DNA of 64,000 bases. Origin: Arthrobacter citreus. GTDB lineage: Bacteria; Actinomycetota; Actinomycetes; Actinomycetales; Micrococcaceae. The DNA is taken from assembly GCF_009192745.1 (NCBI RefSeq), contig NZ_VTFV01000004.1, positions 248,001 through 312,000 on the forward strand. Reading direction: 5' to 3'. The notes below the pieces were generated by a model. It had not been told where the DNA came from. It ran no database searches and worked only from the letters and a program-made list of their open reading frames with translations. A program made the position numbers and the translations under genes. This document shows positions 1 through 64,000 of this stretch, piece by piece (position 1 is the first letter of the stretch; each line of letters begins with the position of its first letter).

Positions 1-39
1 GCAGGCGCAGCCCCGCCCAACACACGGTAAGTTGTACGG

Positions 40-843
40 GTGAGCAACGACGAACCCTTTGAACTTGCCCGGCACGCCGCGGCGTACATTGCCGAGAAAA
101 CCGGCGTACCCAGCCATGACATCGCCCTGGTCCTGGGCAGCGGATGGGGTGAGGCAGCCGAACTGATCGGCGAAACCACCGCAACCATCCCGGCGTCGGA
201 AATCCCCGGATTCTCCGCCCCCGCGGTGCAGGGCCATGTTGGAACCATCCGTTCCATCCTGACGCCCGGCGGAAAGCGCGCCCTGGTCCTGGGTGCACGC
301 ACGCACTACTACGAGGGCAAGGGCGTCCGCGCCGTGGTCCACGGAGTACGCACCGCGGCCGCTGCCGGCGCCAAGGTGATGGTGCTGACCAACGGCTGCG
401 GCGGCCTGAACCTGGACTGGAAGCCCGGAACGCCGGTGCTGATCAGCGACCACCTGAACCTCACGGCAACCTCGCCGCTGGAAGGTGCCACGTTCGTGGA
501 CCTGACGGACCTCTACTCCCCTCGCCTGCGCGACCTGGCACGCACCATTGACCCGAGTCTCGCCGAGGGTGTGTACGCCCAGTTCCCCGGCCCGCACTAC
601 GAGACCCCTGCCGAGGTCCGCTACGCCAAGACCATCGGCGCCGACCTCGTTGGCATGTCCACCGCTTTGGAGGCCATTGCCGCCCGCCACGCCGGCATGG
701 AGGTGTTCGGCATCAGCCTGGTCACCAACCTGGCCGCCGGCATCAGCCCGCAGCCGCTCAGCCATCAGGAAGTGCTGGAAGCCGGAGCCGAAGCAGGCCC
801 GCGCATCTCCAGGCTGCTGGCCGGAATCATCGGCGCCCTCTAG
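40..843 (+). CDS. punA: Purine nucleoside phosphorylase
   Basis: Trimeric-type (class II) purine nucleoside phosphorylase of 267 residues. It phosphorolyses inosine, guanosine and their deoxy forms to free base and (deoxy)ribose-1-phosphate in the cytoplasm. Visible motifs are the phosphate loop near the N-terminus (LVLGSGWG), a phosphate/ribose-binding GHVG, the [10 protein letters not shown] segment and the base-site VGMST followed by VTNLAAG. The start is GTG. It lies 24 bp ahead of a phosphohexomutase gene in the same direction, an arrangement also known in mycobacteria (deoD-pmmB); the sugar-1-phosphate released here is a natural mutase substrate. Length and motif order are normal for the family. 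Confidence 0.93.
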
Positions 844-867
844 CCAGACACCTATATAGGACACCCC

Positions 868-2628
868 ATGAGCTTGACCTCGACTGAACGCGACGAACTG
901 ATTGCTGCGGCCCGCCTGTGGGCGGACACGGACCCCGACCACGCGACTGCCGCGCAGCTGCGGAAGCTGCTCTCGGACGCTGCTGCGGAAGGGGAAACGG
1001 CAGAGGCCGCCCTGGCCGACCTGGCTGACCGGTTCTCCGGCACGCTGGAGTTCGGTACCGCCGGCCTGCGTGCCGCCCTCGGTGCCGGACCCATGCGGAT
1101 GAACCGTGCCGTCGTTCGCCGCACCGCAGCGGGCATCGCCTCGTTCCTGCAGGACAAGTCCGAGGGCTGGACCCCCAGCGCCGTGATCGGCTACGACGCC
1201 CGCCACAACTCCAAGGCTTTCGCCTTGGAGACTGCGGCGGTCTTCAGCGCGGCGGGAATCGAAGCATTCCTGCTCCCCTGCACGCTCCCGACGCCGGTGC
1301 TCGCCTACGCAGTGCGGGCGTTGGACACGGATGCCGGCGTGATGGTCACCGCCAGCCACAATCCGGCGCAGGACAACGGCTACAAGGTGTATCTGGGCGG
1401 CCGCACGGTCAAGGGTCCGGGCCGCGGGGCGCAGATCGTCCCGCCGTACGACGCCGAGATCGCCGCCCGCATTGATTACTCCGTGCCGCTGGACTCGATC
1501 GAGACAGCGCCGGAAGGCTGGACCGATGTGTCCGAGTCGATCGCCGCGGACTACATCAACGCTGTGGACGCACTGGTGTCCCGCGACGGTTATCCGTCCC
1601 GCGACCTGAAGATTGTCCTGACCCCGATGCACGGTGTGGGCGGGGAAACCATGACCGCTGTGCTGCGCGACGCCGGCTTCACTGCCGTGAAGCTCGTGGC
1701 GGCCCAGGCCCAGCCGGATCCGGACTTCCCCACGGTCGCCTTCCCCAACCCCGAGGAACCCGGCGCCCTCGACCTGGCCGTGGCCATGGCCGCGGAGACG
1801 GATGCTGACATTGTGCTGGCCAACGACCCCGACGCCGACCGCGCCGCCGTCGCAGCCAAGGACCCGGCCACCGGCGAATGGCGCATGCTGCGCGGTGATG
1901 AGACCGGTGCCCTGCTCGGCGCACACCTGGCTGCCCGGATCCGTTCCGGGCACCTGAAGCCACGGGTTAAGGCGGGGCACTCCCCCGTCTTCGCCAACTC
2001 CATCGTCTCCTCCCGCCTGCTGGCACGAATCGCTGCTTCCGCGGGATTCGCACATCAGGAGACCCTGACCGGCTTCAAGTGGATTTCCCGCGTGCCGGGG
2101 TTGGTGTACGGGTATGAGGAAGCACTGGGCTACTGCGTGGCTCCTGGCCTGGTGCGGGACAAGGACGGCATCTCCGCCGGGCTGCTCATCGCCGAACTTG
2201 CAGCCTCGCTCAAGGCATCGGGACGCACATTGTTCGACATGCTCGATGACCTCGCACTGGAGCACGGGCTGCATGCCTCTGACCAGCTTTCGGTCCGGGT
2301 CGCAGACCTGACGCTGATTCCGCAGATGATGACCCGGCTGCGTGAGCAGCCTCCTGTCTCCCTGGCGGGGTCCCCCGTGGTGTCCGCCGTCGACCTCTCG
2401 ACCGGCTCCGCAGACCTGCCACCGACTGATGGGCTGCTCTATCTGACCCGGGACGACACCCGCATTATCGTCCGGCCCTCCGGCACGGAACCGAAGCTCA
2501 AGTGCTACCTGGAGGTCATTGAGCCGGCAGCCGGGCGTGAAGGACTTGCGGCAGCACGCGCTGCTGCGGCGGACCGGCTGGCAGCAGCGAAGGCGGATAT
2601 CGCTGCGGCGCTGGGGCTGGACGCCTAG
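868..2628 (+). CDS. pmmB: Phosphohexomutase / phosphopentomutase-like (PmmB)
   Basis: Alpha-D-phosphohexomutase superfamily enzyme of 586 residues, the long form that includes PGM2/phosphopentomutase-like proteins. It interconverts sugar-1- and sugar-6 (or 5)-phosphates. Motifs appear in family order: the phosphoserine loop TASHNPAQDNGYKVY, the metal loop DPDADR, the sugar-binding GYEEALGY and the phosphate-binding RPSGTEPKLKCY. Being 24 bp downstream of purine nucleoside phosphorylase suggests it handles ribose- or deoxyribose-1-phosphate as well as, or instead of, hexose phosphate. The gene ends 26 bp from a convergent gene. The exact substrate cannot be read from sequence. Confidence 0.9.
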   Translation: MSLTSTERDELIAAARLWADTDPDHATAAQLRKLLSDAAAEGETAEAALADLADRFSGTLEFGTAGLRAALGAGPMRMNRAVVRRTAAGIASFLQDKSEGWTPSAVIGYDARHNSKAFALETAAVFSAAGIEAFLLPCTLPTPVLAYAVRALDTDAGVMVTASHNPAQDNGYKVYLGGRTVKGPGRGAQIVPPYDAEIAARIDYSVPLDSIETAPEGWTDVSESIAADYINAVDALVSRDGYPSRDLKIVLTPMHGVGGETMTAVLRDAGFTAVKLVAAQAQPDPDFPTVAFPNPEEPGALDLAVAMAAETDADIVLANDPDADRAAVAAKDPATGEWRMLRGDETGALLGAHLAARIRSGHLKPRVKAGHSPVFANSIVSSRLLARIAASAGFAHQETLTGFKWISRVPGLVYGYEEALGYCVAPGLVRDKDGISAGLLIAELAASLKASGRTLFDMLDDLALEHGLHASDQLSVRVADLTLIPQMMTRLREQPPVSLAGSPVVSAVDLSTGSADLPPTDGLLYLTRDDTRIIVRPSGTEPKLKCYLEVIEPAAGREGLAAARAAAADRLAAAKADIAAALGLDA

Positions 2629-2654
2629 CTGCGCTCCGGCCCTGATGTCCGGGG

Positions 2655-4217
2655 CTAGTTCGCGGCGACCGGTGCCTGAACCAGCGGGAGCACCGTGTCC
2701 GCTGCCAGAATGGCCTGGATCTGTCCCGCGGCAAGGGGCCTGCTGAAGTAGTACCCCTGACCGTTTCGGCAGCCCAGCACCAGCAGGTCCGCCGCCTGGT
2801 CAAGGGTTTCGATCCCTTCGAAGACCGCTTCCATGCCGGCAGCACGGATCAGGCCGTGGACAGCATCCACGAACTGGCGCTGGCCGGGGTCCGCACTGAT
2901 GTCCCTGATGAGGCTGCGGTCCACCTTCACGGTCTGGACGGGCAGCCGGCGCAGGTAGCTGATGGAGGAGTAACCGGTGCCGAAGTCGTCGATTTCAATA
3001 CCCACACCGAGCGCATTCAGCGACTTCAGGGAGTACATCTCTACGTCTCCGCCGCTGACGAAGGCGCTCTCGGTAATCTCGATGATCAGCCGGGAGGCCT
3101 GTATCCCGGTCTCCCGGAGGTCCTGCCGGACATGGTCCACCAGGTCCAGCCGCTGCAGTTCCATCGCGGAGAGGTTTACCCGGACCTGGAAGTCCTCGTC
3201 CAGATCCAGCTGCTCTTCCCAGTGCGCCAGCTGCTCCAGCGCGGCGCGCAGGACCCAGCGGCCAAGGTCCAGGATGATGCCGGTTTCCTCGGCGATCGGA
3301 ATGAAGTCGTCCGGCATAATGAGCCCGCGCTGCGGATGCTGCCAGCGGACCAGTGCCTCAACCCCGCGCATCCTGCCTGTGGCAAGTTCGACGACTGGCT
3401 GGTAGTCCAGGAAGAGTTCGTTGCGACCCAGGCCTTCGCGCAGTTCGGCAGCCATCTCCCGGCGAAGCTGCCGGGCGTAGAGCATCACCGGTTCGAACGC
3501 CTTGCTCTGCCCGCGGCCGGCCTCCTTGGCTGCGTACATGGCCGTGTCGGCACGCACCATGAGGTCCTCGGCCCGTTCACCTGCCAGCGCCGCGTGGACT
3601 CCGATGCTGGCACGAGGCCACACATCGATCTCCTCCACCCGGATGCATTCGCCCAGTGCCTCATGGATTCGGGCAGCCACACCCATGGCTGTGCTCAGCC
3701 CCGTTTCTGGAAGCAGGACCGCAAACTCATCTCCGCCCAGCCGGGCGACCGTGTCGCCGCGGCGGACTGCCCACCTGAGGCGGCGGGCAACTTCTACGAG
3801 GACCTGGTCCCCGGTCAGGTGGCCAAAACTGTCGTTGATGTCCTTGAAGGCGTCAAGGTCGATCATCAGGACCGACGGGCGTGCTCCCCCTGCCTCGGCG
3901 GCGAGCAGTTCTGCCTCGATCTCATGCATCAGGGCCGTCCGGTTCGCCGTGCCCGTCAGCGCATCGCTCATTGCCATCCGCTGCATCTGGCGGTGGGCTG
4001 CCTGCAGCTCGCGTGTGCGGGATTCGACCCGTTCCTCGAAGTCCTGGTAAACGGAGTTCAGCTCCTCGGCTAGAAGATTGATTCCGGTAATTACCGCGTC
4101 CACGTCATCGCGTTTGGGCGAGGTGCGGATCCTGGTGCTCAGGTCTCCGGCAGCAATTCGGACTATGCCGTCCACTACCTGCTGAAGCCTTGGGTCTCCG
4201 GCTTCAGGGTCCGTCAT
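2655..4217 (-). CDS. Bifunctional GGDEF/EAL cyclic-di-GMP enzyme
   Basis: Soluble protein of 520 residues with a HAMP-like N-terminal segment (about 1-60), a short coiled coil, a GGDEF domain (GGDEF at about 161-165, with an RxxD inhibitory-site pattern RRGD just before it) and an EAL domain (EAL at about 287-289). The EAL half keeps the metal and catalytic pattern: VNLSA, EITES, IDDFGTGYSS, KVDRSLI, FEGIET and GQGYYFSRP. Both making and breaking c-di-GMP therefore look possible. I chose the ATG that shares one base with the upstream gene's stop (TGATG), so the enzyme appears translationally coupled to the STAS-like protein. There is no membrane segment, so the sensory input probably comes through that partner. 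Confidence 0.93.
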   Translation of the reverse strand: MTDPEAGDPRLQQVVDGIVRIAAGDLSTRIRTSPKRDDVDAVITGINLLAEELNSVYQDFEERVESRTRELQAAHRQMQRMAMSDALTGTANRTALMHEIEAELLAAEAGGARPSVLMIDLDAFKDINDSFGHLTGDQVLVEVARRLRWAVRRGDTVARLGGDEFAVLLPETGLSTAMGVAARIHEALGECIRVEEIDVWPRASIGVHAALAGERAEDLMVRADTAMYAAKEAGRGQSKAFEPVMLYARQLRREMAAELREGLGRNELFLDYQPVVELATGRMRGVEALVRWQHPQRGLIMPDDFIPIAEETGIILDLGRWVLRAALEQLAHWEEQLDLDEDFQVRVNLSAMELQRLDLVDHVRQDLRETGIQASRLIIEITESAFVSGGDVEMYSLKSLNALGVGIEIDDFGTGYSSISYLRRLPVQTVKVDRSLIRDISADPGQRQFVDAVHGLIRAAGMEAVFEGIETLDQAADLLVLGCRNGQGYYFSRPLAAGQIQAILAADTVLPLVQAPVAAN

Positions 4218-4636
4218 CAGGCTCTGCCCTTGAGCCAGTCCAGTGCCTGGGCAGCAGAGGAGAAGTACCGTGCAGGACAAGCCGGGAGGTCTCCACCAAG
4301 GAGGAAGTTTGCGATAACCCTATCCACCTGGCTGGTGCCCAGGACAGCCACAGACGAAACCGACCGAGCTGCCGCGAACACACTTCTGGCACCGCGTGTA
4401 ATGGCTTCGACCCCCGTGACGTCAAGCAGCAACGGCCTCGGCCCTGTCTGAGCCAGAGGATTAAACTCTGCAGCGGCCGCTGCCGCCATAGGCCCGGTAA
4501 TGACGCGGCCTGGGGGCAGCGTGACTCTTACGTAGCCAGTACAGTCAGTGACTTGCACCCGCTTGTCGTTCGAGATTTCGCTGCCATCGACCGGACCTTC
4601 TGCAGCTCCGCTCACGATCTCCTGTTTCACCGCCAT
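4217..4636 (-). CDS. STAS-like / DUF7793-type protein
   Basis: Small cytoplasmic protein of 139 residues. A beta-rich stretch (VQVTDCTGYVRVTLPPGRVI) is followed by LLLDVTGVEAITRGAR and an alternating strand/helix C-terminus ending in ALDWLKG, which fits STAS/SpoIIAA-like folds and the DUF7793 group seen in Arthrobacter relatives. Its stop codon overlaps the start of the GGDEF-EAL gene by one base, so the two are translated together. The likely role is a partner or input module for the c-di-GMP enzyme; that is inference from coupling. I cannot identify a phosphorylatable serine in the canonical anti-anti-sigma position with confidence. Confidence 0.75.
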   Translation of the reverse strand: MAVKQEIVSGAAEGPVDGSEISNDKRVQVTDCTGYVRVTLPPGRVITGPMAAAAAAEFNPLAQTGPRPLLLDVTGVEAITRGARSVFAAARSVSSVAVLGTSQVDRVIANFLLGGDLPACPARYFSSAAQALDWLKGRA

Positions 4637-4837
4637 GACGCCCCCAATGCAGTCATCGATGTTTCACGGCAACTGCTCGTGAACGGCGTGCACTTCTGTT
4701 GTAGCAATTCCCGAGACTGTTCCAATTTTCCCCCCAAAAAACTCCTGGCAGAGGGCCAATGCACTTTCCCACTGCCCGCTCCCCCAGTTCCGGTCATACT
4801 AGCCGATTCATGCACATGTATGCAGTCATCGGCGCGT

Positions 4838-5872
4838 TCAAAAATTCACTGATTTAATCGAGTCCGCGAGTTCCCTGGCCTGCTCTGCGCGCATCACGGC
4901 ACCAACGTTTTCGAAAAGCTCCATGCCAGTAGTGGCCTGCTCGCGCGCCGCCTCGGTCTCCCCGGCTGCGGCGAGAATCCGGGCATACAGGATCCGGGCG
5001 TCGCCTTCGCTGAGGGGAGCCATAGCCTCCGCCCGCTCCATAATGCCGGACATTTTCAACTTCGCTTCAGGCAGTGACCCAGTCAGAAAACACCAGTGAG
5101 CGCGGATAACGTCGATGTCGAGCTCGTCCTGCGGTGTCCCCCCGCTAATTGACATCGCCATCTCGGCCCGCTCGATGCACTGGAGCGTAGCCGGCTCAAC
5201 CAGATTCGCATTGAGCCTCATGAACGCCGATGCCTTATTGAAGATGGCCCACAGATTCAGGTCCCTGCTGGGCGAAAAGCATGTGGCTGCCTTGTCGTGG
5301 TACTCAGTAGCGTCCTTGCTCCGACCCAGGAGAAACGCCACGTTTCCGATAGACCAATAAGCCCTGCCTGCCCGGTCCGGTTCAGTGTTTGCATCAATAA
5401 GGCGGCAGAGATTCTCCGCCTCACGCCAGGCGTCGTCGAGATGCCCGCTCTCGGCCAAAACGGCGACGAGAACCTGCTGGGCCTCAAGCTTGCCTTTGCT
5501 TCCGTATCCAGTCTCCGGGAACTCCAGCGTGGCTTCCCGAGCCACCTCCAGTGCTTCCGGCAGCTGCCCAAGAGCCCTGAGTCCCGCTGACCGCAGCGCA
5601 TTCGCCTTGGCAGCCAGCTCCGGATCGCGTGAGGTGAGCGGGTGCTCCGAGAGTGATTCTGCTGTCTCAACAAGATCACTAATATCACCCAGTTGCCGCT
5701 GGCATTTGGCAAGGAGATACATCATGCGCCACCAGCCGGCGTCATCACCGCGGGAACCCGCTTTTTCGGCGGCAGCCTTCGTGTGATTTATGACGGCTGA
5801 GTATTCGCGCTGCTCCCACAGCTGCCTCGCTTTGTACTCATGAAGTATGAAGTCATCTGTCGTCAAAGCCAC
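4838..5872 (-). CDS. TPR-repeat protein, possible peptide receptor
   Basis: All-helical protein of 344 residues made of TPR-like helix pairs over most of its length, with no signal peptide, membrane segment or DNA-binding domain. Examples of repeat signatures are AGLRALGQLPEALEVAREA, VLAESGHLDDAWREA, IGNVAFLLGRSKDATEYHDKA and ILAAAGETEAAREQA. Asn-containing helices (YWSIGNVAF, WAIFNKASAF) recall the groove Asn residues that hold peptide backbones in Rap/PlcR/AimR proteins, though this is a visual resemblance only. The start is GTG. It is divergent from a gene for a 46-residue exported peptide 227 bp away, which is the main reason to suspect an RRNPP-like receptor. It could instead be an ordinary TPR scaffold. 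Confidence 0.8.
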   Translation of the reverse strand: MALTTDDFILHEYKARQLWEQREYSAVINHTKAAAEKAGSRGDDAGWWRMMYLLAKCQRQLGDISDLVETAESLSEHPLTSRDPELAAKANALRSAGLRALGQLPEALEVAREATLEFPETGYGSKGKLEAQQVLVAVLAESGHLDDAWREAENLCRLIDANTEPDRAGRAYWSIGNVAFLLGRSKDATEYHDKAATCFSPSRDLNLWAIFNKASAFMRLNANLVEPATLQCIERAEMAMSISGGTPQDELDIDVIRAHWCFLTGSLPEAKLKMSGIMERAEAMAPLSEGDARILYARILAAAGETEAAREQATTGMELFENVGAVMRAEQARELADSIKSVNF

Positions 5873-6099
5873 GGCACTTTCTCGCTCCCGCCCATAGGCC
5901 CATTTCAGGACACCTTACGTTCCATTGTGCGCTCCGATCCCGTTTTGGTCTAAGCATTACGCAGTACGCGCGCGGCTTCGTTCAACCGCCCCCTGCCTGC
6001 CGTCCAAGAATTGAGCCCACTTGGAAAGATAAATAGGAAATTTGTTAGGTACGATATGCCAGTCAGCAAATGGGCTGGACACATAACCTAGGAGCACAA

Positions 6100-6240
6100 A
6101 TGAAGAAGCTTGGCGTATCCGTTCTTCTGGCCGCCGCGATTGCAGCCGTTGGCGTGGCAGCACCCGCGAACGCAGCGCCGTCCTTCGGGAACGGCGGAGG
6201 CAGCACCGTTCAGCCGCTGATCGGCAACTGGCCGTACTAG
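6100..6240 (+). CDS. 46-residue exported micropeptide, candidate pheromone precursor
   Basis: Short gene with an AGGAG ribosome site 5-9 bases before ATG. The product starts MKKLGVSVLL, has a hydrophobic core rich in Ala and Val, and an Ala-x-Ala type signal peptidase site (APANAAP) near residue 26. About 20 residues would remain outside: a Gly/Ser-rich stretch and a C-terminus ending in NWPY. This is the architecture of Phr/PapR-type pro-peptides: Sec signal, short spacer, C-terminal effector. It is followed within 10 bases by a strong intrinsic terminator, so it is a monocistronic unit. It is divergent from a TPR protein. An alternative is a small secreted antimicrobial or wall-associated peptide. 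Confidence 0.72.
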   Translation: MKKLGVSVLLAAAIAAVGVAAPANAAPSFGNGGGSTVQPLIGNWPY

Positions 6241-6248
6241 GCCTCAGA

Positions 6249-6288
6249 AAAACCGGGCAGAGCTCATCGGAGCCCTGCCCGGTTTTTT
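6249..6288 (+). terminator. Intrinsic terminator after the micropeptide
   Basis: Twelve-base-pair stem (AAAACCGGGCAG with CTGCCCGGTTTT) continued after one A/C mismatch by a GCTC/GAGC extension and an ATCG loop, ending in a run of six T. It starts nine bases after the micropeptide stop, which supports that short gene being expressed on its own. Confidence 0.9.
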
Positions 6289-6345
6289 GTGCCAGCTCTT
6301 CGCCCCCATATGGGAGACTGGAAGACCAGTTTGGAAAGGACCGCC

Positions 6346-7053
6346 ATGCCCACGAACGCCGCGCCCGAAGAGACTCCGCAGACCGCTGACCTCGCCTCCT
6401 ACATTGACCACACCCTGCTCAAGCCGGAGGCCTCCCGCGAGGACATCCTGCGGGTCTGTGAAGAGGCAGCCGAGTACGGTTTCAAGTCCGTCTGCGTCAA
6501 CCCGCTCTGGGTCTCAACAGTGCATACCGCCCTGAAGGACTCCGGAGTGGACACCTGTTCCGTTATTGGCTTCCCCCTCGGAGCCACCACCACCGAGGTA
6601 AAGGTCTTCGAGGCCCAGGGCGCACTGCAGGACGGCGCAGACGAGATCGACATGGTCATCGACATTGCCGCAGCCCGGCGCGGAGACCGCGAAACCCTGG
6701 TCCGCGACATCGCCGCCGTTGCCGACGCCGTCCATGAAGCCGGCGCGATCCTGAAGGTGATCATTGAGACCTCCCTGCTCACCGATGAGCAGAAGATTCT
6801 GGCCTGCGAAGCTTCCGTGGACGCCGGTGCCGACTTCGTCAAGACGTCCACCGGATTCAACGGCGGCGGGGCTACCGTTGAGGACGTTGCCCTGATGCGC
6901 CGTACAGTCGGCCCTGACATGGGCGTGAAGGCTTCCGGCGGCGTTCGCAGCCGCGAAGATGCGCTGGCAATGATCGACGCCGGCGCCACACGAATTGGAG
7001 CTAGCTCCGGAATCGCTATTGTTAAGGGTGGTAACGGCGGGTCCGGTTACTGA
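6346..7053 (+). CDS. deoC: Deoxyribose-phosphate aldolase
   Basis: Class I aldolase of 235 residues that cleaves 2-deoxyribose-5-phosphate to glyceraldehyde-3-phosphate and acetaldehyde. The catalytic set is visible: Asp102 in EIDMVID, Lys137 in ILKVIIET and the Schiff-base Lys166 in FVKTSTGF, followed by the phosphate-binding KASGGVRS. I chose the ATG with a GGAAAGGA ribosome site rather than an upstream start that would overlap the terminator. With the purine nucleoside phosphorylase and mutase at the left end of the window it completes a deoxynucleoside catabolic route, although the genes are not in one operon. Confidence 0.95.
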
Positions 7054-7094
7054 TCCGTCCGCCGCTGAAAACTTTTTGAAACGGAGAAACTCCC

Positions 7095-7346
7095 ATGGCA
7101 CGAACCAAGGCAAAGCAGCCCACCCACTCGGGCGAAGGACACCTGGTCTCGAACCTCGTCACGTTCATCGTCTTCTTCGGGCTCTTCCTTGCCTCGATTT
7201 ACGCCCTGAACTGGCTGACCCTCGACGTCGTCTGGCCGATGGTGGCCTGCCTCGTCGTCGGCACGCTCGTTTACCTCATCCCCTTCATGATGGGACGCTC
7301 GGACACCACCGTTGAGCTGGCCGAAGGCAAGTCACACAACGAATAA
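7095..7346 (+). CDS. Small two-helix membrane protein
   Basis: 83 residues: a polar, basic N-terminus (MARTKAKQPTHSGEG), two hydrophobic segments (about 20-41 and 46-66) separated by a short LNWLTLDVVW hinge, and an acidic/polar tail. It is 41 bp after deoC with a GGAGAAA ribosome site. No known enzymatic motif is present. It resembles the small conserved membrane proteins often found beside housekeeping genes in Micrococcaceae; the function is unknown. A perfect 56-bp palindrome lies just downstream. Confidence 0.75.
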   Translation: MARTKAKQPTHSGEGHLVSNLVTFIVFFGLFLASIYALNWLTLDVVWPMVACLVVGTLVYLIPFMMGRSDTTVELAEGKSHNE

Positions 7347-7380
7347 CCACCGGCGACAGCTGCTTCCTCGAAGCTCGTCA

Positions 7381-7436
7381 CGAGATTACAGAAACTGCCC
7401 GTTAGACGCGTCTAACGGGCAGTTTCTGTAATCTCG
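7381..7436. repeat. Perfect 56-bp palindrome
   Basis: Two 28-base arms with no spacer, each the exact reverse complement of the other, centred on an ACGCGT at 7406-7411. The flank is GGGGG then AAAA, so there is no U-tract to make a standard intrinsic terminator in the plus direction. The outer part of the arm (CGAGATTACAG...) matches the arm of a second long inverted repeat at 23925-23986. It could be a dispersed REP-like element, a cruciform, or a factor-independent pause/RNA-stability hairpin behind the 83-residue membrane protein. Confidence 0.9.
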
Positions 7437-7520
7437 GGGGAAAAGCCGGGTAAAACAGGGCAGGAAACAAGTAGTAAGTACTCTTAGCACTTAGCTTGGG
7501 GCGTTCTTAGAGTCGACCGC

Positions 7521-7661
7521 ATGAGCACAACACTGACACGCAGGCAATGGCGCGCTGAGCGTATCCGCCAGCAGCGTTTCACCCGGTTCTCCTACTCGGC
7601 CATCGCAGCCCTGATGCTGTCGGCAGTCGTGGTCTTCGCGATCGCCGTCCAACAGACCTAG
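7521..7661 (+). CDS. 46-residue single-pass membrane protein
   Basis: Small ORF beginning ATG with an N-terminal basic segment (TRRQWRAERIRQQRF) and one hydrophobic helix near the C-terminus (about residues 27-43, IAALMLSAVVVFAIAV) ending in QQT. This gives an N-in, C-out topology with an arginine-rich cytosolic face. No strong ribosome site is visible, so the start is uncertain. It is followed directly by a hairpin and then a convergent gene. The family is unrecognised. Confidence 0.5.
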   Translation: MSTTLTRRQWRAERIRQQRFTRFSYSAIAALMLSAVVVFAIAVQQT

Positions 7662-7681
7662 CCAGCCGGGGCCCGGCTGGC
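7661..7681. terminator. Hairpin between convergent genes
   Basis: Ten-base arms GCCAGCCGGG and CCCGGCTGGC around a single G, placed between the small membrane protein and the convergent SIS gene. There is no T-tract on either side, so it is at best a weak bidirectional terminator. Confidence 0.5.
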
Positions 7682-7690
7682 CCCCGACGG

Positions 7691-8692
7691 CTACAGGACA
7701 GGCTTGGCGGTAACCTGCGCGCTCCAGGAGAACTCCGGGTCCTTCGTGTACCAGTCCCAGGCGATCAGTTCCGGCACCATGGTCTCCACCAGGGCAGACA
7801 CAAGCCATTGCTCCTGCCCTGGATAGGACACGGTCAGAGCCGCTTCGGGAACGCCTTCCCCGACGGCGACCACGGTCGCCCCGCGCGGCATCATCCAGTC
7901 CAGGGCCTGCTGGTCCCACCGCGAGCCGGTGAAGACCAGCGCCCGGTAGTCAAGCGTCTTGGACAGGTAGACATCCACGTGGGACCAGTCCCCCGTCTCA
8001 CTGCCGTATGCCGGGCGGCGGGGCACTTCCCGGATCATCAGTGATCCCTGGGCCGCACTGGAGAACCGCTCGGCGGGCGCCAGCAGGAACGTGCCGTCGG
8101 GGCCCAGCAGCAACTCGGAGACCTGCGGCAGCCACTGGCCCGAGGTGTCCAGGACCGCCCTTGAGCCGGCCGCCGCACGCTGCGCCGTTTCCGCCAGCAT
8201 CCCGTAAGAAGCACCGTAGCGTTCCAGCACCGCGGCTATGACCAGAAGGGAATGCCTGAAGTTCCGGCAGGAAATCCCGGAAACCTCCTCCCCTGCGTTC
8301 ATTTCCACTGTGTAGTCAGCCATGGCCGCCAACGGAGACCCGGGCCTGTTGGTCACCGCAACCAGGCCGCCGGTGCCTCGGTAGCGTTCTGCCGCGGCCA
8401 GTACTTCCACACTGGTTCCGGTAGCGGACACCGCGATGACCAGCAGGTCGGGGGCCGGCGGCGGCAGCAGCGCCGTACTGGCCAGCTCCACCTGCACGTT
8501 CACGCCGTCCGCGCGGGCTTTCCGTGCTGCGGTGGCAGCAGCGTAGGCGCTGGATCCCATGCCCAGGATCAGGATCCGTCCGGCGTCGGGCAGGCCTGCC
8601 ACGCCCGGGTATCCACCCTGAAGCAGCACTGCCATCCGGTCAAGATAATCCGGAACCAGCTGCAGGTCCTCTATAAAGCGGGCGGTGTCCAC
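7691..8692 (-). CDS. SIS-domain sugar-phosphate isomerase/deaminase-like protein
   Basis: 333 residues with two SIS folds. The first carries the phosphosugar-binding pattern ILGMGSSAYAA and VIAVSATGTSVEVLA, and EEVSGISCRNFRH lies in the linker. The arrangement matches the isomerase half of GlmS and AgaS/GlmD-type proteins, without a glutaminase domain. It overlaps the upstream kinase gene by 22 bp, so the two are coupled. If that kinase makes glucosamine-6-phosphate, this protein would be a candidate glucosamine-6-phosphate deaminase/isomerase. That link is inference; SIS domains also occur in other amino-sugar enzymes and in sensors. Confidence 0.85.
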   Translation of the reverse strand: MDTARFIEDLQLVPDYLDRMAVLLQGGYPGVAGLPDAGRILILGMGSSAYAAATAARKARADGVNVQVELASTALLPPPAPDLLVIAVSATGTSVEVLAAAERYRGTGGLVAVTNRPGSPLAAMADYTVEMNAGEEVSGISCRNFRHSLLVIAAVLERYGASYGMLAETAQRAAAGSRAVLDTSGQWLPQVSELLLGPDGTFLLAPAERFSSAAQGSLMIREVPRRPAYGSETGDWSHVDVYLSKTLDYRALVFTGSRWDQQALDWMMPRGATVVAVGEGVPEAALTVSYPGQEQWLVSALVETMVPELIAWDWYTKDPEFSWSAQVTAKPVL

Positions 8693-9906
8693 ACGGGCTC
8701 CTTTGTCATGTCGTTTCCGGCTGCATCGCAGGCGGCGCCATCCCGCTCGAACCGGTAGGTGATGGCACCGTCCGCGGCATACAGCCAGCGGGGCAGAAAA
8801 CGGTGGGCATAGATGAGTTCGCGGAGCAGCTGTTCGGCGGTCAGGCCGGGAAGCACCGCCTCATCCAGAAGCTGGGGGCACCCGGCGGCAGCCGCAGCGG
8901 AACGGTAGGCACTAACCAACTGCTTCTGTGCCTGGTCCGCCCAGCCATAGAGCTTCTCCAGTGACCCGGAGTCGGCGACCTGCAGCCGCTTGGCGGCCAC
9001 TGAGGCCACCATGTCCAGGCTGGCGCCCAGATGCGCGACGTCGCGGGCGGCTGTGTCGGGACGGTCACGTTCGGCGTCCGGCAGCTGGGGGTCGCCGTCG
9101 AAATCCAGCAGCCAGTACTTATCTCCTGAGCGCAGCACCTGACCCACGTGCAGGTCACCGTGCAGGTCGAAGGCCGGGGCAGCGGTTTCGGGGATGGCGG
9201 CCAGCAGGGAGCGCAGGCCTTCGGCCCGGTTCGCGAGCCGTGTTCCGGCATCGCCTCCCGTAAGCGTCAGCGCAACGTCCAGCACGCCGTCGGTCCGCGC
9301 CCGCACCTCGGCGGCACCCGGGGCCGGCAGCGGACCAGCTCCAAACAGGGCCGCGTGCACCTCGGCCGTCAGGCGTCCCAGGGCGGTGGGGAAATCCGGC
9401 AGCGGCCCGCCGCGGAACCAGGCAGCGACGTCGTCCGCGGCCCAGGTCCAGCCGTCTTCCGCATCCGGAATGACGGCGCTGACCAGGGCCAGGGTGGTGC
9501 GTCCGCGCTCCGGATGTTCCCAGTCCAGGGATCCGAAGTAGCCCGGAACGGCATCGACGCCGGCTTCAGCGAGCCTGGCAAGCAGCCGGGCAGACCGGTC
9601 TGCTCCTCCCCAGCGGCGCACCAGCTTGATGATCTTGTCCCCGCCCACGACCACGGAGAGATTGGTCATGTCCACGGGCACGGCGCTTTCTTCGAGTCCT
9701 GGTCCGGCGGCCAGCCCGGTCCGCGCCGCGTGCAGCTCGCCGATGGTCACGCTCAGGGCGGCTGTGCTTCCTGCCAGGACCGCGTCCGTAAGATCCGCAG
9801 CCAGTCCCGACCCGGCTGACGCGGGGCTGCCCCGGGAGTCCAAAGCCGTCAGGACGCCGTCGGGCTCAAGCCGCAAACAGCCGTGTACGGCCCTCAGTTC
9901 ATCCAT
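8671..9906 (-). CDS. Maltokinase/aminoglycoside-phosphotransferase-fold kinase, glucosamine-kinase-like
   Basis: 411 residues with the eukaryotic-like kinase fold of the APH/maltokinase group. The N-terminal lobe (about 1-140) has a maltokinase-type cap and the sequence DKIIKLVRRW carrying the probable ATP-binding Lys. The C-terminal lobe holds the catalytic loop HGDLHVGQ (about 249-256) and the metal motif LLDFDGDP (about 267-273). The HGDLHVGQ plus WLLDFDGDP pattern is shared with maltokinases and with the actinobacterial glucosamine kinases described from Streptacidiphilus; pairing with a SIS gene favours amino-sugar phosphorylation. It has ATG with a GAAGGTGG ribosome site and is divergent from the polyamine importer operon. 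The substrate is not proven. Confidence 0.82.
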   Translation of the reverse strand: MDELRAVHGCLRLEPDGVLTALDSRGSPASAGSGLAADLTDAVLAGSTAALSVTIGELHAARTGLAAGPGLEESAVPVDMTNLSVVVGGDKIIKLVRRWGGADRSARLLARLAEAGVDAVPGYFGSLDWEHPERGRTTLALVSAVIPDAEDGWTWAADDVAAWFRGGPLPDFPTALGRLTAEVHAALFGAGPLPAPGAAEVRARTDGVLDVALTLTGGDAGTRLANRAEGLRSLLAAIPETAAPAFDLHGDLHVGQVLRSGDKYWLLDFDGDPQLPDAERDRPDTAARDVAHLGASLDMVASVAAKRLQVADSGSLEKLYGWADQAQKQLVSAYRSAAAAAGCPQLLDEAVLPGLTAEQLLRELIYAHRFLPRWLYAADGAITYRFERDGAACDAAGNDMTKEPVWTPPAL

Positions 9907-10069
9907 GAAACCACCTTCACATTCCTTGCACGCTGATTCAAGGACCGTTTGTTAAATGCTTGTTACGGCTAAAAATAAGCGTTGTATTCCTTGAACTCTA
10001 ATGCAAAGATCAATTTCACCACCCAGTCCGGGTGTGATCCACGACACAAGCGCAACAGTAGGAGCCATC
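9907..10069. promoter_or_regulatory. Divergent intergenic region, kinase / potD
   Basis: AT-richer 163-bp spacer between divergent operons. It contains a direct repeat of TTGTTA at 9949 and 9960; the second copy with TGTATT at 9983 (17-bp spacer) is a plausible promoter toward potD. This is a consensus-style guess only. Confidence 0.35.
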
Positions 10070-11161
10070 GTGAGTTTCCAGCGCATTACACGGACTGCCG
10101 CCGTCACGGCAACAGCGGTCCTTGCCCTGTCAGCTTGCGGCGGAGGAAGCGGGTCTGCGGACCTGGACCCCGAAGCCGACATCAGCCAGCAGAAGCTCGT
10201 AGTCGGCATCTGGGCCGACTACTACCCCGAAGATCTGGCCGAGACCTTCGAAGCGGAGACGGGTGTACCCGTCCAGATCGTGCACCACGCCACCAACGAA
10301 GAGATCATGGCCAAGCTGACCGCCGGCGGCGACTCCGGAATCGACGTCGCATTTGTTTCGGGCCAGTACGCCCAGGCACTCAATGAGGGCGGGATGCTCC
10401 AGGAACTGGACCACTCCCTGATCCCCAACATTGAGAACCTCTACCCGGAGGCCATGGAAATGGCTTACGACGACGGCAACACCTTCTCCCTGCCGTACGC
10501 CTGGGGAACCACCGGGCTCTGCTACCGCTCGGACCTCCTGCCGGCGGAGCCTACGTCCTGGAAGGACCTGCTGGAGCCCTCCGCTGACGTGGCCGGGAAA
10601 ACCACCATGCTCTCCACCGAGCGCTGGATGGCCCTGCCGGCGCTGAAGGCACTGGGCTACTCGGTGAACTCCGACAACCCGGATGAGCTGTCCAAAGTGA
10701 AGGAGCAGCTCACCGCCACCAAGCCCACCCTGCTGTCCTTCGATGACACCACGTTCTACTCCAAGCTCGTCACCGGTGAAGCTGTGCTGACCGAGGCCTG
10801 GGACGGCTGGTGCAACTACGGCATCACCGAGGATCCGAACATCAAGTTCACGGTTCCGGAAGAGGGCAGCGACCTGTGGGTGGACACCATGACCGTGCTG
10901 AAGTCCTCACAGAACAAGGAAGCAGCCATGGCGTTCCTGAACTACGTGCTGGAGCCGGAGGTCCACTCCTGGGCAGCTGAGAACATCCTCTACAAGGTGC
11001 CGAACAAGGCCGCCATGGAGGCACTGGACCCGGAACTGCTTGCCACCTACCCGAACCTGGCCATGACCCCTGCCGAGTTGGCGGAGCAGGAAGTGATTGT
11101 TGACCTCGGTGACTACAGCACCGAATACACACGCCTGGCCACGGAAATCTCCGCGAAGTAG
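10070..11161 (+). CDS. potD: Polyamine-type ABC substrate-binding lipoprotein
   Basis: 363-residue PotD/PotF-like solute-binding protein. I chose a GTG start with an AGTAGGAG site because it gives a compact lipoprotein signal ending in the lipobox LSAC near residue 24. The mature protein begins KLVVGIWADYYPEDLAETFE and carries the polyamine-binding-protein landmarks YAWGTTGLCYR, WKDLLEP and EAWDGWCNYG. It would be tethered outside the membrane and deliver substrate to the PotB/PotC permease encoded directly after it. Downstream amine-catabolic genes fit putrescine, spermidine or a related amine as ligand. Confidence 0.9.
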   Translation: MSFQRITRTAAVTATAVLALSACGGGSGSADLDPEADISQQKLVVGIWADYYPEDLAETFEAETGVPVQIVHHATNEEIMAKLTAGGDSGIDVAFVSGQYAQALNEGGMLQELDHSLIPNIENLYPEAMEMAYDDGNTFSLPYAWGTTGLCYRSDLLPAEPTSWKDLLEPSADVAGKTTMLSTERWMALPALKALGYSVNSDNPDELSKVKEQLTATKPTLLSFDDTTFYSKLVTGEAVLTEAWDGWCNYGITEDPNIKFTVPEEGSDLWVDTMTVLKSSQNKEAAMAFLNYVLEPEVHSWAAENILYKVPNKAAMEALDPELLATYPNLAMTPAELAEQEVIVDLGDYSTEYTRLATEISAK

Positions 11162-11167
11162 CTCTCC

Positions 11168-12070
11168 GTGCCTGCTAACCGCTCCGCTGCCTCCGGCGCC
11201 GCCTGGCGCCGGAGGCTCGCCGGACTCCCGATCCTTGGGCCCGGCGTCGTGTTCCTGTTTGTGCTGGCCGTCCTGCCCGTTGCACTGGTCACCGTCTACG
11301 CGTTCTTTGAGCGCGGCCGGTTTGGCGGCGTCGAATACAACTTCACCCTGGAGAACTTCGTCCGCCTGGCGGACCCGCTCTACCTGGGCGTGGTGCTGAA
11401 GTCCATCCTGATCGCCGGTGCCGCCACCGCCATAGCACTGCTGATCGGCTACCCGGCGGCCTTGTTTATCGCGCGCCTGCCCAAGCGCTGGCGCACCCTG
11501 GCCCTGATCGCCGTCCTGCTCCCGTTCTGGACCAATTTCCTGATCCGCACCTATGCCTGGATCCTGCTGCTGAACAATGCCGGCTGGATCAACCAGAGCC
11601 TGCAGTGGCTGGGCATCACCAGTGAACCGGTGGCGATGCTCTACACCGAACCGGCCGTCGTCGTCGGGCTGGTGTACATGTACCTGCCGCTGATGATCCT
11701 GCCGCTGTACGCTTCCCTGTCATCGCAGGACCCGCAGCTAACCGAGGCGGCCACCAACCTGGGTTCCTCGCCGTTCCGGGTTTTCCGGACGGTCACCCTG
11801 CCGCTGTCCGCCCCGGGCGCCCTGACCGGCTGCATCTTCGTGTTCGTCCCTGCGATGGGCAACTTCATCATTCCGGAACTGATCGGCGGCGGTAAGACCG
11901 TCCTGATCGGCAACCTCATCCGCGACCAGTTCCTGAAGGCCCGCGACTGGCCGTTCGGAGCAGCCCTGGCACTGGTTATGACGGCATTCCTGGTGCTGCT
12001 GCTCGTGCTGCAGCAGCGGGCCTCCCGCGCCGTCAGCGAAGGCAAGACCCCACGGAAGGCGGGCGCATGA
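11168..12070 (+). CDS. potB: Polyamine ABC permease, PotB-type
   Basis: 300-residue inner-membrane permease with six predicted helices and the cytoplasmic EAA loop (EAATNLGSSPFRVFRTVTLP) that docks to the ATPase. GTG start, six bases after potD. The first helix follows a basic N-terminus (GAAWRRRLAG). Its stop overlaps the next permease start by four bases. Family membership is clear; the choice of PotB over PotH is by gene order only. Confidence 0.9.
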   Translation: MPANRSAASGAAWRRRLAGLPILGPGVVFLFVLAVLPVALVTVYAFFERGRFGGVEYNFTLENFVRLADPLYLGVVLKSILIAGAATAIALLIGYPAALFIARLPKRWRTLALIAVLLPFWTNFLIRTYAWILLLNNAGWINQSLQWLGITSEPVAMLYTEPAVVVGLVYMYLPLMILPLYASLSSQDPQLTEAATNLGSSPFRVFRTVTLPLSAPGALTGCIFVFVPAMGNFIIPELIGGGKTVLIGNLIRDQFLKARDWPFGAALALVMTAFLVLLLVLQQRASRAVSEGKTPRKAGA

Positions 12071-12909
12071 GCACCACGGCAGCCGCGCCGGGTACCAGCC
12101 CGGCAGCAGTGAGCAAGGTACGACGCCGCGGCGCGCGGCAGGGTAAGGCCTGGCACCTGCGGGTTCCCTTCTGGGCCGCGATCGCGTTTCTCTACCTGCC
12201 GATCCTCGTGGTGACGGCCATGTCCTTCAACGCCTCGTCCAACCTCTTTTCCTGGTCCGGGTTCTCGCTGAAGTGGTACGCAGAGGTCTTCCGCTCCCCG
12301 GAGATCCTCGCGTCCCTGGGCAACACCCTGGTGGTGGCCGCGGCAGCTGCAGTCCTGGCCACGGTGCTGGGTACCCTGACCGCCGTCGGAATCCACCGGT
12401 ATACCAGGGGCGGGCTGATCCGAGCGATCGCCATTGCCCCGGCCATGCTTCCGGACCTGCTGCTGGCGATCGGGCTGCTGAGCCTGTTCACGCTGCTGAA
12501 CTTCACCCTGGGCCTGCTCTCGGTGATCCTGGCACACACCGTGTTCGCCATGGCGTTCGTGACCGCCATTGTCCTGGCCCGGCTGGCCCAGGTGGATCCG
12601 TCACTCGAAGAAGCTTCCCGTGACCTGGGCGCTTCCCCGGCCCGGACCCTGCTGAAGGTGACCGTTCCACAGCTGGGACCGGCAATCATCTCCGGCGGCC
12701 TGCTGGCCTTCACCCTGTCCCTGGACGAGTTCGTGATTGCGTTCTTCACCACCAGTCCCACCGTCTCCACGCTGCCCATCAACATCTACTCGATGGTGCG
12801 CTTCGGCGTCTCCCCCGAAATCAATGCACTCGCCACCATGCTGCTGGGCCTGACCGTCCTTGCGGTCCTGGGAACGCAGCGCCTGACCAAGATTGCGGAT
12901 TCACTATGA
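12067..12909 (+). CDS. potC: Polyamine ABC permease, PotC-type
   Basis: 280-residue second permease subunit, with six helices and the EAA loop EEASRDLGASPARTLLKVTVP. The conserved LSLDEFVIAFF segment and the TLPINIYSMVRFGVSPEINA C-terminal part are typical of PotC/PotI. It overlaps both neighbours by four bases (ATGA), giving a tightly coupled potDBCA unit. Confidence 0.9.
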   Translation: MSTTAAAPGTSPAAVSKVRRRGARQGKAWHLRVPFWAAIAFLYLPILVVTAMSFNASSNLFSWSGFSLKWYAEVFRSPEILASLGNTLVVAAAAAVLATVLGTLTAVGIHRYTRGGLIRAIAIAPAMLPDLLLAIGLLSLFTLLNFTLGLLSVILAHTVFAMAFVTAIVLARLAQVDPSLEEASRDLGASPARTLLKVTVPQLGPAIISGGLLAFTLSLDEFVIAFFTTSPTVSTLPINIYSMVRFGVSPEINALATMLLGLTVLAVLGTQRLTKIADSL

Positions 12910-14024
12910 CCACCGGACCCGACTCCGTTTCCGCGGACCAGCCGCTTCTGCAGCTGCGTTCCCTCAGCCACAGCTATGGTTCCGTCCAGGCCCTGCACGG
13001 GATTGACCTGAACATTGCCGGTAATGAGTTCTTTGCCCTGCTGGGACCCTCCGGCTGCGGCAAGAGCACGCTGCTGCGTTCGATTGCCGGCTTTGAGACG
13101 CCTGCCGAAGGAGAGATCCTGCTCGACGGCGAACCGCTCACCCGGTTGCCTGCCCACCGCCGCCCGGTGAACATGATGTTCCAGTCCTATGCGCTGTTCC
13201 CCCACCTCAGCGTGGAGAAGAACGTGGCCTACGGGCTGGAGGCCGAAGGCGCGGGCAAGGCCGAAGTGCGCCGGCGGGTCGGCGAAGTCCTGGAGACCAT
13301 CGGTTTGACCACGTTCGCCAGGCGCCGGCCGGGCCAGCTCTCCGGCGGCCAGCGGCAGCGGGTCGCCCTGGCACGCGCGATCGTGAAGCGCCCCCGGCTG
13401 CTGCTGCTGGATGAGCCGCTCTCCGCGCTGGACCGCAAGGTCCGGGCCGAAATGCAGCTGGAACTCAAGCGCCTGCAGCATGAGGCAGGCATGACGTTCG
13501 TGGTGGTCACGCATGACCAGGAAGAAGCCATGTCCATGGCGGACCGGGTTGCAGTGCTCAACGCCGGAAGGCTGGAACAGGTGGACACACCCGTGGCGCT
13601 CTACGCCGCTCCGCGCACCCGGTTCGTGGCCGACTTCATCGGCACCGCCAACCTGCTGGACGGGACCGCCGTCGCGGGCGGCGTTGCCCTGGAGTCTGCG
13701 CTGGTGCTTGCCGCTGACCATACGCTGCCCTCCGGAACCCCGGCCACCGCCGTCGTGCGTCCGGAAGATGTGAAGCTGGCACCGGCCGGTGCCGGCACGC
13801 TTGAGGGCACCGTGGTGGACACCTTCTTCCTCGGTGGAACGTCCACCGTCTCGGTGCAGGTCCCGGGACTGGCCTCGCCGTTCACCTGCAATGTCCGGGC
13901 AGTCCAGGTTCCGCAGCGCGGATCGCAGGTTGGCCTGGTTATCGACGCCGCACGCACCGTGGCTGTCGAAGATGACCGCGCCGCCGCCCAGCGCGGCGCG
14001 GATCAGGAAACGGTCAGCCCGTGA
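12906..14024 (+). CDS. potA: Polyamine ABC ATP-binding protein
   Basis: 372-residue ABC ATPase. Walker A is GPSGCGKST, the Q-loop lies in MMFQSYALFPH, the signature is LSGGQRQRVALARA and Walker B is LLLLDEPLSALD, followed by the switch His in VVVTHDQEE. The C-terminal third is a TOBE-type domain (VRPEDVKLAPAG...). This is the energising subunit for the PotB/PotC permease. Its last 22 bases overlap the 3' end of a convergent TetR-type regulator. Confidence 0.93.
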   Translation: MTTGPDSVSADQPLLQLRSLSHSYGSVQALHGIDLNIAGNEFFALLGPSGCGKSTLLRSIAGFETPAEGEILLDGEPLTRLPAHRRPVNMMFQSYALFPHLSVEKNVAYGLEAEGAGKAEVRRRVGEVLETIGLTTFARRRPGQLSGGQRQRVALARAIVKRPRLLLLDEPLSALDRKVRAEMQLELKRLQHEAGMTFVVVTHDQEEAMSMADRVAVLNAGRLEQVDTPVALYAAPRTRFVADFIGTANLLDGTAVAGGVALESALVLAADHTLPSGTPATAVVRPEDVKLAPAGAGTLEGTVVDTFFLGGTSTVSVQVPGLASPFTCNVRAVQVPQRGSQVGLVIDAARTVAVEDDRAAAQRGADQETVSP

Positions 14025-14614
14025 GAGGTTGCGATCCGTGCGTAGTCCGCAATCAGTCCCGCCGCGGTCTCCGCGTCAATGCTGGGATGGCGGGCAATGA
14101 TCCGGTAGCCGTACGCATCTTCGAGCGCCACCAGGTTTCGGGCCACGGTCAGCGGATCCTGCGCCAGGGTAAACACCCCGCGGGCGGCTCCCTGCTCCAG
14201 GACCACCAGGTACATGCCCACCTGGCGTTCGTACAGCGAGGTCAGGAGCGTGGCGGTCACCGGATGGTTGCCGGCGGAACCGCCCAGGGCACAGAGCATG
14301 GCAACCTGCGCGTCCTCCGGACCGGAGGGCAGCCCGGAACGAATCAGTGCCAGGAGCCGTGCGGCCGGGTCATCAGGCAGCGAGGCGAGCATCTGGACCC
14401 GCTGTTCGTAGAAGCGTTCCATGGCTTCCCGGTTCGCCTCCAGCATCAGGTCATCCACATTCGGGTAGTAGTACAGCACTGCCCCGCTGGTCAGCCCGGC
14501 TTCCTCGGCAACGCGGTTCAGCCTCGCGCCGTCCGGACCGTGCTTCGCCACCGCCCGCTGCGCGGCCGCCACGATTTCGCTGCGGCGTGCGGTCTGGTTC
14601 TTCGGGCGTGCCAT
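14003..14614 (-). CDS. TetR-family regulator
   Basis: 203 residues starting at the ATG preceded by GAGGAAGG. An N-terminal TetR helix-turn-helix (RRSEIVAAAQRAVAKHG...GLTSGAVLYYYPNVDDL) is followed by a helical ligand domain of BetI-like length. It lies between the potDBCA genes (convergent, 22-bp overlap) and the amine-catabolic genes (divergent, 108 bp), so it is the obvious candidate to control one or both. The divergent spacer contains a weak imperfect palindrome around 14671-14692 (GCA...TGC ends) as a possible operator. Confidence 0.88.
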   Translation of the reverse strand: MARPKNQTARRSEIVAAAQRAVAKHGPDGARLNRVAEEAGLTSGAVLYYYPNVDDLMLEANREAMERFYEQRVQMLASLPDDPAARLLALIRSGLPSGPEDAQVAMLCALGGSAGNHPVTATLLTSLYERQVGMYLVVLEQGAARGVFTLAQDPLTVARNLVALEDAYGYRIIARHPSIDAETAAGLIADYARIATSHGLTVS

Positions 14615-14722
14615 GTAAAACCTTCCTCGAATGGACTGAGTCACCACAATAGGGCACGCCCGCCGAAATAGCCGCATTTCACATAAGTAATTTGCATCAC
14701 GCAACGATTCCAGGAGGCAGCA

Positions 14723-16015
14723 TTGACAAATTCACGCACCTTTCTTTTCATGCCGGAAAGTGCCTACGGGCCTACCAATAACTGCATTGGGATCGGCAGC
14801 GAACTACTGAAGCGCGGGCACCGGGTGGTCTTCGCCGCTGAGTCGTCCTGGCAGGGCAAGCTCGCTGCACTGGGGTTCGAGGAAGCACTCGTTGACTTCG
14901 CACCCCCGGCAGAGGATGACGCCGAGGCAGAGGCAGGTGATTTCTGGAAGGAATACATCAAGGAAATATCCCCTGAATTCCGGAAATCAACCCTGGAACA
15001 GGCGGAAACGGTCATACGCCCCATCTGGGAAGGCGCCATTGAAGGCGCAAAATACTGTGAACCCGAATTGCGGAAGATAATCACCGAAGTAAATCCGGAT
15101 GTAATCGTCGAGGACAACGTGGTGGCATTTCCCGCGCTGCTGACGGCGGGCAAGCCGTTCGTGAGGATAGTCTCCTGCAACCCGCTGGAAATTCCCGGCC
15201 CGGGCATCGCACCGGCCTACTCCGGACTGGGCGAGGCCGACGAAAGCGGCTGGGATGAATACCGCACCGAGTATGAGCGCACCCACAAGGACCTCTGGGA
15301 AGACTTCAATGCCTGGGTCCAGGAACAGGGTGCCCCTGCCCTGCCCCGGCTGGAGTTCATCCACTCCGGCGTGCACAACATCTACGTCTACCCCCAGGAG
15401 CTGGACTACACCGGCAGCCGGCCGCTGGACGCAAACTGGACCCGCGTAGATTCCGCCGTCCGTGAGACGGAATCCGCCGTAGAGCTTCCGGAGCACTTCC
15501 TGGACGGCACCAAACCGCTGGTTTACTTCAGCCTCGGTTCCCTGGGCGGCGCCGACGTCGAACTCATGCAGCGCACCGTGGACATCCTGGGCACCGCCGG
15601 TGAGTACAACTTCATCGTCTCCAAAGGCCCGCGGCATGAGGAAATCATCCTGGCGGAGAATATGTGGGGCGCGGAGTTCCTGCCGCAGACCCGCATCATC
15701 CCGCTGGTGGACCTGGTCATCACGCACGGCGGCAACAACACCACCACCGAGGCACTGCATTTCGGCAAGCCGATGATCCTGCTCCCGCTGTTCTGGGACC
15801 AGTACGACAACGCCCAGCGCGTGCACGAATCCGGCTACGGCCGCCGCCTGGACACCTACGAGTGCACCCCTGAAGAACTGCTGGGCAGCATCGGCGAGCT
15901 GCTGGACGATCCAGAACTTCAGGCCCGCTGCCGCGCAGCCGGGGAACGGATCCGCGCTGCTGACGGCCTGTCCGCGGCCGCCACAGCACTGGAGAACGTC
16001 GCCGCAGCGCACTAA
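14723..16015 (+). CDS. GT1-family (UDP-glycosyltransferase-like) glycosyltransferase
   Basis: 430-residue GT-B glycosyltransferase of the MGT/UGT type that glycosylates small molecules such as macrolides or phenolics. The start is TTG behind an excellent AGGAGG site. The N-terminal acceptor domain begins with FLFMPESAYGPTNNCIGIGSELLKRGH; the C-terminal donor domain has VYFSLGSLGG, FLPQTRIIPLVDLVITHGG and NNTTTEALHFGKPMILLPLFWDQ. A full catalytic architecture is present. It sits first in a run with an aldehyde dehydrogenase (48-bp gap) and an FAD amine oxidase, an unexpected partner for amine catabolism. Acceptor and donor are unknown. Confidence 0.88.
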   Translation: MTNSRTFLFMPESAYGPTNNCIGIGSELLKRGHRVVFAAESSWQGKLAALGFEEALVDFAPPAEDDAEAEAGDFWKEYIKEISPEFRKSTLEQAETVIRPIWEGAIEGAKYCEPELRKIITEVNPDVIVEDNVVAFPALLTAGKPFVRIVSCNPLEIPGPGIAPAYSGLGEADESGWDEYRTEYERTHKDLWEDFNAWVQEQGAPALPRLEFIHSGVHNIYVYPQELDYTGSRPLDANWTRVDSAVRETESAVELPEHFLDGTKPLVYFSLGSLGGADVELMQRTVDILGTAGEYNFIVSKGPRHEEIILAENMWGAEFLPQTRIIPLVDLVITHGGNNTTTEALHFGKPMILLPLFWDQYDNAQRVHESGYGRRLDTYECTPEELLGSIGELLDDPELQARCRAAGERIRAADGLSAAATALENVAAAH

Positions 16016-16063
16016 CCCAAACTGCTTCACCGAACCACATCACCACCACGGCAAGGAACCACC

Positions 16064-17521
16064 ATGGCATCCGGAACTTTCATTTCCAACGACTACCGCG
16101 CTTCCAACGGCGAAGTGCAGGAGCTCATCAACCCCGCCACCGGCGAAGTCTCAGGCACGCTGACCGCGTCCTCAGTGAACGACGTCGACTCCGCCGTCGC
16201 GGCCGCCCGCGGCGCCGCCCCGGGCTGGGCTGCGCAGACCCCGGGACAGCGTGCCCGTGTGCTGCTGAAGCTGGCCGATGCACTGGAGGAAGATGCCGAA
16301 ACGCTCACCGAGCGTGAAGTGACGGAAGGCGGCAAGCCCTGGACTACGGTGCTGGACGGCGAGATTCCGTTCGGAGCGGATAACCTGCGCTTCTTCGCCG
16401 GCGCGGCACGGTCCGTGGACGGCACCGGCGCCGGTATGTTCTCCGACGGCTACACCTCCATGATGGTCCGCCGGCCGGTAGGCGTGGTTGCCGGCATCAC
16501 CCCATGGAACTTCCCGCTGATCATGGCCCTGTGGAAGGCCGGGCCCGCCCTGGCGGCCGGAAACACCGTGATCCTCAAACCCGCCCCGTTGACTCCCGGC
16601 TCCACGCTCCGCCTGGCCGAGCTGGCTGCTGCTGCCGGGCTGCCGGCAGGGGTGCTGAACGTGGTGACCGGCGGCGGGGACATCGGTTCGGCGCTGGCCG
16701 GGCACCGCGGTGTTGACATGGTTTCCGTGACCGGTTCCACCGCCACCGGCCGCGCCGTGATGCAGGGCGCGGTCAAGGACGTCAAGCGTGTGCACCTGGA
16801 GCTGGGCGGCAAGGCCCCTGCCCTGGTCTTCGCCGACGCCGACGTGGCACAGATGGCACGCGCCGTCGCCCTGGGTGCCACCTACAACACGGGCCAGGAC
16901 TGCACCGCCGCCACCCGTGTGTACATCCACCGCAGCATTTTCGACGACGCCATAGCCGCCCTGCGCACTGAGCTCAAAGGCATTGTCATCGGCGACCCGC
17001 ATGACCCGGCCACCCACATCGGCCCGCTGATCTCGGCAGCGCACCGCGAGAAGGTTGCCGGGTTTGTGCAGCGCGCGGTCGACGGCGGCGCCGAAGCACT
17101 GGAGGGCGGCTCACCCATGGCGGGTCCGGGCTTCTACTTCCCGCCCACCCTTGTGGTGGGTGCTGGGCAGTCCTCGGAACTGGTGCAGGGCGAGATCTTC
17201 GGCCCGGTACTGGTGGCCCTGCCCTTCGACACCGAGGACGACGCCGTCGCGCTGGCCAACGACAGCGCCTACGGGCTAGCGTCCTCCGTCTGGACCGCCG
17301 ACGTCGGGCGTGCCATCCGCGTCAGCCACCAGCTGGAGGTGGGCGTCACCTGGATCAACGACCACCTGCCGCTCGCCTCGGAGGCTCCGCACGGCGGAGT
17401 GAAGGGATCAGGCTTCGGCAAGGACATGAGCATCGAGCCCCTCCTGGATTACTCCGTGACCCGCCACCTGATGATCCGCCACGCGGTGCCGCCGGAAACC
17501 ACGGGCTACCGCCCGGCCTGA
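16064..17521 (+). CDS. Aldehyde dehydrogenase, aminobutyraldehyde-type
   Basis: 485-residue NAD(P)-dependent aldehyde dehydrogenase. Catalytic residues are in place: Asn149 in PWNF, Lys172 in LKPAP, Glu246 in ELGGK and the nucleophile Cys280 in GQDC. The sequence around TGQDCTAATRVYIH matches gamma-aminobutyraldehyde/betaine-aldehyde dehydrogenases such as PatD and PuuC. Together with the FAD oxidase 54 bp downstream it would oxidise the aldehyde made from a polyamine. ATG with an AAGGAA site. Confidence 0.9.
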   Translation: MASGTFISNDYRASNGEVQELINPATGEVSGTLTASSVNDVDSAVAAARGAAPGWAAQTPGQRARVLLKLADALEEDAETLTEREVTEGGKPWTTVLDGEIPFGADNLRFFAGAARSVDGTGAGMFSDGYTSMMVRRPVGVVAGITPWNFPLIMALWKAGPALAAGNTVILKPAPLTPGSTLRLAELAAAAGLPAGVLNVVTGGGDIGSALAGHRGVDMVSVTGSTATGRAVMQGAVKDVKRVHLELGGKAPALVFADADVAQMARAVALGATYNTGQDCTAATRVYIHRSIFDDAIAALRTELKGIVIGDPHDPATHIGPLISAAHREKVAGFVQRAVDGGAEALEGGSPMAGPGFYFPPTLVVGAGQSSELVQGEIFGPVLVALPFDTEDDAVALANDSAYGLASSVWTADVGRAIRVSHQLEVGVTWINDHLPLASEAPHGGVKGSGFGKDMSIEPLLDYSVTRHLMIRHAVPPETTGYRPA

Positions 17522-17575
17522 TCCCGCCCCCCCCTGCCTATAACTGCGAACCACCACCGATCGAAAGCAGATACC

Positions 17576-19009
17576 GTGCCAAGCACCACCCCAACCGCCT
17601 ACGACCTTGCCGAAAAGCGCATCCCGGCCGCCGCTGTCACTGCTGCCCTCGCCGCCGCCGTACCCGCCCCGTATTGGCTGGACCGCCCCGAACGCCCGGC
17701 TGCCCTCCCACCGTTGGGATCCCGAATCACCGCCGACCTCGTTGTGGTCGGCGGCGGGTATACCGGGCTGTGGACTGCACTGCTGGCCAAGGAACGCGAT
17801 CCGGCTGCGGCTGTGGTGCTGCTGGAAGGGCAGGAAGTGGGCTGGGCGGCGTCGGGACGCAACGGCGGCTTCGTCTCGGCCAGCCTGACCCACGGTTACA
17901 GCAACGGGGTCAAGCACCTGCCCAAGGAGGTGGACCTGCTCCAGGAAATGGGTGACGAAAACCTGGCAGAGTTCGCCGATACCCTGCAGCGCTACGGGAT
18001 CGACTGCGGCTTTGAGTGGAACGGAACCCTGGCCCTGGCCACGGAGCCGCACCAAGTGGACTGGCTGCGCGAGGAAGCCGAACACGACGGCGTCGAGTTC
18101 TTTGACCGTGAGCAGGTCCAGGCTGAAGTGAAGTCCCCGCTGTACCTGGCCGGGGCCTGGAACAAAAAGGGCAGCGCACTGGTGGATCCGGCACGGCTGG
18201 CCTGGGGCCTGAAACGCGCCTGCTTGGAACTCGGTGTGCAGATCTTCGAGCACTCCCCCGTGCGGTCGCTGGCCAAGTCGGGCCGCGGCGTCGAGGTGAA
18301 GGCCGACGGCGGCACTGTCTCAGCCTCGAAAGTGGCCCTGGCGACGAACGTGTTTCCGTCGCTGCTGCGCCGGGCACGCCTGCACACCGTGCCGGTCTAC
18401 GACTACGCGCTGATGACCGAACCGCTGACCGAGGAGCAGCTTGAATCCATCGGCTGGTCCCGGCGGCAGGGGCTCGACGACGTCGCGAACCGGTTCCACT
18501 ACTACCGCCTCACCGAGGACAACCGCATCCTGTTCGGCGGCTACGACGCGCCGTACCACTTCGGACGGAGCATGAAGCCCGAGTATGACCAGAGCGAGGA
18601 GTCCTTCCGCCGCCTGGCTGCGCACTTCCTGGCGACCTTCCCCCAGCTGGAAGGCATCACCTTCAGCCACAAGTGGGGCGGGGCGATCGATACCTGCAGC
18701 CGCTTCTTCTCCTTCTTCATGAAGGCTTACGGCGGGCGGGTGGCGTACGCGGCCGGATTCACCGGCCTCGGAGTGGGTGCCAGCAGGTTCGCTGCCAATG
18801 TGCTGCTGGATCTGCTGTCCGGGGCCAGGACCCGGCGCACGTCCCTGGAGCTGGTGCGCAAGCTCCCGCTCCCGTTCCCGCCCGAGCCCGTTGCCTGGCT
18901 GGGCGTGAAGATCACTACCGCTGCCATGGTCCGCTCGGACCGGCGGCAGGGCAAGCGGGGCCCGTGGCTGAAACTCATGGACGCCGTCGGCATGGGGTTC
19001 GACTCCTAG
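17576..19009 (+). CDS. FAD-dependent amine oxidase (PuuB/DAO family)
   Basis: 477-residue flavin oxidoreductase of the D-amino-acid-oxidase/glycine-oxidase fold. The dinucleotide-binding motif VVGGGYTGLW lies at about 57-66, with the FAD-contacting GWAASGRNGGF after it; the C-terminal GFTGLGVGASRF closes the FAD site. It resembles gamma-glutamylputrescine oxidase (PuuB/OrdL) more than sarcosine oxidase. It is the last gene of the amine-catabolic run and is followed by a GC-rich terminator. It probably makes the aldehyde consumed by the dehydrogenase upstream. No glutamylputrescine synthetase is seen in the window. Confidence 0.85.
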   Translation: MPSTTPTAYDLAEKRIPAAAVTAALAAAVPAPYWLDRPERPAALPPLGSRITADLVVVGGGYTGLWTALLAKERDPAAAVVLLEGQEVGWAASGRNGGFVSASLTHGYSNGVKHLPKEVDLLQEMGDENLAEFADTLQRYGIDCGFEWNGTLALATEPHQVDWLREEAEHDGVEFFDREQVQAEVKSPLYLAGAWNKKGSALVDPARLAWGLKRACLELGVQIFEHSPVRSLAKSGRGVEVKADGGTVSASKVALATNVFPSLLRRARLHTVPVYDYALMTEPLTEEQLESIGWSRRQGLDDVANRFHYYRLTEDNRILFGGYDAPYHFGRSMKPEYDQSEESFRRLAAHFLATFPQLEGITFSHKWGGAIDTCSRFFSFFMKAYGGRVAYAAGFTGLGVGASRFAANVLLDLLSGARTRRTSLELVRKLPLPFPPEPVAWLGVKITTAAMVRSDRRQGKRGPWLKLMDAVGMGFDS

Positions 19010-19032
19010 CGGGCTTTGCCGGCGTCCCCTTG

Positions 19033-19057
19033 GGGCCCCCTATACCGGGGGCCCTTT
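19033..19057 (+). terminator. GC-rich terminator after amine oxidase
   Basis: Perfect eight-base stem GGGCCCCC/GGGGGCCC around TATACC, followed by TTT, 23 bases after the amine oxidase stop. Confidence 0.65.
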
Positions 19058-19078
19058 GGGCTGCCGGTGCTTCAAGCT

Positions 19079-19122
19079 GCGTGCCTCCTTCGGCCTTATT
19101 CCCCCTCCCGAAGGAGGCACGC
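19079..19122. repeat. 15-bp inverted repeat
   Basis: Perfect 15-base arms (GCGTGCCTCCTTCGG and its complement) with a 14-base loop; no U-tract. It is the second of several hairpins in the 19010-19405 island. Confidence 0.8.
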
Positions 19123-19153
19123 CCCTTCTGGTGTGCGGAACGTTCGGGCGGGT

Positions 19154-19306
19154 GGGTCATCCTTCGGGGAGATACCGCTGCTTTGGGCCCCTTTCATTGA
19201 ACCTGTGGGGAGATACCGTCGTTTTGACGCTTGCAAAGCGACGTCAAGTCCCCGAAGGATTCCGGGAACACCCGCTAAAGAGCGGTATCTCCCCGATGGA
19301 TGACCC
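19154..19306. repeat. 153-bp element with 26-bp terminal inverted repeats
   Basis: Ends are 26-base inverted repeats (19154-19179 and 19281-19306) with one mismatch. Inside is a further copy of GGGGAGATACCG at 19207-19218, an inverted TCCCCGAAGGAT at 19249-19260 that matches the left end, and a small TTGACG/CGTCAA stem. No target-site duplication is visible, and no ORF fills the element. MITE-like or a composite REP element. Confidence 0.75.
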
Positions 19307-19310
19307 GGCA

Positions 19311-19357
19311 CCCGGCAAGGGCAGGGATGTGGATGGCCCGGCCGCCCGGCAAGGGCA
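19311..19357. repeat. 13-bp direct repeats
   Basis: CCCGGCAAGGGCA occurs at 19311-19323 and 19345-19357. Together with the neighbouring hairpins this explains the content of the 400-bp gene-free stretch 19010-19405. Confidence 0.7.
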
Positions 19358-19405
19358 CGGAGGACGCCCGCCGGGACCGGCGTGCCCCTAAGCACGAGCC
19401 CCGGT

Positions 19406-20143
19406 TCAGGCCTGGGCCAGGACCAGCCATCCGCGGGTTGGCGCATACGGCAGGTCCCGGATGTCCACCGCGGTGAATCCGGCCTCGGCAAGGGAGGAGT
19501 GCAGTGCGTCCCGGGTGCGGAAGCGCAGGGTGCTGGTGGAGTCCAGCCTTTCCCCGTCGGATTGGAAAACGGTGGGCGACTCGAAAGTCACCAGCTCACC
19601 GTCGACGCCGGTCACCTCGACCCAGTCCTCGACGAGTCCTTCGGCACCGGCGTCGACCACCTGATGGGAACGTTCCTTCGTCCACCTCTCCCAGGCCCGG
19701 TCCGCCGGGTTCCGGGTCTCGAAAGCGAGCCGCCCTCCCGGCCGGAGGCAGGTGTGAATGGAACGCAGCGTACGAATCCAGTCGGCGTCGGACAGGAAAA
19801 CCTGGGCGACGTTCGCCGTCATGGTGGCGAGGTCAAACCGCTGGTGGTTCGCCGGGTCAGCAGCAGCGTCCGGTGCGGTTCCCACCATCCACCGCACGGC
19901 ACCGGCTCCCGGTTTGGCGCGGGCAACGTCAACGGAAGCCGACGCCGGATCCACACCCAGCACTTCCACCCCCTTCGCAGCGAGCAGGCAGGCGAGCGTC
20001 CCCGTTCCACAGCCGACGTCGAGCACGGCGTTCACGCCAGGCTCAGAGGCCAGGCCAAGATACGTGTCGAGGTCGCTGCGGTCGCCTTCGAGGGCGTCGT
20101 ACACCCGGGCAAGCCTGGGATGGGAGAAGATCGCGTCCGGCAT
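19406..20143 (-). CDS. Class I SAM-dependent methyltransferase
   Basis: 245 residues. Motif I is VLDVGCGTGTLACLLA (about 41-56), the acidic SAM-binding end of strand 2 is VLGVDPAS, and further motifs are FDLATMTANVAQVF and the post-catalytic beta-hairpin with TFESPTVFQSDGE. It belongs to the Methyltransf_25/ubiE-like small-molecule methyltransferases; the substrate is unknown. It is co-directional with mfd, starting 27 bp after mfd ends. Confidence 0.87.
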   Translation of the reverse strand: MPDAIFSHPRLARVYDALEGDRSDLDTYLGLASEPGVNAVLDVGCGTGTLACLLAAKGVEVLGVDPASASVDVARAKPGAGAVRWMVGTAPDAAADPANHQRFDLATMTANVAQVFLSDADWIRTLRSIHTCLRPGGRLAFETRNPADRAWERWTKERSHQVVDAGAEGLVEDWVEVTGVDGELVTFESPTVFQSDGERLDSTSTLRFRTRDALHSSLAEAGFTAVDIRDLPYAPTRGWLVLAQA

Positions 20144-20170
20144 CCCCCGACCTTACAATCCGCTGGGCAC

Positions 20171-23100
20171 TTATTCCTTGAAGATCGCGTCCAGCACCTG
20201 GTGCGCCCACTGCAGCATCTCGGCGTCCTGCAGGTCCCGGCCGCCGATCTTCGCAGTCTTGGGCTTCGGAATCAGGATCGCGTTCAGCGCCGGCTTCACC
20301 TGCGAGCCCGGGTACATCCGCTGCAGGCGCATCACACGGGATTCGGGCAGGTCGCCCGGGGAGAACTTGATGAAGTTGCCCTGCAGCGCGACGTCGGTCA
20401 GGCCGGCGGCGCGGGCATCCACCCGGAACCGGGCGACGTCGATCAGGTTCTTCACTTCCTGCGGCGGCTCGCCGTAGCGGTCCACGAGCTCGGCAAGGAC
20501 TTCGTCGATCGCCTCGTTGGTCAGCGCCGAAGCCAGCTTGCGGTAGGCCTCCAGCCGCAGCCGCTCCCCCGGCACGTACTCGTGCGGCAGGTGCGCGTTG
20601 ACCGGCAGCTCGATCTTCATCTCGGCGGCCTTCTCCTCGGCCTCGCCGCGGAAGTCCGCCACTGCCTCGCCTACCAGCCGGATGTACAGATCGAAGCCGA
20701 CGCCGGCAATGTGCCCGGACTGCTCCCCGCCCAGCAGGTTGCCGGCACCGCGGATTTCGAGGTCCTTCATGGCCAGCTGCATGCCGGCACCGAGTTCGTT
20801 GTGCGCGGCGACGGCTTTCAGCCGCTCCAGCGCCACCTCGCCCAGCGGCTTCTCCGACGGGTACAGGAAGTACGCGTAAGCCCGTTCCCGGCCGCGGCCC
20901 ACACGGCCGCGCAGCTGGTGCAGCTGCGACAGGCCAAAGTGGTCCGCCCGGTCCACGATCAGGGTGTTGGCGTTGGAGATGTCCAGGCCGGTTTCGATGA
21001 TGGTGGTGCACACCAGCACGTCGAAGCGCTTTTCCCAGAAGTCCACGATGATCTGCTCGAGCTTCGCCTCGCTCATCTGGCCGTGGGCGACGGCGATGCG
21101 CGCCTCCGGGACCAGTTCCTGCAGGTGCGCTGCGGTCCGGTCGATCGAGGAGACCCGGTTGTGGACGAAGAACACCTGGCCTTCGCGCATCAGTTCGCGG
21201 CGGATCGCTGCCGAGGCCTGCTTGTCCGTGTACGGGCCAACATAGGTCAGCACCGGGTGCCGCTCTTCCGGCGGGGTGGCCAGCGTGGAGGTTTCCCGGA
21301 TACCGGTAAGGGACATTTCCAGGGTTCGCGGAATCGGCGTCGCACTCATGGCCAATACGTCCACGTTGGTGCGCAGCTTCTTCAGCGCTTCCTTGTGCTC
21401 GACGCCGAAGCGCTGCTCCTCATCCACGATCACCAGGCCGAGGTCCTTGAACTGGACTTCCTGCGAGAGCAGCCGGTGCGTGCCGATAATGACGTCCACG
21501 GACCCGTTCAGCACACCCTCGATCACTTCCTTGGCCTGCTTGGCCGTCTGGAAGCGGGAAAGCGTGGCCACCCGGACCGGGAAACCGGAGAACCGTTCGC
21601 TGAAGGTTTCCATGTGCTGCTGGGCGAGCAGCGTCGTCGGCACCAGCACCGCCACCTGCTTGCCGTCCTGCACTGCCTTGAACGCAGCGCGCACCGCGAT
21701 CTCGGTCTTGCCGTAGCCGACGTCGCCGGAGACCAAGCGGTCCATCGGAACTTCGCGCTCCATGTCCGCCTTGACCTCGTTGATGGTGGTCAGCTGGTCC
21801 GGGGTCTCCACATACGGGAATGCCTCTTCCAGCTCGCGCTGCCACGGGGTGTCCTGCCCGAACGCGTGGCCCTTGGAGGCCATCCGCGCCGAGTAGAGCC
21901 GGATCAGTTCCCCGGCGATTTCCTTGACGGCCTTGCGGGCCTTGGACTTGGTCTTGGCCCAGTCGGAACCGCCCATCTTGGACAGCACCGGGGTTTCGCC
22001 GCCCACATAGCGGGTGATCTGGTCCAGCTGGTCCGTCGGGACGAAAAGCCGGTCCCCCGGCGCCCCGCGCTTGGACGGCGCGTATTCGAGCACCAGGTAC
22101 TCGCGGACGGTCTTGTTCACCCCGGCACCCGTGGCGCGCTGCAGCAGCTCCACGAACCGGCCCACGCCGTGCTGTTCGTGCACCACAAAGTCGCCTTCCT
22201 GCAGCTGCAGGGGGTCGACGGCGTTGCGCCGGCGGGAGGGCATCTTGCGCATGTCCCGGGTGGAGTAGGTGCTGGCCCGGCCCAGCAGGTCCGCCTCGGT
22301 CAGCAGGCCCATCTTGAGGTTGTCGAAGACGAAGCCGCGCCCGGCGCTGGCGGTGGTGATCTCGATGATGCCCGGCTGCGGTTCCGAGTCCAGGGACTCT
22401 ACGCGGGCGGCGGGAATGTCATTGTCGTGGAACAGTTCGGCCAGCCGCGAAGCCGGGCCGGGACCTTCGGTGACGACGACGAGACGCCACTGGTCCTTGA
22501 TGCGGGAGCCGATGAAGTCCATCATCTCCGCGACGTCGCCCTTGTAGCCGCGCGGTTCGCGGGCGTTGATCGTCAGGGTGTCGATGTCCAGGACGGTCTC
22601 ATCGTCCGGGTTGAAGGACGTGATCGCCCACCAGGCGACGTCGTTGGCCAGGGCTGCGGAGCGGGTGTCCGTCAAGGAGCGGAAGCTCGCAGCTTCCAGG
22701 TCCGCACTGAGTCCGGCGGAGAGGTCAACAGGCGCCGCGCCGCCGTCGGACGCTGTGGCCCAGGCTGCGGCGAGGAACTCCTCGTTCGTGGATTCAAGGT
22801 CGTGGGCGCGGGCGCGGACCTTCTCCGGTTCAATGACCACGGAGATTGACCCCGGCGGCAGCTGCGCCATCAGCGGCACCATTTCCTCCACCAGCACAGG
22901 GGCCAGGGATTCCATGCCTTCGACGGCGATGCCCCCGGCGATCTTCTCCAGCATGTCCGCGGCGGCCGGCATCTGGCCCTGCAGTTTCGCGGCGCGGCTC
23001 ATCACATCCGGGGTGATCAGCAGTTCGCGGCACGGCGGGGCGTAGAGCTCCTTGGGGTGGATAACGTGCTCGCCGGTAAGGGTGCGCTGGTCGGCCACGG

Positions 23101-23785
23101 CGAACCAGCGCATCGAATCCACTTCGTCCCCAAAGAAGTCGATGCGGATGGGGTGGTCATCGGTGGGCGGAAAAACGTCCAGGATGCCGCCGCGCACGGC
23201 GAACTCACCGCGGTGGGAGACCATGTCCACCCGGGCGTAGGCGGCGTCGGCGAGCGCCTTGACGACGGCGTCGAACGGGCGTTCATCACCTACCGCCAGG
23301 GAGACCGGCTGCAGGTCGCCCAGCCCTTTGACCAGCGGCTGCACCACGGCGCGGACCGGCGCAACGACGATCCGCACCGGATCGTTCTCCGGGTGCGCAA
23401 GGCGGCGGAGGACGGAGAGCCGGCGGCCTACCGTGTCCGAGCGGGGAGAGAGGCGTTCGTGCGGCAGGGTTTCCCAGCTGGGGAACTCCTCGATGCCGGC
23501 CAGCGGCAGGTAGCTGCGCAGGGCTGCGGCAAGGTCTTCGGCTTCACGCCCCGTGGCAGTGACGGCCAGGACTACGGGAGGTGCGCCGGCAGTGTCCCCC
23601 GAACCGCCGTCGTGCGCTTCTGCCAGCCCGTCCACCATTTCCGCCAGCAGTGCGGCGCGCATTCCCTGCGGCGCACCGATCTCCAGGTCGTGGCTGCGCT
23701 TGGCGGGCGGACGCGCGGCGTGCGCCTTCAAGCGGGAGTAGGACTTGTCCTCGGCGAGGGCGGCGCGCAGACCGTTCAGGCTCAT
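20171..23785 (-). CDS. mfd: Transcription-repair coupling factor
   Basis: 1204-residue Mfd, the ATPase that removes stalled RNA polymerase at lesions and recruits UvrA. Order of domains: UvrB-like N-terminal region (PLAGIEEFPSWETLPHERLSP), a CarD-like RNA polymerase interaction domain (EGDFVVHEQHGVGRFVEL), a RecG-like translocase with Walker A SGDVGYGKTEIAVRAAF and the DEEQ box VIVDEEQRFGVEHKE, the TRG motif region with QLRGRVGRGRERAYAY, and the C-terminal autoinhibitory domain (Mfd D7). I moved the start to the ATG with an AAGGAGATACC site. Long open frames on the opposite strand here are shadows. Confidence 0.97.
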   Translation of the reverse strand: MSLNGLRAALAEDKSYSRLKAHAARPPAKRSHDLEIGAPQGMRAALLAEMVDGLAEAHDGGSGDTAGAPPVVLAVTATGREAEDLAAALRSYLPLAGIEEFPSWETLPHERLSPRSDTVGRRLSVLRRLAHPENDPVRIVVAPVRAVVQPLVKGLGDLQPVSLAVGDERPFDAVVKALADAAYARVDMVSHRGEFAVRGGILDVFPPTDDHPIRIDFFGDEVDSMRWFAVADQRTLTGEHVIHPKELYAPPCRELLITPDVMSRAAKLQGQMPAAADMLEKIAGGIAVEGMESLAPVLVEEMVPLMAQLPPGSISVVIEPEKVRARAHDLESTNEEFLAAAWATASDGGAAPVDLSAGLSADLEAASFRSLTDTRSAALANDVAWWAITSFNPDDETVLDIDTLTINAREPRGYKGDVAEMMDFIGSRIKDQWRLVVVTEGPGPASRLAELFHDNDIPAARVESLDSEPQPGIIEITTASAGRGFVFDNLKMGLLTEADLLGRASTYSTRDMRKMPSRRRNAVDPLQLQEGDFVVHEQHGVGRFVELLQRATGAGVNKTVREYLVLEYAPSKRGAPGDRLFVPTDQLDQITRYVGGETPVLSKMGGSDWAKTKSKARKAVKEIAGELIRLYSARMASKGHAFGQDTPWQRELEEAFPYVETPDQLTTINEVKADMEREVPMDRLVSGDVGYGKTEIAVRAAFKAVQDGKQVAVLVPTTLLAQQHMETFSERFSGFPVRVATLSRFQTAKQAKEVIEGVLNGSVDVIIGTHRLLSQEVQFKDLGLVIVDEEQRFGVEHKEALKKLRTNVDVLAMSATPIPRTLEMSLTGIRETSTLATPPEERHPVLTYVGPYTDKQASAAIRRELMREGQVFFVHNRVSSIDRTAAHLQELVPEARIAVAHGQMSEAKLEQIIVDFWEKRFDVLVCTTIIETGLDISNANTLIVDRADHFGLSQLHQLRGRVGRGRERAYAYFLYPSEKPLGEVALERLKAVAAHNELGAGMQLAMKDLEIRGAGNLLGGEQSGHIAGVGFDLYIRLVGEAVADFRGEAEEKAAEMKIELPVNAHLPHEYVPGERLRLEAYRKLASALTNEAIDEVLAELVDRYGEPPQEVKNLIDVARFRVDARAAGLTDVALQGNFIKFSPGDLPESRVMRLQRMYPGSQVKPALNAILIPKPKTAKIGGRDLQDAEMLQWAHQVLDAIFKE

Positions 23786-23924
23786 TGCGGGGGTATCTCC
23801 TTCAGGGCAGGCAACGCAAGAACCCGAAGCTGGCAATCAACCCCGGGTAGGTAATTCCAGCCTACCCGCTGCCCGGTACCCCGCACCGGGGATACCGCTG
23901 AGGGCGAAGTCTTGTTCCCTTCCC

Positions 23925-23986
23925 CATCGAGATGACAGTTACGGCTCTTTTCAGCGCCGAAAAGAGCCGTAACTGTCATCTCGATG
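23925..23986. repeat. 28-bp inverted repeat related to the 56-bp palindrome
   Basis: 28-base perfect arms (23925-23952 and 23959-23986) around AGCGCC. From its CGAGAT onward the arm matches the palindrome arm at 7381 in 12 of the first 15 positions (CGAGAT, ACAG and AC shared). It lies between the M28 peptidase stop and the mfd start, both on the minus strand, and could act as a terminator-like hairpin, though no U-tract follows. Confidence 0.88.
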
Positions 23987-24061
23987 AAATATGCGGAGCG
24001 CAGCAGCAAGGCCGCCCACAGTTCCCTGTGGACGGCCTTGCCGGGTGGGTGCGAGATGCTG

Positions 24062-25717
24062 CTAGCGCAGGGCCTCGTGTCCGCGGTACTCAGGCGCAGC
24101 GGGCAGCGCGCGTGCGGAGAAGAGTCCGTCACCGCCGCGGATGTCCGCATCGGTCTGGGCGAAGGTCAGCACTGAGTGGGCAACTGCGTCGGACATCTCG
24201 TGGAAAAGCTTCCGGTCGATGTTGGACAGGTCGTCGCATTCACTGTGGTAGCAGGGATCGTAGGAAACCCCGGCAGTGCCCCCGAAGAGAGCTGCTTCCT
24301 CTTCGGTCTTGACGCCCTCGGCGCCGGTGAACAGGCCGCCGGCCGGAATGCCGTTGTTGATGAACGCCTGGTAATCCGAGCGTCCGCTGAACTCGCTGGG
24401 GGCAGAAGCCTGTCCCTGCGAGGCGAAGTAGTCCTCAAAGACTTCCTCGATGACGTCTGAACCGGTGGGACCCGTCAGCCCGAAGGCATCGCCGTCGCCG
24501 TCGTAGACGAACCGGCCGCCGTTAATCGAACCGACCATGTCGAAGTTCAGGTTCAGCATGGTGTTCGCCAGTTCAGCCTCGCTGAGCTGCTCCACGTAGT
24601 GGGTTGATCCCAGCAGGCCGTCTTCCTCAGCTCCCCAGAAGGCGAACCGAACCTGGTTCTCGAGCTTGAACTTCCCGGTCTTGCCGAGCTGAATCGCGGT
24701 TTCCAGAATGGCGGCGGAACCGCTGCCGTTGTCATTGATGCCTGCACCCTCCTGCACTGAATCAAGGTGCGCGCCCACGACTACCTGCCGCGTGGGATCT
24801 CCCTTGGGGGTGTCCGCAATGACGTTGAACGTTTCGGTTTCCTGGACGTTGGAGTCGACGACGACGCGCACCGTCGCTCCCTCGGTGCCGGCCAGCGTCT
24901 CGCCTAGGGCGTAGGTGGTGCCGACGGCGGGAATCGCCGACGTGACGCCACCCAGCGTCCCGTTGACCAGACCGGTGCGGTCCTCTGTGGGAATCACTCC
25001 CTGGTTGAAGACGATCGCAGCTGAGGCGCCGGCTGCCGCCGCATTGGCGACCTTGTCCGCGAAGGGACAGGTCCCTCGCTGCATGAGCGCGATGTTCCCT
25101 GCAGTGAAGTCCGCGAAGTCCTCCGGTTCGCAGCCGGAGGTGTTGGCGCGGTCTCCGGTCAGGTTGATATCGACGGCGGTGACCTCCGCCGTGACGTCGC
25201 CGGGGCCGGAGTAGCTCATGGTCGTAAAGTCGGTTCCAGCCACGTATTCGGTGGCATTCGGGGAGACCTGTTCGAGGAGCTCCCCGTTGAGGATGAACTG
25301 CTCGTAGGTGAAGGCCTGGCGGAACGGCTCATAACCGGCCTTGCGCAGCTGCTTCTCCACATACTGGGCGGTTGCCTCGTACCCCGTGGTTCCTGCGGCA
25401 CGGTTGCCGTCGTTGGCATCCGCTGCGGCCTGGAACGCCTCGAGATGGCCCATCAGCCCGTTAAGAGTGACTTTGTCCCGCAGCTTGTCGGAGTCGCTCT
25501 TGCCGGGCTTCCCGGGTCCGTGCCCCGGTTTCCCGGGCTTATCCGGCTTGCCGTTGCCGTGACCGGGCTGGTTCTTGCCCGGTCCCTGGTGGGAGCCCGG
25601 GCCGCCCTTCCCTCCGGAGTTGACCTCGGCGGAGAAGGCAGCCGGTGCACCGGCTGAAAGGGCGAGGACGACGGTCGCTGCCAGGGCAGCCCCGCGCATG
25701 GATTTACTAAGTTTCAT
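24062..25717 (-). CDS. Secreted M28 aminopeptidase with PA domain
   Basis: 551 residues: Sec signal peptide (MKLSKSMRGAALAATVVLAL, cut near AFSAE), a low-complexity Gly/Lys/Pro spacer at about 30-75, a protease-associated insert (NIALMQRGTCPFADKVANAA) and an M28 zinc peptidase domain. Zinc ligands and catalytic residues are visible: VVGAHLDS, NDNGSG, AFWGAEEDGLLGS, NFDMVGS and the final His in DPCYHSECD. It resembles Streptomyces griseus-type aminopeptidase/aminopeptidase Y. I moved the start inward to the ATG that yields the signal peptide. Role: extracellular removal of N-terminal hydrophobic residues. Confidence 0.92.
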   Translation of the reverse strand: MKLSKSMRGAALAATVVLALSAGAPAAFSAEVNSGGKGGPGSHQGPGKNQPGHGNGKPDKPGKPGHGPGKPGKSDSDKLRDKVTLNGLMGHLEAFQAAADANDGNRAAGTTGYEATAQYVEKQLRKAGYEPFRQAFTYEQFILNGELLEQVSPNATEYVAGTDFTTMSYSGPGDVTAEVTAVDINLTGDRANTSGCEPEDFADFTAGNIALMQRGTCPFADKVANAAAAGASAAIVFNQGVIPTEDRTGLVNGTLGGVTSAIPAVGTTYALGETLAGTEGATVRVVVDSNVQETETFNVIADTPKGDPTRQVVVGAHLDSVQEGAGINDNGSGSAAILETAIQLGKTGKFKLENQVRFAFWGAEEDGLLGSTHYVEQLSEAELANTMLNLNFDMVGSINGGRFVYDGDGDAFGLTGPTGSDVIEEVFEDYFASQGQASAPSEFSGRSDYQAFINNGIPAGGLFTGAEGVKTEEEAALFGGTAGVSYDPCYHSECDDLSNIDRKLFHEMSDAVAHSVLTFAQTDADIRGGDGLFSARALPAAPEYRGHEALR

Positions 25718-25996
25718 CGTTCCCCTAAGAGTGCGAGTGAATGAACTGGCCGGATGCGCGCCGCCCCCGAGGCACAAGCCGTGCCGCGATGCTATGCCAG
25801 TGTTTCGGGCTCCTAACAGGGCGCAGGGGAACTGCGGCCGAATATCCCCCGGCACTCTTCTCAAGTTGGGCCGATTCGGCTAAGTTTCCGCCCGTCGGAG
25901 CGTGCCGGCTGTAGCTTTTCACCGTCCCGACTGCCACGCTGAAAAGGCACCGGCATCATTGCATCTGCCTGACACAGCGCATCGGAGGCCTGCCCC

Positions 25997-26692
25997 ATGG
26001 GACGCAAACCGGGACTCAAATCCAGCCGTGGAACCCTGTACCTGGTCACCGCCCTGACCGCCCTGTCGCTCCTCTTTACGGCCTGCGCCAACGCCGGAAA
26101 CCAGGAGGACACCGCGGACAACGCCACGTCGTCGGCGGCGGCCTCCACCCTGAGCAGTGACTGTGAAACCGGGCCGGAGGCGACGTCGTCGTCCTGCCAG
26201 GCCGCCGGACCGGGCCGGACCGTAGCCGCTGACCGGTGCCCGGACACCTCCCCCACACCGCTGGAGGGCGGCGTCATCGAGGGCGCGTTCGGCCCCTGGT
26301 GCGAGAACGCCATCGCAACGTCCTACCCCGCCACCGACGCGCAGTCCCTCATCCCCGAAGGGGCCGAAACGGAGCTGAGGATCACTGAGACGGACATGGA
26401 CACCACCCTCGAGATGCAGGTCCAGGGCTTTCCGGCCACTGCCACCTACACGGCGGTGCTCCACGAGGGCCCGTGCGCCGAGAGCCCAGGAGACATCGGG
26501 CCGGAGTACATCCATGAGGGCAGCGGAGACAACCCGAACGCCAATGTGGTGCTGGACTTCACCACTGAGCCGGGCGGCTCAGCCACGGCCACAGCAACAG
26601 TTCCCTTTGTGGTGCCGGATAACGCGTCCGGCGACTCGGTAGTCCTGCAGGACACGGGGATGCAGGTAGTAGGGTGCGTGCGAATCCCCTGA
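25997..26692 (+). CDS. Lipoprotein with degenerate Cu/Zn-SOD-like domain
   Basis: 231 residues. Lipobox LLFTAC near residue 34, a Ser/Thr/Asp-rich low-complexity region with two paired Cys (about 40-85), then a beta-rich domain from about 130. YTAVLHEGPC, GPEYIHEG, VVLDFTTEPGGSATATATVPF and SVVLQDTG align by eye with the actinobacterial SodC pattern (HVHxGPC, GPHYQH, VWLDFT, SVVIH). Several copper/zinc His positions are replaced, so dismutase activity looks unlikely. It is divergent from the M28 peptidase with 279 bp between them. It could also be a CHRD-like or unrelated beta-sandwich lipoprotein. Confidence 0.6.
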   Translation: MGRKPGLKSSRGTLYLVTALTALSLLFTACANAGNQEDTADNATSSAAASTLSSDCETGPEATSSSCQAAGPGRTVAADRCPDTSPTPLEGGVIEGAFGPWCENAIATSYPATDAQSLIPEGAETELRITETDMDTTLEMQVQGFPATATYTAVLHEGPCAESPGDIGPEYIHEGSGDNPNANVVLDFTTEPGGSATATATVPFVVPDNASGDSVVLQDTGMQVVGCVRIP

Positions 26693-26806
26693 TGGCGAAG
26701 GGCTCAGCCTGCTTTGGGGACTGCACAGGTTCACCGACTAGGATGTTTGGCGGGTCCGGTACCAAAATACGCGGACCTGCCGCACATTCCCCTACCGGAG
26801 GACCCC

Positions 26807-27304
26807 ATGGCCCTGTCTGCTTCCACCACCCTGCCCTACGACGCCGCGACGCTGACCAAGACCTTCACCGATGAAGGATTCGTGCGCAGCATCAGCGAGC
26901 ACGTTGGCGGCTCGCTGGTTTCCCTGACGGTCGACGGCGATACCTCCGGTCCCTTCACCCTCACCGCCGTGCGCCAGCTGCCCACCGACAGGCTCCCGGA
27001 GATGGCGAAGAAGCTCGTGGGATCATCCCTGACAGTGACCCAGAAGGAAGCGTGGGATGCCCCGGCAGCAGACGGTTCCCGGAGCGCTTCCGTAGACCTT
27101 TCCGTGGGCGGCGTGCCGCTGAAGGTCAGCGCCGTGCAGCGCCTGGTTGTACTGGCCGAAGGCACCCGCGTAGACGTAGAGGGATCCGTCAGCTCCTCCA
27201 TTCCCTTCCTCGGGGACAAGATTGCCAAGGCTGCCGAGCCCATGATTGGCAAGGCGCTGACTATCCAGGCTGCCCAGGCCGGCAAGTGGATCGAAAACAA
27301 CTAG
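26807..27304 (+). CDS. DUF2505 family protein
   Basis: 165 residues matching the actinobacterial DUF2505/START-like pattern: a short N-terminal helix (YDAATLTKTFTDEGF), a curved beta-sheet with repeated odd/even strands, and a C-terminal amphipathic helix region (KIAKAAEPMIGKALTIQAAQAGKWI). No catalytic motif; such folds bind hydrophobic ligands. Start chosen at the ATG behind GGAGG. The next gene follows 28 bp later on the same strand. Confidence 0.8.
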   Translation: MALSASTTLPYDAATLTKTFTDEGFVRSISEHVGGSLVSLTVDGDTSGPFTLTAVRQLPTDRLPEMAKKLVGSSLTVTQKEAWDAPAADGSRSASVDLSVGGVPLKVSAVQRLVVLAEGTRVDVEGSVSSSIPFLGDKIAKAAEPMIGKALTIQAAQAGKWIENN

Positions 27305-27332
27305 CCCGCCCCGCCTAGCCAGGAGTACTTCT

Positions 27333-27554
27333 TTGGAGCTTTCCACCCCCCTCGCCCTCGTTCTGCTCATCGCCGGCCTCTGGTCGCTCATGGTCTGGCC
27401 CGTGTTCCTCAAGCGCGTCCTGAAGGACCCGCAGGCGCGTGATGCCAACGGCGCTCCCACCCGGTTCATGACCACCAACCTCATGATGATCAGCACCGCG
27501 ATCATTTTCGCGCTGGCCACGGCCGTGATCGGAGTACGGGGCCTCGTCGGCTAA
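27333..27554 (+). CDS. SCO4848-family small membrane protein
   Basis: 73 residues, two membrane helices (about 7-26 and 49-70) with a conserved WSLMVWPVFLKRVLKDPQA junction and a polar DANGAPTRFMTTN loop. It matches the SCO4848 family of actinobacterial membrane proteins. TTG start with AGGAG eight bases upstream. Function unknown. Confidence 0.8.
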   Translation: MELSTPLALVLLIAGLWSLMVWPVFLKRVLKDPQARDANGAPTRFMTTNLMMISTAIIFALATAVIGVRGLVG

Positions 27555-27619
27555 CCGTTTGGTGCTGTGTCCCTGTTCCCGGGCTGCAGCATCGGTACAG
27601 CCGCAGCAGTAAAGTAGGG

Positions 27620-27674
27620 AAAGGTGAGCCGGGAAGTCTGGTCGGCAATAACTCAGCCGCACCCGCTTACCTTT
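27620..27674 (+). promoter_or_regulatory. Candidate structured leader RNA of nhaA
   Basis: The outer stem AAAGGTGAGC (27620-27629) pairs with GCTTACCTTT (27665-27674). Inside it, CGGC at 27643-27646 can pair either with GCCG at 27628-27631 or with GCCG at 27656-27659, two exclusive folds. The ribosome site (AGGAG) lies immediately after the outer stem. I do not recognise a catalogued riboswitch here. Confidence 0.4.
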
Positions 27675-27690
27675 TAGGAGCCGAGCCTCT

Positions 27691-29067
27691 ATGGCCTCAA
27701 ACGAGCCCACCCGCCAGCCTTCCGGGGCAACACCGGTCTTTTTCGGACGGAACAGCTACCGGGAGCACCTGCGCATCGGGGAAATCCTGCGCAAGGAAAC
27801 CGTGGGCGGCGTTCTGCTGCTCATCGCCACCGTAGCCGCCCTCATCTGGGCCAACTCGCCGGCGTCGGAAAGCTACTTTGCGCTCCGGGACTTCACCTTC
27901 GGCTATGAACCCTGGCACCTTGACCTGAGCGTCGGAGCCTGGGCGGCCGACGGGCTGCTGGCGATCTTCTTCTTCCTGGTGGGCCTGGAACTCAAGAAGG
28001 AATTCGTTGCCGGGGACCTCCGGCAGATCAGCAAGGCAATCGTGCCCGTGGCTGCCGCCTTTGGCGGGGTCATCGTTCCTGCGCTGATCTACGTGGGCGT
28101 GAACATGCTCTCCGGCTCGGACGGCCTGCGCGGCTGGGCGATCCCGACAGCCACGGACATTGCTTTCGCGCTGGCAGTCCTGGCAGTCATCAGCTCCCAC
28201 CTCCCGACGGCGCTGCGGATCTTCCTGCTGACCCTCGCCGTCGTTGATGACCTGATTGCCATCACGATCATTGCGCTCTTCTATTCGGAAGACGTGAACC
28301 TGGCGATGCTGGGCCTCATGCTGATTCCGCTGGCGGCATTCGCCCTGCTGGTGCAGCGCGAACCGAAGTTCTTCGGTGCCCGCCGCTGGCCGTTCTGGGT
28401 GATCCTCGCCCCGCTGGCCGTTGCCGTCTGGATCCTGATGCATGCCTCCGGCGTGCACGCCACGGTGGCCGGCGTGCTGCTTGGCTTCACCGTTCCGGTG
28501 CTGCGCCGCACTGCTGAAGGCAAGCCCATCCCGCCGAACGAAAACAAGCCCGGTCTGGCGGAAATCTTCGAGCACCGCTTCCGTCCCATCTCCACCGGCC
28601 TCGCTGTTCCTGTGTTCGCGTTTTTCTCCGCCGGCGTCGCGATTGGCGGGTTTGAAGGCCTCAGCCGGGCGTTGATGGATCCGGTGGCTGTAGGCATCGT
28701 GGCTGCCTTGGTGCTTGGCAAGCCGATCGGCGTGCTGCTGACCACGTGGGTGCTGACCTTCTTCACCAAGGCGACCCTGGACACGTCCGTGAAGTGGGTA
28801 GACCTGACCGGCATCGGCATCCTCGCCGGTATTGGCTTCACCGTGTCCCTGCTGGTCAACGACCTCAGCTTCGGTCTGGGCTCTGCCCACCATGAGGATG
28901 CCAAGATCGCAATTCTTACTGCGTCCGTGCTTGCTGCCGTGCTGGCGTCCATCCTGCTGAGCGTCCGCAACCGCCGCTATGCCGTGCTGGAGAAGGCCGA
29001 GCGCCTGGACGCAGACAACGACGGCATCCCCGACGTGTTCCAGGACGGCAGCGGGCAGGAACGCTAG
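27691..29067 (+). CDS. nhaA: Na+/H+ antiporter NhaA
   Basis: 458-residue NhaA antiporter with about 12 membrane helices. The ion-binding pair is visible in helix V as [11 protein letters not shown], and other landmarks are [32 protein letters not shown] and [15 protein letters not shown]. It extrudes Na+ in exchange for protons. The C-terminal tail ([21 protein letters not shown]) is hydrophilic and contains an EF-hand-like acidic loop DADNDGIPD, seen in some actinobacterial transporters. It is preceded by a potentially structured 5' leader. Confidence 0.96.
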
Positions 29068-29076
29068 CCGGTTCCC

Positions 29077-29116
29077 GCCGGCCGCATCGTTCCCTGGCTG
29101 CGGCGGCCGGTCAGCC
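29077..29116. terminator. Hairpin between nhaA and the convergent SipW operon
   Basis: GC-rich inverted segments (GCCGGCCGC and GCGGCGGCCGG) fill the 43-bp gap between two convergent stops. They could work as a bidirectional terminator; no clear T-tract. Confidence 0.4.
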
Positions 29117-30139
29117 CCGCAGCTCGTTCCCGGTAGCCCAGCACTCGTGGCTGTTCGCCCCAAGCTGGTAGGTCAGGTACACCGGGTCACCGGCCGTGGT
29201 TCCGTTCATGGGCTGCACCCGAACTGAGTACTGGGAGAAGTGCTGGGTTGATCCGCCGGGCTGGGCCAGGCTCGTCCTGAACCGCGCCTGCACCCCGGGC
29301 TGGGTGGCTTGGGCGCCGTAGCGCCCGTTGGCGGACTTGATCGTCACGTCATAGCTGGATGCACCGGAGGAAGCTGCCCAGTTGAGCACGAGTTCGGCAT
29401 AGCCGTCCCTGCCCCGCACGAGTTCCGGCAGTGTGCAGGCCAGAGGATTGATCTTGCCCAGGGGCGCAGCGTTCGGTGCCGCCGCGGCATGCGGATCCGC
29501 CCAGTAGCAGTTGGTCACGTTGTAGTGCTCGTACTTGTACGTCCAGTAGAGCGGGTCGCCTGCCACGGAGCCGTTCATGGGCATGACCCGCACCCGGTAG
29601 TCCGTGTAGTACGGCGTCGGGTTCGAAACCGGCTTGCCGTACTGGTCCACGGCCGAGCGGTCGAAACGGAAGGTGGCGGCGGCCGCCGGAACAGTCTGTG
29701 ACTGGGCGTAGGCATAGGCCGGGTTCGTTGACGTCACGGAAATGACGTAGTGCGTTACCGGTCCGGAACCGGTCCAGGTAAAGGTTGTATCCGTGAGCTG
29801 GGTGCCCGTAGCAGCGGTGCATGTCCCCGGGGCAGGTTTTCCGGGACGCGCGGCGAACACAGGATCCGCCTGGTTCACGATCGTTCCGGGCGGAACCGAC
29901 GGCTGTGTGGGAACGGGCGTGGGCTGCGGCGCAGGGACCGTCGGCACGGGCTTTCCGGCAGTCACCGTCATCACGGCGGTGCCCTGCTGGCTCCAAAGCG
30001 CCCAGGCAGCGGGTACCCCCAGTCCCAGGACGACCGTCACGGCGAAGGCTGCGGCGGCGATCCGGGAACCCGGAAGTTCCCGAAACCGCTGAAAGGCGTT
30101 CTTCTTCCGTGGCTGACCCACCTGCTCGTTCTCCTTCAT
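29111..30139 (-). CDS. Exported protein with SipW-type signal
   Basis: 342 residues, last gene of the SipW operon. A polar N-terminus (MKENEQVGQPRKKNAF) precedes one hydrophobic helix ending in AAWALWSQQGTAVMTVTAG, which looks like the signals cleaved by SipW-type peptidases. A Pro-rich linker (PTVPAPQPTPVPTQP) leads to two similar domains with shared wording: a first copy with YRVRVMPMNGSVAGDPLYWTY and a second with YSVRVQPMNGTTAGDPVYLTY, so the protein contains a tandem beta-sandwich-like repeat. It overlaps the preceding gene by four bases. It is probably displayed on the cell surface; the family is unrecognised. Confidence 0.78.
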   Translation of the reverse strand: MKENEQVGQPRKKNAFQRFRELPGSRIAAAAFAVTVVLGLGVPAAWALWSQQGTAVMTVTAGKPVPTVPAPQPTPVPTQPSVPPGTIVNQADPVFAARPGKPAPGTCTAATGTQLTDTTFTWTGSGPVTHYVISVTSTNPAYAYAQSQTVPAAAATFRFDRSAVDQYGKPVSNPTPYYTDYRVRVMPMNGSVAGDPLYWTYKYEHYNVTNCYWADPHAAAAPNAAPLGKINPLACTLPELVRGRDGYAELVLNWAASSGASSYDVTIKSANGRYGAQATQPGVQARFRTSLAQPGGSTQHFSQYSVRVQPMNGTTAGDPVYLTYQLGANSHECWATGNELRG

Positions 30140-31050
30140 TGCGTCCTTCGGGTTATGCGTATCCGGCCCGCTGCGGCGGCGAAGAAGCCGGCAGCCAGCA
30201 GCACCATCAACGTACCCTGCCAGGTGCGGATGATTGGTTCCACGGTGCTTTGGATGAACGACGCCGGTGCGATCCGCGGGGGAAGATCAAGGGTGCCGGT
30301 TGCCTTGGCGAAACCGGCCGGCGGGCTGATTGTTTCCCCGGACACCGGTACGGTATTCAGCGGTGCTGCCACCGGTCCCCCGGTCCCCGGGACGGTAACC
30401 ACGGCTGCCGCTCCGGGGCTGTCCTGCAGGGCGTTTCCGGGTCCCCGGGTGCCGCCCGCATCCTGCCCGCCGGGGACCGGAGTCTGGTTGTCCGGAGCAT
30501 CAGCAGCCTGGCAGGCGGAGCGGCCGCCCGCTGCGTCCAGCAGCAGAAGGACGTCAAACGCCCCTTGCTGGTCCATGGCGGAGTTGGGTGTTTCCGGGAC
30601 CAGGCCCGTGCTGAGGTCCACCCGGCGGACTGCGCCCGCTTCGAGAAGCACGGGCGTTCCGAGGTCATTGCAGGCGGCGCTCCCGGGCAGGGCAGCGGAT
30701 TCAGCGCCTGCACCAATCCGGGAACGGAATTCGAGGTAACCGGCAAGCTCAGGACCTATTCCGCGCCCGGCCACTGCCAGTGACAGATATGCCGGCTCAG
30801 CTGAGTTGTTGCGGACCCAGAGGGCCGCTGGCTGCGAGCTGCCGGGAACCAGGTGCAGGCCGGCCGGGAAGATGGGCTGGCGGGCGGAGCCGGAGAAGCT
30901 GGACCCCTCGTGGCTGATCTGGAGGTAGTCAGCGTCTGCGTATGCTGCGGGGGCTGCTGCCAGGGACATGGCGGCAAAGGCCCCGGCGCCCAGCAGCGCC
31001 GCGCCGGCCCTGGCACCGCGGGGCGCGAAGGACCGGCGGAGAGGATTCAT
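30136..31050 (-). CDS. Exported membrane-anchored protein in SipW operon
   Basis: 304 residues. Classical Sec signal peptide (basic start, hydrophobic GALLGAGAFAAMSLAAAPAA, cut near YADAD), a beta-rich ectodomain of about 150 residues with NNSAEPAYLSLAV, a Gly/Pro-rich spacer and a C-terminal membrane helix (about 275-294) followed by RIRITRRTQ. This is the layout of a wall- or membrane-anchored surface protein without an LPXTG motif. Start shares one base with the signal peptidase stop (TGATG). It may serve as the anchor for the operon's exported products; that is inference. Confidence 0.78.
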   Translation of the reverse strand: MNPLRRSFAPRGARAGAALLGAGAFAAMSLAAAPAAYADADYLQISHEGSSFSGSARQPIFPAGLHLVPGSSQPAALWVRNNSAEPAYLSLAVAGRGIGPELAGYLEFRSRIGAGAESAALPGSAACNDLGTPVLLEAGAVRRVDLSTGLVPETPNSAMDQQGAFDVLLLLDAAGGRSACQAADAPDNQTPVPGGQDAGGTRGPGNALQDSPGAAAVVTVPGTGGPVAAPLNTVPVSGETISPPAGFAKATGTLDLPPRIAPASFIQSTVEPIIRTWQGTLMVLLAAGFFAAAAGRIRITRRTQ

Positions 31051-31799
31051 CAGACTGCCACGCTCTTGGGAGCATGTGCTGAGTGGAAGCCTGAAACGGC
31101 GTGGTCGCAGTGGTCGCAGTCGTGCAGGATCGGGTCGTCGCTGAAGGCATCCGGCATGGATTCGCCGGCACGGGAGTAGGCTGCGGCGTCGTCCCGGAGG
31201 GGCAGCTCCAGGACCACCGCGTCAACCTCGGGGCCGGGAGACTTCCGCTTGGCTTCCAGTCCGCCGCGGACAAGCAGGATGATCCCGTAGCCAAGCAGGC
31301 CAACAGCCGCCCACTGGGCCATCTCTCCGCGGTCGCTGCTGCCAAGCCCGTTGGCTACAAACCCCACGTACGGCACGGCGTAGGAGAGCTTGCCGCGGAT
31401 CTGGGCTTCCTGGACCGCGCCTTCGTCGGCCAGGTCATTGTTGTCTCCCTGGGTGGTGAACAGCCGCTCGCCGTTCTGGCCCGAGGAAATGCCGATAATC
31501 CGGTGGGTGATGACGGTGGGATCCCCGGACTCGATCTGGTAAGTGATCACGTCACCGGTCTTGAGCTGGTCGGCAGGAGTGGGCTTCACAACCAGGAAAG
31601 TGCCGGGCGCGTAGTTCGGGGCCATGGAACTGGTCAGCACTGTGTAGGTCTGTGAGCCTGTCACCAGCGGAATGATGATCAGCACCAGGGCGGCAAGCGC
31701 GGCACCGCACATGGCCGCCAGGCTGAGGGCTGATCCGGTGAACTTCAGTGCCCGGAGCGCCGGTGAAGGGTTGCTGCGGCCTGTTGACATGGAAGTCAC
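31050..31799 (-). CDS. sipW: SipW-type signal peptidase I
   Basis: 249 residues, ER/SipW-type (Ser-His) signal peptidase: N-terminal membrane helix, catalytic Ser in VLTSSMAPNYAPGTFLVV, and His instead of the usual Lys in PTVITHRIIGI, with GDNND and a C-terminal helix (WAAVGLLGYGIILLV). The cytosolic tail is unusual: HDCDHCDHAVSGFHSAH, a Cys/His-rich stretch that could bind metal. GTG start shares a base with the upstream stop (TAGTG). It sits among genes with SipW-type signals, its likely substrates. Confidence 0.9.
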   Translation of the reverse strand: MTSMSTGRSNPSPALRALKFTGSALSLAAMCGAALAALVLIIIPLVTGSQTYTVLTSSMAPNYAPGTFLVVKPTPADQLKTGDVITYQIESGDPTVITHRIIGISSGQNGERLFTTQGDNNDLADEGAVQEAQIRGKLSYAVPYVGFVANGLGSSDRGEMAQWAAVGLLGYGIILLVRGGLEAKRKSPGPEVDAVVLELPLRDDAAAYSRAGESMPDAFSDDPILHDCDHCDHAVSGFHSAHAPKSVAV

Positions 31800-32365
31800 T
31801 ATCCTTTTTGTTCGACGGTGAGCGGAATCGAAATTGTGGAAGTCTGGCCCTCGGCGTTTGCTGCCGCAGAGAGCGTTACGCGGAAGCAGAGGACGCCTGA
31901 GGCGCTCTTCGGCAGTTCGAGGACCTGCGCTGCAGGACCGGTGAAGAGAGCCGGGTTGGAGCAGGCCGCGAGGTCAGAACCTGCGGCAGCCCGGTGCTCA
32001 ACGGTGAGCAGCGGAGCGAGGCTGCCTCCGATGACCGGCTGGCCGGCGGATGCTGCCAAGGTGAACGTTCCTCCGGCGTCGGTCTGGTTGGTCAGCCTGA
32101 TGCCGGCGTACACGGGCTGGCCTGCGTTCACCGCTCCCAGCGGTGCGGTAGCCAGGGCAACGGTGCCCTGTGTTCCATCAGGCTGGCGCATCATGACGAC
32201 GCCGGTCCCGCCGTCCATCTGCACGTTGAGGGAAGCTGCCTGGAGGCTTCCACCCGCCGCCGGAGCGGCCGCGCTCCAGAGCGCATAGGTTCCCTGGACG
32301 GTGAGCAGTCCCAGCAGCACGGCGCAGAGCACGAGCCCTGACGCCTTCAGCGCTGTCCTTGCCAT
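31799..32365 (-). CDS. SipW-dependent-type exported protein
   Basis: 188 residues starting at MARTALKASG behind a GGAGTGCAGGA region. The signal ends in VQGTYALWSAAAPAAGG, close to the TasA/camelysin-type signal pattern, and the mature beta-rich part carries SLQAASLNVQMDGG, a motif common right after such signals. Two Cys near the C-terminal half (LAACSN and VLCFRV) may form a disulfide. An upstream possible start lies inside a perfect hairpin and is rejected. It probably forms part of an extracellular fibre or surface layer. Confidence 0.78.
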   Translation of the reverse strand: MARTALKASGLVLCAVLLGLLTVQGTYALWSAAAPAAGGSLQAASLNVQMDGGTGVVMMRQPDGTQGTVALATAPLGAVNAGQPVYAGIRLTNQTDAGGTFTLAASAGQPVIGGSLAPLLTVEHRAAAGSDLAACSNPALFTGPAAQVLELPKSASGVLCFRVTLSAAANAEGQTSTISIPLTVEQKG

Positions 32366-32399
32366 GTCCTGCACTCCAATGGTTTTGCTGCCGGGGGGG

Positions 32400-32434
32400 G
32401 TGCCGTGCGCGGCGGTGGACGCCGCGCACGGCAC
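32400..32434 (-). terminator. Intra-operon hairpin after the TasA-like gene
   Basis: Perfect 15-base arms (GTGCCGTGCGCGGCG and complement) with a five-base loop, 24 bases past the first gene's stop and 35 bases before the next start. On the minus strand it is followed by a run of C rather than U. It may lower read-through or stabilise the upstream mRNA. Confidence 0.6.
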
Positions 32435-32457
32435 GAATGAACAGATGGAGGCTTGGG

Positions 32458-32970
32458 CTAGCGGATAACCTGCTCCAGCTTGTAGCTGATCTTGGAGAGA
32501 TCCTGGACTGCGTTCTGCGTGTTGTTTCCAGCGGTCTGGTTGAAGGTAACCTCAGCGGTGACCGTGGCTGCACCGGAGTTGGCGGCGGTCAGGTCGCGGC
32601 CCTTCAGCTCGGTGGTGCCCTGCTTGATGTTGTAGTTATAGGTCAGCTGGCTGGAGAAGCCGTTCGACGTTGCGCCGAAGTCCGGTGCCAGGGTGGCCTT
32701 GAGCTGGTCACCGGTGAGCTGGATGGTCAGGGGCTGCTCGAACCGGAGGGTTTCACCCGGGACAACCTTGTAGTTGGAGATGTTGGGGATGACGGTTCCG
32801 TCGGACTTCTTCCACACTGCCGTGCCGGAGGACAGATCCAGGTTACCGGCCACGATCGAACCGGTGGTGGCATTGGCGGTGTCGTTCCAGATCGCGAGCG
32901 TTCCGCCGCCGCCGAGCAGCAGTGCCACGCCTACGCCGGTTGCCAGTGCGCCTTTTGCCATCTTGTTCAT
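32458..32970 (-). CDS. Alternate-type signal peptide protein, TasA/camelysin-like
   Basis: 170 residues. The signal is MNKMAKGALATGVGVALLLG with GTLAIWNDTANATTGSIVAG, the hallmark of the alternate-type (SipW-dependent) signal family, and NLDLSSG begins the mature chain. The rest is a beta-sandwich-like domain with no Cys. It is the first gene of the five-gene operon, with an AGGGG ribosome site, and a strong hairpin after it suggests it is made in excess of the downstream genes, as expected for a structural subunit. Confidence 0.85.
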   Translation of the reverse strand: MNKMAKGALATGVGVALLLGGGGTLAIWNDTANATTGSIVAGNLDLSSGTAVWKKSDGTVIPNISNYKVVPGETLRFEQPLTIQLTGDQLKATLAPDFGATSNGFSSQLTYNYNIKQGTTELKGRDLTAANSGAATVTAEVTFNQTAGNNTQNAVQDLSKISYKLEQVIR

Positions 32971-33208
32971 TCTGAATCCCCTAAAAGAGTGGTGTGCCCG
33001 GCAGGAACCATTCCTGCCGACATGGCTAATCTGCTACCTGATTCTCAAGAAACCGGACCGTCCCGGCACAGGGTTTGGAAAACCTTGCAACAATGCTCAA
33101 GAGGCCCGCAATGCGGCCGCAACATCTGCGCAATCCGATGTCAGCCGGCTCAGGGATTCGCCGGATTTGCCCAGCCCGGGCTACCCGACAATGAAGGACG
33201 CAGTCACT

Positions 33209-33670
33209 ATGCAGGCACTGGATCAGGGCCGGAAGCGCGGTCACAGCCTTCCCCTGGGGCTCGGCACGGCGGCCTACGGCATTGTGCTGGCGGGCATTGT
33301 TTTCTGGCCCCGTCCCGTAGACCGGGGAATGCGCGGACAGCTGGACCAGCTGCTCGGCCGGCTGCATGCCCTTGGCTTCCCGGCGTGGGTGGACTACCCG
33401 CTGGTGGAATCGCTGGCCAATGTGGCGCTCTTCCTTCCTGCCGGGCTGCTGCTGGCCGCCTGGCTTGGGCCGCGGTGGTCCTGGCTCGCCGCCGTCGCCG
33501 GCCTCTGCGTCTCCGTGGGCATAGAAGCTGCGCAGGCGCTGCTGCTTCCGGAGCGGTACGCCACGCCGCACGACGTTATGGCCAACGGGCTGGGAGCGGC
33601 GCTCGGCACGGTTGCGGTCTACGCCTGGCGTTCCCGGTCCGCCAAGGATGCCTCCCTGCCTTCCGGATAG
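33209..33670 (+). CDS. VanZ-like membrane protein
   Basis: 153 residues with four hydrophobic helices and the VanZ-like pattern DYPLVESLANVALFLPAGLLLA, SVGIEAAQALLLPERYATPHDVMANGLGAALG. VanZ-type proteins are found in teicoplanin resistance and in many cell-envelope loci; their biochemical role is not settled. Start taken at the ATG preceded by GAAGGA; an ATG 18 bases upstream is possible. It is divergent from the TasA-like gene. Confidence 0.78.
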   Translation: MQALDQGRKRGHSLPLGLGTAAYGIVLAGIVFWPRPVDRGMRGQLDQLLGRLHALGFPAWVDYPLVESLANVALFLPAGLLLAAWLGPRWSWLAAVAGLCVSVGIEAAQALLLPERYATPHDVMANGLGAALGTVAVYAWRSRSAKDASLPSG

Positions 33671-33779
33671 GTTCTTCCTCCGGGTGGGATTTTCCGTCAC
33701 CATCAGGCATTTTGTTTACCCGGGAGGGAGTTTCGCGGCATGATGACATAACCCACATACATGCGTAAGGAGTACGGAC

Positions 33780-35177
33780 GTGAGCACCACTTCCAAGACA
33801 ACGGCCAGGTCCTACCGGGTAGTGAACCCCGCCACCGGTGAACCGGGGGAAGAATTCCCCCTGGCAACCGATGCCGAGATCCAGGATGCCCTTGCAGCGT
33901 CGCAGGCAGCCCACGAGTCCTGGCGGGAGGTTCCTCTTGAGGAACGCAGCCGGATTGTGAGCCGGGTAGCCGAGCTCTTCACCGAGCGCATGGATGAGCT
34001 CGCCGCCATCATCACCGAGGAGATGGGCAAGCCGCTTCCCGAATCCGCCGGTGAGGCAGAGTACTGCACCGATATCTTCAACTACTTCGCTACCGAAGGC
34101 CCCTCGCTGGCCGCGGACCAGGAGATCAAGGCAATCGGCGGCGGCCGCGCCGTCATCCAGAAACTGCCGGTCGGCCCGCTGCTCGGCATCATGCCGTGGA
34201 ACTACCCCTACTACCAGGTGGCCCGTTTCGCGGCGCCCAACCTCATGCTGGGCAACACCATCATCCTCAAGCACGCCGAGTCCTGCCCCAAATCCGCGCT
34301 GGCGATCCAGAAGATCATGGACGACGCAGGTGTTCCCGCCGGCGTCTACCAGAACGTCTTCGCCAGCCACGACCAGATCGCGGACATCATCGCCGATCCC
34401 CGCATCCAGGGAGTCTCCCTCACCGGCTCCGAGCGGGCGGGCGCCATCATCGGCGAGCTGGCCGGAAAAAACCTCAAGAAGGTTGTGCTGGAGCTGGGCG
34501 GCTCGGACCCGTACGTCGTGCTGGACGCCGAGGACGTGAAGGAAGCAGCCGCCAACGCCTGGGCCACCCGCATCGAGAACACCGGCCAGGCCTGCAACTC
34601 CAACAAGCGCATGATCGTCACCGAGGACATCTTCGATGACTTCGTGGCGGAACTGACCAACCTGGCCAAGGACCTCAAGCCCGGAAACCCGGCAGCGGCA
34701 GCCGAGGGCACCTTCGCACCGCTTTCCTCCCGCGCCGCAGCAGAAGCCCTGGCCGAGCAGATCCAGGACGCCGTGGACAAGGGCGCCGTCCTGCATGCCG
34801 GCGGCACCCTGCATGAGGGCCCTGCCGCTTACCTGGCACCGGCCGTGCTCACCGGGATCACCCCTGAGATGCGTGCCTACCGCGAAGAGCTCTTCGGCCC
34901 GGTGGCCGTGGTCTACAAGGTGGGCAGCGACGAGGAAGCCGTCAAGCTCGCGAACGACTCCGACTACGGTCTGGGCGGCGCCGTCTTCTCCACTGATGAG
35001 GAACGCGCCCGCAAGGTTGCGCAGCAGCTCCAGGTTGGCATGGCCAACGTCAACGGCGTCGGAGAGGGAGCTGATATTCCCTTTGGCGGTGTTAAGCGTT
35101 CAGGCTACGGCCGTGAACTCGGGCCGCTGGGAATGGATGAGTTCGTGAATAAGCGGCTCTTCTACATCGCCGACTAG
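33780..35177 (+). CDS. gabD: Succinate-semialdehyde dehydrogenase-type aldehyde dehydrogenase
   Basis: 465-residue NAD(P)-dependent dehydrogenase. Catalytic features: [26 protein letters not shown] and the nucleophile Cys in [11 protein letters not shown]. The short N-terminus and the [15 protein letters not shown]-terminal part match SSADH of the Sad/GabD type. It would close the route from polyamine or GABA to succinate that begins with the amine-catabolic genes at 16-19 kb, though it is not linked to them. GTG start with AAGGAG. Confidence 0.88.
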
Positions 35178-35186
35178 CCACTTTCG

Positions 35187-35238
35187 CCACAAACGACGGC
35201 GTCTGTTCCCTGCGGGGGGCAGACGCCGTCGTATGTGG
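35187..35238 (+). terminator. Hairpin after gabD
   Basis: 19-base arms with one mismatch (35187-35205 and 35220-35238; core ACGACGGCGTCTG) and a 14-base loop, ten bases after the stop. The downstream tract is only moderately T-rich. Confidence 0.7.
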
Positions 35239-35378
35239 TATCTGCTGGAATCACCAGCAAACTTTCTGCGATCTTGAGCCTCGCCGGGGAGAGTTCCTGA
35301 GCTTGGCATGGGACCGTTGGCGGTACTGATCCACCTGCCTTCCCAGGAATGGGACGGCTGCCGTCCAGGAGGACCCCC

Positions 35379-35462
35379 ATGTCTCCCCGCCTCAGCACTG
35401 CGCCTCCGGGCCGCGCGATCCGCGCCCGGGCCATTGCTTCCGCCAGTTCCCGCCCGGTATGA
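35379..35462 (+). CDS. 27-residue upstream ORF coupled to the Hpt gene
   Basis: ATG with a very strong AGGAGG site six bases upstream; the product is an Arg/Ala/Ser-rich 27-mer and its TGA overlaps the ATG of the Hpt-like gene (ATGA). The Hpt start itself has no good ribosome site, so this short ORF may drive its translation. It may be a leader without a protein function. Confidence 0.4.
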   Translation: MSPRLSTAPPGRAIRARAIASASSRPV

Positions 35463-35833
35463 CCGCCGTGATTGAGAGCCCGGTTTCCCACGTCCTGGTC
35501 TCGAGCGCGTCCCTGCGCGACCTCAGCCAGCAGATGGGCCCGGAGATTTGCCGCCAGTTTGTCGGCAATTACATCGACATGTGGGAAGGCCGGTACCAGC
35601 GGCTGGCGAATTCGCTCGACGGCGGCGACTATCCCGAAGCCATGGACGTGGTGCTCAGCATTAAGATCTCCAGCCACATGGCCGGGGCCAAGCGTCTGGC
35701 CGGTTACGCGCTGATAGCCCAGGAAATGGTGGGCCGGGCCGATATCCACGGACTGCAGTCGCTGCTGGAACCCATACATGAGTGTGGTGAAGCCACCCTG
35801 GCGTCGCTTCGGCAGATGCTGGGCAGCATCTAG
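35459..35833 (+). CDS. Hpt-domain-like protein
   Basis: 124 residues, all-helical, with the layout of a histidine phosphotransfer domain: helix with LSQQMGPEICRQFVGNYIDMWEGRYQRLANSL, then SIKISSHMAGAKRLAGYALIAQEMV, where His in SSHMAGA would be the phospho-acceptor in place of the usual HxLKG. The Lys after the His is lost. It lies next to an OmpR-type regulator and a histidine kinase, suggesting a phosphorelay component. Stop is 54 bp from the convergent regulator. Confidence 0.7.
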   Translation: MTAVIESPVSHVLVSSASLRDLSQQMGPEICRQFVGNYIDMWEGRYQRLANSLDGGDYPEAMDVVLSIKISSHMAGAKRLAGYALIAQEMVGRADIHGLQSLLEPIHECGEATLASLRQMLGSI

Positions 35834-35886
35834 CGCCGTTGCCCTCCCGGAGGCAGCGCCGCACCCGCGCTGCTCAGGGTGATCCG

Positions 35887-36669
35887 CTAGTTTGCCGGTG
35901 CCAGCCGGTAGCCAACTCCCCGAACGGTCTCAAGCCAGCGGGGGGAACGGGAATCGTCGCCCAGTTTGCGCCGGAGGTTGCCCACGTGGACTTCAATGGT
36001 GCGTTCATCGGACTCGCTGATGTAGGACCCTGTGTCGTAGTCCTCTCCGCGCAGCCGCCGTACGAGGTCCGTTTTGCTCCGCACCCGGCGTCCGCTCTCC
36101 AGCAGGGCGTGCAGAAGGTCGAATTCAGTGCGGGTCAGCTCGACGTCGCGGCCGGAGAGCACGGTGGTGCGGGTTCCGGCGTCGAGCACCAGGCCGTTAT
36201 GGCTGAAAATGTCTTCACTGTCCACAGCTGCGGTCTCAACGGCCGCCGGCAGGGGCGCAGGCGCGGCTTCGGCCTCGGGGATGGCCGGGGCCGTGTCCTT
36301 GCGGGGCCGGCGCATCATCGCGGAGATCCGGGCGCGCAGTTCACGCGGACGGAAGGGCTTGGTGATGTAGTCGTCCGCGCCGGCTTCGAGACCCATGAGG
36401 GTGTCCAGTTCTTCGGCGCGGGCGGTCAGCATCACGATGTAGGCGTCGCTGAAGAGACGCAGCTGCCGAATGACTTCGAATCCATCGATGTCCGGCAAGC
36501 CCAGGTCGAGTGTGACAACGGCCGGATTATGACGGCGCACTGCCTCGACACCCTCCAGTCCGGTGGGGCTGGCATGGACTTCAAAACCAGACTGCTGGAG
36601 TACTGCGTGCAGAAGGTCGCGAATGTCCTTGTCGTCTTCGATAATGACGGCGACGCGCTGAGTTTCCAT
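35887..36669 (-). CDS. OmpR/PhoB-type response regulator
   Basis: 260 residues. Receiver domain with acidic pocket IIEDDKDI, phospho-acceptor Asp in TLDLGLPDIDGFEV, Thr in VMLTARAEE and Lys in DYITKPFRPRELRARI. An Ala/Pro/Glu linker (about 125-150) leads to a winged-helix DNA-binding domain ending VHVGNLRRKLGDDSRSPRWLETVRGVGYRL. It is divergent from the histidine kinase with 123 bp between starts, so the pair probably shares a control region. Confidence 0.93.
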   Translation of the reverse strand: METQRVAVIIEDDKDIRDLLHAVLQQSGFEVHASPTGLEGVEAVRRHNPAVVTLDLGLPDIDGFEVIRQLRLFSDAYIVMLTARAEELDTLMGLEAGADDYITKPFRPRELRARISAMMRRPRKDTAPAIPEAEAAPAPLPAAVETAAVDSEDIFSHNGLVLDAGTRTTVLSGRDVELTRTEFDLLHALLESGRRVRSKTDLVRRLRGEDYDTGSYISESDERTIEVHVGNLRRKLGDDSRSPRWLETVRGVGYRLAPAN

Positions 36670-36792
36670 AGCTTCTTGGTTTTTCCTGTCCTGCGAGACC
36701 TGCTGTACCCGCTTCCCCTTATTGGGCATCCTACAGGCTCAGCGCATAAACTGAGGATTCCATTCACGGCGAAAATACGAGGTACCGGGCAG

Positions 36793-38475
36793 ATGTCCAG
36801 CTTTCGGGTCAATGCCCTGTCCCTGCTTGGAATTCGCAGCAATTTTCATGAACTCAGCCTGCGGCTTCGGGTGGCAATAAGCCAGCTTCCCCTCTTCCTG
36901 GCCGTCCTCGTTTCCGTGCCCATCGTTTTTATGAACAAGCCCTCGGCTTTCCAGGATCCGGCCTTCCTCGCGGGCCTGGCACTTATGACCGTATTGTCCG
37001 TGCTCTCCGCCGCCCTTCCCTGGGAGAAATTCTTCCAGCCGGCGTACTGGATTATTCCAATCCTGGACTTCGCGGCGATCGCCCTGCTTTACCGGGCGGT
37101 CCAGCCGGATGTCACCGGCATGCTGCTGCTCACCGTTTTTCCGGTCTTCTGGCTGGCCTGGTCCGGCTTCGCACCGCGCACGGCATCAATCATCACCACC
37201 GCTGGTTCGCTGCTGATTATCTGGAGTCCGCTGATGGGGACGCAGCCCTCCGCGCAGGATTTTGCGCGCTCGGCCCTGGTACCCGTCATCATGCTGCTGG
37301 TGCACAAGGCGGCCACGGTGATGACCCAGGATGCCTCCGAACAGCACCGTGCACTGGAGGCGGCGGATCGGGCACTGAAACAGAGCCTGCAGGACAGCCG
37401 GCGCCGCGCCCGGCTCCTGGACGCAGTGCTGGACACAATCGACGTCGGCGTCGTTGTCCTGGCAAAGGACGGACACGTCATGCTGATGAACAGCCGCCAG
37501 CTGGCCACCCATGACCTCGCTCTTCCCTCGAACACCGGTGAGCGGACTGAAGCTGACATGCATCTCTATCTTCCGGACGGCGTCACTCCGATGCCGGCCG
37601 ATGACAGGCCCGTTGCCCGGGCCATGCGCCGGGAGGCATTCTCGGACGTCCTGGTAGCCGTTGGCCGCGGGGCGGAGCAGCGGGCCATGGCCGTATCGGC
37701 CCGCCCGCTCACGGACGACTCCGGAGACTTCAATGGATCGGTCATCGCCTTCGGGGATGTCACCGACATGCTGCGGGCGCTGCGGGCCAAGGAAGACTTC
37801 GTGGCCAGCGTCTCGCATGAACTGCGCACGCCGCTGACCTCCATCATCGGCTACCTTGACCTGGCAATCAGCGAGTCCGAGGAGCGTCATGGCTCCGACT
37901 CCCTGACGGCGTCGCTTTCCGTCGCCATGCGCAACGCGGAGCGGCTGCTGGTCCTGGTGGCAGACCTGCTGACCACCGCCGCCGGTTCAGTGCATCTGGA
38001 GCCCGTGGACCTGTCCCTCCGCGAACTCGCCGCCTCCGCCGCCTGGTCAGCCCAGCCGCGTGCGGATGCCGCCGGAGTCCAGCTGGCCCTGGACATTCCT
38101 GAGGACGTGTGCGGTTCCTTTGACCCGGTCCGCGTGCAGCAGGTGCTGGACAATCTGCTCTCCAACGCCATCAAATACTCTCCCGACGGCGGCACGGTCA
38201 CCGTCCGTGTCCGCTCCGAGGGTGAGCTGGCCGTCCTTGAGGTCCGCGATCAGGGCATGGGCATGACAGAGGCGGAGCAGGGGGAAGCATTCAACCGGTT
38301 CTTCCGCTCGGCAGCGGTGAAGAAGGCGGCGATTCCCGGCGTCGGGCTTGGCCTGGGCATTACGCGGGACATCGTTGAAGCACACGGCGGCAGGATCTCC
38401 GTGTCGTCCCGCCTTGGACTCGGAACGGTCTTCCGGGTGGAGCTTCCGCTCACCCCGCGCCCTGCGGTGGCGTGA
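36793..38475 (+). CDS. Membrane sensor histidine kinase
   Basis: 560 residues: about five membrane helices (27-185), a coiled coil (EQHRALEAADRALKQSLQDS), a PAS-like domain (LLDAVLDTIDVGVVVLAKDGHVMLMN), the HisKA box FVASVSHELRTPLTSIIGYLDL and a HATPase with the N-box NLLSNAIKYSPDGG and G-box GLGLGITRDIVEAHGG. It autophosphorylates on the His of SHELRTP and passes phosphate to the divergent regulator. The open frame extends much further upstream but that part is antisense to the regulator. The ligand is unknown. Confidence 0.92.
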   Translation: MSSFRVNALSLLGIRSNFHELSLRLRVAISQLPLFLAVLVSVPIVFMNKPSAFQDPAFLAGLALMTVLSVLSAALPWEKFFQPAYWIIPILDFAAIALLYRAVQPDVTGMLLLTVFPVFWLAWSGFAPRTASIITTAGSLLIIWSPLMGTQPSAQDFARSALVPVIMLLVHKAATVMTQDASEQHRALEAADRALKQSLQDSRRRARLLDAVLDTIDVGVVVLAKDGHVMLMNSRQLATHDLALPSNTGERTEADMHLYLPDGVTPMPADDRPVARAMRREAFSDVLVAVGRGAEQRAMAVSARPLTDDSGDFNGSVIAFGDVTDMLRALRAKEDFVASVSHELRTPLTSIIGYLDLAISESEERHGSDSLTASLSVAMRNAERLLVLVADLLTTAAGSVHLEPVDLSLRELAASAAWSAQPRADAAGVQLALDIPEDVCGSFDPVRVQQVLDNLLSNAIKYSPDGGTVTVRVRSEGELAVLEVRDQGMGMTEAEQGEAFNRFFRSAAVKKAAIPGVGLGLGITRDIVEAHGGRISVSSRLGLGTVFRVELPLTPRPAVA

Positions 38476-38490
38476 CAAGGCTGGTCCGCG

Positions 38491-39477
38491 TCAGGCGTGA
38501 TGCGCCATACGAACGTCCGCAATGTTCTCCCGGTACCATGCCACAGTCGAGCTGATCCCCGCTGCCAGGGAGATCCCGGGACGGAACCCGGTGGCTTCGA
38601 GCACTGAAACATCCAGCAGCTTCTGCGGCGTGCCGTCGGGCTTGGAAGTATCCCAGTCCACCTCGCCGCTGTAGCCCACGGCATCCGCGACCAGACCGGC
38701 CAGTTCCCTGATGCTCAGGTCCTCCCCCGTACCCACGTTTACGTGCTCCGGTCCGTCGTAGTTCTCCAGCAGGTGAAGGCAGGCCCGGGCCATGTCTTCG
38801 ACGTGCATGAATTCCCGGCGGGGAGAGCCGGATCCCCAGTTCGTGACGGAACCGGCACCGTTCCGTGCTGCTTCCTCATATCGGCGAATGAGCGCCGGAA
38901 GGACGTGGGATCCCGTGGGAGAAAAGTTGTCCCGCGGACCATACAGATTGGTCGGCATGGCTGAGATCCAGTTTTTCCCGTACTGCCGGCGCACCGCCTG
39001 GACCTGTTTGATGCCTGCGATCTTCGCAATTGCATAGGCTTCGTTCGTTGGCTCCAGCGGGCCGTTGAGCAGCGAATCCTCGGTGATGGGCTGGGGAGCG
39101 AACTTCGGGTAGATACAGGATGATCCGAGGAAGAGCAGCCGCTCGGTTCCGTACTGAAGAGCGGCATCCATGACGTTGAGCTGAATCCGCAGGTTATCGC
39201 TGAGGAAGTCCACCGGCCTGGTGTCATTGGCCAGTATCCCGCCCACCTTGGCGGCCGCCAGGATGACGACCTCGGGCCGCGTCTGCTCAAACAGGGACTC
39301 GACGCTGCCCCTGTCCCTGAGGTCCACTTCTGCGGATGAGCGCACGATGATGTTCTCAAATCCTTCAGCTGCCAGGAGGCTGTGTATCGCAGACCCTACG
39401 AGCCCGCGGTGTCCGGCAACGTAGACGGGTGCGGTGCGGTCCAACGGCCCGGCAACCCCGGGCGTCCAGCTAGGCAC
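38491..39477 (-). CDS. fcl: GDP-L-fucose synthase
   Basis: 328-residue epimerase-reductase of the SDR family. NADP motif [30 protein letters not shown] and the YxxxK pair in YAIAKIAGI are all characteristic of WcaG/Fcl. It converts GDP-4-keto-6-deoxymannose to GDP-L-fucose. GTG start overlaps the gmd stop by eight bases, so the two act as a unit supplying fucose for the envelope polysaccharide genes in this region. Confidence 0.95.
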
Positions 39478-40504
39478 TGGCAGCCAGCCAGGAGCCGAGG
39501 TCGACCGAGTCCACGTAGCGCCCGTCAGCGTGCTTCAGAGCGGAGATATCGGCGTCGACCATGATGCGGGCCAGCTCGGGCGTGTGCACCGTGGCCTTCC
39601 AGCCAAGCCTCGACTGTGCCTTGGAAGCGTCCCCCATGAGTGAGTCCACCTCAGCCGGGCGCAGGTACCTCTCGTCAAAGAGGACGTGGTCCTGCCACGT
39701 CAGGCCGGCATGGCCGAAGGCGATCTGGAGGAAATCCTCGACGGAGTACTTCTCACCGGTAGCCAGCACGTAATCGTCCGGCTCCTCGACCTGCAGCATC
39801 CGCCACATTCCCTCCACATACTCCGGCGCATAGCCCCAGTCCCTGAGCGCGTCCAGGTTGCCCATGTAGAGGTGTTCCTGCCGGCCAGCCTGGATTGCAG
39901 CAACGGCACGCGTGATTTTGCGTGTCACGAAAGTCTCTCCCCGCCGCGGGGACTCGTGGTTGAAGAGAATGCCGTTCACGGCAAACATGCCGTAGGACTC
40001 ACGGTAGTTCCGGGTTGCCCAGTAGCTGTAGACCTTCGCGGCTCCATACGGTGACCGCGGATGGAAGGGCGTCTCTTCGTTCTGGGGCGGAGGCGTGGCT
40101 CCGAACATCTCAGATGAGGAGGCCTGGTAGAACCGCGTTTCGATCCCTGCCAGGCGCACGGCCTCCAGCATGCGGATGGTACCCATACCGGTGGAGTCGC
40201 CCGTGTACTCGGGCTCGTCGAAGGAGACCCGGACGTGCGACTGTGCTCCCAGGTTGTAGACCTCGTGCGGACGGATATCCGCCAGCAGCGTTACCAGGCG
40301 CGAGCCGTCGGTCAGGTCACCGTAGTGGAGGTGCAGTGCGCCTCCGTCATGAGGGTCCACATAGAGGTGGTCAATCCTCACCGTGTTGAAAGTGGATGCC
40401 CTGCGGATCAGTCCGTGGACCTCATATCCCTTCCGGAGCAGGAGCTCGGCCAGGTATGAGCCGTCCTGCCCGGTGATGCCGGTGATTAGTGCGCGTTTTT
40501 TCAC
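39470..40504 (-). CDS. gmd: GDP-mannose 4,6-dehydratase
   Basis: 344-residue SDR enzyme: [19 protein letters not shown] at the N-terminus, the Ser-Glu catalytic stretch QASSSEMFG and the YGAAK catalytic pair, plus [17 protein letters not shown]. It turns GDP-mannose into the 4-keto-6-deoxy intermediate used by Fcl. The start is a GTG with a GGGGGGC site; the open frame runs further upstream but that part overlaps sufU. A GCAAGCTTGC palindrome lies about 20 bp upstream. Confidence 0.95.
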
Positions 40505-40634
40505 TGTGTTGCCCCCCGCTTGCAAGCTTGCTATGACTGCAAGCCAGTCAACAACAGCAGCGCCGCGCCGGACAGCGTAATCAGCGGATGCAAATACCCG
40601 TTTAGAAGCAGCGGACCAAGTAGGGAACCGGTGT

Positions 40635-41090
40635 TCAGCCCGCCGGTCGGCTGAGAGCTTCGTCCAGGGCCACCCAGGCCAGCATTGCGCACTTGACCCT
40701 CGCCGGGTAACGGGAGACTCCCGCGAAAGCGGCGGCGTCTCCCAGCACTTCCTCGTCGGGTTCAATCGTGCCGCGCGAACGCAGGAGCTCGCGGAAAGTG
40801 TCCACCAGCTCAGCTGCTTCGTCACGGCTGAGTCCGGCGACCAGGTCGGTCAGCACGGAGGCAGACGCCATGGAGATCGAGCAGCCGTTACCTTCCCAGC
40901 TCACGCCTTCGACCACAGAACCGTCAAAGGCGGCCCGCAGGACGATTTCGTCACCGCAGGTGGGATTCACCTGGTGGGATTCCTGTGTGAGGGTGCCGGC
41001 GGGTGCGTGGACGAGACCGTCCCCGTGGCGCGCTTTCGCGTGCTCAAGGATGATCTGCTGGTACAACTGCTGCAGGCTGTCCGAAGTCAT
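40635..41090 (-). CDS. sufU: SufU-type Fe-S/zinc sulfurtransferase partner
   Basis: 151 residues with the three Cys ([20 protein letters not shown]) and Asp of SufU, the zinc protein that accepts sulfur from SufS in Gram-positive bacteria. It begins two bases after sufS ends, so the pair is co-expressed. Other suf genes (sufB, C, D) are absent from this window. Confidence 0.92.
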
Positions 41091-41092
41091 GG

Positions 41093-42409
41093 TTACTTCA
41101 CTCCAAAGAAGGGCCGAATGCCGGCAACGGCAGCAAGGAAGCTGTCGACGTCGTCGGTGGTGTTGTAGAGGTAGGTGCTGGCCCGGGTTGTGGATACCAG
41201 TCCGAGCCTGCGGTGAAGCGGTTGGGCGCAGTGGTGCCCCACGCGAACAGCGATTCCCTGGTCGTCCAGGAACTGTCCGACGTCGTGGGAATGCACGCCG
41301 TCCACGTCGAATGAGGCCAGTCCAATCCGTTCGGATCCTGAAGGAGGCCCAACAACCCTGATGCCCTCGATGTTTTCCAGGCCTTCCACGAGCCGCTGGC
41401 CAAGCCGGCCCTCCCACTCGTGGATCCGGTCCATTCCAGTCTCGCTCAGGTAATCCACGGCTGCGCCCAGTGCCACTGCCTGGGAAATGCGCTGCGTGCC
41501 GGCTTCAAAACGCTGCGGGGCGGGGAGGTACTCGGCCCGGTCCATCGTCACCGTCGTGATCATTGACCCTCCCGTTAGGAACGGCGGCATGGCGTTCAGC
41601 AGCTCTGCCTTCCCGTAGAGCGCACCAATGCCGGTGGGGCCCAGCATCTTGTGTCCCGAAAAGACGGCAAAGTCTACGTCCAGTGCCTTGAAGTCGACAG
41701 GCATATGGGGAACGGACTGGCATGCGTCGAGAACTACAAAGGCTCCAACCCTGCGGGCCATCGCAACCAAGGCCTCCACTGGGTTAATGGTTCCCAAAAC
41801 GTTCGAGGCGTGTGAGAAAGCAAGAATGCGCGTGCGGGCGTTGACCAGGTTCTCTGCCTCGTCCAGCCGCAGCCGGCCGGCCTCGTCCACAGGGATCCAG
41901 CGCAGGGTGGCACCGGTCCGCAGGGCCAGTTCCTGCCAAGGGATGAGGTTGGCGTGGTGTTCCATCTCGGTGACCAGGATTTCGTCCCCTGGTCCCAGTC
42001 TGAAGGGCTCGGCAGCAGCACCCCCACGTCCAAGTGCTGCATTGGAGAAGGCATAGGTGATCAGGTTTAGGCCCTCGGTGGCGTTGGAAGTCCACACCAG
42101 CTCGTCCGGACCTGCGTTGACGAACGCCGCAACTTTCCTGCGGGCATCTTCGAAGACCTCCGTGGCTCCGACGGCCAGAGTGTGCGCACCGCGGTGGACG
42201 GCGGAATTGCGCTGTTCGTAGAACTCCTGCTCGGCCTCCAGGACACACAGCGGGTTCTGTGAGGTTGCGCCGGAATCCAGGTAAACAAGTGGATGGCCAT
42301 TGATTTCCTGTCCCAGGACCGGGAAATCATTGCGGATTCGCAGTACCTCGTTGTTGTCCAGTGAACCCGCTGAAGTACGGAGATTGGCGGGGGTTGAAAC
42401 CACAGGCAC
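41093..42409 (-). CDS. sufS: Cysteine desulfurase SufS
   Basis: 438-residue PLP enzyme, group II. The PLP Lys is in FSGHKMLGPTGIG and the sulfur-carrying Cys in RVGHHCAQPLHRRLG; ATSQNP, TEMEHHANLIPW and ASNVLGTINP complete the cofactor pocket. It supplies persulfide sulfur through SufU. GTG start with GAGGAG. Its place between gmd and polysaccharide/phospholipid genes looks incidental. Confidence 0.95.
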   Translation of the reverse strand: MPVVSTPANLRTSAGSLDNNEVLRIRNDFPVLGQEINGHPLVYLDSGATSQNPLCVLEAEQEFYEQRNSAVHRGAHTLAVGATEVFEDARRKVAAFVNAGPDELVWTSNATEGLNLITYAFSNAALGRGGAAAEPFRLGPGDEILVTEMEHHANLIPWQELALRTGATLRWIPVDEAGRLRLDEAENLVNARTRILAFSHASNVLGTINPVEALVAMARRVGAFVVLDACQSVPHMPVDFKALDVDFAVFSGHKMLGPTGIGALYGKAELLNAMPPFLTGGSMITTVTMDRAEYLPAPQRFEAGTQRISQAVALGAAVDYLSETGMDRIHEWEGRLGQRLVEGLENIEGIRVVGPPSGSERIGLASFDVDGVHSHDVGQFLDDQGIAVRVGHHCAQPLHRRLGLVSTTRASTYLYNTTDDVDSFLAAVAGIRPFFGVK

Positions 42410-42511
42410 GTTCGTTGCTCCTCGGGGCCGGAAATGATGGGAAGGGGATTACGCAAAACAAGTCTGTCGTAATCATCCCACGGCCCGGTCGCCGCAGCAT
42501 CTGAGTGTGGC

Positions 42512-43330
42512 CTAATTTTCGCTTTCCGCGGGCAGTGGCCTCCCCTCAGCTGGCGTCTTCGGACCGACGCTGCCAAAGGTCTTCACCTCCCGGTACCACT
42601 TCGGCAGTGCCAGGCTGATGAACGCGGCGTTGCAGGCCAGCAATCCCAGATAGCAGTAGGCAAATACGGTGGGGGTCCCCCAAAGGGTGAACGCCAGCGC
42701 CAGCACGCCGTACTCGGTCGGAAGCACCGCCACACTGTAAGCCACGGACGAGGATCCCTCTCCCGCAAGCCTCATCTGCGCAGAACCCCGGTGTGCCCGG
42801 CGCAGCTGGTCAGTGAGAACGATCGTGAAGAAAAAGACCACGGCAATGAACTCGTAAACCAGCGGTGCCGCGAGCCAGGCTTCGGACAGGTCCGAACCCC
42901 GCCACCAGCCCACCAGAACTGCCAGATGCACCAGCGCCATCTTGCCCGCGTCCACTACGTGGTCCAGCCATTCACCAGCGAAGGTACCACCGCCGCGGAG
43001 CCTGGCAAGGGCACCGTCTGCGGCGTCGAGGGCATAACCCAGCACCAGAAGGAAGGCCGCTGCGGCCCCCGTTGCCCACGCCACGGGTCCTGCCATGATC
43101 AAGACAAGGCCCGCCGCGCTGCACAGGGCGCTGATTCCTGTCACTTGATTGGGAGTGAGCCCTGCCAGGTACGCCAGGGCCGCCAGCCTCCTGCCCAGGG
43201 GGCGGTTTACCCAACGGGCATAGGCCGATGCCCCCTTGTTGGTCTTCTGCCTGCCTTCCAAGGTTTGGACGAGGTCACGGTAAGACGGCTTCCGGCCAGG
43301 TCCTGACAAAGTGAAAATGGTTTCGGGCAC
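42512..43330 (-). CDS. CDP-alcohol phosphatidyltransferase family protein
   Basis: 272-residue integral membrane enzyme with about six helices. The family signature is complete: DAADGALAR, then GEWLDHVVD. It transfers a phospho-group from a CDP-linked donor to an alcohol. The start is a GTG with AGGGGGAG; a longer upstream frame is antisense-like. Members of this size occur both in phospholipid synthesis (inositol, glycerol) and in polymer synthesis; the nearby TagD-like cytidylyltransferase and WecG/TagA genes make an envelope-polymer role possible. Confidence 0.88.
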   Translation of the reverse strand: MPETIFTLSGPGRKPSYRDLVQTLEGRQKTNKGASAYARWVNRPLGRRLAALAYLAGLTPNQVTGISALCSAAGLVLIMAGPVAWATGAAAAFLLVLGYALDAADGALARLRGGGTFAGEWLDHVVDAGKMALVHLAVLVGWWRGSDLSEAWLAAPLVYEFIAVVFFFTIVLTDQLRRAHRGSAQMRLAGEGSSSVAYSVAVLPTEYGVLALAFTLWGTPTVFAYCYLGLLACNAAFISLALPKWYREVKTFGSVGPKTPAEGRPLPAESEN

Positions 43331-43371
43331 AGCTCCCCCTGCTGTTGGCTTCAAGAATCCGGGCGAGACTA

Positions 43372-45633
43372 CTACGGCTTGGGCACGCGTGCCAGAGTGG
43401 TCCAGTCCTGGATTTGAAGCGCAAGCGGGTGTCCGGTGGCATTGCCGGAGAGGGATCCGAGGATTCCCACTGAGCCCTTGGCCTGGAGCGGGGCTGTCCC
43501 GTCCGTCGCTTCCCTGTGCCATTGGCCGGGTTCAGCGGTGCCGGCGGGCCATACCTTCACCCGGATCTGAGCGGGGGACGCTCCCGTTACGGCCAGCCTG
43601 ACATTCAGCTGCTTGCCGGCCTGCACACGCAGTTCCGGGAGGATGCGTTCACCGCTCAGGACTGTCTCGGCGCCCCGGCTGTCCGTACGCACGATGGACA
43701 CGGCACCGTTGTCCCTGCCCATGACCAGCTTGGCCCGGTACTCCCCTACACCTTGGACAGATCTTCCTGCGACGGAGACATAGACCTGGCCTGCCTGCAG
43801 CTGCTTGTCCAGGGAAAAGCTGAGGGTGGTGTCCGCATCGAGGACGCTGACGCTTCGCAGGTGCGCGGTGGGCAGATGACCGGGCCCGCTCATCACCAGC
43901 CTGCCCTCACCGGCGGCTACGGAGTAGAGGGATGAAGCCCCGGCTGTGGTCCAGTTTCCTCCCGTGGCTGCTGCCCCGAGACCGGACGTGCGGCTGCGCG
44001 AGAAGTCATCACGTGCGACTGCCGTTGCGGTCCCGGGCTGTTCCGGGGTTGGCGGCGCGGGGGTCGGGGTCGGGGTCGGAGTCGCCGTCGGCGTCGGTGC
44101 TGGGGGGACGGGCGCCGGCGGGGCCGGGGTCGGGGTTGGCGGGACGGGCGCCGGCGCACCGGAAGCGGCCAGCCAGCGGCCGTCGGCGTCGAATCCTGCG
44201 GCCTGCCAGGCCTGGAACGTCAGGCTGGAACCTGCGTGGGCCAGTTTTGCCGCGGTGCGGGAGGGATAAATGTACGTGTTCTGGCTGAAGGCGACGTCTG
44301 CGGATGCCAGGGACTCCTTGACCTGCGAGGCCCGGACAACCCCGGACACGGCCGCGGCGGGAGATGCCGGTGCGGTCATGTCGACGGTGTTGCCCGTGAC
44401 CCGGATTCCCTGCAGCTTGTAGGCACCCCATGGCCCACTGCCGCGGACACGCATCTGGATTCCGATGCCGTTGAGGTTGCCTGACACGTTGTTTCCGGTG
44501 ACACGCACGTTCGACGCAGTGTTGACGTTGATTCCTGCGCCGGACATCAGGGTGGTGCCGCCTCCCCGCCTGAGGCCCAGCGCGTTGCCGCTCACCTGGT
44601 TGTCCCGGATCTCCCCGTTGCGGCTGATTTCAAACCGCACCCCGTCGGCTGCGTTAGCCGTAATCGTGTTGCCGATAATAGAAACGCCGTCGGCAGCCTC
44701 ATCCGCCCAAACGCCCGTCCCCAGATTGTTGGCGATGGTGTTGTTCCGCAATATTGAGGAGGATTCGGTAATTTTCACGCCGCCCGCTTCCCAATCCGCA
44801 ATCCAGAAACCCCTCGTGTTGTTTCCCAGGATCTGGTTGTCCTCAATGCGGGCCTTCTGCGACCGCCACTGGCCGATTCCCAATTGGCCGTTGGAATGGA
44901 TGCGGTTTCCGGTGATTAGCGCGTTGTCTCCATAGGCCAGCATTATCCCGGCGCCGTGGTTTTGGGAAATATCGTTGCCGCTCAGGACCCAGTTAGGACC
45001 GCTAACCTCAATAGCGCCTTTCTGGGGCAGATTGGCGAAGCCTTTGAGCGTCAAACGCTCCAGCCGTACACCGTTTCCACGCGACGAGACAGCGGTACGC
45101 GTCTTTGCCAGCTCATACGCCGGTGCAGCTCCGCTGGGAGGCAGCACAAAAACCGATCCGCGTGAATAATCCGCGAAGTAGGTCCCCGCCTTTACCTGGT
45201 CGCGGGAGGCCACAGGAGTCAGCAGGGCGCCGTTGGCAAACAGTGCCTCGGCTTGGCGGCAGAGCGGCGCGGCCTGGTTCTCGCACTCCCCCGGCGCAGA
45301 GTATGCGGAAGGCAGGACGTTGTCCGCCCGCTGGAGGGATCCGTCCTTTTGCCACCGGGACAAGGCAACCGAACCCACGAGCTGGGAACCGGGAAGTCCG
45401 CGCAGCGTCTGGTGGTCTTTCGGCGAGATCGTCCGGTCAACCCGGTGCACGCCTGCCTTGAGGCAAACCACTGCTCCTGCCGGCTGTCGATTGACTGCAT
45501 CCGGAATACTACTCCCGGGCGACACCTCAACGTTGCAGGGTTTTTCGGCGGCCATTGCCGGCGGCGCAAAAGACACAAGAACCAGGGTTAATGCCGCTGT
45601 GAGGGCATAGGAAATGGCGGATTTGGAAGCCAA
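43372..45633 (-). CDS. Secreted right-handed beta-helix protein with C-terminal beta-sandwich
   Basis: About 753 residues from a TTG start giving a Sec signal (LTAALTLVLVSFAPPAMAA). Residues about 60-480 are a parallel beta-helix: repeated N-rich rungs such as WVLSGNDISQNHGAGI, ALITGNRIHSNGQLGI, RIEDNQILGNNTRGF and VRVTGNNVSGNLNGIG, the fold of polysaccharide lyases and epimerases. A 35-residue Pro/Thr/Ala linker follows, then a C-terminal beta-sandwich (about 540-745) that aligns with the C-terminus of the PKD-repeat protein at 48513. It probably binds or modifies extracellular polysaccharide. The start is uncertain. Confidence 0.82.
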   Translation of the reverse strand: MASKSAISYALTAALTLVLVSFAPPAMAAEKPCNVEVSPGSSIPDAVNRQPAGAVVCLKAGVHRVDRTISPKDHQTLRGLPGSQLVGSVALSRWQKDGSLQRADNVLPSAYSAPGECENQAAPLCRQAEALFANGALLTPVASRDQVKAGTYFADYSRGSVFVLPPSGAAPAYELAKTRTAVSSRGNGVRLERLTLKGFANLPQKGAIEVSGPNWVLSGNDISQNHGAGIMLAYGDNALITGNRIHSNGQLGIGQWRSQKARIEDNQILGNNTRGFWIADWEAGGVKITESSSILRNNTIANNLGTGVWADEAADGVSIIGNTITANAADGVRFEISRNGEIRDNQVSGNALGLRRGGGTTLMSGAGINVNTASNVRVTGNNVSGNLNGIGIQMRVRGSGPWGAYKLQGIRVTGNTVDMTAPASPAAAVSGVVRASQVKESLASADVAFSQNTYIYPSRTAAKLAHAGSSLTFQAWQAAGFDADGRWLAASGAPAPVPPTPTPAPPAPVPPAPTPTATPTPTPTPAPPTPEQPGTATAVARDDFSRSRTSGLGAAATGGNWTTAGASSLYSVAAGEGRLVMSGPGHLPTAHLRSVSVLDADTTLSFSLDKQLQAGQVYVSVAGRSVQGVGEYRAKLVMGRDNGAVSIVRTDSRGAETVLSGERILPELRVQAGKQLNVRLAVTGASPAQIRVKVWPAGTAEPGQWHREATDGTAPLQAKGSVGILGSLSGNATGHPLALQIQDWTTLARVPKP
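44030..44156. repeat. Low-complexity Pro/Thr linker repeat
   Basis: Short tandem repeats (units like GGGGTC and GGGACGGGCGCCGG) within the beta-helix gene encode the Pro/Thr/Ala-rich linker between its two domains. Likely length-variable between strains. Confidence 0.75.
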
Positions 45634-45680
45634 AAGATTTGTCCGTCTCTGCAGTAGTGTGACGCTTCGTACGCTGTAGC

Positions 45681-46916
45681 ATGAGACCAAGCGAGGCAAA
45701 ATCCTCAACTTCGAACGGTAGCGTAGTGCGAATTCTGCAGATTCACAACTCGTATAGATCTGAGCAGCCAAGCGGTGAAGACATGGTTGTCCAGCAGGAA
45801 CTCTCGGTGCTGCGCGGAGCGGGACACGAGGTGCGCACGTACTCCGCCCACAGCGACGACATTCGCCAGATGCCGCCGTATCAAAAGGCGGTGGTACCCG
45901 GCCGGGTCATTTGGTCGCCAAAAGACCGGCGCGGCGTTGACCGGATGCTGGCTGCTTCCAGCACGGATGTTATCCACCTCCATAATCCATTTCCGCTGAT
46001 AAGCCCGTCCATTCTTTCCGCTGCGCGAAAGCACGGCGTGCCTGTGGTCATGACCCTGCACAACTACCGGCTTGTTTGTGCAGCCGGCACACTGCTGCGC
46101 GACGGCGCTCCCTGCCTTGACTGCCTGCCCCGAACACCGCTTCCCGGGCTGGCCCACGCCTGCTACAGGGACAGCCGCGCGGCGACAGCCCCCCTGACCG
46201 CTTCCATCGCCGTCCACCGCGGCCTGGGAACCTGGGTCAAAGGCGTCACACGGTTCATCGTCATGAGCGAATTTGCACACGGGATCATGGTGCGGGCGGG
46301 CATTCCGGGGGAACAGATTTCCGTCAAGCCGCATTTCATACCTGCCCCTAAGCCTCCACGCACGGTCCCGTCCACGGGTCATGTCCTGTATCTGGGCCGG
46401 CTCTCACCCGAGAAAGGCGCTTCAATCCTACTCCGGGCATGGCGGCCTTCAATGGGACAGTTGATCATCGCCGGCGACGGCCCCCTGCGTGCCGAGTTGG
46501 AGGCGTTGGCGGCACCCTTGGGGAGTTCCGTCGAGTTCGTTGGTGCCCTGGACCGGGAAACTGCCATGGATTACGTCGCCTCGGCGCGCGTCCTGGTCAA
46601 CCCTTCAATGGCGTTTGAAACCTTCGGGTTGAGCGTGGCTGAGGCCTTCGCCCATTCAGTTCCGGCTGTTGTCCCCAACCGGGGTGTTTTTCCGGAGCTG
46701 GTCCGCGCCGGAGAGAACGGCGTCGTCTTCGAAGCCGGGAATCCCCTCGCACTGGCGGATGCCCTGACCTCCATCCTCGCCCCGGGCGAGGCCGAACGCA
46801 TGGGGGCGCAGGCTCGCACGTTCTACCTGGAGAACCTTGCGCCCGAAAGGAATCTCGCCCTGCTGGAGAAGATTTACGCAGAGTCGGTCACTGCTGCTGC
46901 TGCGTCCTCCGGCTAG
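45681..46916 (+). CDS. GT4-family glycosyltransferase
   Basis: 411-residue GT-B glycosyltransferase. Acceptor domain begins VVRILQIHNSYRSEQPSGEDMVV; donor domain has VLYLGRLSPEKGASILLRAW, GDGPLRAELE and the E-x7-E type NPSMAFETFGLSVAEAFA. These fit GT4 enzymes that build cell-surface glycans. There is a Cys-rich segment (APCLDCLPRTP) that may bind zinc, as in some actinobacterial GT4s. A GTG at 45726 is an alternative start. It is the only plus-strand gene in the region from 38491 to the right end and is convergent with the GDPD gene, the two stop codons sharing CTAG. Confidence 0.88.
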   Translation: MRPSEAKSSTSNGSVVRILQIHNSYRSEQPSGEDMVVQQELSVLRGAGHEVRTYSAHSDDIRQMPPYQKAVVPGRVIWSPKDRRGVDRMLAASSTDVIHLHNPFPLISPSILSAARKHGVPVVMTLHNYRLVCAAGTLLRDGAPCLDCLPRTPLPGLAHACYRDSRAATAPLTASIAVHRGLGTWVKGVTRFIVMSEFAHGIMVRAGIPGEQISVKPHFIPAPKPPRTVPSTGHVLYLGRLSPEKGASILLRAWRPSMGQLIIAGDGPLRAELEALAAPLGSSVEFVGALDRETAMDYVASARVLVNPSMAFETFGLSVAEAFAHSVPAVVPNRGVFPELVRAGENGVVFEAGNPLALADALTSILAPGEAERMGAQARTFYLENLAPERNLALLEKIYAESVTAAAASSG

Positions 46917-48385
46917 GCGGTCGCGCTGCCTGCCGTGACAGACCGGAAGTCCACCGCCACCGGATCGGGATAGCTCTTGAGGAGTCCCAGGTATCCCCCG
47001 CGGTAAGCCGTGTCCGGGATACTTGCCGACCAGGCTTCAGCTCCTCCCCTGCGCTTAACCGTCAGGCCCTGGGAATCCATGCTGACGCTCAGGCCCGTCC
47101 ATGTCCCGGAAGCAACCGGCTCCGTGGCGAACGAGCCAATGAGCTCGTCCGCGGTGGCTTCCTCTCCCCGCGTGACGTTGCGCCGGTATACCTCGACGGC
47201 ACCGGAAGCACGCAGCAGCACGTGATAGCCGCCCACTGTGCCCGGGATCCCCGCGCGGTACGGGCTGTCGTCGGGCATGCCAAAAGCCAGGCCGGCCCCG
47301 GCGTGCCTGCCGGGAGGAAGTTCCGGCCAACGGATTTCCAGCTGGATCTCCTGGTCACCTGAAGTGAGCGGTCCCATGGACCCAAGCAGGTAGCCGGACG
47401 TTGAATCATGGGCCAGCCGCACCGTCTTCTCCCTCGGCAAGATCTCCGGCTGGTACTTCAGGCCAAGGACCCACGGCAGGTCGCCGGCAGATCGAACGCC
47501 CGTGGCAAAGGCATCCCGCGCGGCAGACGCTTCGTCGCCGGCAACATACGGATAGTTGGAACACATGAGTCCCCGGACACCCAGCCCAAGCACCCGGTCC
47601 CGCATCCAGCGAGTGTGGATTTCCCAGCAGATGACCGGTTTGCCAAAGGCCACCAGAGCCTTGATTTCCTCATCCGTGGCGCCATGGTAAATGCCCAGCA
47701 AATCGAATTTCGGGGCCAGGGCTTTGAACTGGTTATTCGAATTGTCGATGAAATACCCCCACGTCCGGTAGCCCCGCGAGGCCGCAGCTTCGTATCCCGG
47801 GGCACCTGCCGTCTGCTTCCAGACGAAGTGCTCGTTGGCGTCGGGGTACTTATCCATGAGGCCGAGCAGAGCCTGCGTATTAGTTCCCTGTTTGTCTTCG
47901 ATAAAGATCACCTGATTTCCGGCGAAGCGGTCCAACACGTCCTCCAGCCTGGGAATTGGTTCCAGCCGCGCGCCCGGCCCCAGCCAGGAACGCGCGTCAT
48001 TCTTCAGCACTGTTATCCGCCCGTAGTCGCTGTCCGCGATTTCCAGGTCAGCGCCCGTCATTCTGAGGGTGTTGGTGTCGTGATGGCAGACAAGGACCCC
48101 GTCCCTGGTAGCGCAGACCGAAACTTCGATCGCAGGGGCTCCCGCGTCCACCGCCCCCTGGTACGCCGCCATGGTGTGCTCGGGCCAGTTATCGCCCGAA
48201 CCACGGTGCGCTATGTGAAAGGGAGACTGATTCAGGAGGGATGAAACGGTTGCTCCGCCGGCCCGCGGGGCTGTCCTCGAATCCGGGGTGCCGGGCAATG
48301 CGCCACCCGGGGGCTGGGCAGCACACCCAGCCAGCAGGAGGGCAGCACCGGCGCCCAAAAAAAGCCTTCTGCTCGGTTCAGCCAC
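46913..48385 (-). CDS. GDPD-like lipoprotein with C-terminal beta-sandwich
   Basis: 490 residues. The GTG start gives a lipoprotein signal with lipobox LLLAGC. The first 250 residues form a glycerophosphodiester phosphodiesterase-like barrel: IAHRGSGDNWPEHT, AGAPAIEVSVCATRDGVLVCHHD and IFIEDKQG. In typical GDPDs the metal site reads E-x-D; here it is EVS, so one ligand is missing. The C-terminal 180 residues are a beta-sandwich. It may act on glycerol-phosphate polymers outside the cell, or may bind without cleaving. It is downstream of a strong hairpin that ends the main polysaccharide operon. Confidence 0.78.
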   Translation of the reverse strand: MAEPSRRLFLGAGAALLLAGCAAQPPGGALPGTPDSRTAPRAGGATVSSLLNQSPFHIAHRGSGDNWPEHTMAAYQGAVDAGAPAIEVSVCATRDGVLVCHHDTNTLRMTGADLEIADSDYGRITVLKNDARSWLGPGARLEPIPRLEDVLDRFAGNQVIFIEDKQGTNTQALLGLMDKYPDANEHFVWKQTAGAPGYEAAASRGYRTWGYFIDNSNNQFKALAPKFDLLGIYHGATDEEIKALVAFGKPVICWEIHTRWMRDRVLGLGVRGLMCSNYPYVAGDEASAARDAFATGVRSAGDLPWVLGLKYQPEILPREKTVRLAHDSTSGYLLGSMGPLTSGDQEIQLEIRWPELPPGRHAGAGLAFGMPDDSPYRAGIPGTVGGYHVLLRASGAVEVYRRNVTRGEEATADELIGSFATEPVASGTWTGLSVSMDSQGLTVKRRGGAEAWSASIPDTAYRGGYLGLLKSYPDPVAVDFRSVTAGSATA

Positions 48386-48443
48386 GGCCGTCTCCGGAAT
48401 GTCGTCGTGGCAGCTGGTCTGCCAACATGTTCCCCCTTTCAGG

Positions 48444-48486
48444 TGCCGTCCTGTTTCTCTGCCCAGTGCAGGGAAACAGGACGGCA
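48444..48486 (-). terminator. Hairpin closing the polysaccharide operon
   Basis: 19-base arms (TGCCGTCCTGTTTCTCTGC and a partner with one mismatch) with a five-base loop, 27 bases past the last gene's stop. No U-tract, so it may be an imperfect terminator or a stability hairpin. Confidence 0.65.
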
Positions 48487-48512
48487 ATGGTGATGTCGCG
48501 GAGACGGTGGTG

Positions 48513-51500
48513 CTACCTGGGAGATGTTGCCTTGAGCCCGGACACGCTCAGCTCAACCGGCGCGTTGGTCGCTGACCCGGAAAGGTGCGCGCGGACGCCA
48601 ATCCATCCGGGCTGCTGCAGGCCTGCAGCCGAGTCAGCGGCGGTGACGTTCCAGTCCGCCGGTTCGGTTTCCCCCGACCAGGCCTTCGCGGACAGCCGTG
48701 TCTCTGCAGTTCCCGCCGTCTGGAACCGGATCCTTATCTTTTCACCAGAGACGGCAGTGACTCCCTGGACCAGCGTCTCCGGTGTCAGATAAGTCTCTGC
48801 CCCGGCCGCATCGGTCCTCACGATCGAGAGGTAGACCCTGCCTGATGCGATGTAGCGGACTTTGGCACGGTAGTCACCGTTAGCCGTTCCCCTTCCGGTG
48901 AGCGAGACATAGACGCCTCCCCCGCTTGCTGCCTTATCCAGTGACAGCGACATCATGACATCGCTTTCCCGCGCGATTGCCGAAGCAAGGGTGGCAGAGG
49001 GGGCATTGCCCGGCGCGCTCATGATGAGCTTCCCCGTGCCCGGAGCCACACTGTATCGCGCTGCGCTTCCGGCCACGGTCCAGGCGCCCCCGGTGTCCGC
49101 GTTGCCAAGGCCCCGGGCAATGGTCCGGCCAAAGTCGTCACTGGCGAAGACGGTGGGCACCGGGTCAACGGATGCCTCGACGCGCACGGCCTGCACGCGT
49201 ACGGCCTGGGCTCCCCGGTCGTCGGTGACAGCCAGGGAGATCTGGTAGCTGCCGGACGCAGCGTAGGTGTGGCTTGCAGTAGGCCCTGAGGCGGTGGTGC
49301 CGTCACCGAAATCCCACGCCCACTGGACTATCGTTCCGTCCGGGTCCGCCGACGCCCAGCCGTCCACCTGGCATGTCAGTGCCGTGCATGCCACGGTGAA
49401 CTGGGCCGTGGGGTCAGTGTTTGGCACGGAGACTTCAACCTGGGCCGAGTGGCGGGAAACCAGGCCGGAGTTGTCCCTTACGGTCAGCTGGACTGTCTTC
49501 GTCCCGGCAGAGGCATAGGTGTGGGTCGCTGTGCGGCCCTCCGCTGTTTCGCCGTCTCCAAAGTCCCAGCTCCAGGACTCGACTGTCCCGTCGCTGTCGG
49601 ATGAACTGCTCCCGTCGAAGGAGCAGGACAATCCTGTGCAGCTTGACACGAAGGATACAACCGGAGGCTCGTTGCCGGATGCCAGTCCGTAATGCCAGCT
49701 GACGTCACCGGCCGAAAGGGCCGTGCTGTAAACGGCAACCTCGTCCACCAGTCCCTGGAAGCCTGCGTTCGAAGGCTGCCCCGGCCACCCGCCGAGGGAA
49801 TCAGCTCCCACGCGCCAGTAACCGCTATAGTTCTGGGCGGCAGCGACATTGGCGGTTCCCTGGCTCACGCCATCAACAAACAGCTCCATCCTGCCCGGGG
49901 AATAGGTGCCCACCACGTGGTGCCAGCCGCCGTCGTTCAGTGCGGACTGGCTGGTGACCACGTTGGTATTGCCGTCGTAAATGCCGAGATTAACGCGGCC
50001 ATCGTTGCGCATGTACAGGTGGCGGTCATAGTTCCCGCTGTTGTTCGTCGCCTCGTTGCCGAAGCCGAGGATCCTTCCGCCTCCGGTGGTCTGGGTCTTG
50101 ATCCAGCCCTCCATGCTGAAGGTCTGCGGGTTGTTCAGAACATTCCGGCTTGTCAGCTTGCTGCTCGGCCCGAATTCGGCCGCTGTTGAATCCGCCAGCA
50201 CACCGGGGCGTCCCAGGCTGACTCCCTCGTAGGTGCCGTTGATGCCCGCACCGGATGCGTCAGCCGCGGAGGTGCCCGCGGCCTCGTCCATCCGCCAGTA
50301 CGGGCGTGCACCGTCAAGCGCCGCGGCTTCTTCGTAGACGGGTTCAGTAGCGCGGACGGTGACGTAGGGAGTCCAGTACGACGCGACGGTGGTGGCACCG
50401 TCGCTTGCCTCAACCCGGTAGGCGGCCTGGGAGTTCGGCTGGAGGCCGGTGTCCACGATTGTCACGGCGGGCTTGGACCAGAACCTGGACCTGATGACCT
50501 CGGTGTGGATCGGTTCCGTGGTGCCGGCCCGGTAGAGCTTGTACGTCAGGTATTCGTCATCGTTGTCCAGGGTGGACTGGAAGGTGACTTTGACGGCACC
50601 GGGCCGGACGCTTGCTGCGGACGGGGTCAGGGGCCTGGTCGGCGACGTCTGCGGATCCGGCCCAAAAATTCCCAGGCCCTGCTGTCCGCGGTTGTTCACC
50701 GTGGTGAAGTCACCGCCCACCCACAGCCGCTTTCCGTCTGTCGCCATTGCAAAGGGACCGACTTTCGTAGTGCCGCCTACGTTCGTGTTCGGATACCAGC
50801 CCTGGACCTCACCGGTTTGCAGGTCCTGGGCCAGCAGCTGCCTGCTGCCGGTGGCGAATTGTCCTTCAGAGGCGCAGTCGTGGGCATGTGAGCCCTTGTA
50901 GAGCCAGCCGCCTACGAGACCAAGCGCTTCCGTAGCTCCGAGGCAGGTGTTCTTCCAGGCGAGTGTTCCCGACGCAGCACCGAAGGCGAACGTTCCGTCA
51001 AAGCAACCCGGTCCGTCTCCGGAGTTTGCAACGTAGACAGCGGTCCCGTCGGTGACCATGTCTTTGGGGATCGACACGCAATTGGACGCCAGCGGCGGAA
51101 TGGCCGAGGCCGCAGGAAGCGGCAGGGACATGCCTGCAGCCGTGTCGACGCCGGACAGCGCCCATTGGTTGACGCCTCCGATGTTGCTGAACTTGCCGCC
51201 AACGTACACGCGGGACTGGTCAGGAGATACGAGCATAGTCATGACATCGCCGTCCGGCGCGGGATTCCAGGGCAGGAGATTGCTGTCCGAGGCACGGACA
51301 GCAGCTGCGCGGAGCCGGTCATTGTTGTTGACCCTGCCGAAGGAACCACCGAAGAAGACAGTGTCATTGGTCGCGGTAATGGCGCTGACACGGTAACTGA
51401 CGTTCGGACGGAAGTTGGAAACGACGGAGAGGGTTGCGGTGTCGATCGCGGCAAGCCGCTGGCGTGTTACCGATCCGATCGAGGTGAAGTCGCCGCCTAC

Positions 51501-51854
51501 ATAAACCCTTGACCCGTCCGGTGAAGCAGCCAGTGACCACACCCGGCCGTTGGGCGACGGGTTAAAGGCACGGATGAGCTCCCCTGTAGCCGCATCAAAG
51601 GCCGCAAGGTAGTTGCGGCTGACTTCCCCGGTTCCCGGGGCTGCGCCGGGCGGCCGGACGGACGTGAATTCCCCGCCGGCGAAGATCATGCCGTTGGCGT
51701 ATACGAGCTTCCTTACGGTGTTGTTCGTTTGCCACGTCGCGGTGTCATTGGCGGCAAGTGCAGTCTGCCTGGCATGTCCTGCAGCAGGAAGCCCGGAGAC
51801 CAGCACGGCTGCCACCGCCAGAGCGGCCAGGGCCCGGCGAAATAACCTACTCAT
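48513..51854 (-). CDS. Giant secreted protein: beta-propeller, LamG, two PKD domains
   Basis: 1113 residues with a Sec signal (ALAALAVAAVLVSGLPAAGHA). About 35-400 is a DUF5122-like propeller: repeats such as VYVGGDFTSIGSVTRQRLAAID and VYVGGKFSNIGGVNQWALSGVD. About 405-500 is fibronectin-III-like, about 510-700 a LamG/concanavalin-like domain (YWRMDEAAGTSAAD), then two PKD domains (WDFGDGETAEG, WDFGDGTTASG). The C-terminal 200 residues match the beta-helix protein's C-terminus. It overlaps the polymerase gene by four bases, making it the last gene of the polysaccharide operon. Probably a surface adhesin or glycan binder. Confidence 0.85.
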   Translation of the reverse strand: MSRLFRRALAALAVAAVLVSGLPAAGHARQTALAANDTATWQTNNTVRKLVYANGMIFAGGEFTSVRPPGAAPGTGEVSRNYLAAFDAATGELIRAFNPSPNGRVWSLAASPDGSRVYVGGDFTSIGSVTRQRLAAIDTATLSVVSNFRPNVSYRVSAITATNDTVFFGGSFGRVNNNDRLRAAAVRASDSNLLPWNPAPDGDVMTMLVSPDQSRVYVGGKFSNIGGVNQWALSGVDTAAGMSLPLPAASAIPPLASNCVSIPKDMVTDGTAVYVANSGDGPGCFDGTFAFGAASGTLAWKNTCLGATEALGLVGGWLYKGSHAHDCASEGQFATGSRQLLAQDLQTGEVQGWYPNTNVGGTTKVGPFAMATDGKRLWVGGDFTTVNNRGQQGLGIFGPDPQTSPTRPLTPSAASVRPGAVKVTFQSTLDNDDEYLTYKLYRAGTTEPIHTEVIRSRFWSKPAVTIVDTGLQPNSQAAYRVEASDGATTVASYWTPYVTVRATEPVYEEAAALDGARPYWRMDEAAGTSAADASGAGINGTYEGVSLGRPGVLADSTAAEFGPSSKLTSRNVLNNPQTFSMEGWIKTQTTGGGRILGFGNEATNNSGNYDRHLYMRNDGRVNLGIYDGNTNVVTSQSALNDGGWHHVVGTYSPGRMELFVDGVSQGTANVAAAQNYSGYWRVGADSLGGWPGQPSNAGFQGLVDEVAVYSTALSAGDVSWHYGLASGNEPPVVSFVSSCTGLSCSFDGSSSSDSDGTVESWSWDFGDGETAEGRTATHTYASAGTKTVQLTVRDNSGLVSRHSAQVEVSVPNTDPTAQFTVACTALTCQVDGWASADPDGTIVQWAWDFGDGTTASGPTASHTYAASGSYQISLAVTDDRGAQAVRVQAVRVEASVDPVPTVFASDDFGRTIARGLGNADTGGAWTVAGSAARYSVAPGTGKLIMSAPGNAPSATLASAIARESDVMMSLSLDKAASGGGVYVSLTGRGTANGDYRAKVRYIASGRVYLSIVRTDAAGAETYLTPETLVQGVTAVSGEKIRIRFQTAGTAETRLSAKAWSGETEPADWNVTAADSAAGLQQPGWIGVRAHLSGSATNAPVELSVSGLKATSPR

Positions 51855-53188
51855 AATGATCCTTTGTAATGTCCGTGGAGCACAAAACCGGCACGATGGG
51901 GCCGGCGGGAGGGAATAGCGTTTAGGGGTACTGCGGGGTCCCTGGCCCCTTGGCCGCCGGGGATGTTCCTGTCTACCGCGCAGATGAAAATCGAGAGAAT
52001 CACGAGCAGGGTGAGCGATGAAAAGTCACACAAGCCGCTCTCGTTCACGGAGGCCACGCACACATAGCCCAGCAGGAACAGCGATGTTGCCCTCGCTGCT
52101 GTGCCTTTCGCCCGCAGCGCATAGACCAATGCCCCCGAGAGGGCGGCGCCAACCAGGACCAGTCCGATGACGCCGGTTTCCCAGTAGGCATCCAGCCAGC
52201 TGTTGTCGATTGGCACTGCCTGGAAATCACCTTCACCCCGGCGCAGGAGGATGCGTTTCTCCCCCAGCCCGTGGCCAAAGAGGAACGTCCTGGTGTCCAC
52301 TTCGGCGTTTGCGATGAAATCCCAGACAGCAGTCCTGCCGCTAAGCCTGGCAAAGAGCTCCGGGCTTTGCCCCCGCAGCCCCCATTGGCTGACCGCCCCC
52401 CATGCCGGCAGCAGCGCCACTGCGGTCCCGGCCAGGAACAGGAAACCCTTCTGGCCCGCCCTGTGCCTCAAGGTCGCAGCGAAAGCGAGGAGGAGCCCCA
52501 GAACCAACGCCAGGGCCGCGGTCCGCGTTCGGCTAAGCATGATGAGCGCAATGCCGAGACTCAGCACCGGCGCCAGCACCCAGATACTGATTCGGCCCAG
52601 GCTCCACTGAACGAGCGCCAGCCCAGCCAGGACCGCTCCGACTTCTCCAACCCTTGGAGGCATCATGGGAAGCAGTGCGCCCATGAGTCGCCCCCCCGAG
52701 GAGAATTCGCGGCCGTTTAGCCATGTGGAACCAGGTTCGACGATTGCTCCCAGAATTATCAGGAGGGCCAGGACGGCAAACGTGAAGCAGGCAGCGGCTT
52801 CCAGGGTTCCTTCACGGCACCTGATGAAACCCCATATAAGGGCCGGGATAAGCACACCGACGGCGATCCGGCCGGCGCGCATCGCCGGGTCGGCAAAGTC
52901 GTCCTGCAGCAGGGCACTGCAGGACAGGTACCCCGCGTAGACCACCCATAGGGCCAGGGGCCACGGCAGCACGAATGCAGCGCGCGGAGGCAGTGCAAGC
53001 AATACGAGTAGCGCTACTGCCAGCAGGACGGCGCCCTTCAGTGCCCCCGTCGTCCCGGACTCAGACTGGGACCATGGCTGCACGTTGAGGAACAGGATGA
53101 GCCAGACTGCTGTGGGCAGCAGTGAGGGAATGCCCCGCTTCCAGCCGTCGGCAGCCGCTTTCGGAGCTGCCAGGGCCGGGGCGCTCAT
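51851..53188 (-). CDS. O-antigen ligase/polymerase-like (Wzy) protein
   Basis: 445 residues with about 11 membrane helices and a large extracytoplasmic loop (GHGLGEKRILLRRGEGDFQAVPIDNSWLDAYWETG) containing the Wzy_C/O-antigen ligase pattern, in which Arg and His residues are functional. It is expected to polymerise lipid-linked repeat units on the outer face of the membrane. Its start shares a base with the Wzz-like stop. Confidence 0.85.
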   Translation of the reverse strand: MSAPALAAPKAAADGWKRGIPSLLPTAVWLILFLNVQPWSQSESGTTGALKGAVLLAVALLVLLALPPRAAFVLPWPLALWVVYAGYLSCSALLQDDFADPAMRAGRIAVGVLIPALIWGFIRCREGTLEAAACFTFAVLALLIILGAIVEPGSTWLNGREFSSGGRLMGALLPMMPPRVGEVGAVLAGLALVQWSLGRISIWVLAPVLSLGIALIMLSRTRTAALALVLGLLLAFAATLRHRAGQKGFLFLAGTAVALLPAWGAVSQWGLRGQSPELFARLSGRTAVWDFIANAEVDTRTFLFGHGLGEKRILLRRGEGDFQAVPIDNSWLDAYWETGVIGLVLVGAALSGALVYALRAKGTAARATSLFLLGYVCVASVNESGLCDFSSLTLLVILSIFICAVDRNIPGGQGARDPAVPLNAIPSRRPHRAGFVLHGHYKGSL

Positions 53189-54747
53189 TAGCCGCTGCTC
53201 TTCCGCCGTGCGGATGAAGCTTCCGCAAGGCTCGCGCCGTCGTCCACGGCTGTTTCTCTGGCGACCTCCGGTTGCACACGGAGAGGCTCAGCGCTGCCCG
53301 GACGCGTTCCCTCGGCGGAAGTCTCACGCCGCTGCGGTGCTTCATGGGACCTGTGGATGTTCTCAGCCTTGGGGTCGGTAAACAATGCTGCCAGGACGGG
53401 CAGTCCGGCCGCGGAGTGGAGAGCAATAGTGTCCAGGACGTCCCTGAGCCGTTCCCTGCGGTTGCGCAGGAGAAGGATGCTGGGAATATCGGATCCACCT
53501 GGGACCGCCCATTCCGAGGCGTCCTGGGAGTTGGATGCCACTGCGACGTAGATGCGGACCGCCTCCGGGCCGCCTCCACTCCGCACAGTGCCGCCGGGGC
53601 CGGAGACGGCTTCCTCCCATTCCAGGGGAAGAGCGCTACGTGGACGGAAGGCGTTCAGTTCCTTCCAGACGCCTGCGTCCTGCGTTTCAAGGACTACGGC
53701 TTTGCCGTCCTCTGCAAGAGTGGACACAAGCTCCAGCAGCACCTTGCCGCTGCCCTGGGCGCTGCCGATGGGACGGACCAGGATCCTGCCTGGCTCCAGA
53801 CCCTCTTCGCGGGCGGTACGTTCCAAGGCCCGCAGACTCAGGCGGGCTGCCGGCCGCGGAGAACTGGAACCAACGGCGAACACCCCTGGGGCTGTCCGCC
53901 GGAGCACATCGGGACCGACTCTCACATTGCCGAACTGGCGGCGCAGCGCGGCCGCTCCCAAACCTGTCAGAAGTCCGGCTCCCAGCCCAAAGGCAAGCAC
54001 GTTAAGGACGGGAAGGGCCTCCGTCACCGTCCGGGACGACGCCGGGCGGAGAACCGAGCCGCCGCCGTCGAAGCTACCCGCCGCGGAACTGAAAGCCGCC
54101 GCAGAAGCTCCGGCCGTTGCTGCCGTCCGCTCAAGTTCCTGCCGCCGGGTCAGCATGACGGAGGCGTATCCCGAGTTGCCGTCCCTGAGCTCGGCATCAA
54201 TTGGTGCATCAAGCGCCCGTGCAGCCGCCAGGTTGTCGTTAGCCAGTTCGTTGGCGCGTGATGCAAGGGCTTCCAGCTCACGTTTTCCAGTTTCCTGCCG
54301 GTATTGCAGGTATGCATCGGCCACGGCATTTGCGCGTTCGGCTGCCTCTTCCGGGCTGGGACCTTCTACCCGTACCGAAAATGTGTTGTCGGTAGTTGGG
54401 TCGGCCGAAACCTGGTGGGGCAGTTCCGCAGCTTCCAGCGTTCCAAGTCCGAGGCTCTCGGCCGCTATGTCCGCGACCGAAGGACTCGCGATAATCCGTG
54501 CCTGGGTTTCCGCAGGCAGTTCAAGTCCCAGCGGCCCGGCCTTGTCCACGGCTGGTTCCGTTCCCACCTCGGAGGGAAGGCTGTAGGTTCCGGTCACGAT
54601 TTCTGCAGTCGCCCGGTATACGGGCGGCCGCTGCAGGAGGAACGCCCCCGCCGCCAGGACGCCGCACACCCCCAGTATGCATATGAGTTTCCAATAGGAC
54701 CGGACCAGCTGCCGGAGTGACTCCAGCGGCGCCGATGATTCATTCAT
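53188..54747 (-). CDS. Wzz-like chain-length protein with degenerate kinase-like domain
   Basis: 519 residues. The start is the ATG after GGGAAGAGGGAA. Two membrane helices (about 21-37 and 245-262) flank an extracytoplasmic coiled region (KRELEALASRANELANDNLAAARAL). The cytosolic C-terminal part has ILVRPIGSAQGSGKVLLELV and GKAVVLE, which resemble the P-loop and following strand of bacterial tyrosine kinases but lack a clean Walker A and the Asp pair; no Tyr cluster ends the chain. It probably sets polymer length without phosphorylation. Confidence 0.82.
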   Translation of the reverse strand: MNESSAPLESLRQLVRSYWKLICILGVCGVLAAGAFLLQRPPVYRATAEIVTGTYSLPSEVGTEPAVDKAGPLGLELPAETQARIIASPSVADIAAESLGLGTLEAAELPHQVSADPTTDNTFSVRVEGPSPEEAAERANAVADAYLQYRQETGKRELEALASRANELANDNLAAARALDAPIDAELRDGNSGYASVMLTRRQELERTAATAGASAAAFSSAAGSFDGGGSVLRPASSRTVTEALPVLNVLAFGLGAGLLTGLGAAALRRQFGNVRVGPDVLRRTAPGVFAVGSSSPRPAARLSLRALERTAREEGLEPGRILVRPIGSAQGSGKVLLELVSTLAEDGKAVVLETQDAGVWKELNAFRPRSALPLEWEEAVSGPGGTVRSGGGPEAVRIYVAVASNSQDASEWAVPGGSDIPSILLLRNRRERLRDVLDTIALHSAAGLPVLAALFTDPKAENIHRSHEAPQRRETSAEGTRPGSAEPLRVQPEVARETAVDDGASLAEASSARRKSSG

Positions 54748-56089
54748 TGTTCCCTCTTCCCCGCGTTGAGGTACTGGACTCCCTGGCACGGTGTGCCGGG
54801 GACGTTCGATTGTTCGAGACCATTCGTGCTGATTCACCAGTACTTGCCCCGGCAAGCTTGTATTGCAGGAGCCACAGGCACAGGTTCAGGAACGCTGCGA
54901 GTGCCAAGCCCCACGCTGCCCCGGTGATTCCCGCTGCCAGCGCCCCGCCCACGGCCAGGAGAATGTTCAGCAGGGACACTGCTATGCGGGTCCACATGCT
55001 TCTCCTCGCCTCCCCCATCGCCCGCAGGGCAGCGATCGGTCCTGTCCTGGCTCCATTGAGGACCTGAACCAGGACAAGGGGCAGGGCCAGTGCCGTTGCG
55101 GCCGACCAGCCCGGACCGGCCACCGCGGCTATCCATTGCTCTGGCAGGATGAAAACGACAAGCCCCCATGCCGCGGCTCCGGTAGCCACCAGCACGGAAA
55201 AGACGGCGGCCGTTCGCCGCAGCTTTGCCCTGCCCACTGTGAGCGCCCGTGCGGCTTCAGGAACCGCCACTGCCCCAATGCCCTGCACCAGGACGTTGAC
55301 CGGGCCCAGGACAACCAGCACCAGGCGGAGGGCACCCACCGAAGCCAGGCCAGTAATGCCCGCCAGCACGAACATGTAGATTTGCTGTGAACCGTTGATT
55401 GCCAGCCCTTCGCAGACGTACCGCGGCCAGAGCGCTTTGTTGTCCTTCAGCCAGTCCCTGGAGGCGGCAGCGGAGGGCAACGCTCCGAACTGGATGGCTC
55501 CGAAGACCGCAGCTACGGCGCCGGCGCAGCCCCAGGCCAGGAAGAGTGATGCGGCCGAGACGTCTCCGTCCAGAAAATCTACAGCGAAGGCGGGGACCAG
55601 GAGCACAGCCCAGACCAGGTCATTGGCAAAGGCGGCCCTGCCCTCGCCCCTCGCGAAGAAAAGCAGCCGCCACGCGTCCTGCAGGATGACGCCGGGCAGG
55701 ATGATGGCCAGTGCCGCGGCGAGGCCGCGGTATTCTTCCGGCAAGAGCGCACATGCGGCCAAGGCAAAGACGGAACCGGCTGCTCCCAGCAGGAGGGCTG
55801 TGCCGGCAGCTGCGGCAGCTGCAGCCTGGGACTGTTCGCTTTTCACCGCGCTGTAGCGGACTGCGAAGGGCTCTGATGCAACCGCGCGCCCGACGCCGAG
55901 AACCAGGCAGTACGCCGAGAAAGTCAAAGCGTATGCTCCAAAATCCTCCAGGCCCACATTCTTGGCAATGACAATGCCTACCAGGAAGTTCGTGAGGCTG
56001 CTAAGCCCTTGGTCTGCTAGCCCCCATCCAACGCGTTTGCCCGGACCAGCGAGTCCTCTCCGCACGCCGCGCAAAGCGAGGGCTGTCAT
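54740..56089 (-). CDS. Wzx-type polysaccharide flippase
   Basis: 449 residues with about 12-14 membrane helices, beginning GLADQGLSSLTNFLVGIVIAKNVGLEDFGAYAL, the pattern of MATE-like/Wzx oligosaccharide flippases. It would turn undecaprenyl-linked repeat units across the membrane. ATGA overlap with the WecG-like gene and eight-base overlap with the Wzz-like gene. Confidence 0.87.
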   Translation of the reverse strand: MTALALRGVRRGLAGPGKRVGWGLADQGLSSLTNFLVGIVIAKNVGLEDFGAYALTFSAYCLVLGVGRAVASEPFAVRYSAVKSEQSQAAAAAAAGTALLLGAAGSVFALAACALLPEEYRGLAAALAIILPGVILQDAWRLLFFARGEGRAAFANDLVWAVLLVPAFAVDFLDGDVSAASLFLAWGCAGAVAAVFGAIQFGALPSAAASRDWLKDNKALWPRYVCEGLAINGSQQIYMFVLAGITGLASVGALRLVLVVLGPVNVLVQGIGAVAVPEAARALTVGRAKLRRTAAVFSVLVATGAAAWGLVVFILPEQWIAAVAGPGWSAATALALPLVLVQVLNGARTGPIAALRAMGEARRSMWTRIAVSLLNILLAVGGALAAGITGAAWGLALAAFLNLCLWLLQYKLAGASTGESARMVSNNRTSPAHRARESSTSTRGRGNNE

Positions 56090-56883
56090 GACGGAGTAAC
56101 CAGTCGTGGTTTTTCGCGCAGCAGTGCCAATCCGAACCGCGGAATGGTTCCGAGGTATCTTCTCCAGAGCCGACGGGGCTCAAGGCTCAGGCGGAAAAGC
56201 CATTCCAGTCCGCGTTCCCGCATCCATAGCGGGGCACGCCGAACGTTTCCCGCATGCATGTCGAAGGCGGCCCCAACACCAATCAGCAGAGGTGCATCCA
56301 GTGCACCGCGGTGTTCTGCCATCCAGAACTCCTGCTTTGGTGCGCCCAGGCCCACCCAGACAATATCCGGACGCGCGGCATTGATTTCGGCGACGAGCGC
56401 CTCATCCTCCGCCTGGGACAGTTCACGGAACGGGGGCGAACACATTCCTGCAATACGGACTCCCGGAACAGCCGTTTCCAGGTTCTCCCGCAGGGCCTGC
56501 GTCACCTCTTCACGTCCGCCGACGAAATAGCTTCGCCAGCCGTGCGTTATCCCTGCCGCCAGCAGGGCCGGCAGCAGTTCGGGACCGCAGACCCGGCCCA
56601 TGCCGGTTGCTCCCGCCCTGCGCCCGGCCCAGACCAGGGGCATACCGTCGGGCACGGTGAGCACTGTCTCTGAAAACACCTTCCCGAGCTGGGGGGAACG
56701 GCTTGCCTTCATCAGTGAGTGGACATCGCTGACGCAGACGTATCCGCGCTCCCCCTGCTCGATATGTGCCTCAAGGATGGAGAGAGCCTGGTCCATGTTG
56801 ACGGCGCTGACATCGACGCCAGCTATCCTCACCCGGGACTCAGCCGGAAGTCCGGATGTCCGGGCACCTGTATGCCTGCCCAT
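56086..56883 (-). CDS. WecG/TagA/CpsF-family glycosyltransferase
   Basis: 265 residues of the GT26 family: VSDVHSLMKASRSPQL, LTVPDGMPLVWAGRRAG, RSYFVGG, VWVGLGAPKQEFWMAEHR and IGVGAAFDMHAG. These enzymes add ManNAc(A) or a related sugar to an undecaprenyl-linked acceptor. Start shares a base with the TagD-like stop. Confidence 0.93.
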   Translation of the reverse strand: MGRHTGARTSGLPAESRVRIAGVDVSAVNMDQALSILEAHIEQGERGYVCVSDVHSLMKASRSPQLGKVFSETVLTVPDGMPLVWAGRRAGATGMGRVCGPELLPALLAAGITHGWRSYFVGGREEVTQALRENLETAVPGVRIAGMCSPPFRELSQAEDEALVAEINAARPDIVWVGLGAPKQEFWMAEHRGALDAPLLIGVGAAFDMHAGNVRRAPLWMRERGLEWLFRLSLEPRRLWRRYLGTIPRFGLALLREKPRLVTPS

Positions 56884-57350
56884 CAGATACTCCGTCCGTC
56901 GGCACTCAGCACTGGGTGGGCTGCAGCATGGGCAGTGTGCAGCAGTTCGATGGTGCGCCGCAGCTGTGTGCTGGAGGTGTGGACGGTGTACGGAAAGTAA
57001 ACGACTTCGACGCCTACCTTTGCGAACTCTTCTTCAATCCGGATTCCTTTGGGCGTCCCACGCCAGTCGTCACCCTTGAAGAAGACGTCGAAACGTACCT
57101 CTTTCCAAATATCGAGCCGGTCACGCGATGTCTCCGCCACCGCGCGGTCGACATAGCCGATGTGGCTTACGATCTCCAGCCGTTCGGCCAGTGGCACCAC
57201 CGGCAGCCGACCCTTGGTCTCTAGACAGACTTCGTCCGAAACGACTCCCGCAACGAGTAAGTCGCAGCGCGATTTCGCCTGCCGGAGGATGTTCAGATGC
57301 CCCACGTGGAAAAGATCGAACGCTCCGGCTGCATACCCTACGACCGTCAT
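56883..57350 (-). CDS. TagD-like cytidylyltransferase
   Basis: 155 residues: GYAAGAFDLFHVGHLNIL (the HxGH nucleotidyltransferase motif), KGDDWRGTPKG and SSTQLRRTI at the C-terminal end, corresponding to glycerol-3-phosphate cytidylyltransferase. It would make CDP-glycerol or a related CDP-polyol. Start ATG overlaps the WbaP-like stop (TAATG). Its presence suggests the polymer contains a polyol phosphate. Confidence 0.87.
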   Translation of the reverse strand: MTVVGYAAGAFDLFHVGHLNILRQAKSRCDLLVAGVVSDEVCLETKGRLPVVPLAERLEIVSHIGYVDRAVAETSRDRLDIWKEVRFDVFFKGDDWRGTPKGIRIEEEFAKVGVEVVYFPYTVHTSSTQLRRTIELLHTAHAAAHPVLSADGRSI

Positions 57351-58942
57351 TAGTAGGCGCCTTCCGGCTGGACCATTACTTTGAAGGTGCGCCACATGAT
57401 GATCAGGTCGCCTGTCAGGGACCAGTTCTCAACGTAGAACAGGTCAAGTCGGATGGACTCGTCCCAGGCCAAGTTGGAGCGCCCGTTGATCTGCCACAAA
57501 CCGGTCAGGCCGGGTTTGATAAGCAGCCTCCGGTGCGTTGAGCCCTCATAGCCTTTTACCTCGGAGGGCAGCGGCGGGCGCGGCCCAACCAGGCTCATGT
57601 CTCCTTTGAGGACATTCCAGAGCTGCGGAAGCTCGTCGAGTGAGAATTTGCGCATCCACCGGCCGCAGCGGGTAACGCGCGGATCGTTCTTGAGCTTGAA
57701 CAGGACGCCTGCGCCCTGGTTGCGCTTCTGAAGCGATGAGAGCCGCTGTTCCGCATCAGTCACCATCGACCTGAATTTGAGCATTTCAAAGGTCTGGCCG
57801 CGCTTGCCGACGCGCTGCTGCCGGAAGATCACCGGACCCTGGCTGTCATAGTGGACGATCAGGGATAGCACCAGCAGGACCGGAGACAGGACCAGCAGCG
57901 CCGACGCCGCCAGGACGATATCCAGTCCCCGCTTAAGGACGTGCTTGCCGCCGCTGTACTGCGGCAGCTCGACGTGCATCAGGGGCAGGCCCTCCACCGG
58001 ACGCCAATGGATCCTCGGGCCGGCCACGTTCGTAAGGCTGGAGGCCAGGATCAGTTCCGTGGATGTGTTTTCAAGCCGCCATCCAAGCTCGCGGATGTAC
58101 CGGTTTCCTCCGGGGACAGGGCCTGCAACGATCACTGCGTCGGCTTGGTGCTCGCGTACCAGCGCCGATATGTCTTCCGGGTCAGTAGCCACCGGCAGCT
58201 CATCCGAAAGGACCCGTTCCAGCCCTACGCCGGCCCCTTCGGGCACAACAACTCCTGCCACCTGGTAGATCGACGACGCGTGCGCCGAAATCTGCTTGAC
58301 CACGTAGGCCACGTCCTCGGATCCTCCGAACACCAGGACCCGGGAGAGATAGTGGCCCAGCTGCCGCTGGGAGGACAACCACCTCCGCCATGCAAACCGG
58401 CCGAGCAGGAGTCCCGCGAGGCCTAGGGGCAGGGAGACGGCCAGGGCGATGCTCGGCATGTCCTTTTGCAGCAGGACCATGACGAGCGCGACGCCGCCAA
58501 ACATGCGCAGGCTGCTGGCGGTCACCCGCTTATACTCGTCCGTCCCCGTGCCCAGCAGCCGCTCTTCGCGGGTCCGGTAAACCGCAAGACCCGCATTCCA
58601 GACGACAAGCAGGGCCAGGAGGAACCCTGCGTGGCGCAACGCGCCGCTGCCTGCCAGGGCCGTGTTCGTCAGGAAAGAACCCGCCGCCCAGCCGGAGATC
58701 AGTGCCACTACGGTGACCGCCAGGTCCGTCAGGACCAGTCCCGAGCGGTAGCGTCGGCGCCAGCGGTCCTCCGCCCTCGACCTCCTGGGCGCCTTCCCTA
58801 CGGCTTCCCAGTGCTCCGTGAATACAACGGGTTCAGAGGGGAGTATCCGCTGCTCCTGCAGCGGGTTCGACCGTTTGTGCCCCGCGGACTGGTGGCGGAT
58901 GCCGCTGTTCTTTGTACGTGGACTCTTAGCCGGAGCGCTCAC
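57350..58942 (-). CDS. Polyisoprenyl-phosphate hexose-1-phosphate transferase (WbaP type)
   Basis: 530 residues, the priming enzyme of the operon. Four N-terminal membrane helices, a CoA-binding-like central domain ([14 protein letters not shown]), then the membrane-embedded transferase domain: [58 protein letters not shown] and [13 protein letters not shown]. It puts a sugar-1-phosphate on undecaprenyl phosphate. The start is GTG with a weak ribosome site, 29 bases after a hairpin with a U-tract. Confidence 0.94.
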
Positions 58943-58953
58943 AGTGCCCAGCC

Positions 58954-58967
58954 CCGTTCCGGAACGG
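58954..58967. repeat. 14-bp palindrome before wbaP
   Basis: CCGTTCCGGAACGG, a perfect palindrome between the U-tract of the first leader hairpin and the wbaP-like GTG start. Could be a protein-binding site or small hairpin that hides the start. Confidence 0.5.
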
Positions 58968-58970
58968 CGG

Positions 58971-59035
58971 AAAAAGGAGCCGGCGACGGCTGGGGGGAAG
59001 TCTGGGTCTCAGCAGACTTCGACGCCGCCGGCTCC
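58971..59035 (-). promoter_or_regulatory. Structured leader RNA, copy 1 (terminator-like)
   Basis: Read on the minus strand: lower stem GGAGCCGGCG (59035-59026) with CGCCGGCTCC (58985-58976), upper stem GAAGTCTG (59020-59013) with CAGACTTC (59004-58997), octaloop CTGAGACC, and a run of five U right after the stem. It ends 28 bases before the wbaP-like start. It looks like a conditional terminator. Confidence 0.75.
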
Positions 59036-59353
59036 GCTTGGGGAGGCCGCAGCCCAGCGGAATGCCGGGCCCGTCCTGTGATTCGCCTGCGGGAAAGGGC
59101 TGATGGGATCGGAAAAAATACCGGACCCTGGTTACTGACTGCACTGCGCATGTGAGACCTTCTTTGCACTTTCTTTCCTGCTGACCGGTCCTAGTGAATG
59201 CCACCCGCTGCCACCGCGCATCAGTAGGAAGCACTCACAAAAGCAGACTCCCCACTCGGGGGTTTCCTGCCGCTACCCGCCCAAGCTGCGCGTCCTACTT
59301 GCTCCGGCATTCCAGGGTGGACGCACCGGCTACTTGCCAACCGCTGGGCATGG

Positions 59354-59419
59354 AAAAGGGTGCCGACGGCGGCTGGGGAGGAACCTCGGTCTCAGAAGGC
59401 TCCGACGCCGCCGGCACCC
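59354..59419 (-). promoter_or_regulatory. Structured leader RNA, copy 2 (terminator-like)
   Basis: Same architecture as copy 1, about 384 bp upstream. The 14-base lower stem pairs 59419-59406 with 59371-59358 (one mismatch), the upper stem pairs GGAGCCT with AGGTTCC, the loop CTGAGACC and the strand segment CCCCAGCCG are identical to copy 1, and four U follow. Several stem positions differ from copy 1 by paired changes, for example A-T to T-A and T-A to C-G. Confidence 0.75.
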
Positions 59420-59552
59420 GGTCTCCGCAGGTGAAGCTCCTGAGCTGCACCTGCACTGCCGGAACTTGAACCCGGCCACGTGAACGCTAGGAGCCTTATT
59501 CAGACAGGGCACCCGTAGCGCCTACGCGAGCGCTCCGTCCGGACACGTGGAA

Positions 59553-59580
59553 GAGGGAACGCAGTTACCCGCGCTCCCTC
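59553..59580 (-). terminator. Hairpin after the LuxR-type gene
   Basis: Ten-base arms with one mismatch (GAGGGAGCGC/GCGTTCCCTC) around GGGTAACT, then TTCC, 36 bases past the regulator's stop. Confidence 0.6.
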
Positions 59581-59615
59581 TCGTATCCCAGTGGAGCCCC
59601 GATTTGGGGTCTGCG

Positions 59616-62339
59616 TCACTTTGGCGTAGCAGCCTTCGGTTCAGCTTCCAGCGCCCGGTAAACGGCTTCCAGCTCTGTCCGCTTGCTGATGCCGAGCTTG
59701 ACGTAGATGCGGTAGACGTGACCCTCGACCGTACGCTGGGAAAGCGTGAACTTCGCCGCGATGTCTTTGGTGCCGGCCCCCTCCAAAAGCAGTTCGACTA
59801 TTTCATGCTCGCGCCTGGTCAGCCTCACCTGGTGCACGCTGGGGCTGAGGTATGACACGGTCACCCCTGCAAGTTCCTCGCGGCGCCGCCTCAGCTGCTG
59901 AATCAGCGCACGCTGGCGGCGCAGGTTGTTGTGCGCACCGTAGTAACGGATGGCATGGCCGATGCACTCCACGGCAACCAGGTACTTCCTGCGGCGCACT
60001 GCTTCGTCCGCTGCCGCGACCATCCGTTCGGGATTGTCCGCTGCGACGGCCGCAGCATAGGCATGGAGCGCCGCTGCTTCCCCGCCCTCGAACCCGCCGG
60101 TGAGGTCCATGAGTCGTTTTGCCTGCTTCAGGTCACCGACGGCGAGTGCCAGTTCCAGGATGTCCTTTTCTGCCGCGAACTGTCCCAGGGCCCGCGCTTC
60201 CTCGGCCAACGACCGCACCTGGGGCGGAGGCGGTTCTTCATTGCCCTGGGGAGCCATCGCGGCCGCAGCAAATGCGCGGGCAGCCAGTTCAAGTCCTTTC
60301 GGCCCCGAATAGCCCAGGCCCCTTAGCTCGCCTGCGAACCGGGCGGCCGGAGAATCGTCCTCCACCACAACTGCCGTATACCCGGCAATGGCCAGCGCGT
60401 AGGGAAGCAGTCTCTCCGGGTCCCTGAACCGAAGGGCGCCAATGGCAGGCTTCAGCCGGCGAAGACCTTTGCGGAACCGTCCCTGGTGGATCTCCAGGGC
60501 CCCCTCAAGCACGCCAATACTGCCACCGTACGCCAGCAGGCTATGGGGTGTTGCCCGCAGCTGCTCAGTGAGCAGCTCGCCAAGTTCTCCAAAGCTACCG
60601 CCGTGGAGCAGGGCGAAGGAGCGCCTGATCCACACGGTTCCCCGCACCCGGCATTGGGCATGTGGTTCAAGCGCCAGTTCCCGCTGTGCCTGGTCTGCAG
60701 CCTGCAGAGCCTCACGGATGGCGCCGGCGGCGGTATATCCCTCGCACACCAGCGAATAACCCAATGCCCTCAGCTCATGCTGCCCCGCCGTCCTCCCCTG
60801 GTTCACGGCGTCCGTGTCCAGCAGTTCCCTGGTGGCGGCAGGAGTCTCTCCCGGAACCAGCAGGTTTCCATCGGCGATCCGGGCCCAAAGCGCCAGCACG
60901 CTCTGTCCCGCTGCCATCCATCCTGCCCGTTCGTCTCCGGAATCCGGTCCCTTGAGCAGGGCTTCCCGCTCTGCCCACTCCCGTGCCAGGCCACGGAGCC
61001 GCTCTCCTGCGGATTCCGAGCAGGCCGCAAGCTGTGCCGAAGCCAGCACCGCCAGGTCCAGGGTTTCCGCATCCGCTGCTGCTCTAACGGCGTCTTCCAG
61101 GCCTGCCCTTGCCTCTGAGATATTTCCAAGCGTCAGCTGCGCCACAGCCGCTTCAATGCGGGCCCGGGCCGCCAAGGGCCCGGGCTGGACCGCCTGGGCA
61201 AGCCGCAGCGCCAGTTCGCCGTCGCCGTCGGCGTTTGCCGACCGCGCTGCCTGCAGCAATTCCAAACCCTCCGGCGCTTCACCGCAGTCCAGCGCCCATG
61301 CCGCGTAAAGGGTGTGGGAGTGGCGGAGCTTGGGCCCATCGCCCTTCATGAGCTGCCTGCGGATCTCCATGCTGCGTACCGGCGGCACGAGGGAGCGGAT
61401 GGCGTGGGCATGAAGCGGCTGTGCCAGCTGCAGCTGATCCGCAGCTTCCGGAGCCTGGAGGAGGTATCCGTCGTCGACGAGTGCCTGCACGGACGCCGGA
61501 TCCGCCACTGCCGTGAGTGCGGGCCGGGGCAGGACCCCGGCCAGGGCAACCGCCTCCAGCACCGCGCGCTCCCCGTCACTCCGGCTGGCCAGGAGCCGCT
61601 TGGCAAGGTCCTGAACCGTGGGTTCCAGCGCGCCGGGCAGCGCGCGCAAATACCATGAGCCGTTGCGCTGGAGCAGTTCGCCGCGTCTGCGTGCCCCGTC
61701 CAGCAGCGCCTTCGCGTACAGCGGGTTTCCCCCGGAAACGCGGGCCAGGACGGCACTGGAAGCACGAAGCACCGTCCCTCCCAGTTCCTGGACGCACAGG
61801 CGATGGATCATTTCACGCGAGAGCGGTTGGAGGTCCAGCCGCGAGAGCATGCCGTCCCGCGCCAGGGAAAGAAGTTCCTGGATGTTCGTGCTGCGGGCAC
61901 GCGAGAGGACAAGCAGCCGCAGCTCCCCCGACATCGCCAGCTGGACCAGTACGTGGCTGGACGCCTCATCCAGATGATGGGCGTCCTCCACCACCAGGAG
62001 TGCCTGGGCATGTCCGGCTTCGGCACGGACGCGGAAGAACCGGCGGATGTTCCGGAGCACCACCAGCGGGGAATCCATGTCTTCAGCGAGCGCCCGTTCC
62101 ATGAACGGAGTCAGTGCCCCGTAGGGGATCCGCGCCAGCACCGGGCTGCTGTGGATCCGGTAAGGCGTCACGATGCCTTCCAGCCGGCGCAGCACCTCCT
62201 CAGCGAGGGCGCTCTTGCCCATCCCTTCCGGCGCCAGCACGATCGAACCGCGGAGCATCGGGTCCAGGAGATGGTTCGAAACCTGCTCAGCTTCGGCGCT
62301 GAGCAGGATCTCCGGCGCCGCCGATGTCTGGTGCTGCAT
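59616..62339 (-). CDS. Large LuxR-family (LAL-type) ATPase regulator
   Basis: 907 residues. An N-terminal AAA/STAND ATPase has Walker A APEGMGKSALAEEVL and Walker B ALLVVEDAHHLDEAS. A helical TPR-like middle covers about 300-820, and a C-terminal LuxR helix-turn-helix reads LTRREHEIVELLLEGAGTK, TLSQRTVEGHVYRIYVKLG. The stop of the upstream regulator overlaps its ATG (TGATG), so the two are coupled. It reads toward the polysaccharide operon and is a candidate activator of it. Confidence 0.9.
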   Translation of the reverse strand: MQHQTSAAPEILLSAEAEQVSNHLLDPMLRGSIVLAPEGMGKSALAEEVLRRLEGIVTPYRIHSSPVLARIPYGALTPFMERALAEDMDSPLVVLRNIRRFFRVRAEAGHAQALLVVEDAHHLDEASSHVLVQLAMSGELRLLVLSRARSTNIQELLSLARDGMLSRLDLQPLSREMIHRLCVQELGGTVLRASSAVLARVSGGNPLYAKALLDGARRRGELLQRNGSWYLRALPGALEPTVQDLAKRLLASRSDGERAVLEAVALAGVLPRPALTAVADPASVQALVDDGYLLQAPEAADQLQLAQPLHAHAIRSLVPPVRSMEIRRQLMKGDGPKLRHSHTLYAAWALDCGEAPEGLELLQAARSANADGDGELALRLAQAVQPGPLAARARIEAAVAQLTLGNISEARAGLEDAVRAAADAETLDLAVLASAQLAACSESAGERLRGLAREWAEREALLKGPDSGDERAGWMAAGQSVLALWARIADGNLLVPGETPAATRELLDTDAVNQGRTAGQHELRALGYSLVCEGYTAAGAIREALQAADQAQRELALEPHAQCRVRGTVWIRRSFALLHGGSFGELGELLTEQLRATPHSLLAYGGSIGVLEGALEIHQGRFRKGLRRLKPAIGALRFRDPERLLPYALAIAGYTAVVVEDDSPAARFAGELRGLGYSGPKGLELAARAFAAAAMAPQGNEEPPPPQVRSLAEEARALGQFAAEKDILELALAVGDLKQAKRLMDLTGGFEGGEAAALHAYAAAVAADNPERMVAAADEAVRRRKYLVAVECIGHAIRYYGAHNNLRRQRALIQQLRRRREELAGVTVSYLSPSVHQVRLTRREHEIVELLLEGAGTKDIAAKFTLSQRTVEGHVYRIYVKLGISKRTELEAVYRALEAEPKAATPK

Positions 62340-64000
62340 CACCGAACCCCCTGCACTGCAGTCGACTGGCTGGAACCGGGTGCCTGGTTTGCGCTCAGCA
62401 GCTTGGCCAGTTCCCTTCGGCTGCCCACATGCAGCTTTGAATAGATCTGGTACAGGTGCCCTTCTACGGTGCGTACTGAAATCGAGAGTTCAGCGGCAAT
62501 CGTCTTGTTGCTGGTTCCGGCCGCCGCCTGCCGGGCGATCACCCGTTCCCGGGCCGTCAGTCCGCGCAGGCAGTCCTCGACTTCGGCGTCGCTCTCCGAT
62601 TCTCCGGACTGGAGCCGGCGGGTGCGGTGGATGAAACGGACTGTTGCGCGGTCCCCCGCTCCAGCCGCGATGTGCAGGGCACGCTCCCCCGTTTCCCGGG
62701 ACAGCAGTTCGTGCCCAAGGGCCGCAGCGGCATCGGCTGCCAGCAGCAGCAGCTGCGGATCGCGGCCTGCCGCACCCTTTGCATAGTCCTCGCACATCCG
62801 GGCGAAGCGCCCCTGGAGCCCCGACGCTACGTCCAGCAGCTGCTGGGCCTGGGCCAGGTCCCCGAGGCGGACGGCACTGAGCAGGCTCAGCACGGCGTAG
62901 GCACCGGCTCCGCGGTCCTCATCCCGGACTGCCAGTTCACCCAGCGCTTCGCCTGAATCCCCGGAACCCAGCAGGTTCCTGGCAAGGACGGCGAAGTGGG
63001 CTGCGGTGCGCTGCAGCGCCCACGACGGCGTGGCCGGAACAGAATCGGCAGTGCGCAGGTGCGCCTCGGCACGCTGATGCTGGCCCTGCAGCGCGGCGGC
63101 GTAAGCGGCGACGGCGCTGACTGTGTGAAGGAGGCCGCCGGGGTCGGAAATCCCGAGCTGCCTGGCGGCCGGAAGCAGCCGCGCAGTGGCAGCGGCTCCC
63201 CGCCCGGCGAAGGCGTGCAGGACACCTTCGCAGACTTCGTGGAGAGTTCCTCCGAAGCTTCCTGCTCCCTCTGTCCCCGCCCCCCGGGCAAGGAACTCGG
63301 CAGCGGTCTCGAGGGCACCGGCAACCATCAGGACGTGGAGTATCCGGGCCTGCGCCTGAGCGGCTTCCGCGGGGTCGAGGTCGGGCTCCTGTACGTCGGA
63401 AAGCAAAGGCCACAGCGCTGCGGCAAGCTCCAGCGCATCGGACTGACGGTCCGTCATGCCCCACGCAACGCAGAGCCATGACCCAACCAGGGCCCTGAAG
63501 CCCCTGCCGTTTTCATCCCCCCGTGCATAGACGCCGGACAGGAATGATGCTGCCTGCCCATACTGTCCGTGCTGGGCAAGGCACCGGGCCCGGGCCAAAA
63601 CCAGTTCGCGCTCAAGCTGGGCGGACTCACCTCGGGCAAGTCCGTCGGCGGTGAGGGCCACAAGGATCCGTTCAGCTTCCTCAAGGCGGGCCGCGTGGCC
63701 TTCGGCTACCCCGGCGTTCACGAACTGCTGCTCGGCCATCCAGCGGCAGCCGGCAGCGGCTTCGACAATCAGCAGACGCACGGATTCGGGTGAATGGGCG
63801 CCGGATTCACCGAACTCACGGTGCCGGGCGATGACCTCGGAAGCGCCGGAGGCATTGCCTCCGGCCAAGAAAGCACGCGCCAGTTCCAGCACAGCAGCCC
63901 GCGAAGACAGATGGTTGGGGTCTGCCGTGATGAACTCCTGCGCTGCTCCCGGTTCTCCTTCGGCGTTCGCTTCCCGGCCGGCTGCCAGCGCCAGCTCGGC
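62339..64000 (-). CDS. LuxR-family regulator, 5' end outside the window
   Basis: Partial: the frame is open to the window edge (at least 553 residues). A long helical TPR/MalT-like region (repeats such as ALVGSWLCVAWGMTDRQSDA and AYAAALQGQHQRAEAHLRTA) precedes a C-terminal LuxR helix-turn-helix, LTARERVIARQAAAGTSNK and ELSISVRTVEGHLYQIYSK. An ATPase domain, if present, lies beyond the edge. Coupled by TGATG to the next regulator. The resemblance of the two C-termini suggests an ancient tandem duplication. Confidence 0.87.
   Translation of the reverse strand, partial: AELALAAGREANAEGEPGAAQEFITADPNHLSSRAAVLELARAFLAGGNASGASEVIARHREFGESGAHSPESVRLLIVEAAAGCRWMAEQQFVNAGVAEGHAARLEEAERILVALTADGLARGESAQLERELVLARARCLAQHGQYGQAASFLSGVYARGDENGRGFRALVGSWLCVAWGMTDRQSDALELAAALWPLLSDVQEPDLDPAEAAQAQARILHVLMVAGALETAAEFLARGAGTEGAGSFGGTLHEVCEGVLHAFAGRGAAATARLLPAARQLGISDPGGLLHTVSAVAAYAAALQGQHQRAEAHLRTADSVPATPSWALQRTAAHFAVLARNLLGSGDSGEALGELAVRDEDRGAGAYAVLSLLSAVRLGDLAQAQQLLDVASGLQGRFARMCEDYAKGAAGRDPQLLLLAADAAAALGHELLSRETGERALHIAAGAGDRATVRFIHRTRRLQSGESESDAEVEDCLRGLTARERVIARQAAAGTSNKTIAAELSISVRTVEGHLYQIYSKLHVGSRRELAKLLSANQAPGSSQSTAVQGVR

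Follow-up and report, generated by a model that had tools for sequence, protein, structure and literature searches.

The pairing of a TPR gene with a divergent ORF coding for a 46-residue peptide was confirmed as real in a 64,000-nt stretch of DNA (the window, G000:C5:248001-312000, from a source genome of 3.55 Mb). The locus is best read as part of an RRNPP-like peptide signalling family in Actinomycetota, a Rap-like branch of which would control c-di-GMP. It is considered with good confidence that the 46-residue product is the precursor of a signal in an RRNPP-like system, and that the TPR protein is its receptor, acting most likely on the STAS and GGDEF-EAL partners encoded next to it, with c-di-GMP as output. 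A broader proposal is somewhat favoured, namely an undescribed 'WP pheromone' family of Actinomycetota, in which an HTH-TPR branch would act on transcription and a Rap-like branch would gate, via the STAS-like partner, the sole diguanylate cyclase detected in the genome. The observations behind these readings are the gene architecture, its conservation, selection on the coding sequence, tandem copies of the peptide core and linkage to c-di-GMP genes.

The locus and its conservation in the genus

The features of the locus are listed in Table 1. A Pfam scan of the TPR protein returned TPR matches only, with TPR_14 above its cut-off and the other TPR models below theirs. No HTH was detected by Pfam and no signal peptide was visible by eye. 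The peptide ORF (translation MKKLGVSVLLAAAIAAVGVAAPANAAPSFGNGGGSTVQPLIGNWPY) terminates in PLIGNWPY, and its signal peptide, predicted by eye to be cut after ANA at residue 25, is conserved in alignment A2. The hairpin downstream of the ORF has a folding energy of -30.9 kcal/mol (z -6.0), and none of 200 shuffles was equally stable; a simple terminator scan recognized no more than a five-pair stem at this place. The preliminary description of a TPR protein devoid of a DNA-binding domain, and of a micropeptide with a ribosome site, a Sec signal and a strong terminator, was thus borne out. The divergent region contains short blocks that are conserved among eight relatives and gave no match to the sigma-70 consensus. 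Downstream of the TPR gene and on the same strand, the STAS and GGDEF-EAL genes follow after a gap of 201 nt, within which a weak terminator-like site is found. The ATG of the GGDEF-EAL gene overlaps the stop codon of the STAS gene. The STAS-like protein matched DUF7793 in Pfam (E 5.8e-13) and the SpoIIAA-like model below its cut-off (4e-4).

Table 1. Features of the locus, in window positions
Feature	Position	Strand	Evidence and remarks
HTH-less TPR receptor candidate	4838..5872	-	344 aa, GTG start; Pfam and homologues
Candidate propheromone ORF, 46 aa	6100..6240	+	Sequence; conserved in 29/29 genus genomes
Ribosome-binding site AGGAG	6090..6094	+	Sequence; similar purine-rich sites in relatives
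Putative Sec signal peptide	6100..6174	+	MKK, hydrophobic core and APANA-A, by eye
Putative pheromone core IGNWPY	6220..6237	+	Matches tandemly repeated core of other genera
Intrinsic terminator of peptide gene	6247..6288	+	Hairpin folding energy vs shuffles
Shared divergent promoter region, 227 nt	5873..6099		Between TPR gene and peptide ORF
STAS/SpoIIAA-like (DUF7793) protein	4217..4636	-	Pfam; conserved neighbour
GGDEF-EAL c-di-GMP enzyme	2655..4217	-	Pfam; HAMP match below cut-off

The TPR gene and a divergent, exported-looking peptide were found as a pair in all 29 genomes of the window's genus. In each of them the ORF has 43-53 codons, starts with MKK or similar and lies 174-251 nt from the receptor match. 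The peptide profile gave one strong match per genome (E <=1.6e-13), the next best match in any genome being at 0.0115. Beside the HTH-less homologue, a second, related TPR gene is present elsewhere in all 29 genomes, in two pieces in G005. An alignment of 27 peptides, from which two identical or near-identical rows were omitted, revealed an invariant Pro in the core and a Trp that is replaced by Phe in three sequences. The last residues differ by lineage (NWPY, NWPL, WWPN, MWPHG, IWPRNV, LFPIIF). A conserved C-terminus had been predicted from the window alone: the core is indeed conserved, and tandemly repeated in other genera, but the 'defined' tetrapeptide NWPY did not stand, as the fixed part is limited to [W/F]P with lineage-specific residues around it. 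Selection on the coding sequence is seen in pN/pS values of 0.13-0.42 for the peptide ORF in six groups of relatives, four of which are from the window's genus.

Named relatives include Arthrobacter luteolus, A. gallicola, A. pullicola, A. koreensis and A. gandavensis. The precursor is present at 39 of the 44 named loci, and three of the remaining five have less than 120 nt of upstream sequence. One record titled Vibrio cholerae strain 35D harbours an Arthrobacter-type receptor/precursor locus (L183); this assembly is most likely mislabelled or contaminated.

Distribution of the receptors and linkage to c-di-GMP genes

Relatives of the TPR protein were identified in 221 of 395 genomes of the family, belonging to 17 of 32 genera (E 1e-5), and at E 1e-10 in 25 of 396 genomes of the order sample (9 of 109 genera), three of these 25 belonging to two genera of one other family (f17). 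Neither phage records queried with the window protein nor viral contigs searched with profile A1 contained a relative. Distant and weak HTH-TPR relatives occur on 33 Streptomyces plasmids; no WP ORF was seen beside the HTH-TPR gene in the three of them that were inspected.

The pairing was analysed in 135 receptor loci, composed of the 29 HTH-less loci of the genus, 17 top family matches, 30 loci obtained by searching 30 genomes chosen for other genera, and 59 further upstream stretches of listed matches (60 were fetched and one duplicate was dropped). Separate counts were kept for the HTH-TPR loci of the genus itself and for the named loci. A divergent small ORF with a Trp-Pro (WP) core was found at 123 of the 135 TPR or HTH-TPR loci, in Micrococcaceae and one further family. 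A strict rule was also applied, by which the ORF had to be divergent, 30-190 codons long, with a start 60-800 nt away and a Shine-Dalgarno sequence, and the peptide had to display two basic residues near its start, a hydrophobic stretch and [WF]P at most 18 residues from its end. Positive loci numbered 112 of 135, against 11 of 2,700 dinucleotide shuffles and none of 135 in a control on the TPR strand over an equal length of the same stretches. When window tiles were scanned, 1 of 170 was positive, and it was the peptide ORF itself. The 23 strict-scan failures include eight loci having a signal-type precursor with a weaker site or a longer ORF (L078, L080, L085, L090, L091, L092, L095, L120) and three with leaderless precursors (L086, L087, L089), the latter being part of the 123. 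No divergent WP ORF was detected within about 900 nt at 12 loci (L070, L084, L093, L094, L111, L150-L152, L155-L157, L165). L111 borders a contig end, and the same genome has a fitting precursor (L229) at the end of a different contig; in family f17, L150-L152 are negative and the other three of six loci positive.

With a threshold of E 0.01, the family-wide search with peptide profile A3 gave matches in 174 of the 395 genomes. This profile served solely as a site finder, because weak matches (E above about 1e-5) lie partly inside long frames and resemble other signal peptides. Among twenty profile-found sites, inspected over up to about 2.5 kb on each side, 14 have a TPR gene and two are at contig ends. 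Precursors with a WWP core and no TPR gene within the stretch were seen at L214, L219, L220 and L221, all from g10. The core of L214, VGWWPH, is identical to that of the receptor-linked precursor of its genome (L076).

A quick tree of 84 receptors was calculated without mixture model and with a midpoint root, long branches being flagged and the genus's HTH-TPR genes left out. All 20 HTH-TPR rows fell in one group (SH-aLRT 88), of which 12 are accompanied by a [VI]G[NDE]WP[DHN] core, four by other WP cores and four by none. The HTH-less receptors form the other clades, and their cores are more varied, including two separate WWP groups.

Downstream of the HTH-less receptor and on the same strand, a GGDEF-EAL relative is encoded at 29 of 29 loci of the genus. 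Among L060-L106, GGDEF or STAS was found downstream at all 27 HTH-less loci: 16 have a GGDEF-EAL relative within the 1.5-kb flank, and nine of the other 11 have GGDEF about 4.5 kb downstream, the last two being L067, where the STAS gene is located where the stretch stops, and L075, where GGDEF lies behind the tandem partner receptor. Altogether the receptor/c-di-GMP gene link was observed in eight genera (g1, g8, g10, g23, g24, g26, g29 and g32). At HTH-TPR loci, no GGDEF-EAL relative was found within 1.5 kb (0/20) or within 5 kb (0/4). The c-di-GMP neighbour highlighted in the preliminary description is therefore kept with most HTH-less receptors and was not found beside HTH-TPR receptors.

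It could still be that the peptide is the pheromone of the TPR receptor and that the c-di-GMP genes merely happen to lie nearby, the receptor acting elsewhere, for instance on the HTH-TPR paralogue. This reading is regarded as rather improbable. It would fit the 201-nt gap with its weak terminator-like site and also one HTH-less subclade (g10/g19), in which no c-di-GMP gene is present in the 5 kb downstream of L215, L216 and L223 or, for L222, over the 2.5 kb to the contig end. However, DeoC, on the other flank, was not found outside the window's genus, and general synteny hence does not easily explain a link that is kept in eight genera and lacking at the 20 HTH-TPR loci. Moreover, exactly one GGDEF match per genome was obtained in 29 of 29 genus genomes, each time with the coordinates of the gene at this locus; one further EAL protein is encoded elsewhere in 15 of the 29. 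Taken with the conserved pairing and the conserved core, this conserved neighbour supports the initial idea that receptor and peptide form an RRNPP-like pair, the output of which could plausibly be the c-di-GMP enzyme.

Additional genes were noticed in a few annotated loci. In one annotated locus each of g32, g26 and g23 (L234, L238 and L240), the receptor gene is separated from the STAS/GGDEF genes by one for a family-2 glycosyltransferase. A protein with CBM5/12 modules is encoded on the opposite strand in the g32 and g23 loci (L234, L240), and that of g32 shows a glycosyl hydrolase 18 match below its cut-off.

Tandem and leaderless peptide cores

The set L001-L106 comprises 69 precursors, of which 26 contain 2 to 8 copies of the core, a count which leaves out L021 (a false pair resulting from its FPIIFP end) and L222, a five-copy precursor. 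All 29 precursors of the window's genus are single-copy. The arrays consist, for example, of VGNWPD, eight times in L095 and five and four times in L088 and L090, and of VG[DN]WPH, eight and six times in L081 and L083. Further examples are TGNWPN (four copies, L106), KIGNWPD or KVGNWPD (three, L064 and L069), IGDWPN (three, L067), IGWWPN (two, L068), GGLWPY (two, L102-L105) and, in the second family, VGGSWPT (three, L147). Tandem duplicates of HTH-less receptors occur in g32 (L120/L114, L144/L131, L139/L064, L075/L123); each receptor has its own precursor, and the cores differ (IDDWPH or IDNWPN vs [VIS]GNWP[DG]).

Leaderless ORFs were found beside the second TPR gene of the genus. In the source genome and in G002 this gene begins with an HTH-like segment and adjoins a gene which we take to be rsmA. 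HTH_31 or HTH_3 was detected in four of five HTH-TPR proteins scanned; Pfam sees no HTH in the paralogue of the source genome (L002, G000:C5:358215-359195). The latter lies outside the window and has a divergent 21-codon ORF ending in VGDWPD, representing a second candidate cassette. Over the genus, 15 of 29 genomes have a leaderless ORF of 19-23 codons divergent from the HTH-TPR paralogue; its first part is variable and its end is always VG[DN]WPD followed by the stop codon. No such ORF was found at the paralogue in the other 14 genomes, two cases looking decayed. Apart from these 14, receptors lacking the peptide are a minority (the 12 of 135 loci mentioned above, one of them at a contig end), and the prediction that TPR homologues come paired with it was largely upheld. 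The same VG[DN]WPD core stands in 4-8 copies in precursors from other genera that have a signal peptide. The sharing of a hexapeptide between a leaderless 19-mer and an eight-copy signal precursor, both beside HTH-TPR receptors, is taken as strong evidence that the hexapeptide region represents the ligand.

This sharing of the six-residue core between leaderless 19-mers and eight-copy arrays also argues against the peptide being a secreted bacteriocin or matrix component with the TPR protein as its regulator or immunity factor. The signal peptide, the Gly/Ser/Thr-rich spacers and the polysaccharide-type genes linked in single loci of g32, g26 and g23 would agree with such a role, but no signal peptide is visible in the receptor and an HTH is frequent among its paralogues, and this explanation was judged unlikely. 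Equally set aside, as highly improbable, was a short ORF acting in cis as a leader peptide for attenuation with no secreted signal: a strong terminator directly 3' of the ORF would suit it, but the ORF is divergent from the TPR gene, has its own terminator and a conserved signal peptide, and is conserved on core residues and not on codons. Indeed, comparison of the six core codons between copies of one array gave 296 synonymous vs 12 non-synonymous differences, or 245 vs 12 when one array per group (16) was considered, and all 12 non-synonymous differences were D to N changes in L081.

The cores appear to follow the receptor clades, an effect that is modest and for which relatedness is only partly controlled. 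Within the genus (n = 27), receptor and core distances were correlated with a Mantel r of 0.25 (p 0.002), and of 0.22 (p 0.009) given the signal-peptide distance. Of the two, core and signal peptide, the latter showed the tighter correlation with receptor distance (r 0.57), a pattern that relatedness by itself would produce; over 68 loci, the values were r 0.23 and 0.28. A correlation of receptor position ~316 with WW cores was set aside as independent evidence, because in the alignment the NW sister clade already displays small or hydrophobic residues at this position.

Proposed mechanism and comparison with known systems

From these observations we infer a path of export, trimming, import, binding and output. 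The 46-residue precursor would be exported by Sec and its signal peptide removed, after which proteolysis would release a short C-terminal peptide around GNWPY. Re-entry may proceed through an oligopeptide ABC permease; eight SBP_bac_5 proteins are encoded in the source genome. The peptide would then bind in the groove of the cytosolic TPR protein which, being HTH-less and Rap-like, would target other proteins, the STAS-like protein and the GGDEF-EAL enzyme being the likeliest. The peptide level would thereby determine c-di-GMP, as well as a polysaccharide synthase that is linked in some genera, so that the cassette may control biofilm-type behaviour. The HTH-retaining paralogues would read VG[ND]WPD-type peptides and regulate transcription.

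If this holds true, WP pheromones would tie c-di-GMP and the synthesis of polysaccharides directly to quorum sensing by peptides, and would add a second example in which an HTH-less receptor of the Rap-like kind coexists with HTH-bearing paralogues. The system is widespread in Arthrobacter relatives among the soil bacteria, its codes are readable since many precursors repeat the core, and the natural paralogues are open to the study of specificity. Because no GGDEF protein other than the enzyme of the locus was found in the genome, tests of the output would have a simple background.

In the accessible part of the RRNPPA survey, the named subfamilies are from Bacillales and Lactobacillales and the loss of the HTH in Rap is given as a derived state (PMC9765709). 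RRNPP_detector, according to the available part of its description, was run on Firmicutes and viral genomes only (PMC10075063). A review of actinobacterial quorum sensing, in the portion at hand, lists LuxR-type genes for Arthrobacter (PMC4748050), and the accessible text of a 2026 review places RRNPP in Gram-positive bacteria and 'other Firmicutes' (PMC13220807). No earlier description of a WP-peptide system was found among the matches listed in the literature covered (titles and abstract openings and, for several searches, part of the hits, with preprints and most subscription papers outside the scope).

RRNPP-type cytosolic peptide receptors are described from Firmicutes. Their traits are recognizable here: a cytosolic TPR-repeat receptor, an HTH that is present in most subfamilies and lost in Rap (as in the HTH-TPR paralogues vs the window protein), an adjacent small exported-looking precursor (123 of 135 loci), and a short conserved peptide at or near the C-terminus (the [W/F]P core). 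At the sequence level the TPR profile reached RapF with E 0.35 only, behind eukaryotic TPR proteins, and the best solved-structure match of the HTH-TPR paralogue L090 was PlcR (E 0.003), through the HTH alone. Given this weak link, the claim is limited to a system that seems to work like RRNPP systems and does not extend to membership.

The HTH-TPR paralogues share with PlcR-PapR and NprR-NprX an HTH_3-type plus TPR architecture; however, the TPR part is unmatched, and the core and the architecture of the precursor differ. With ComR-ComS and Rgg-SHP they have in common, in the window's genus, leaderless short precursors beside HTH-TPR receptors and a Trp-containing core, the WP core presumably resembling XIP. 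The phylum, the divergent orientation and the WP(D/N/H) end set them apart. Rap receptors act on protein partners, and Rap-Phr of Bacillus resembles the window locus in its cytosolic HTH-less TPR receptor and in a precursor that is predicted to be exported. In contrast to Rap-Phr, the present system is found in Actinomycetota, shows no significant sequence match, has a divergent and not a downstream precursor with a WP core, and is linked to STAS and GGDEF-EAL genes. Rap systems with repeated propeptides have been described, and the accessible part of that study gives several pheromone copies per precursor for Phr3T and Phr105 (PMC11343458). Those belong to Rap systems of Bacillota, whereas the precursors described here carry up to eight copies of VGNWPD-type cores.
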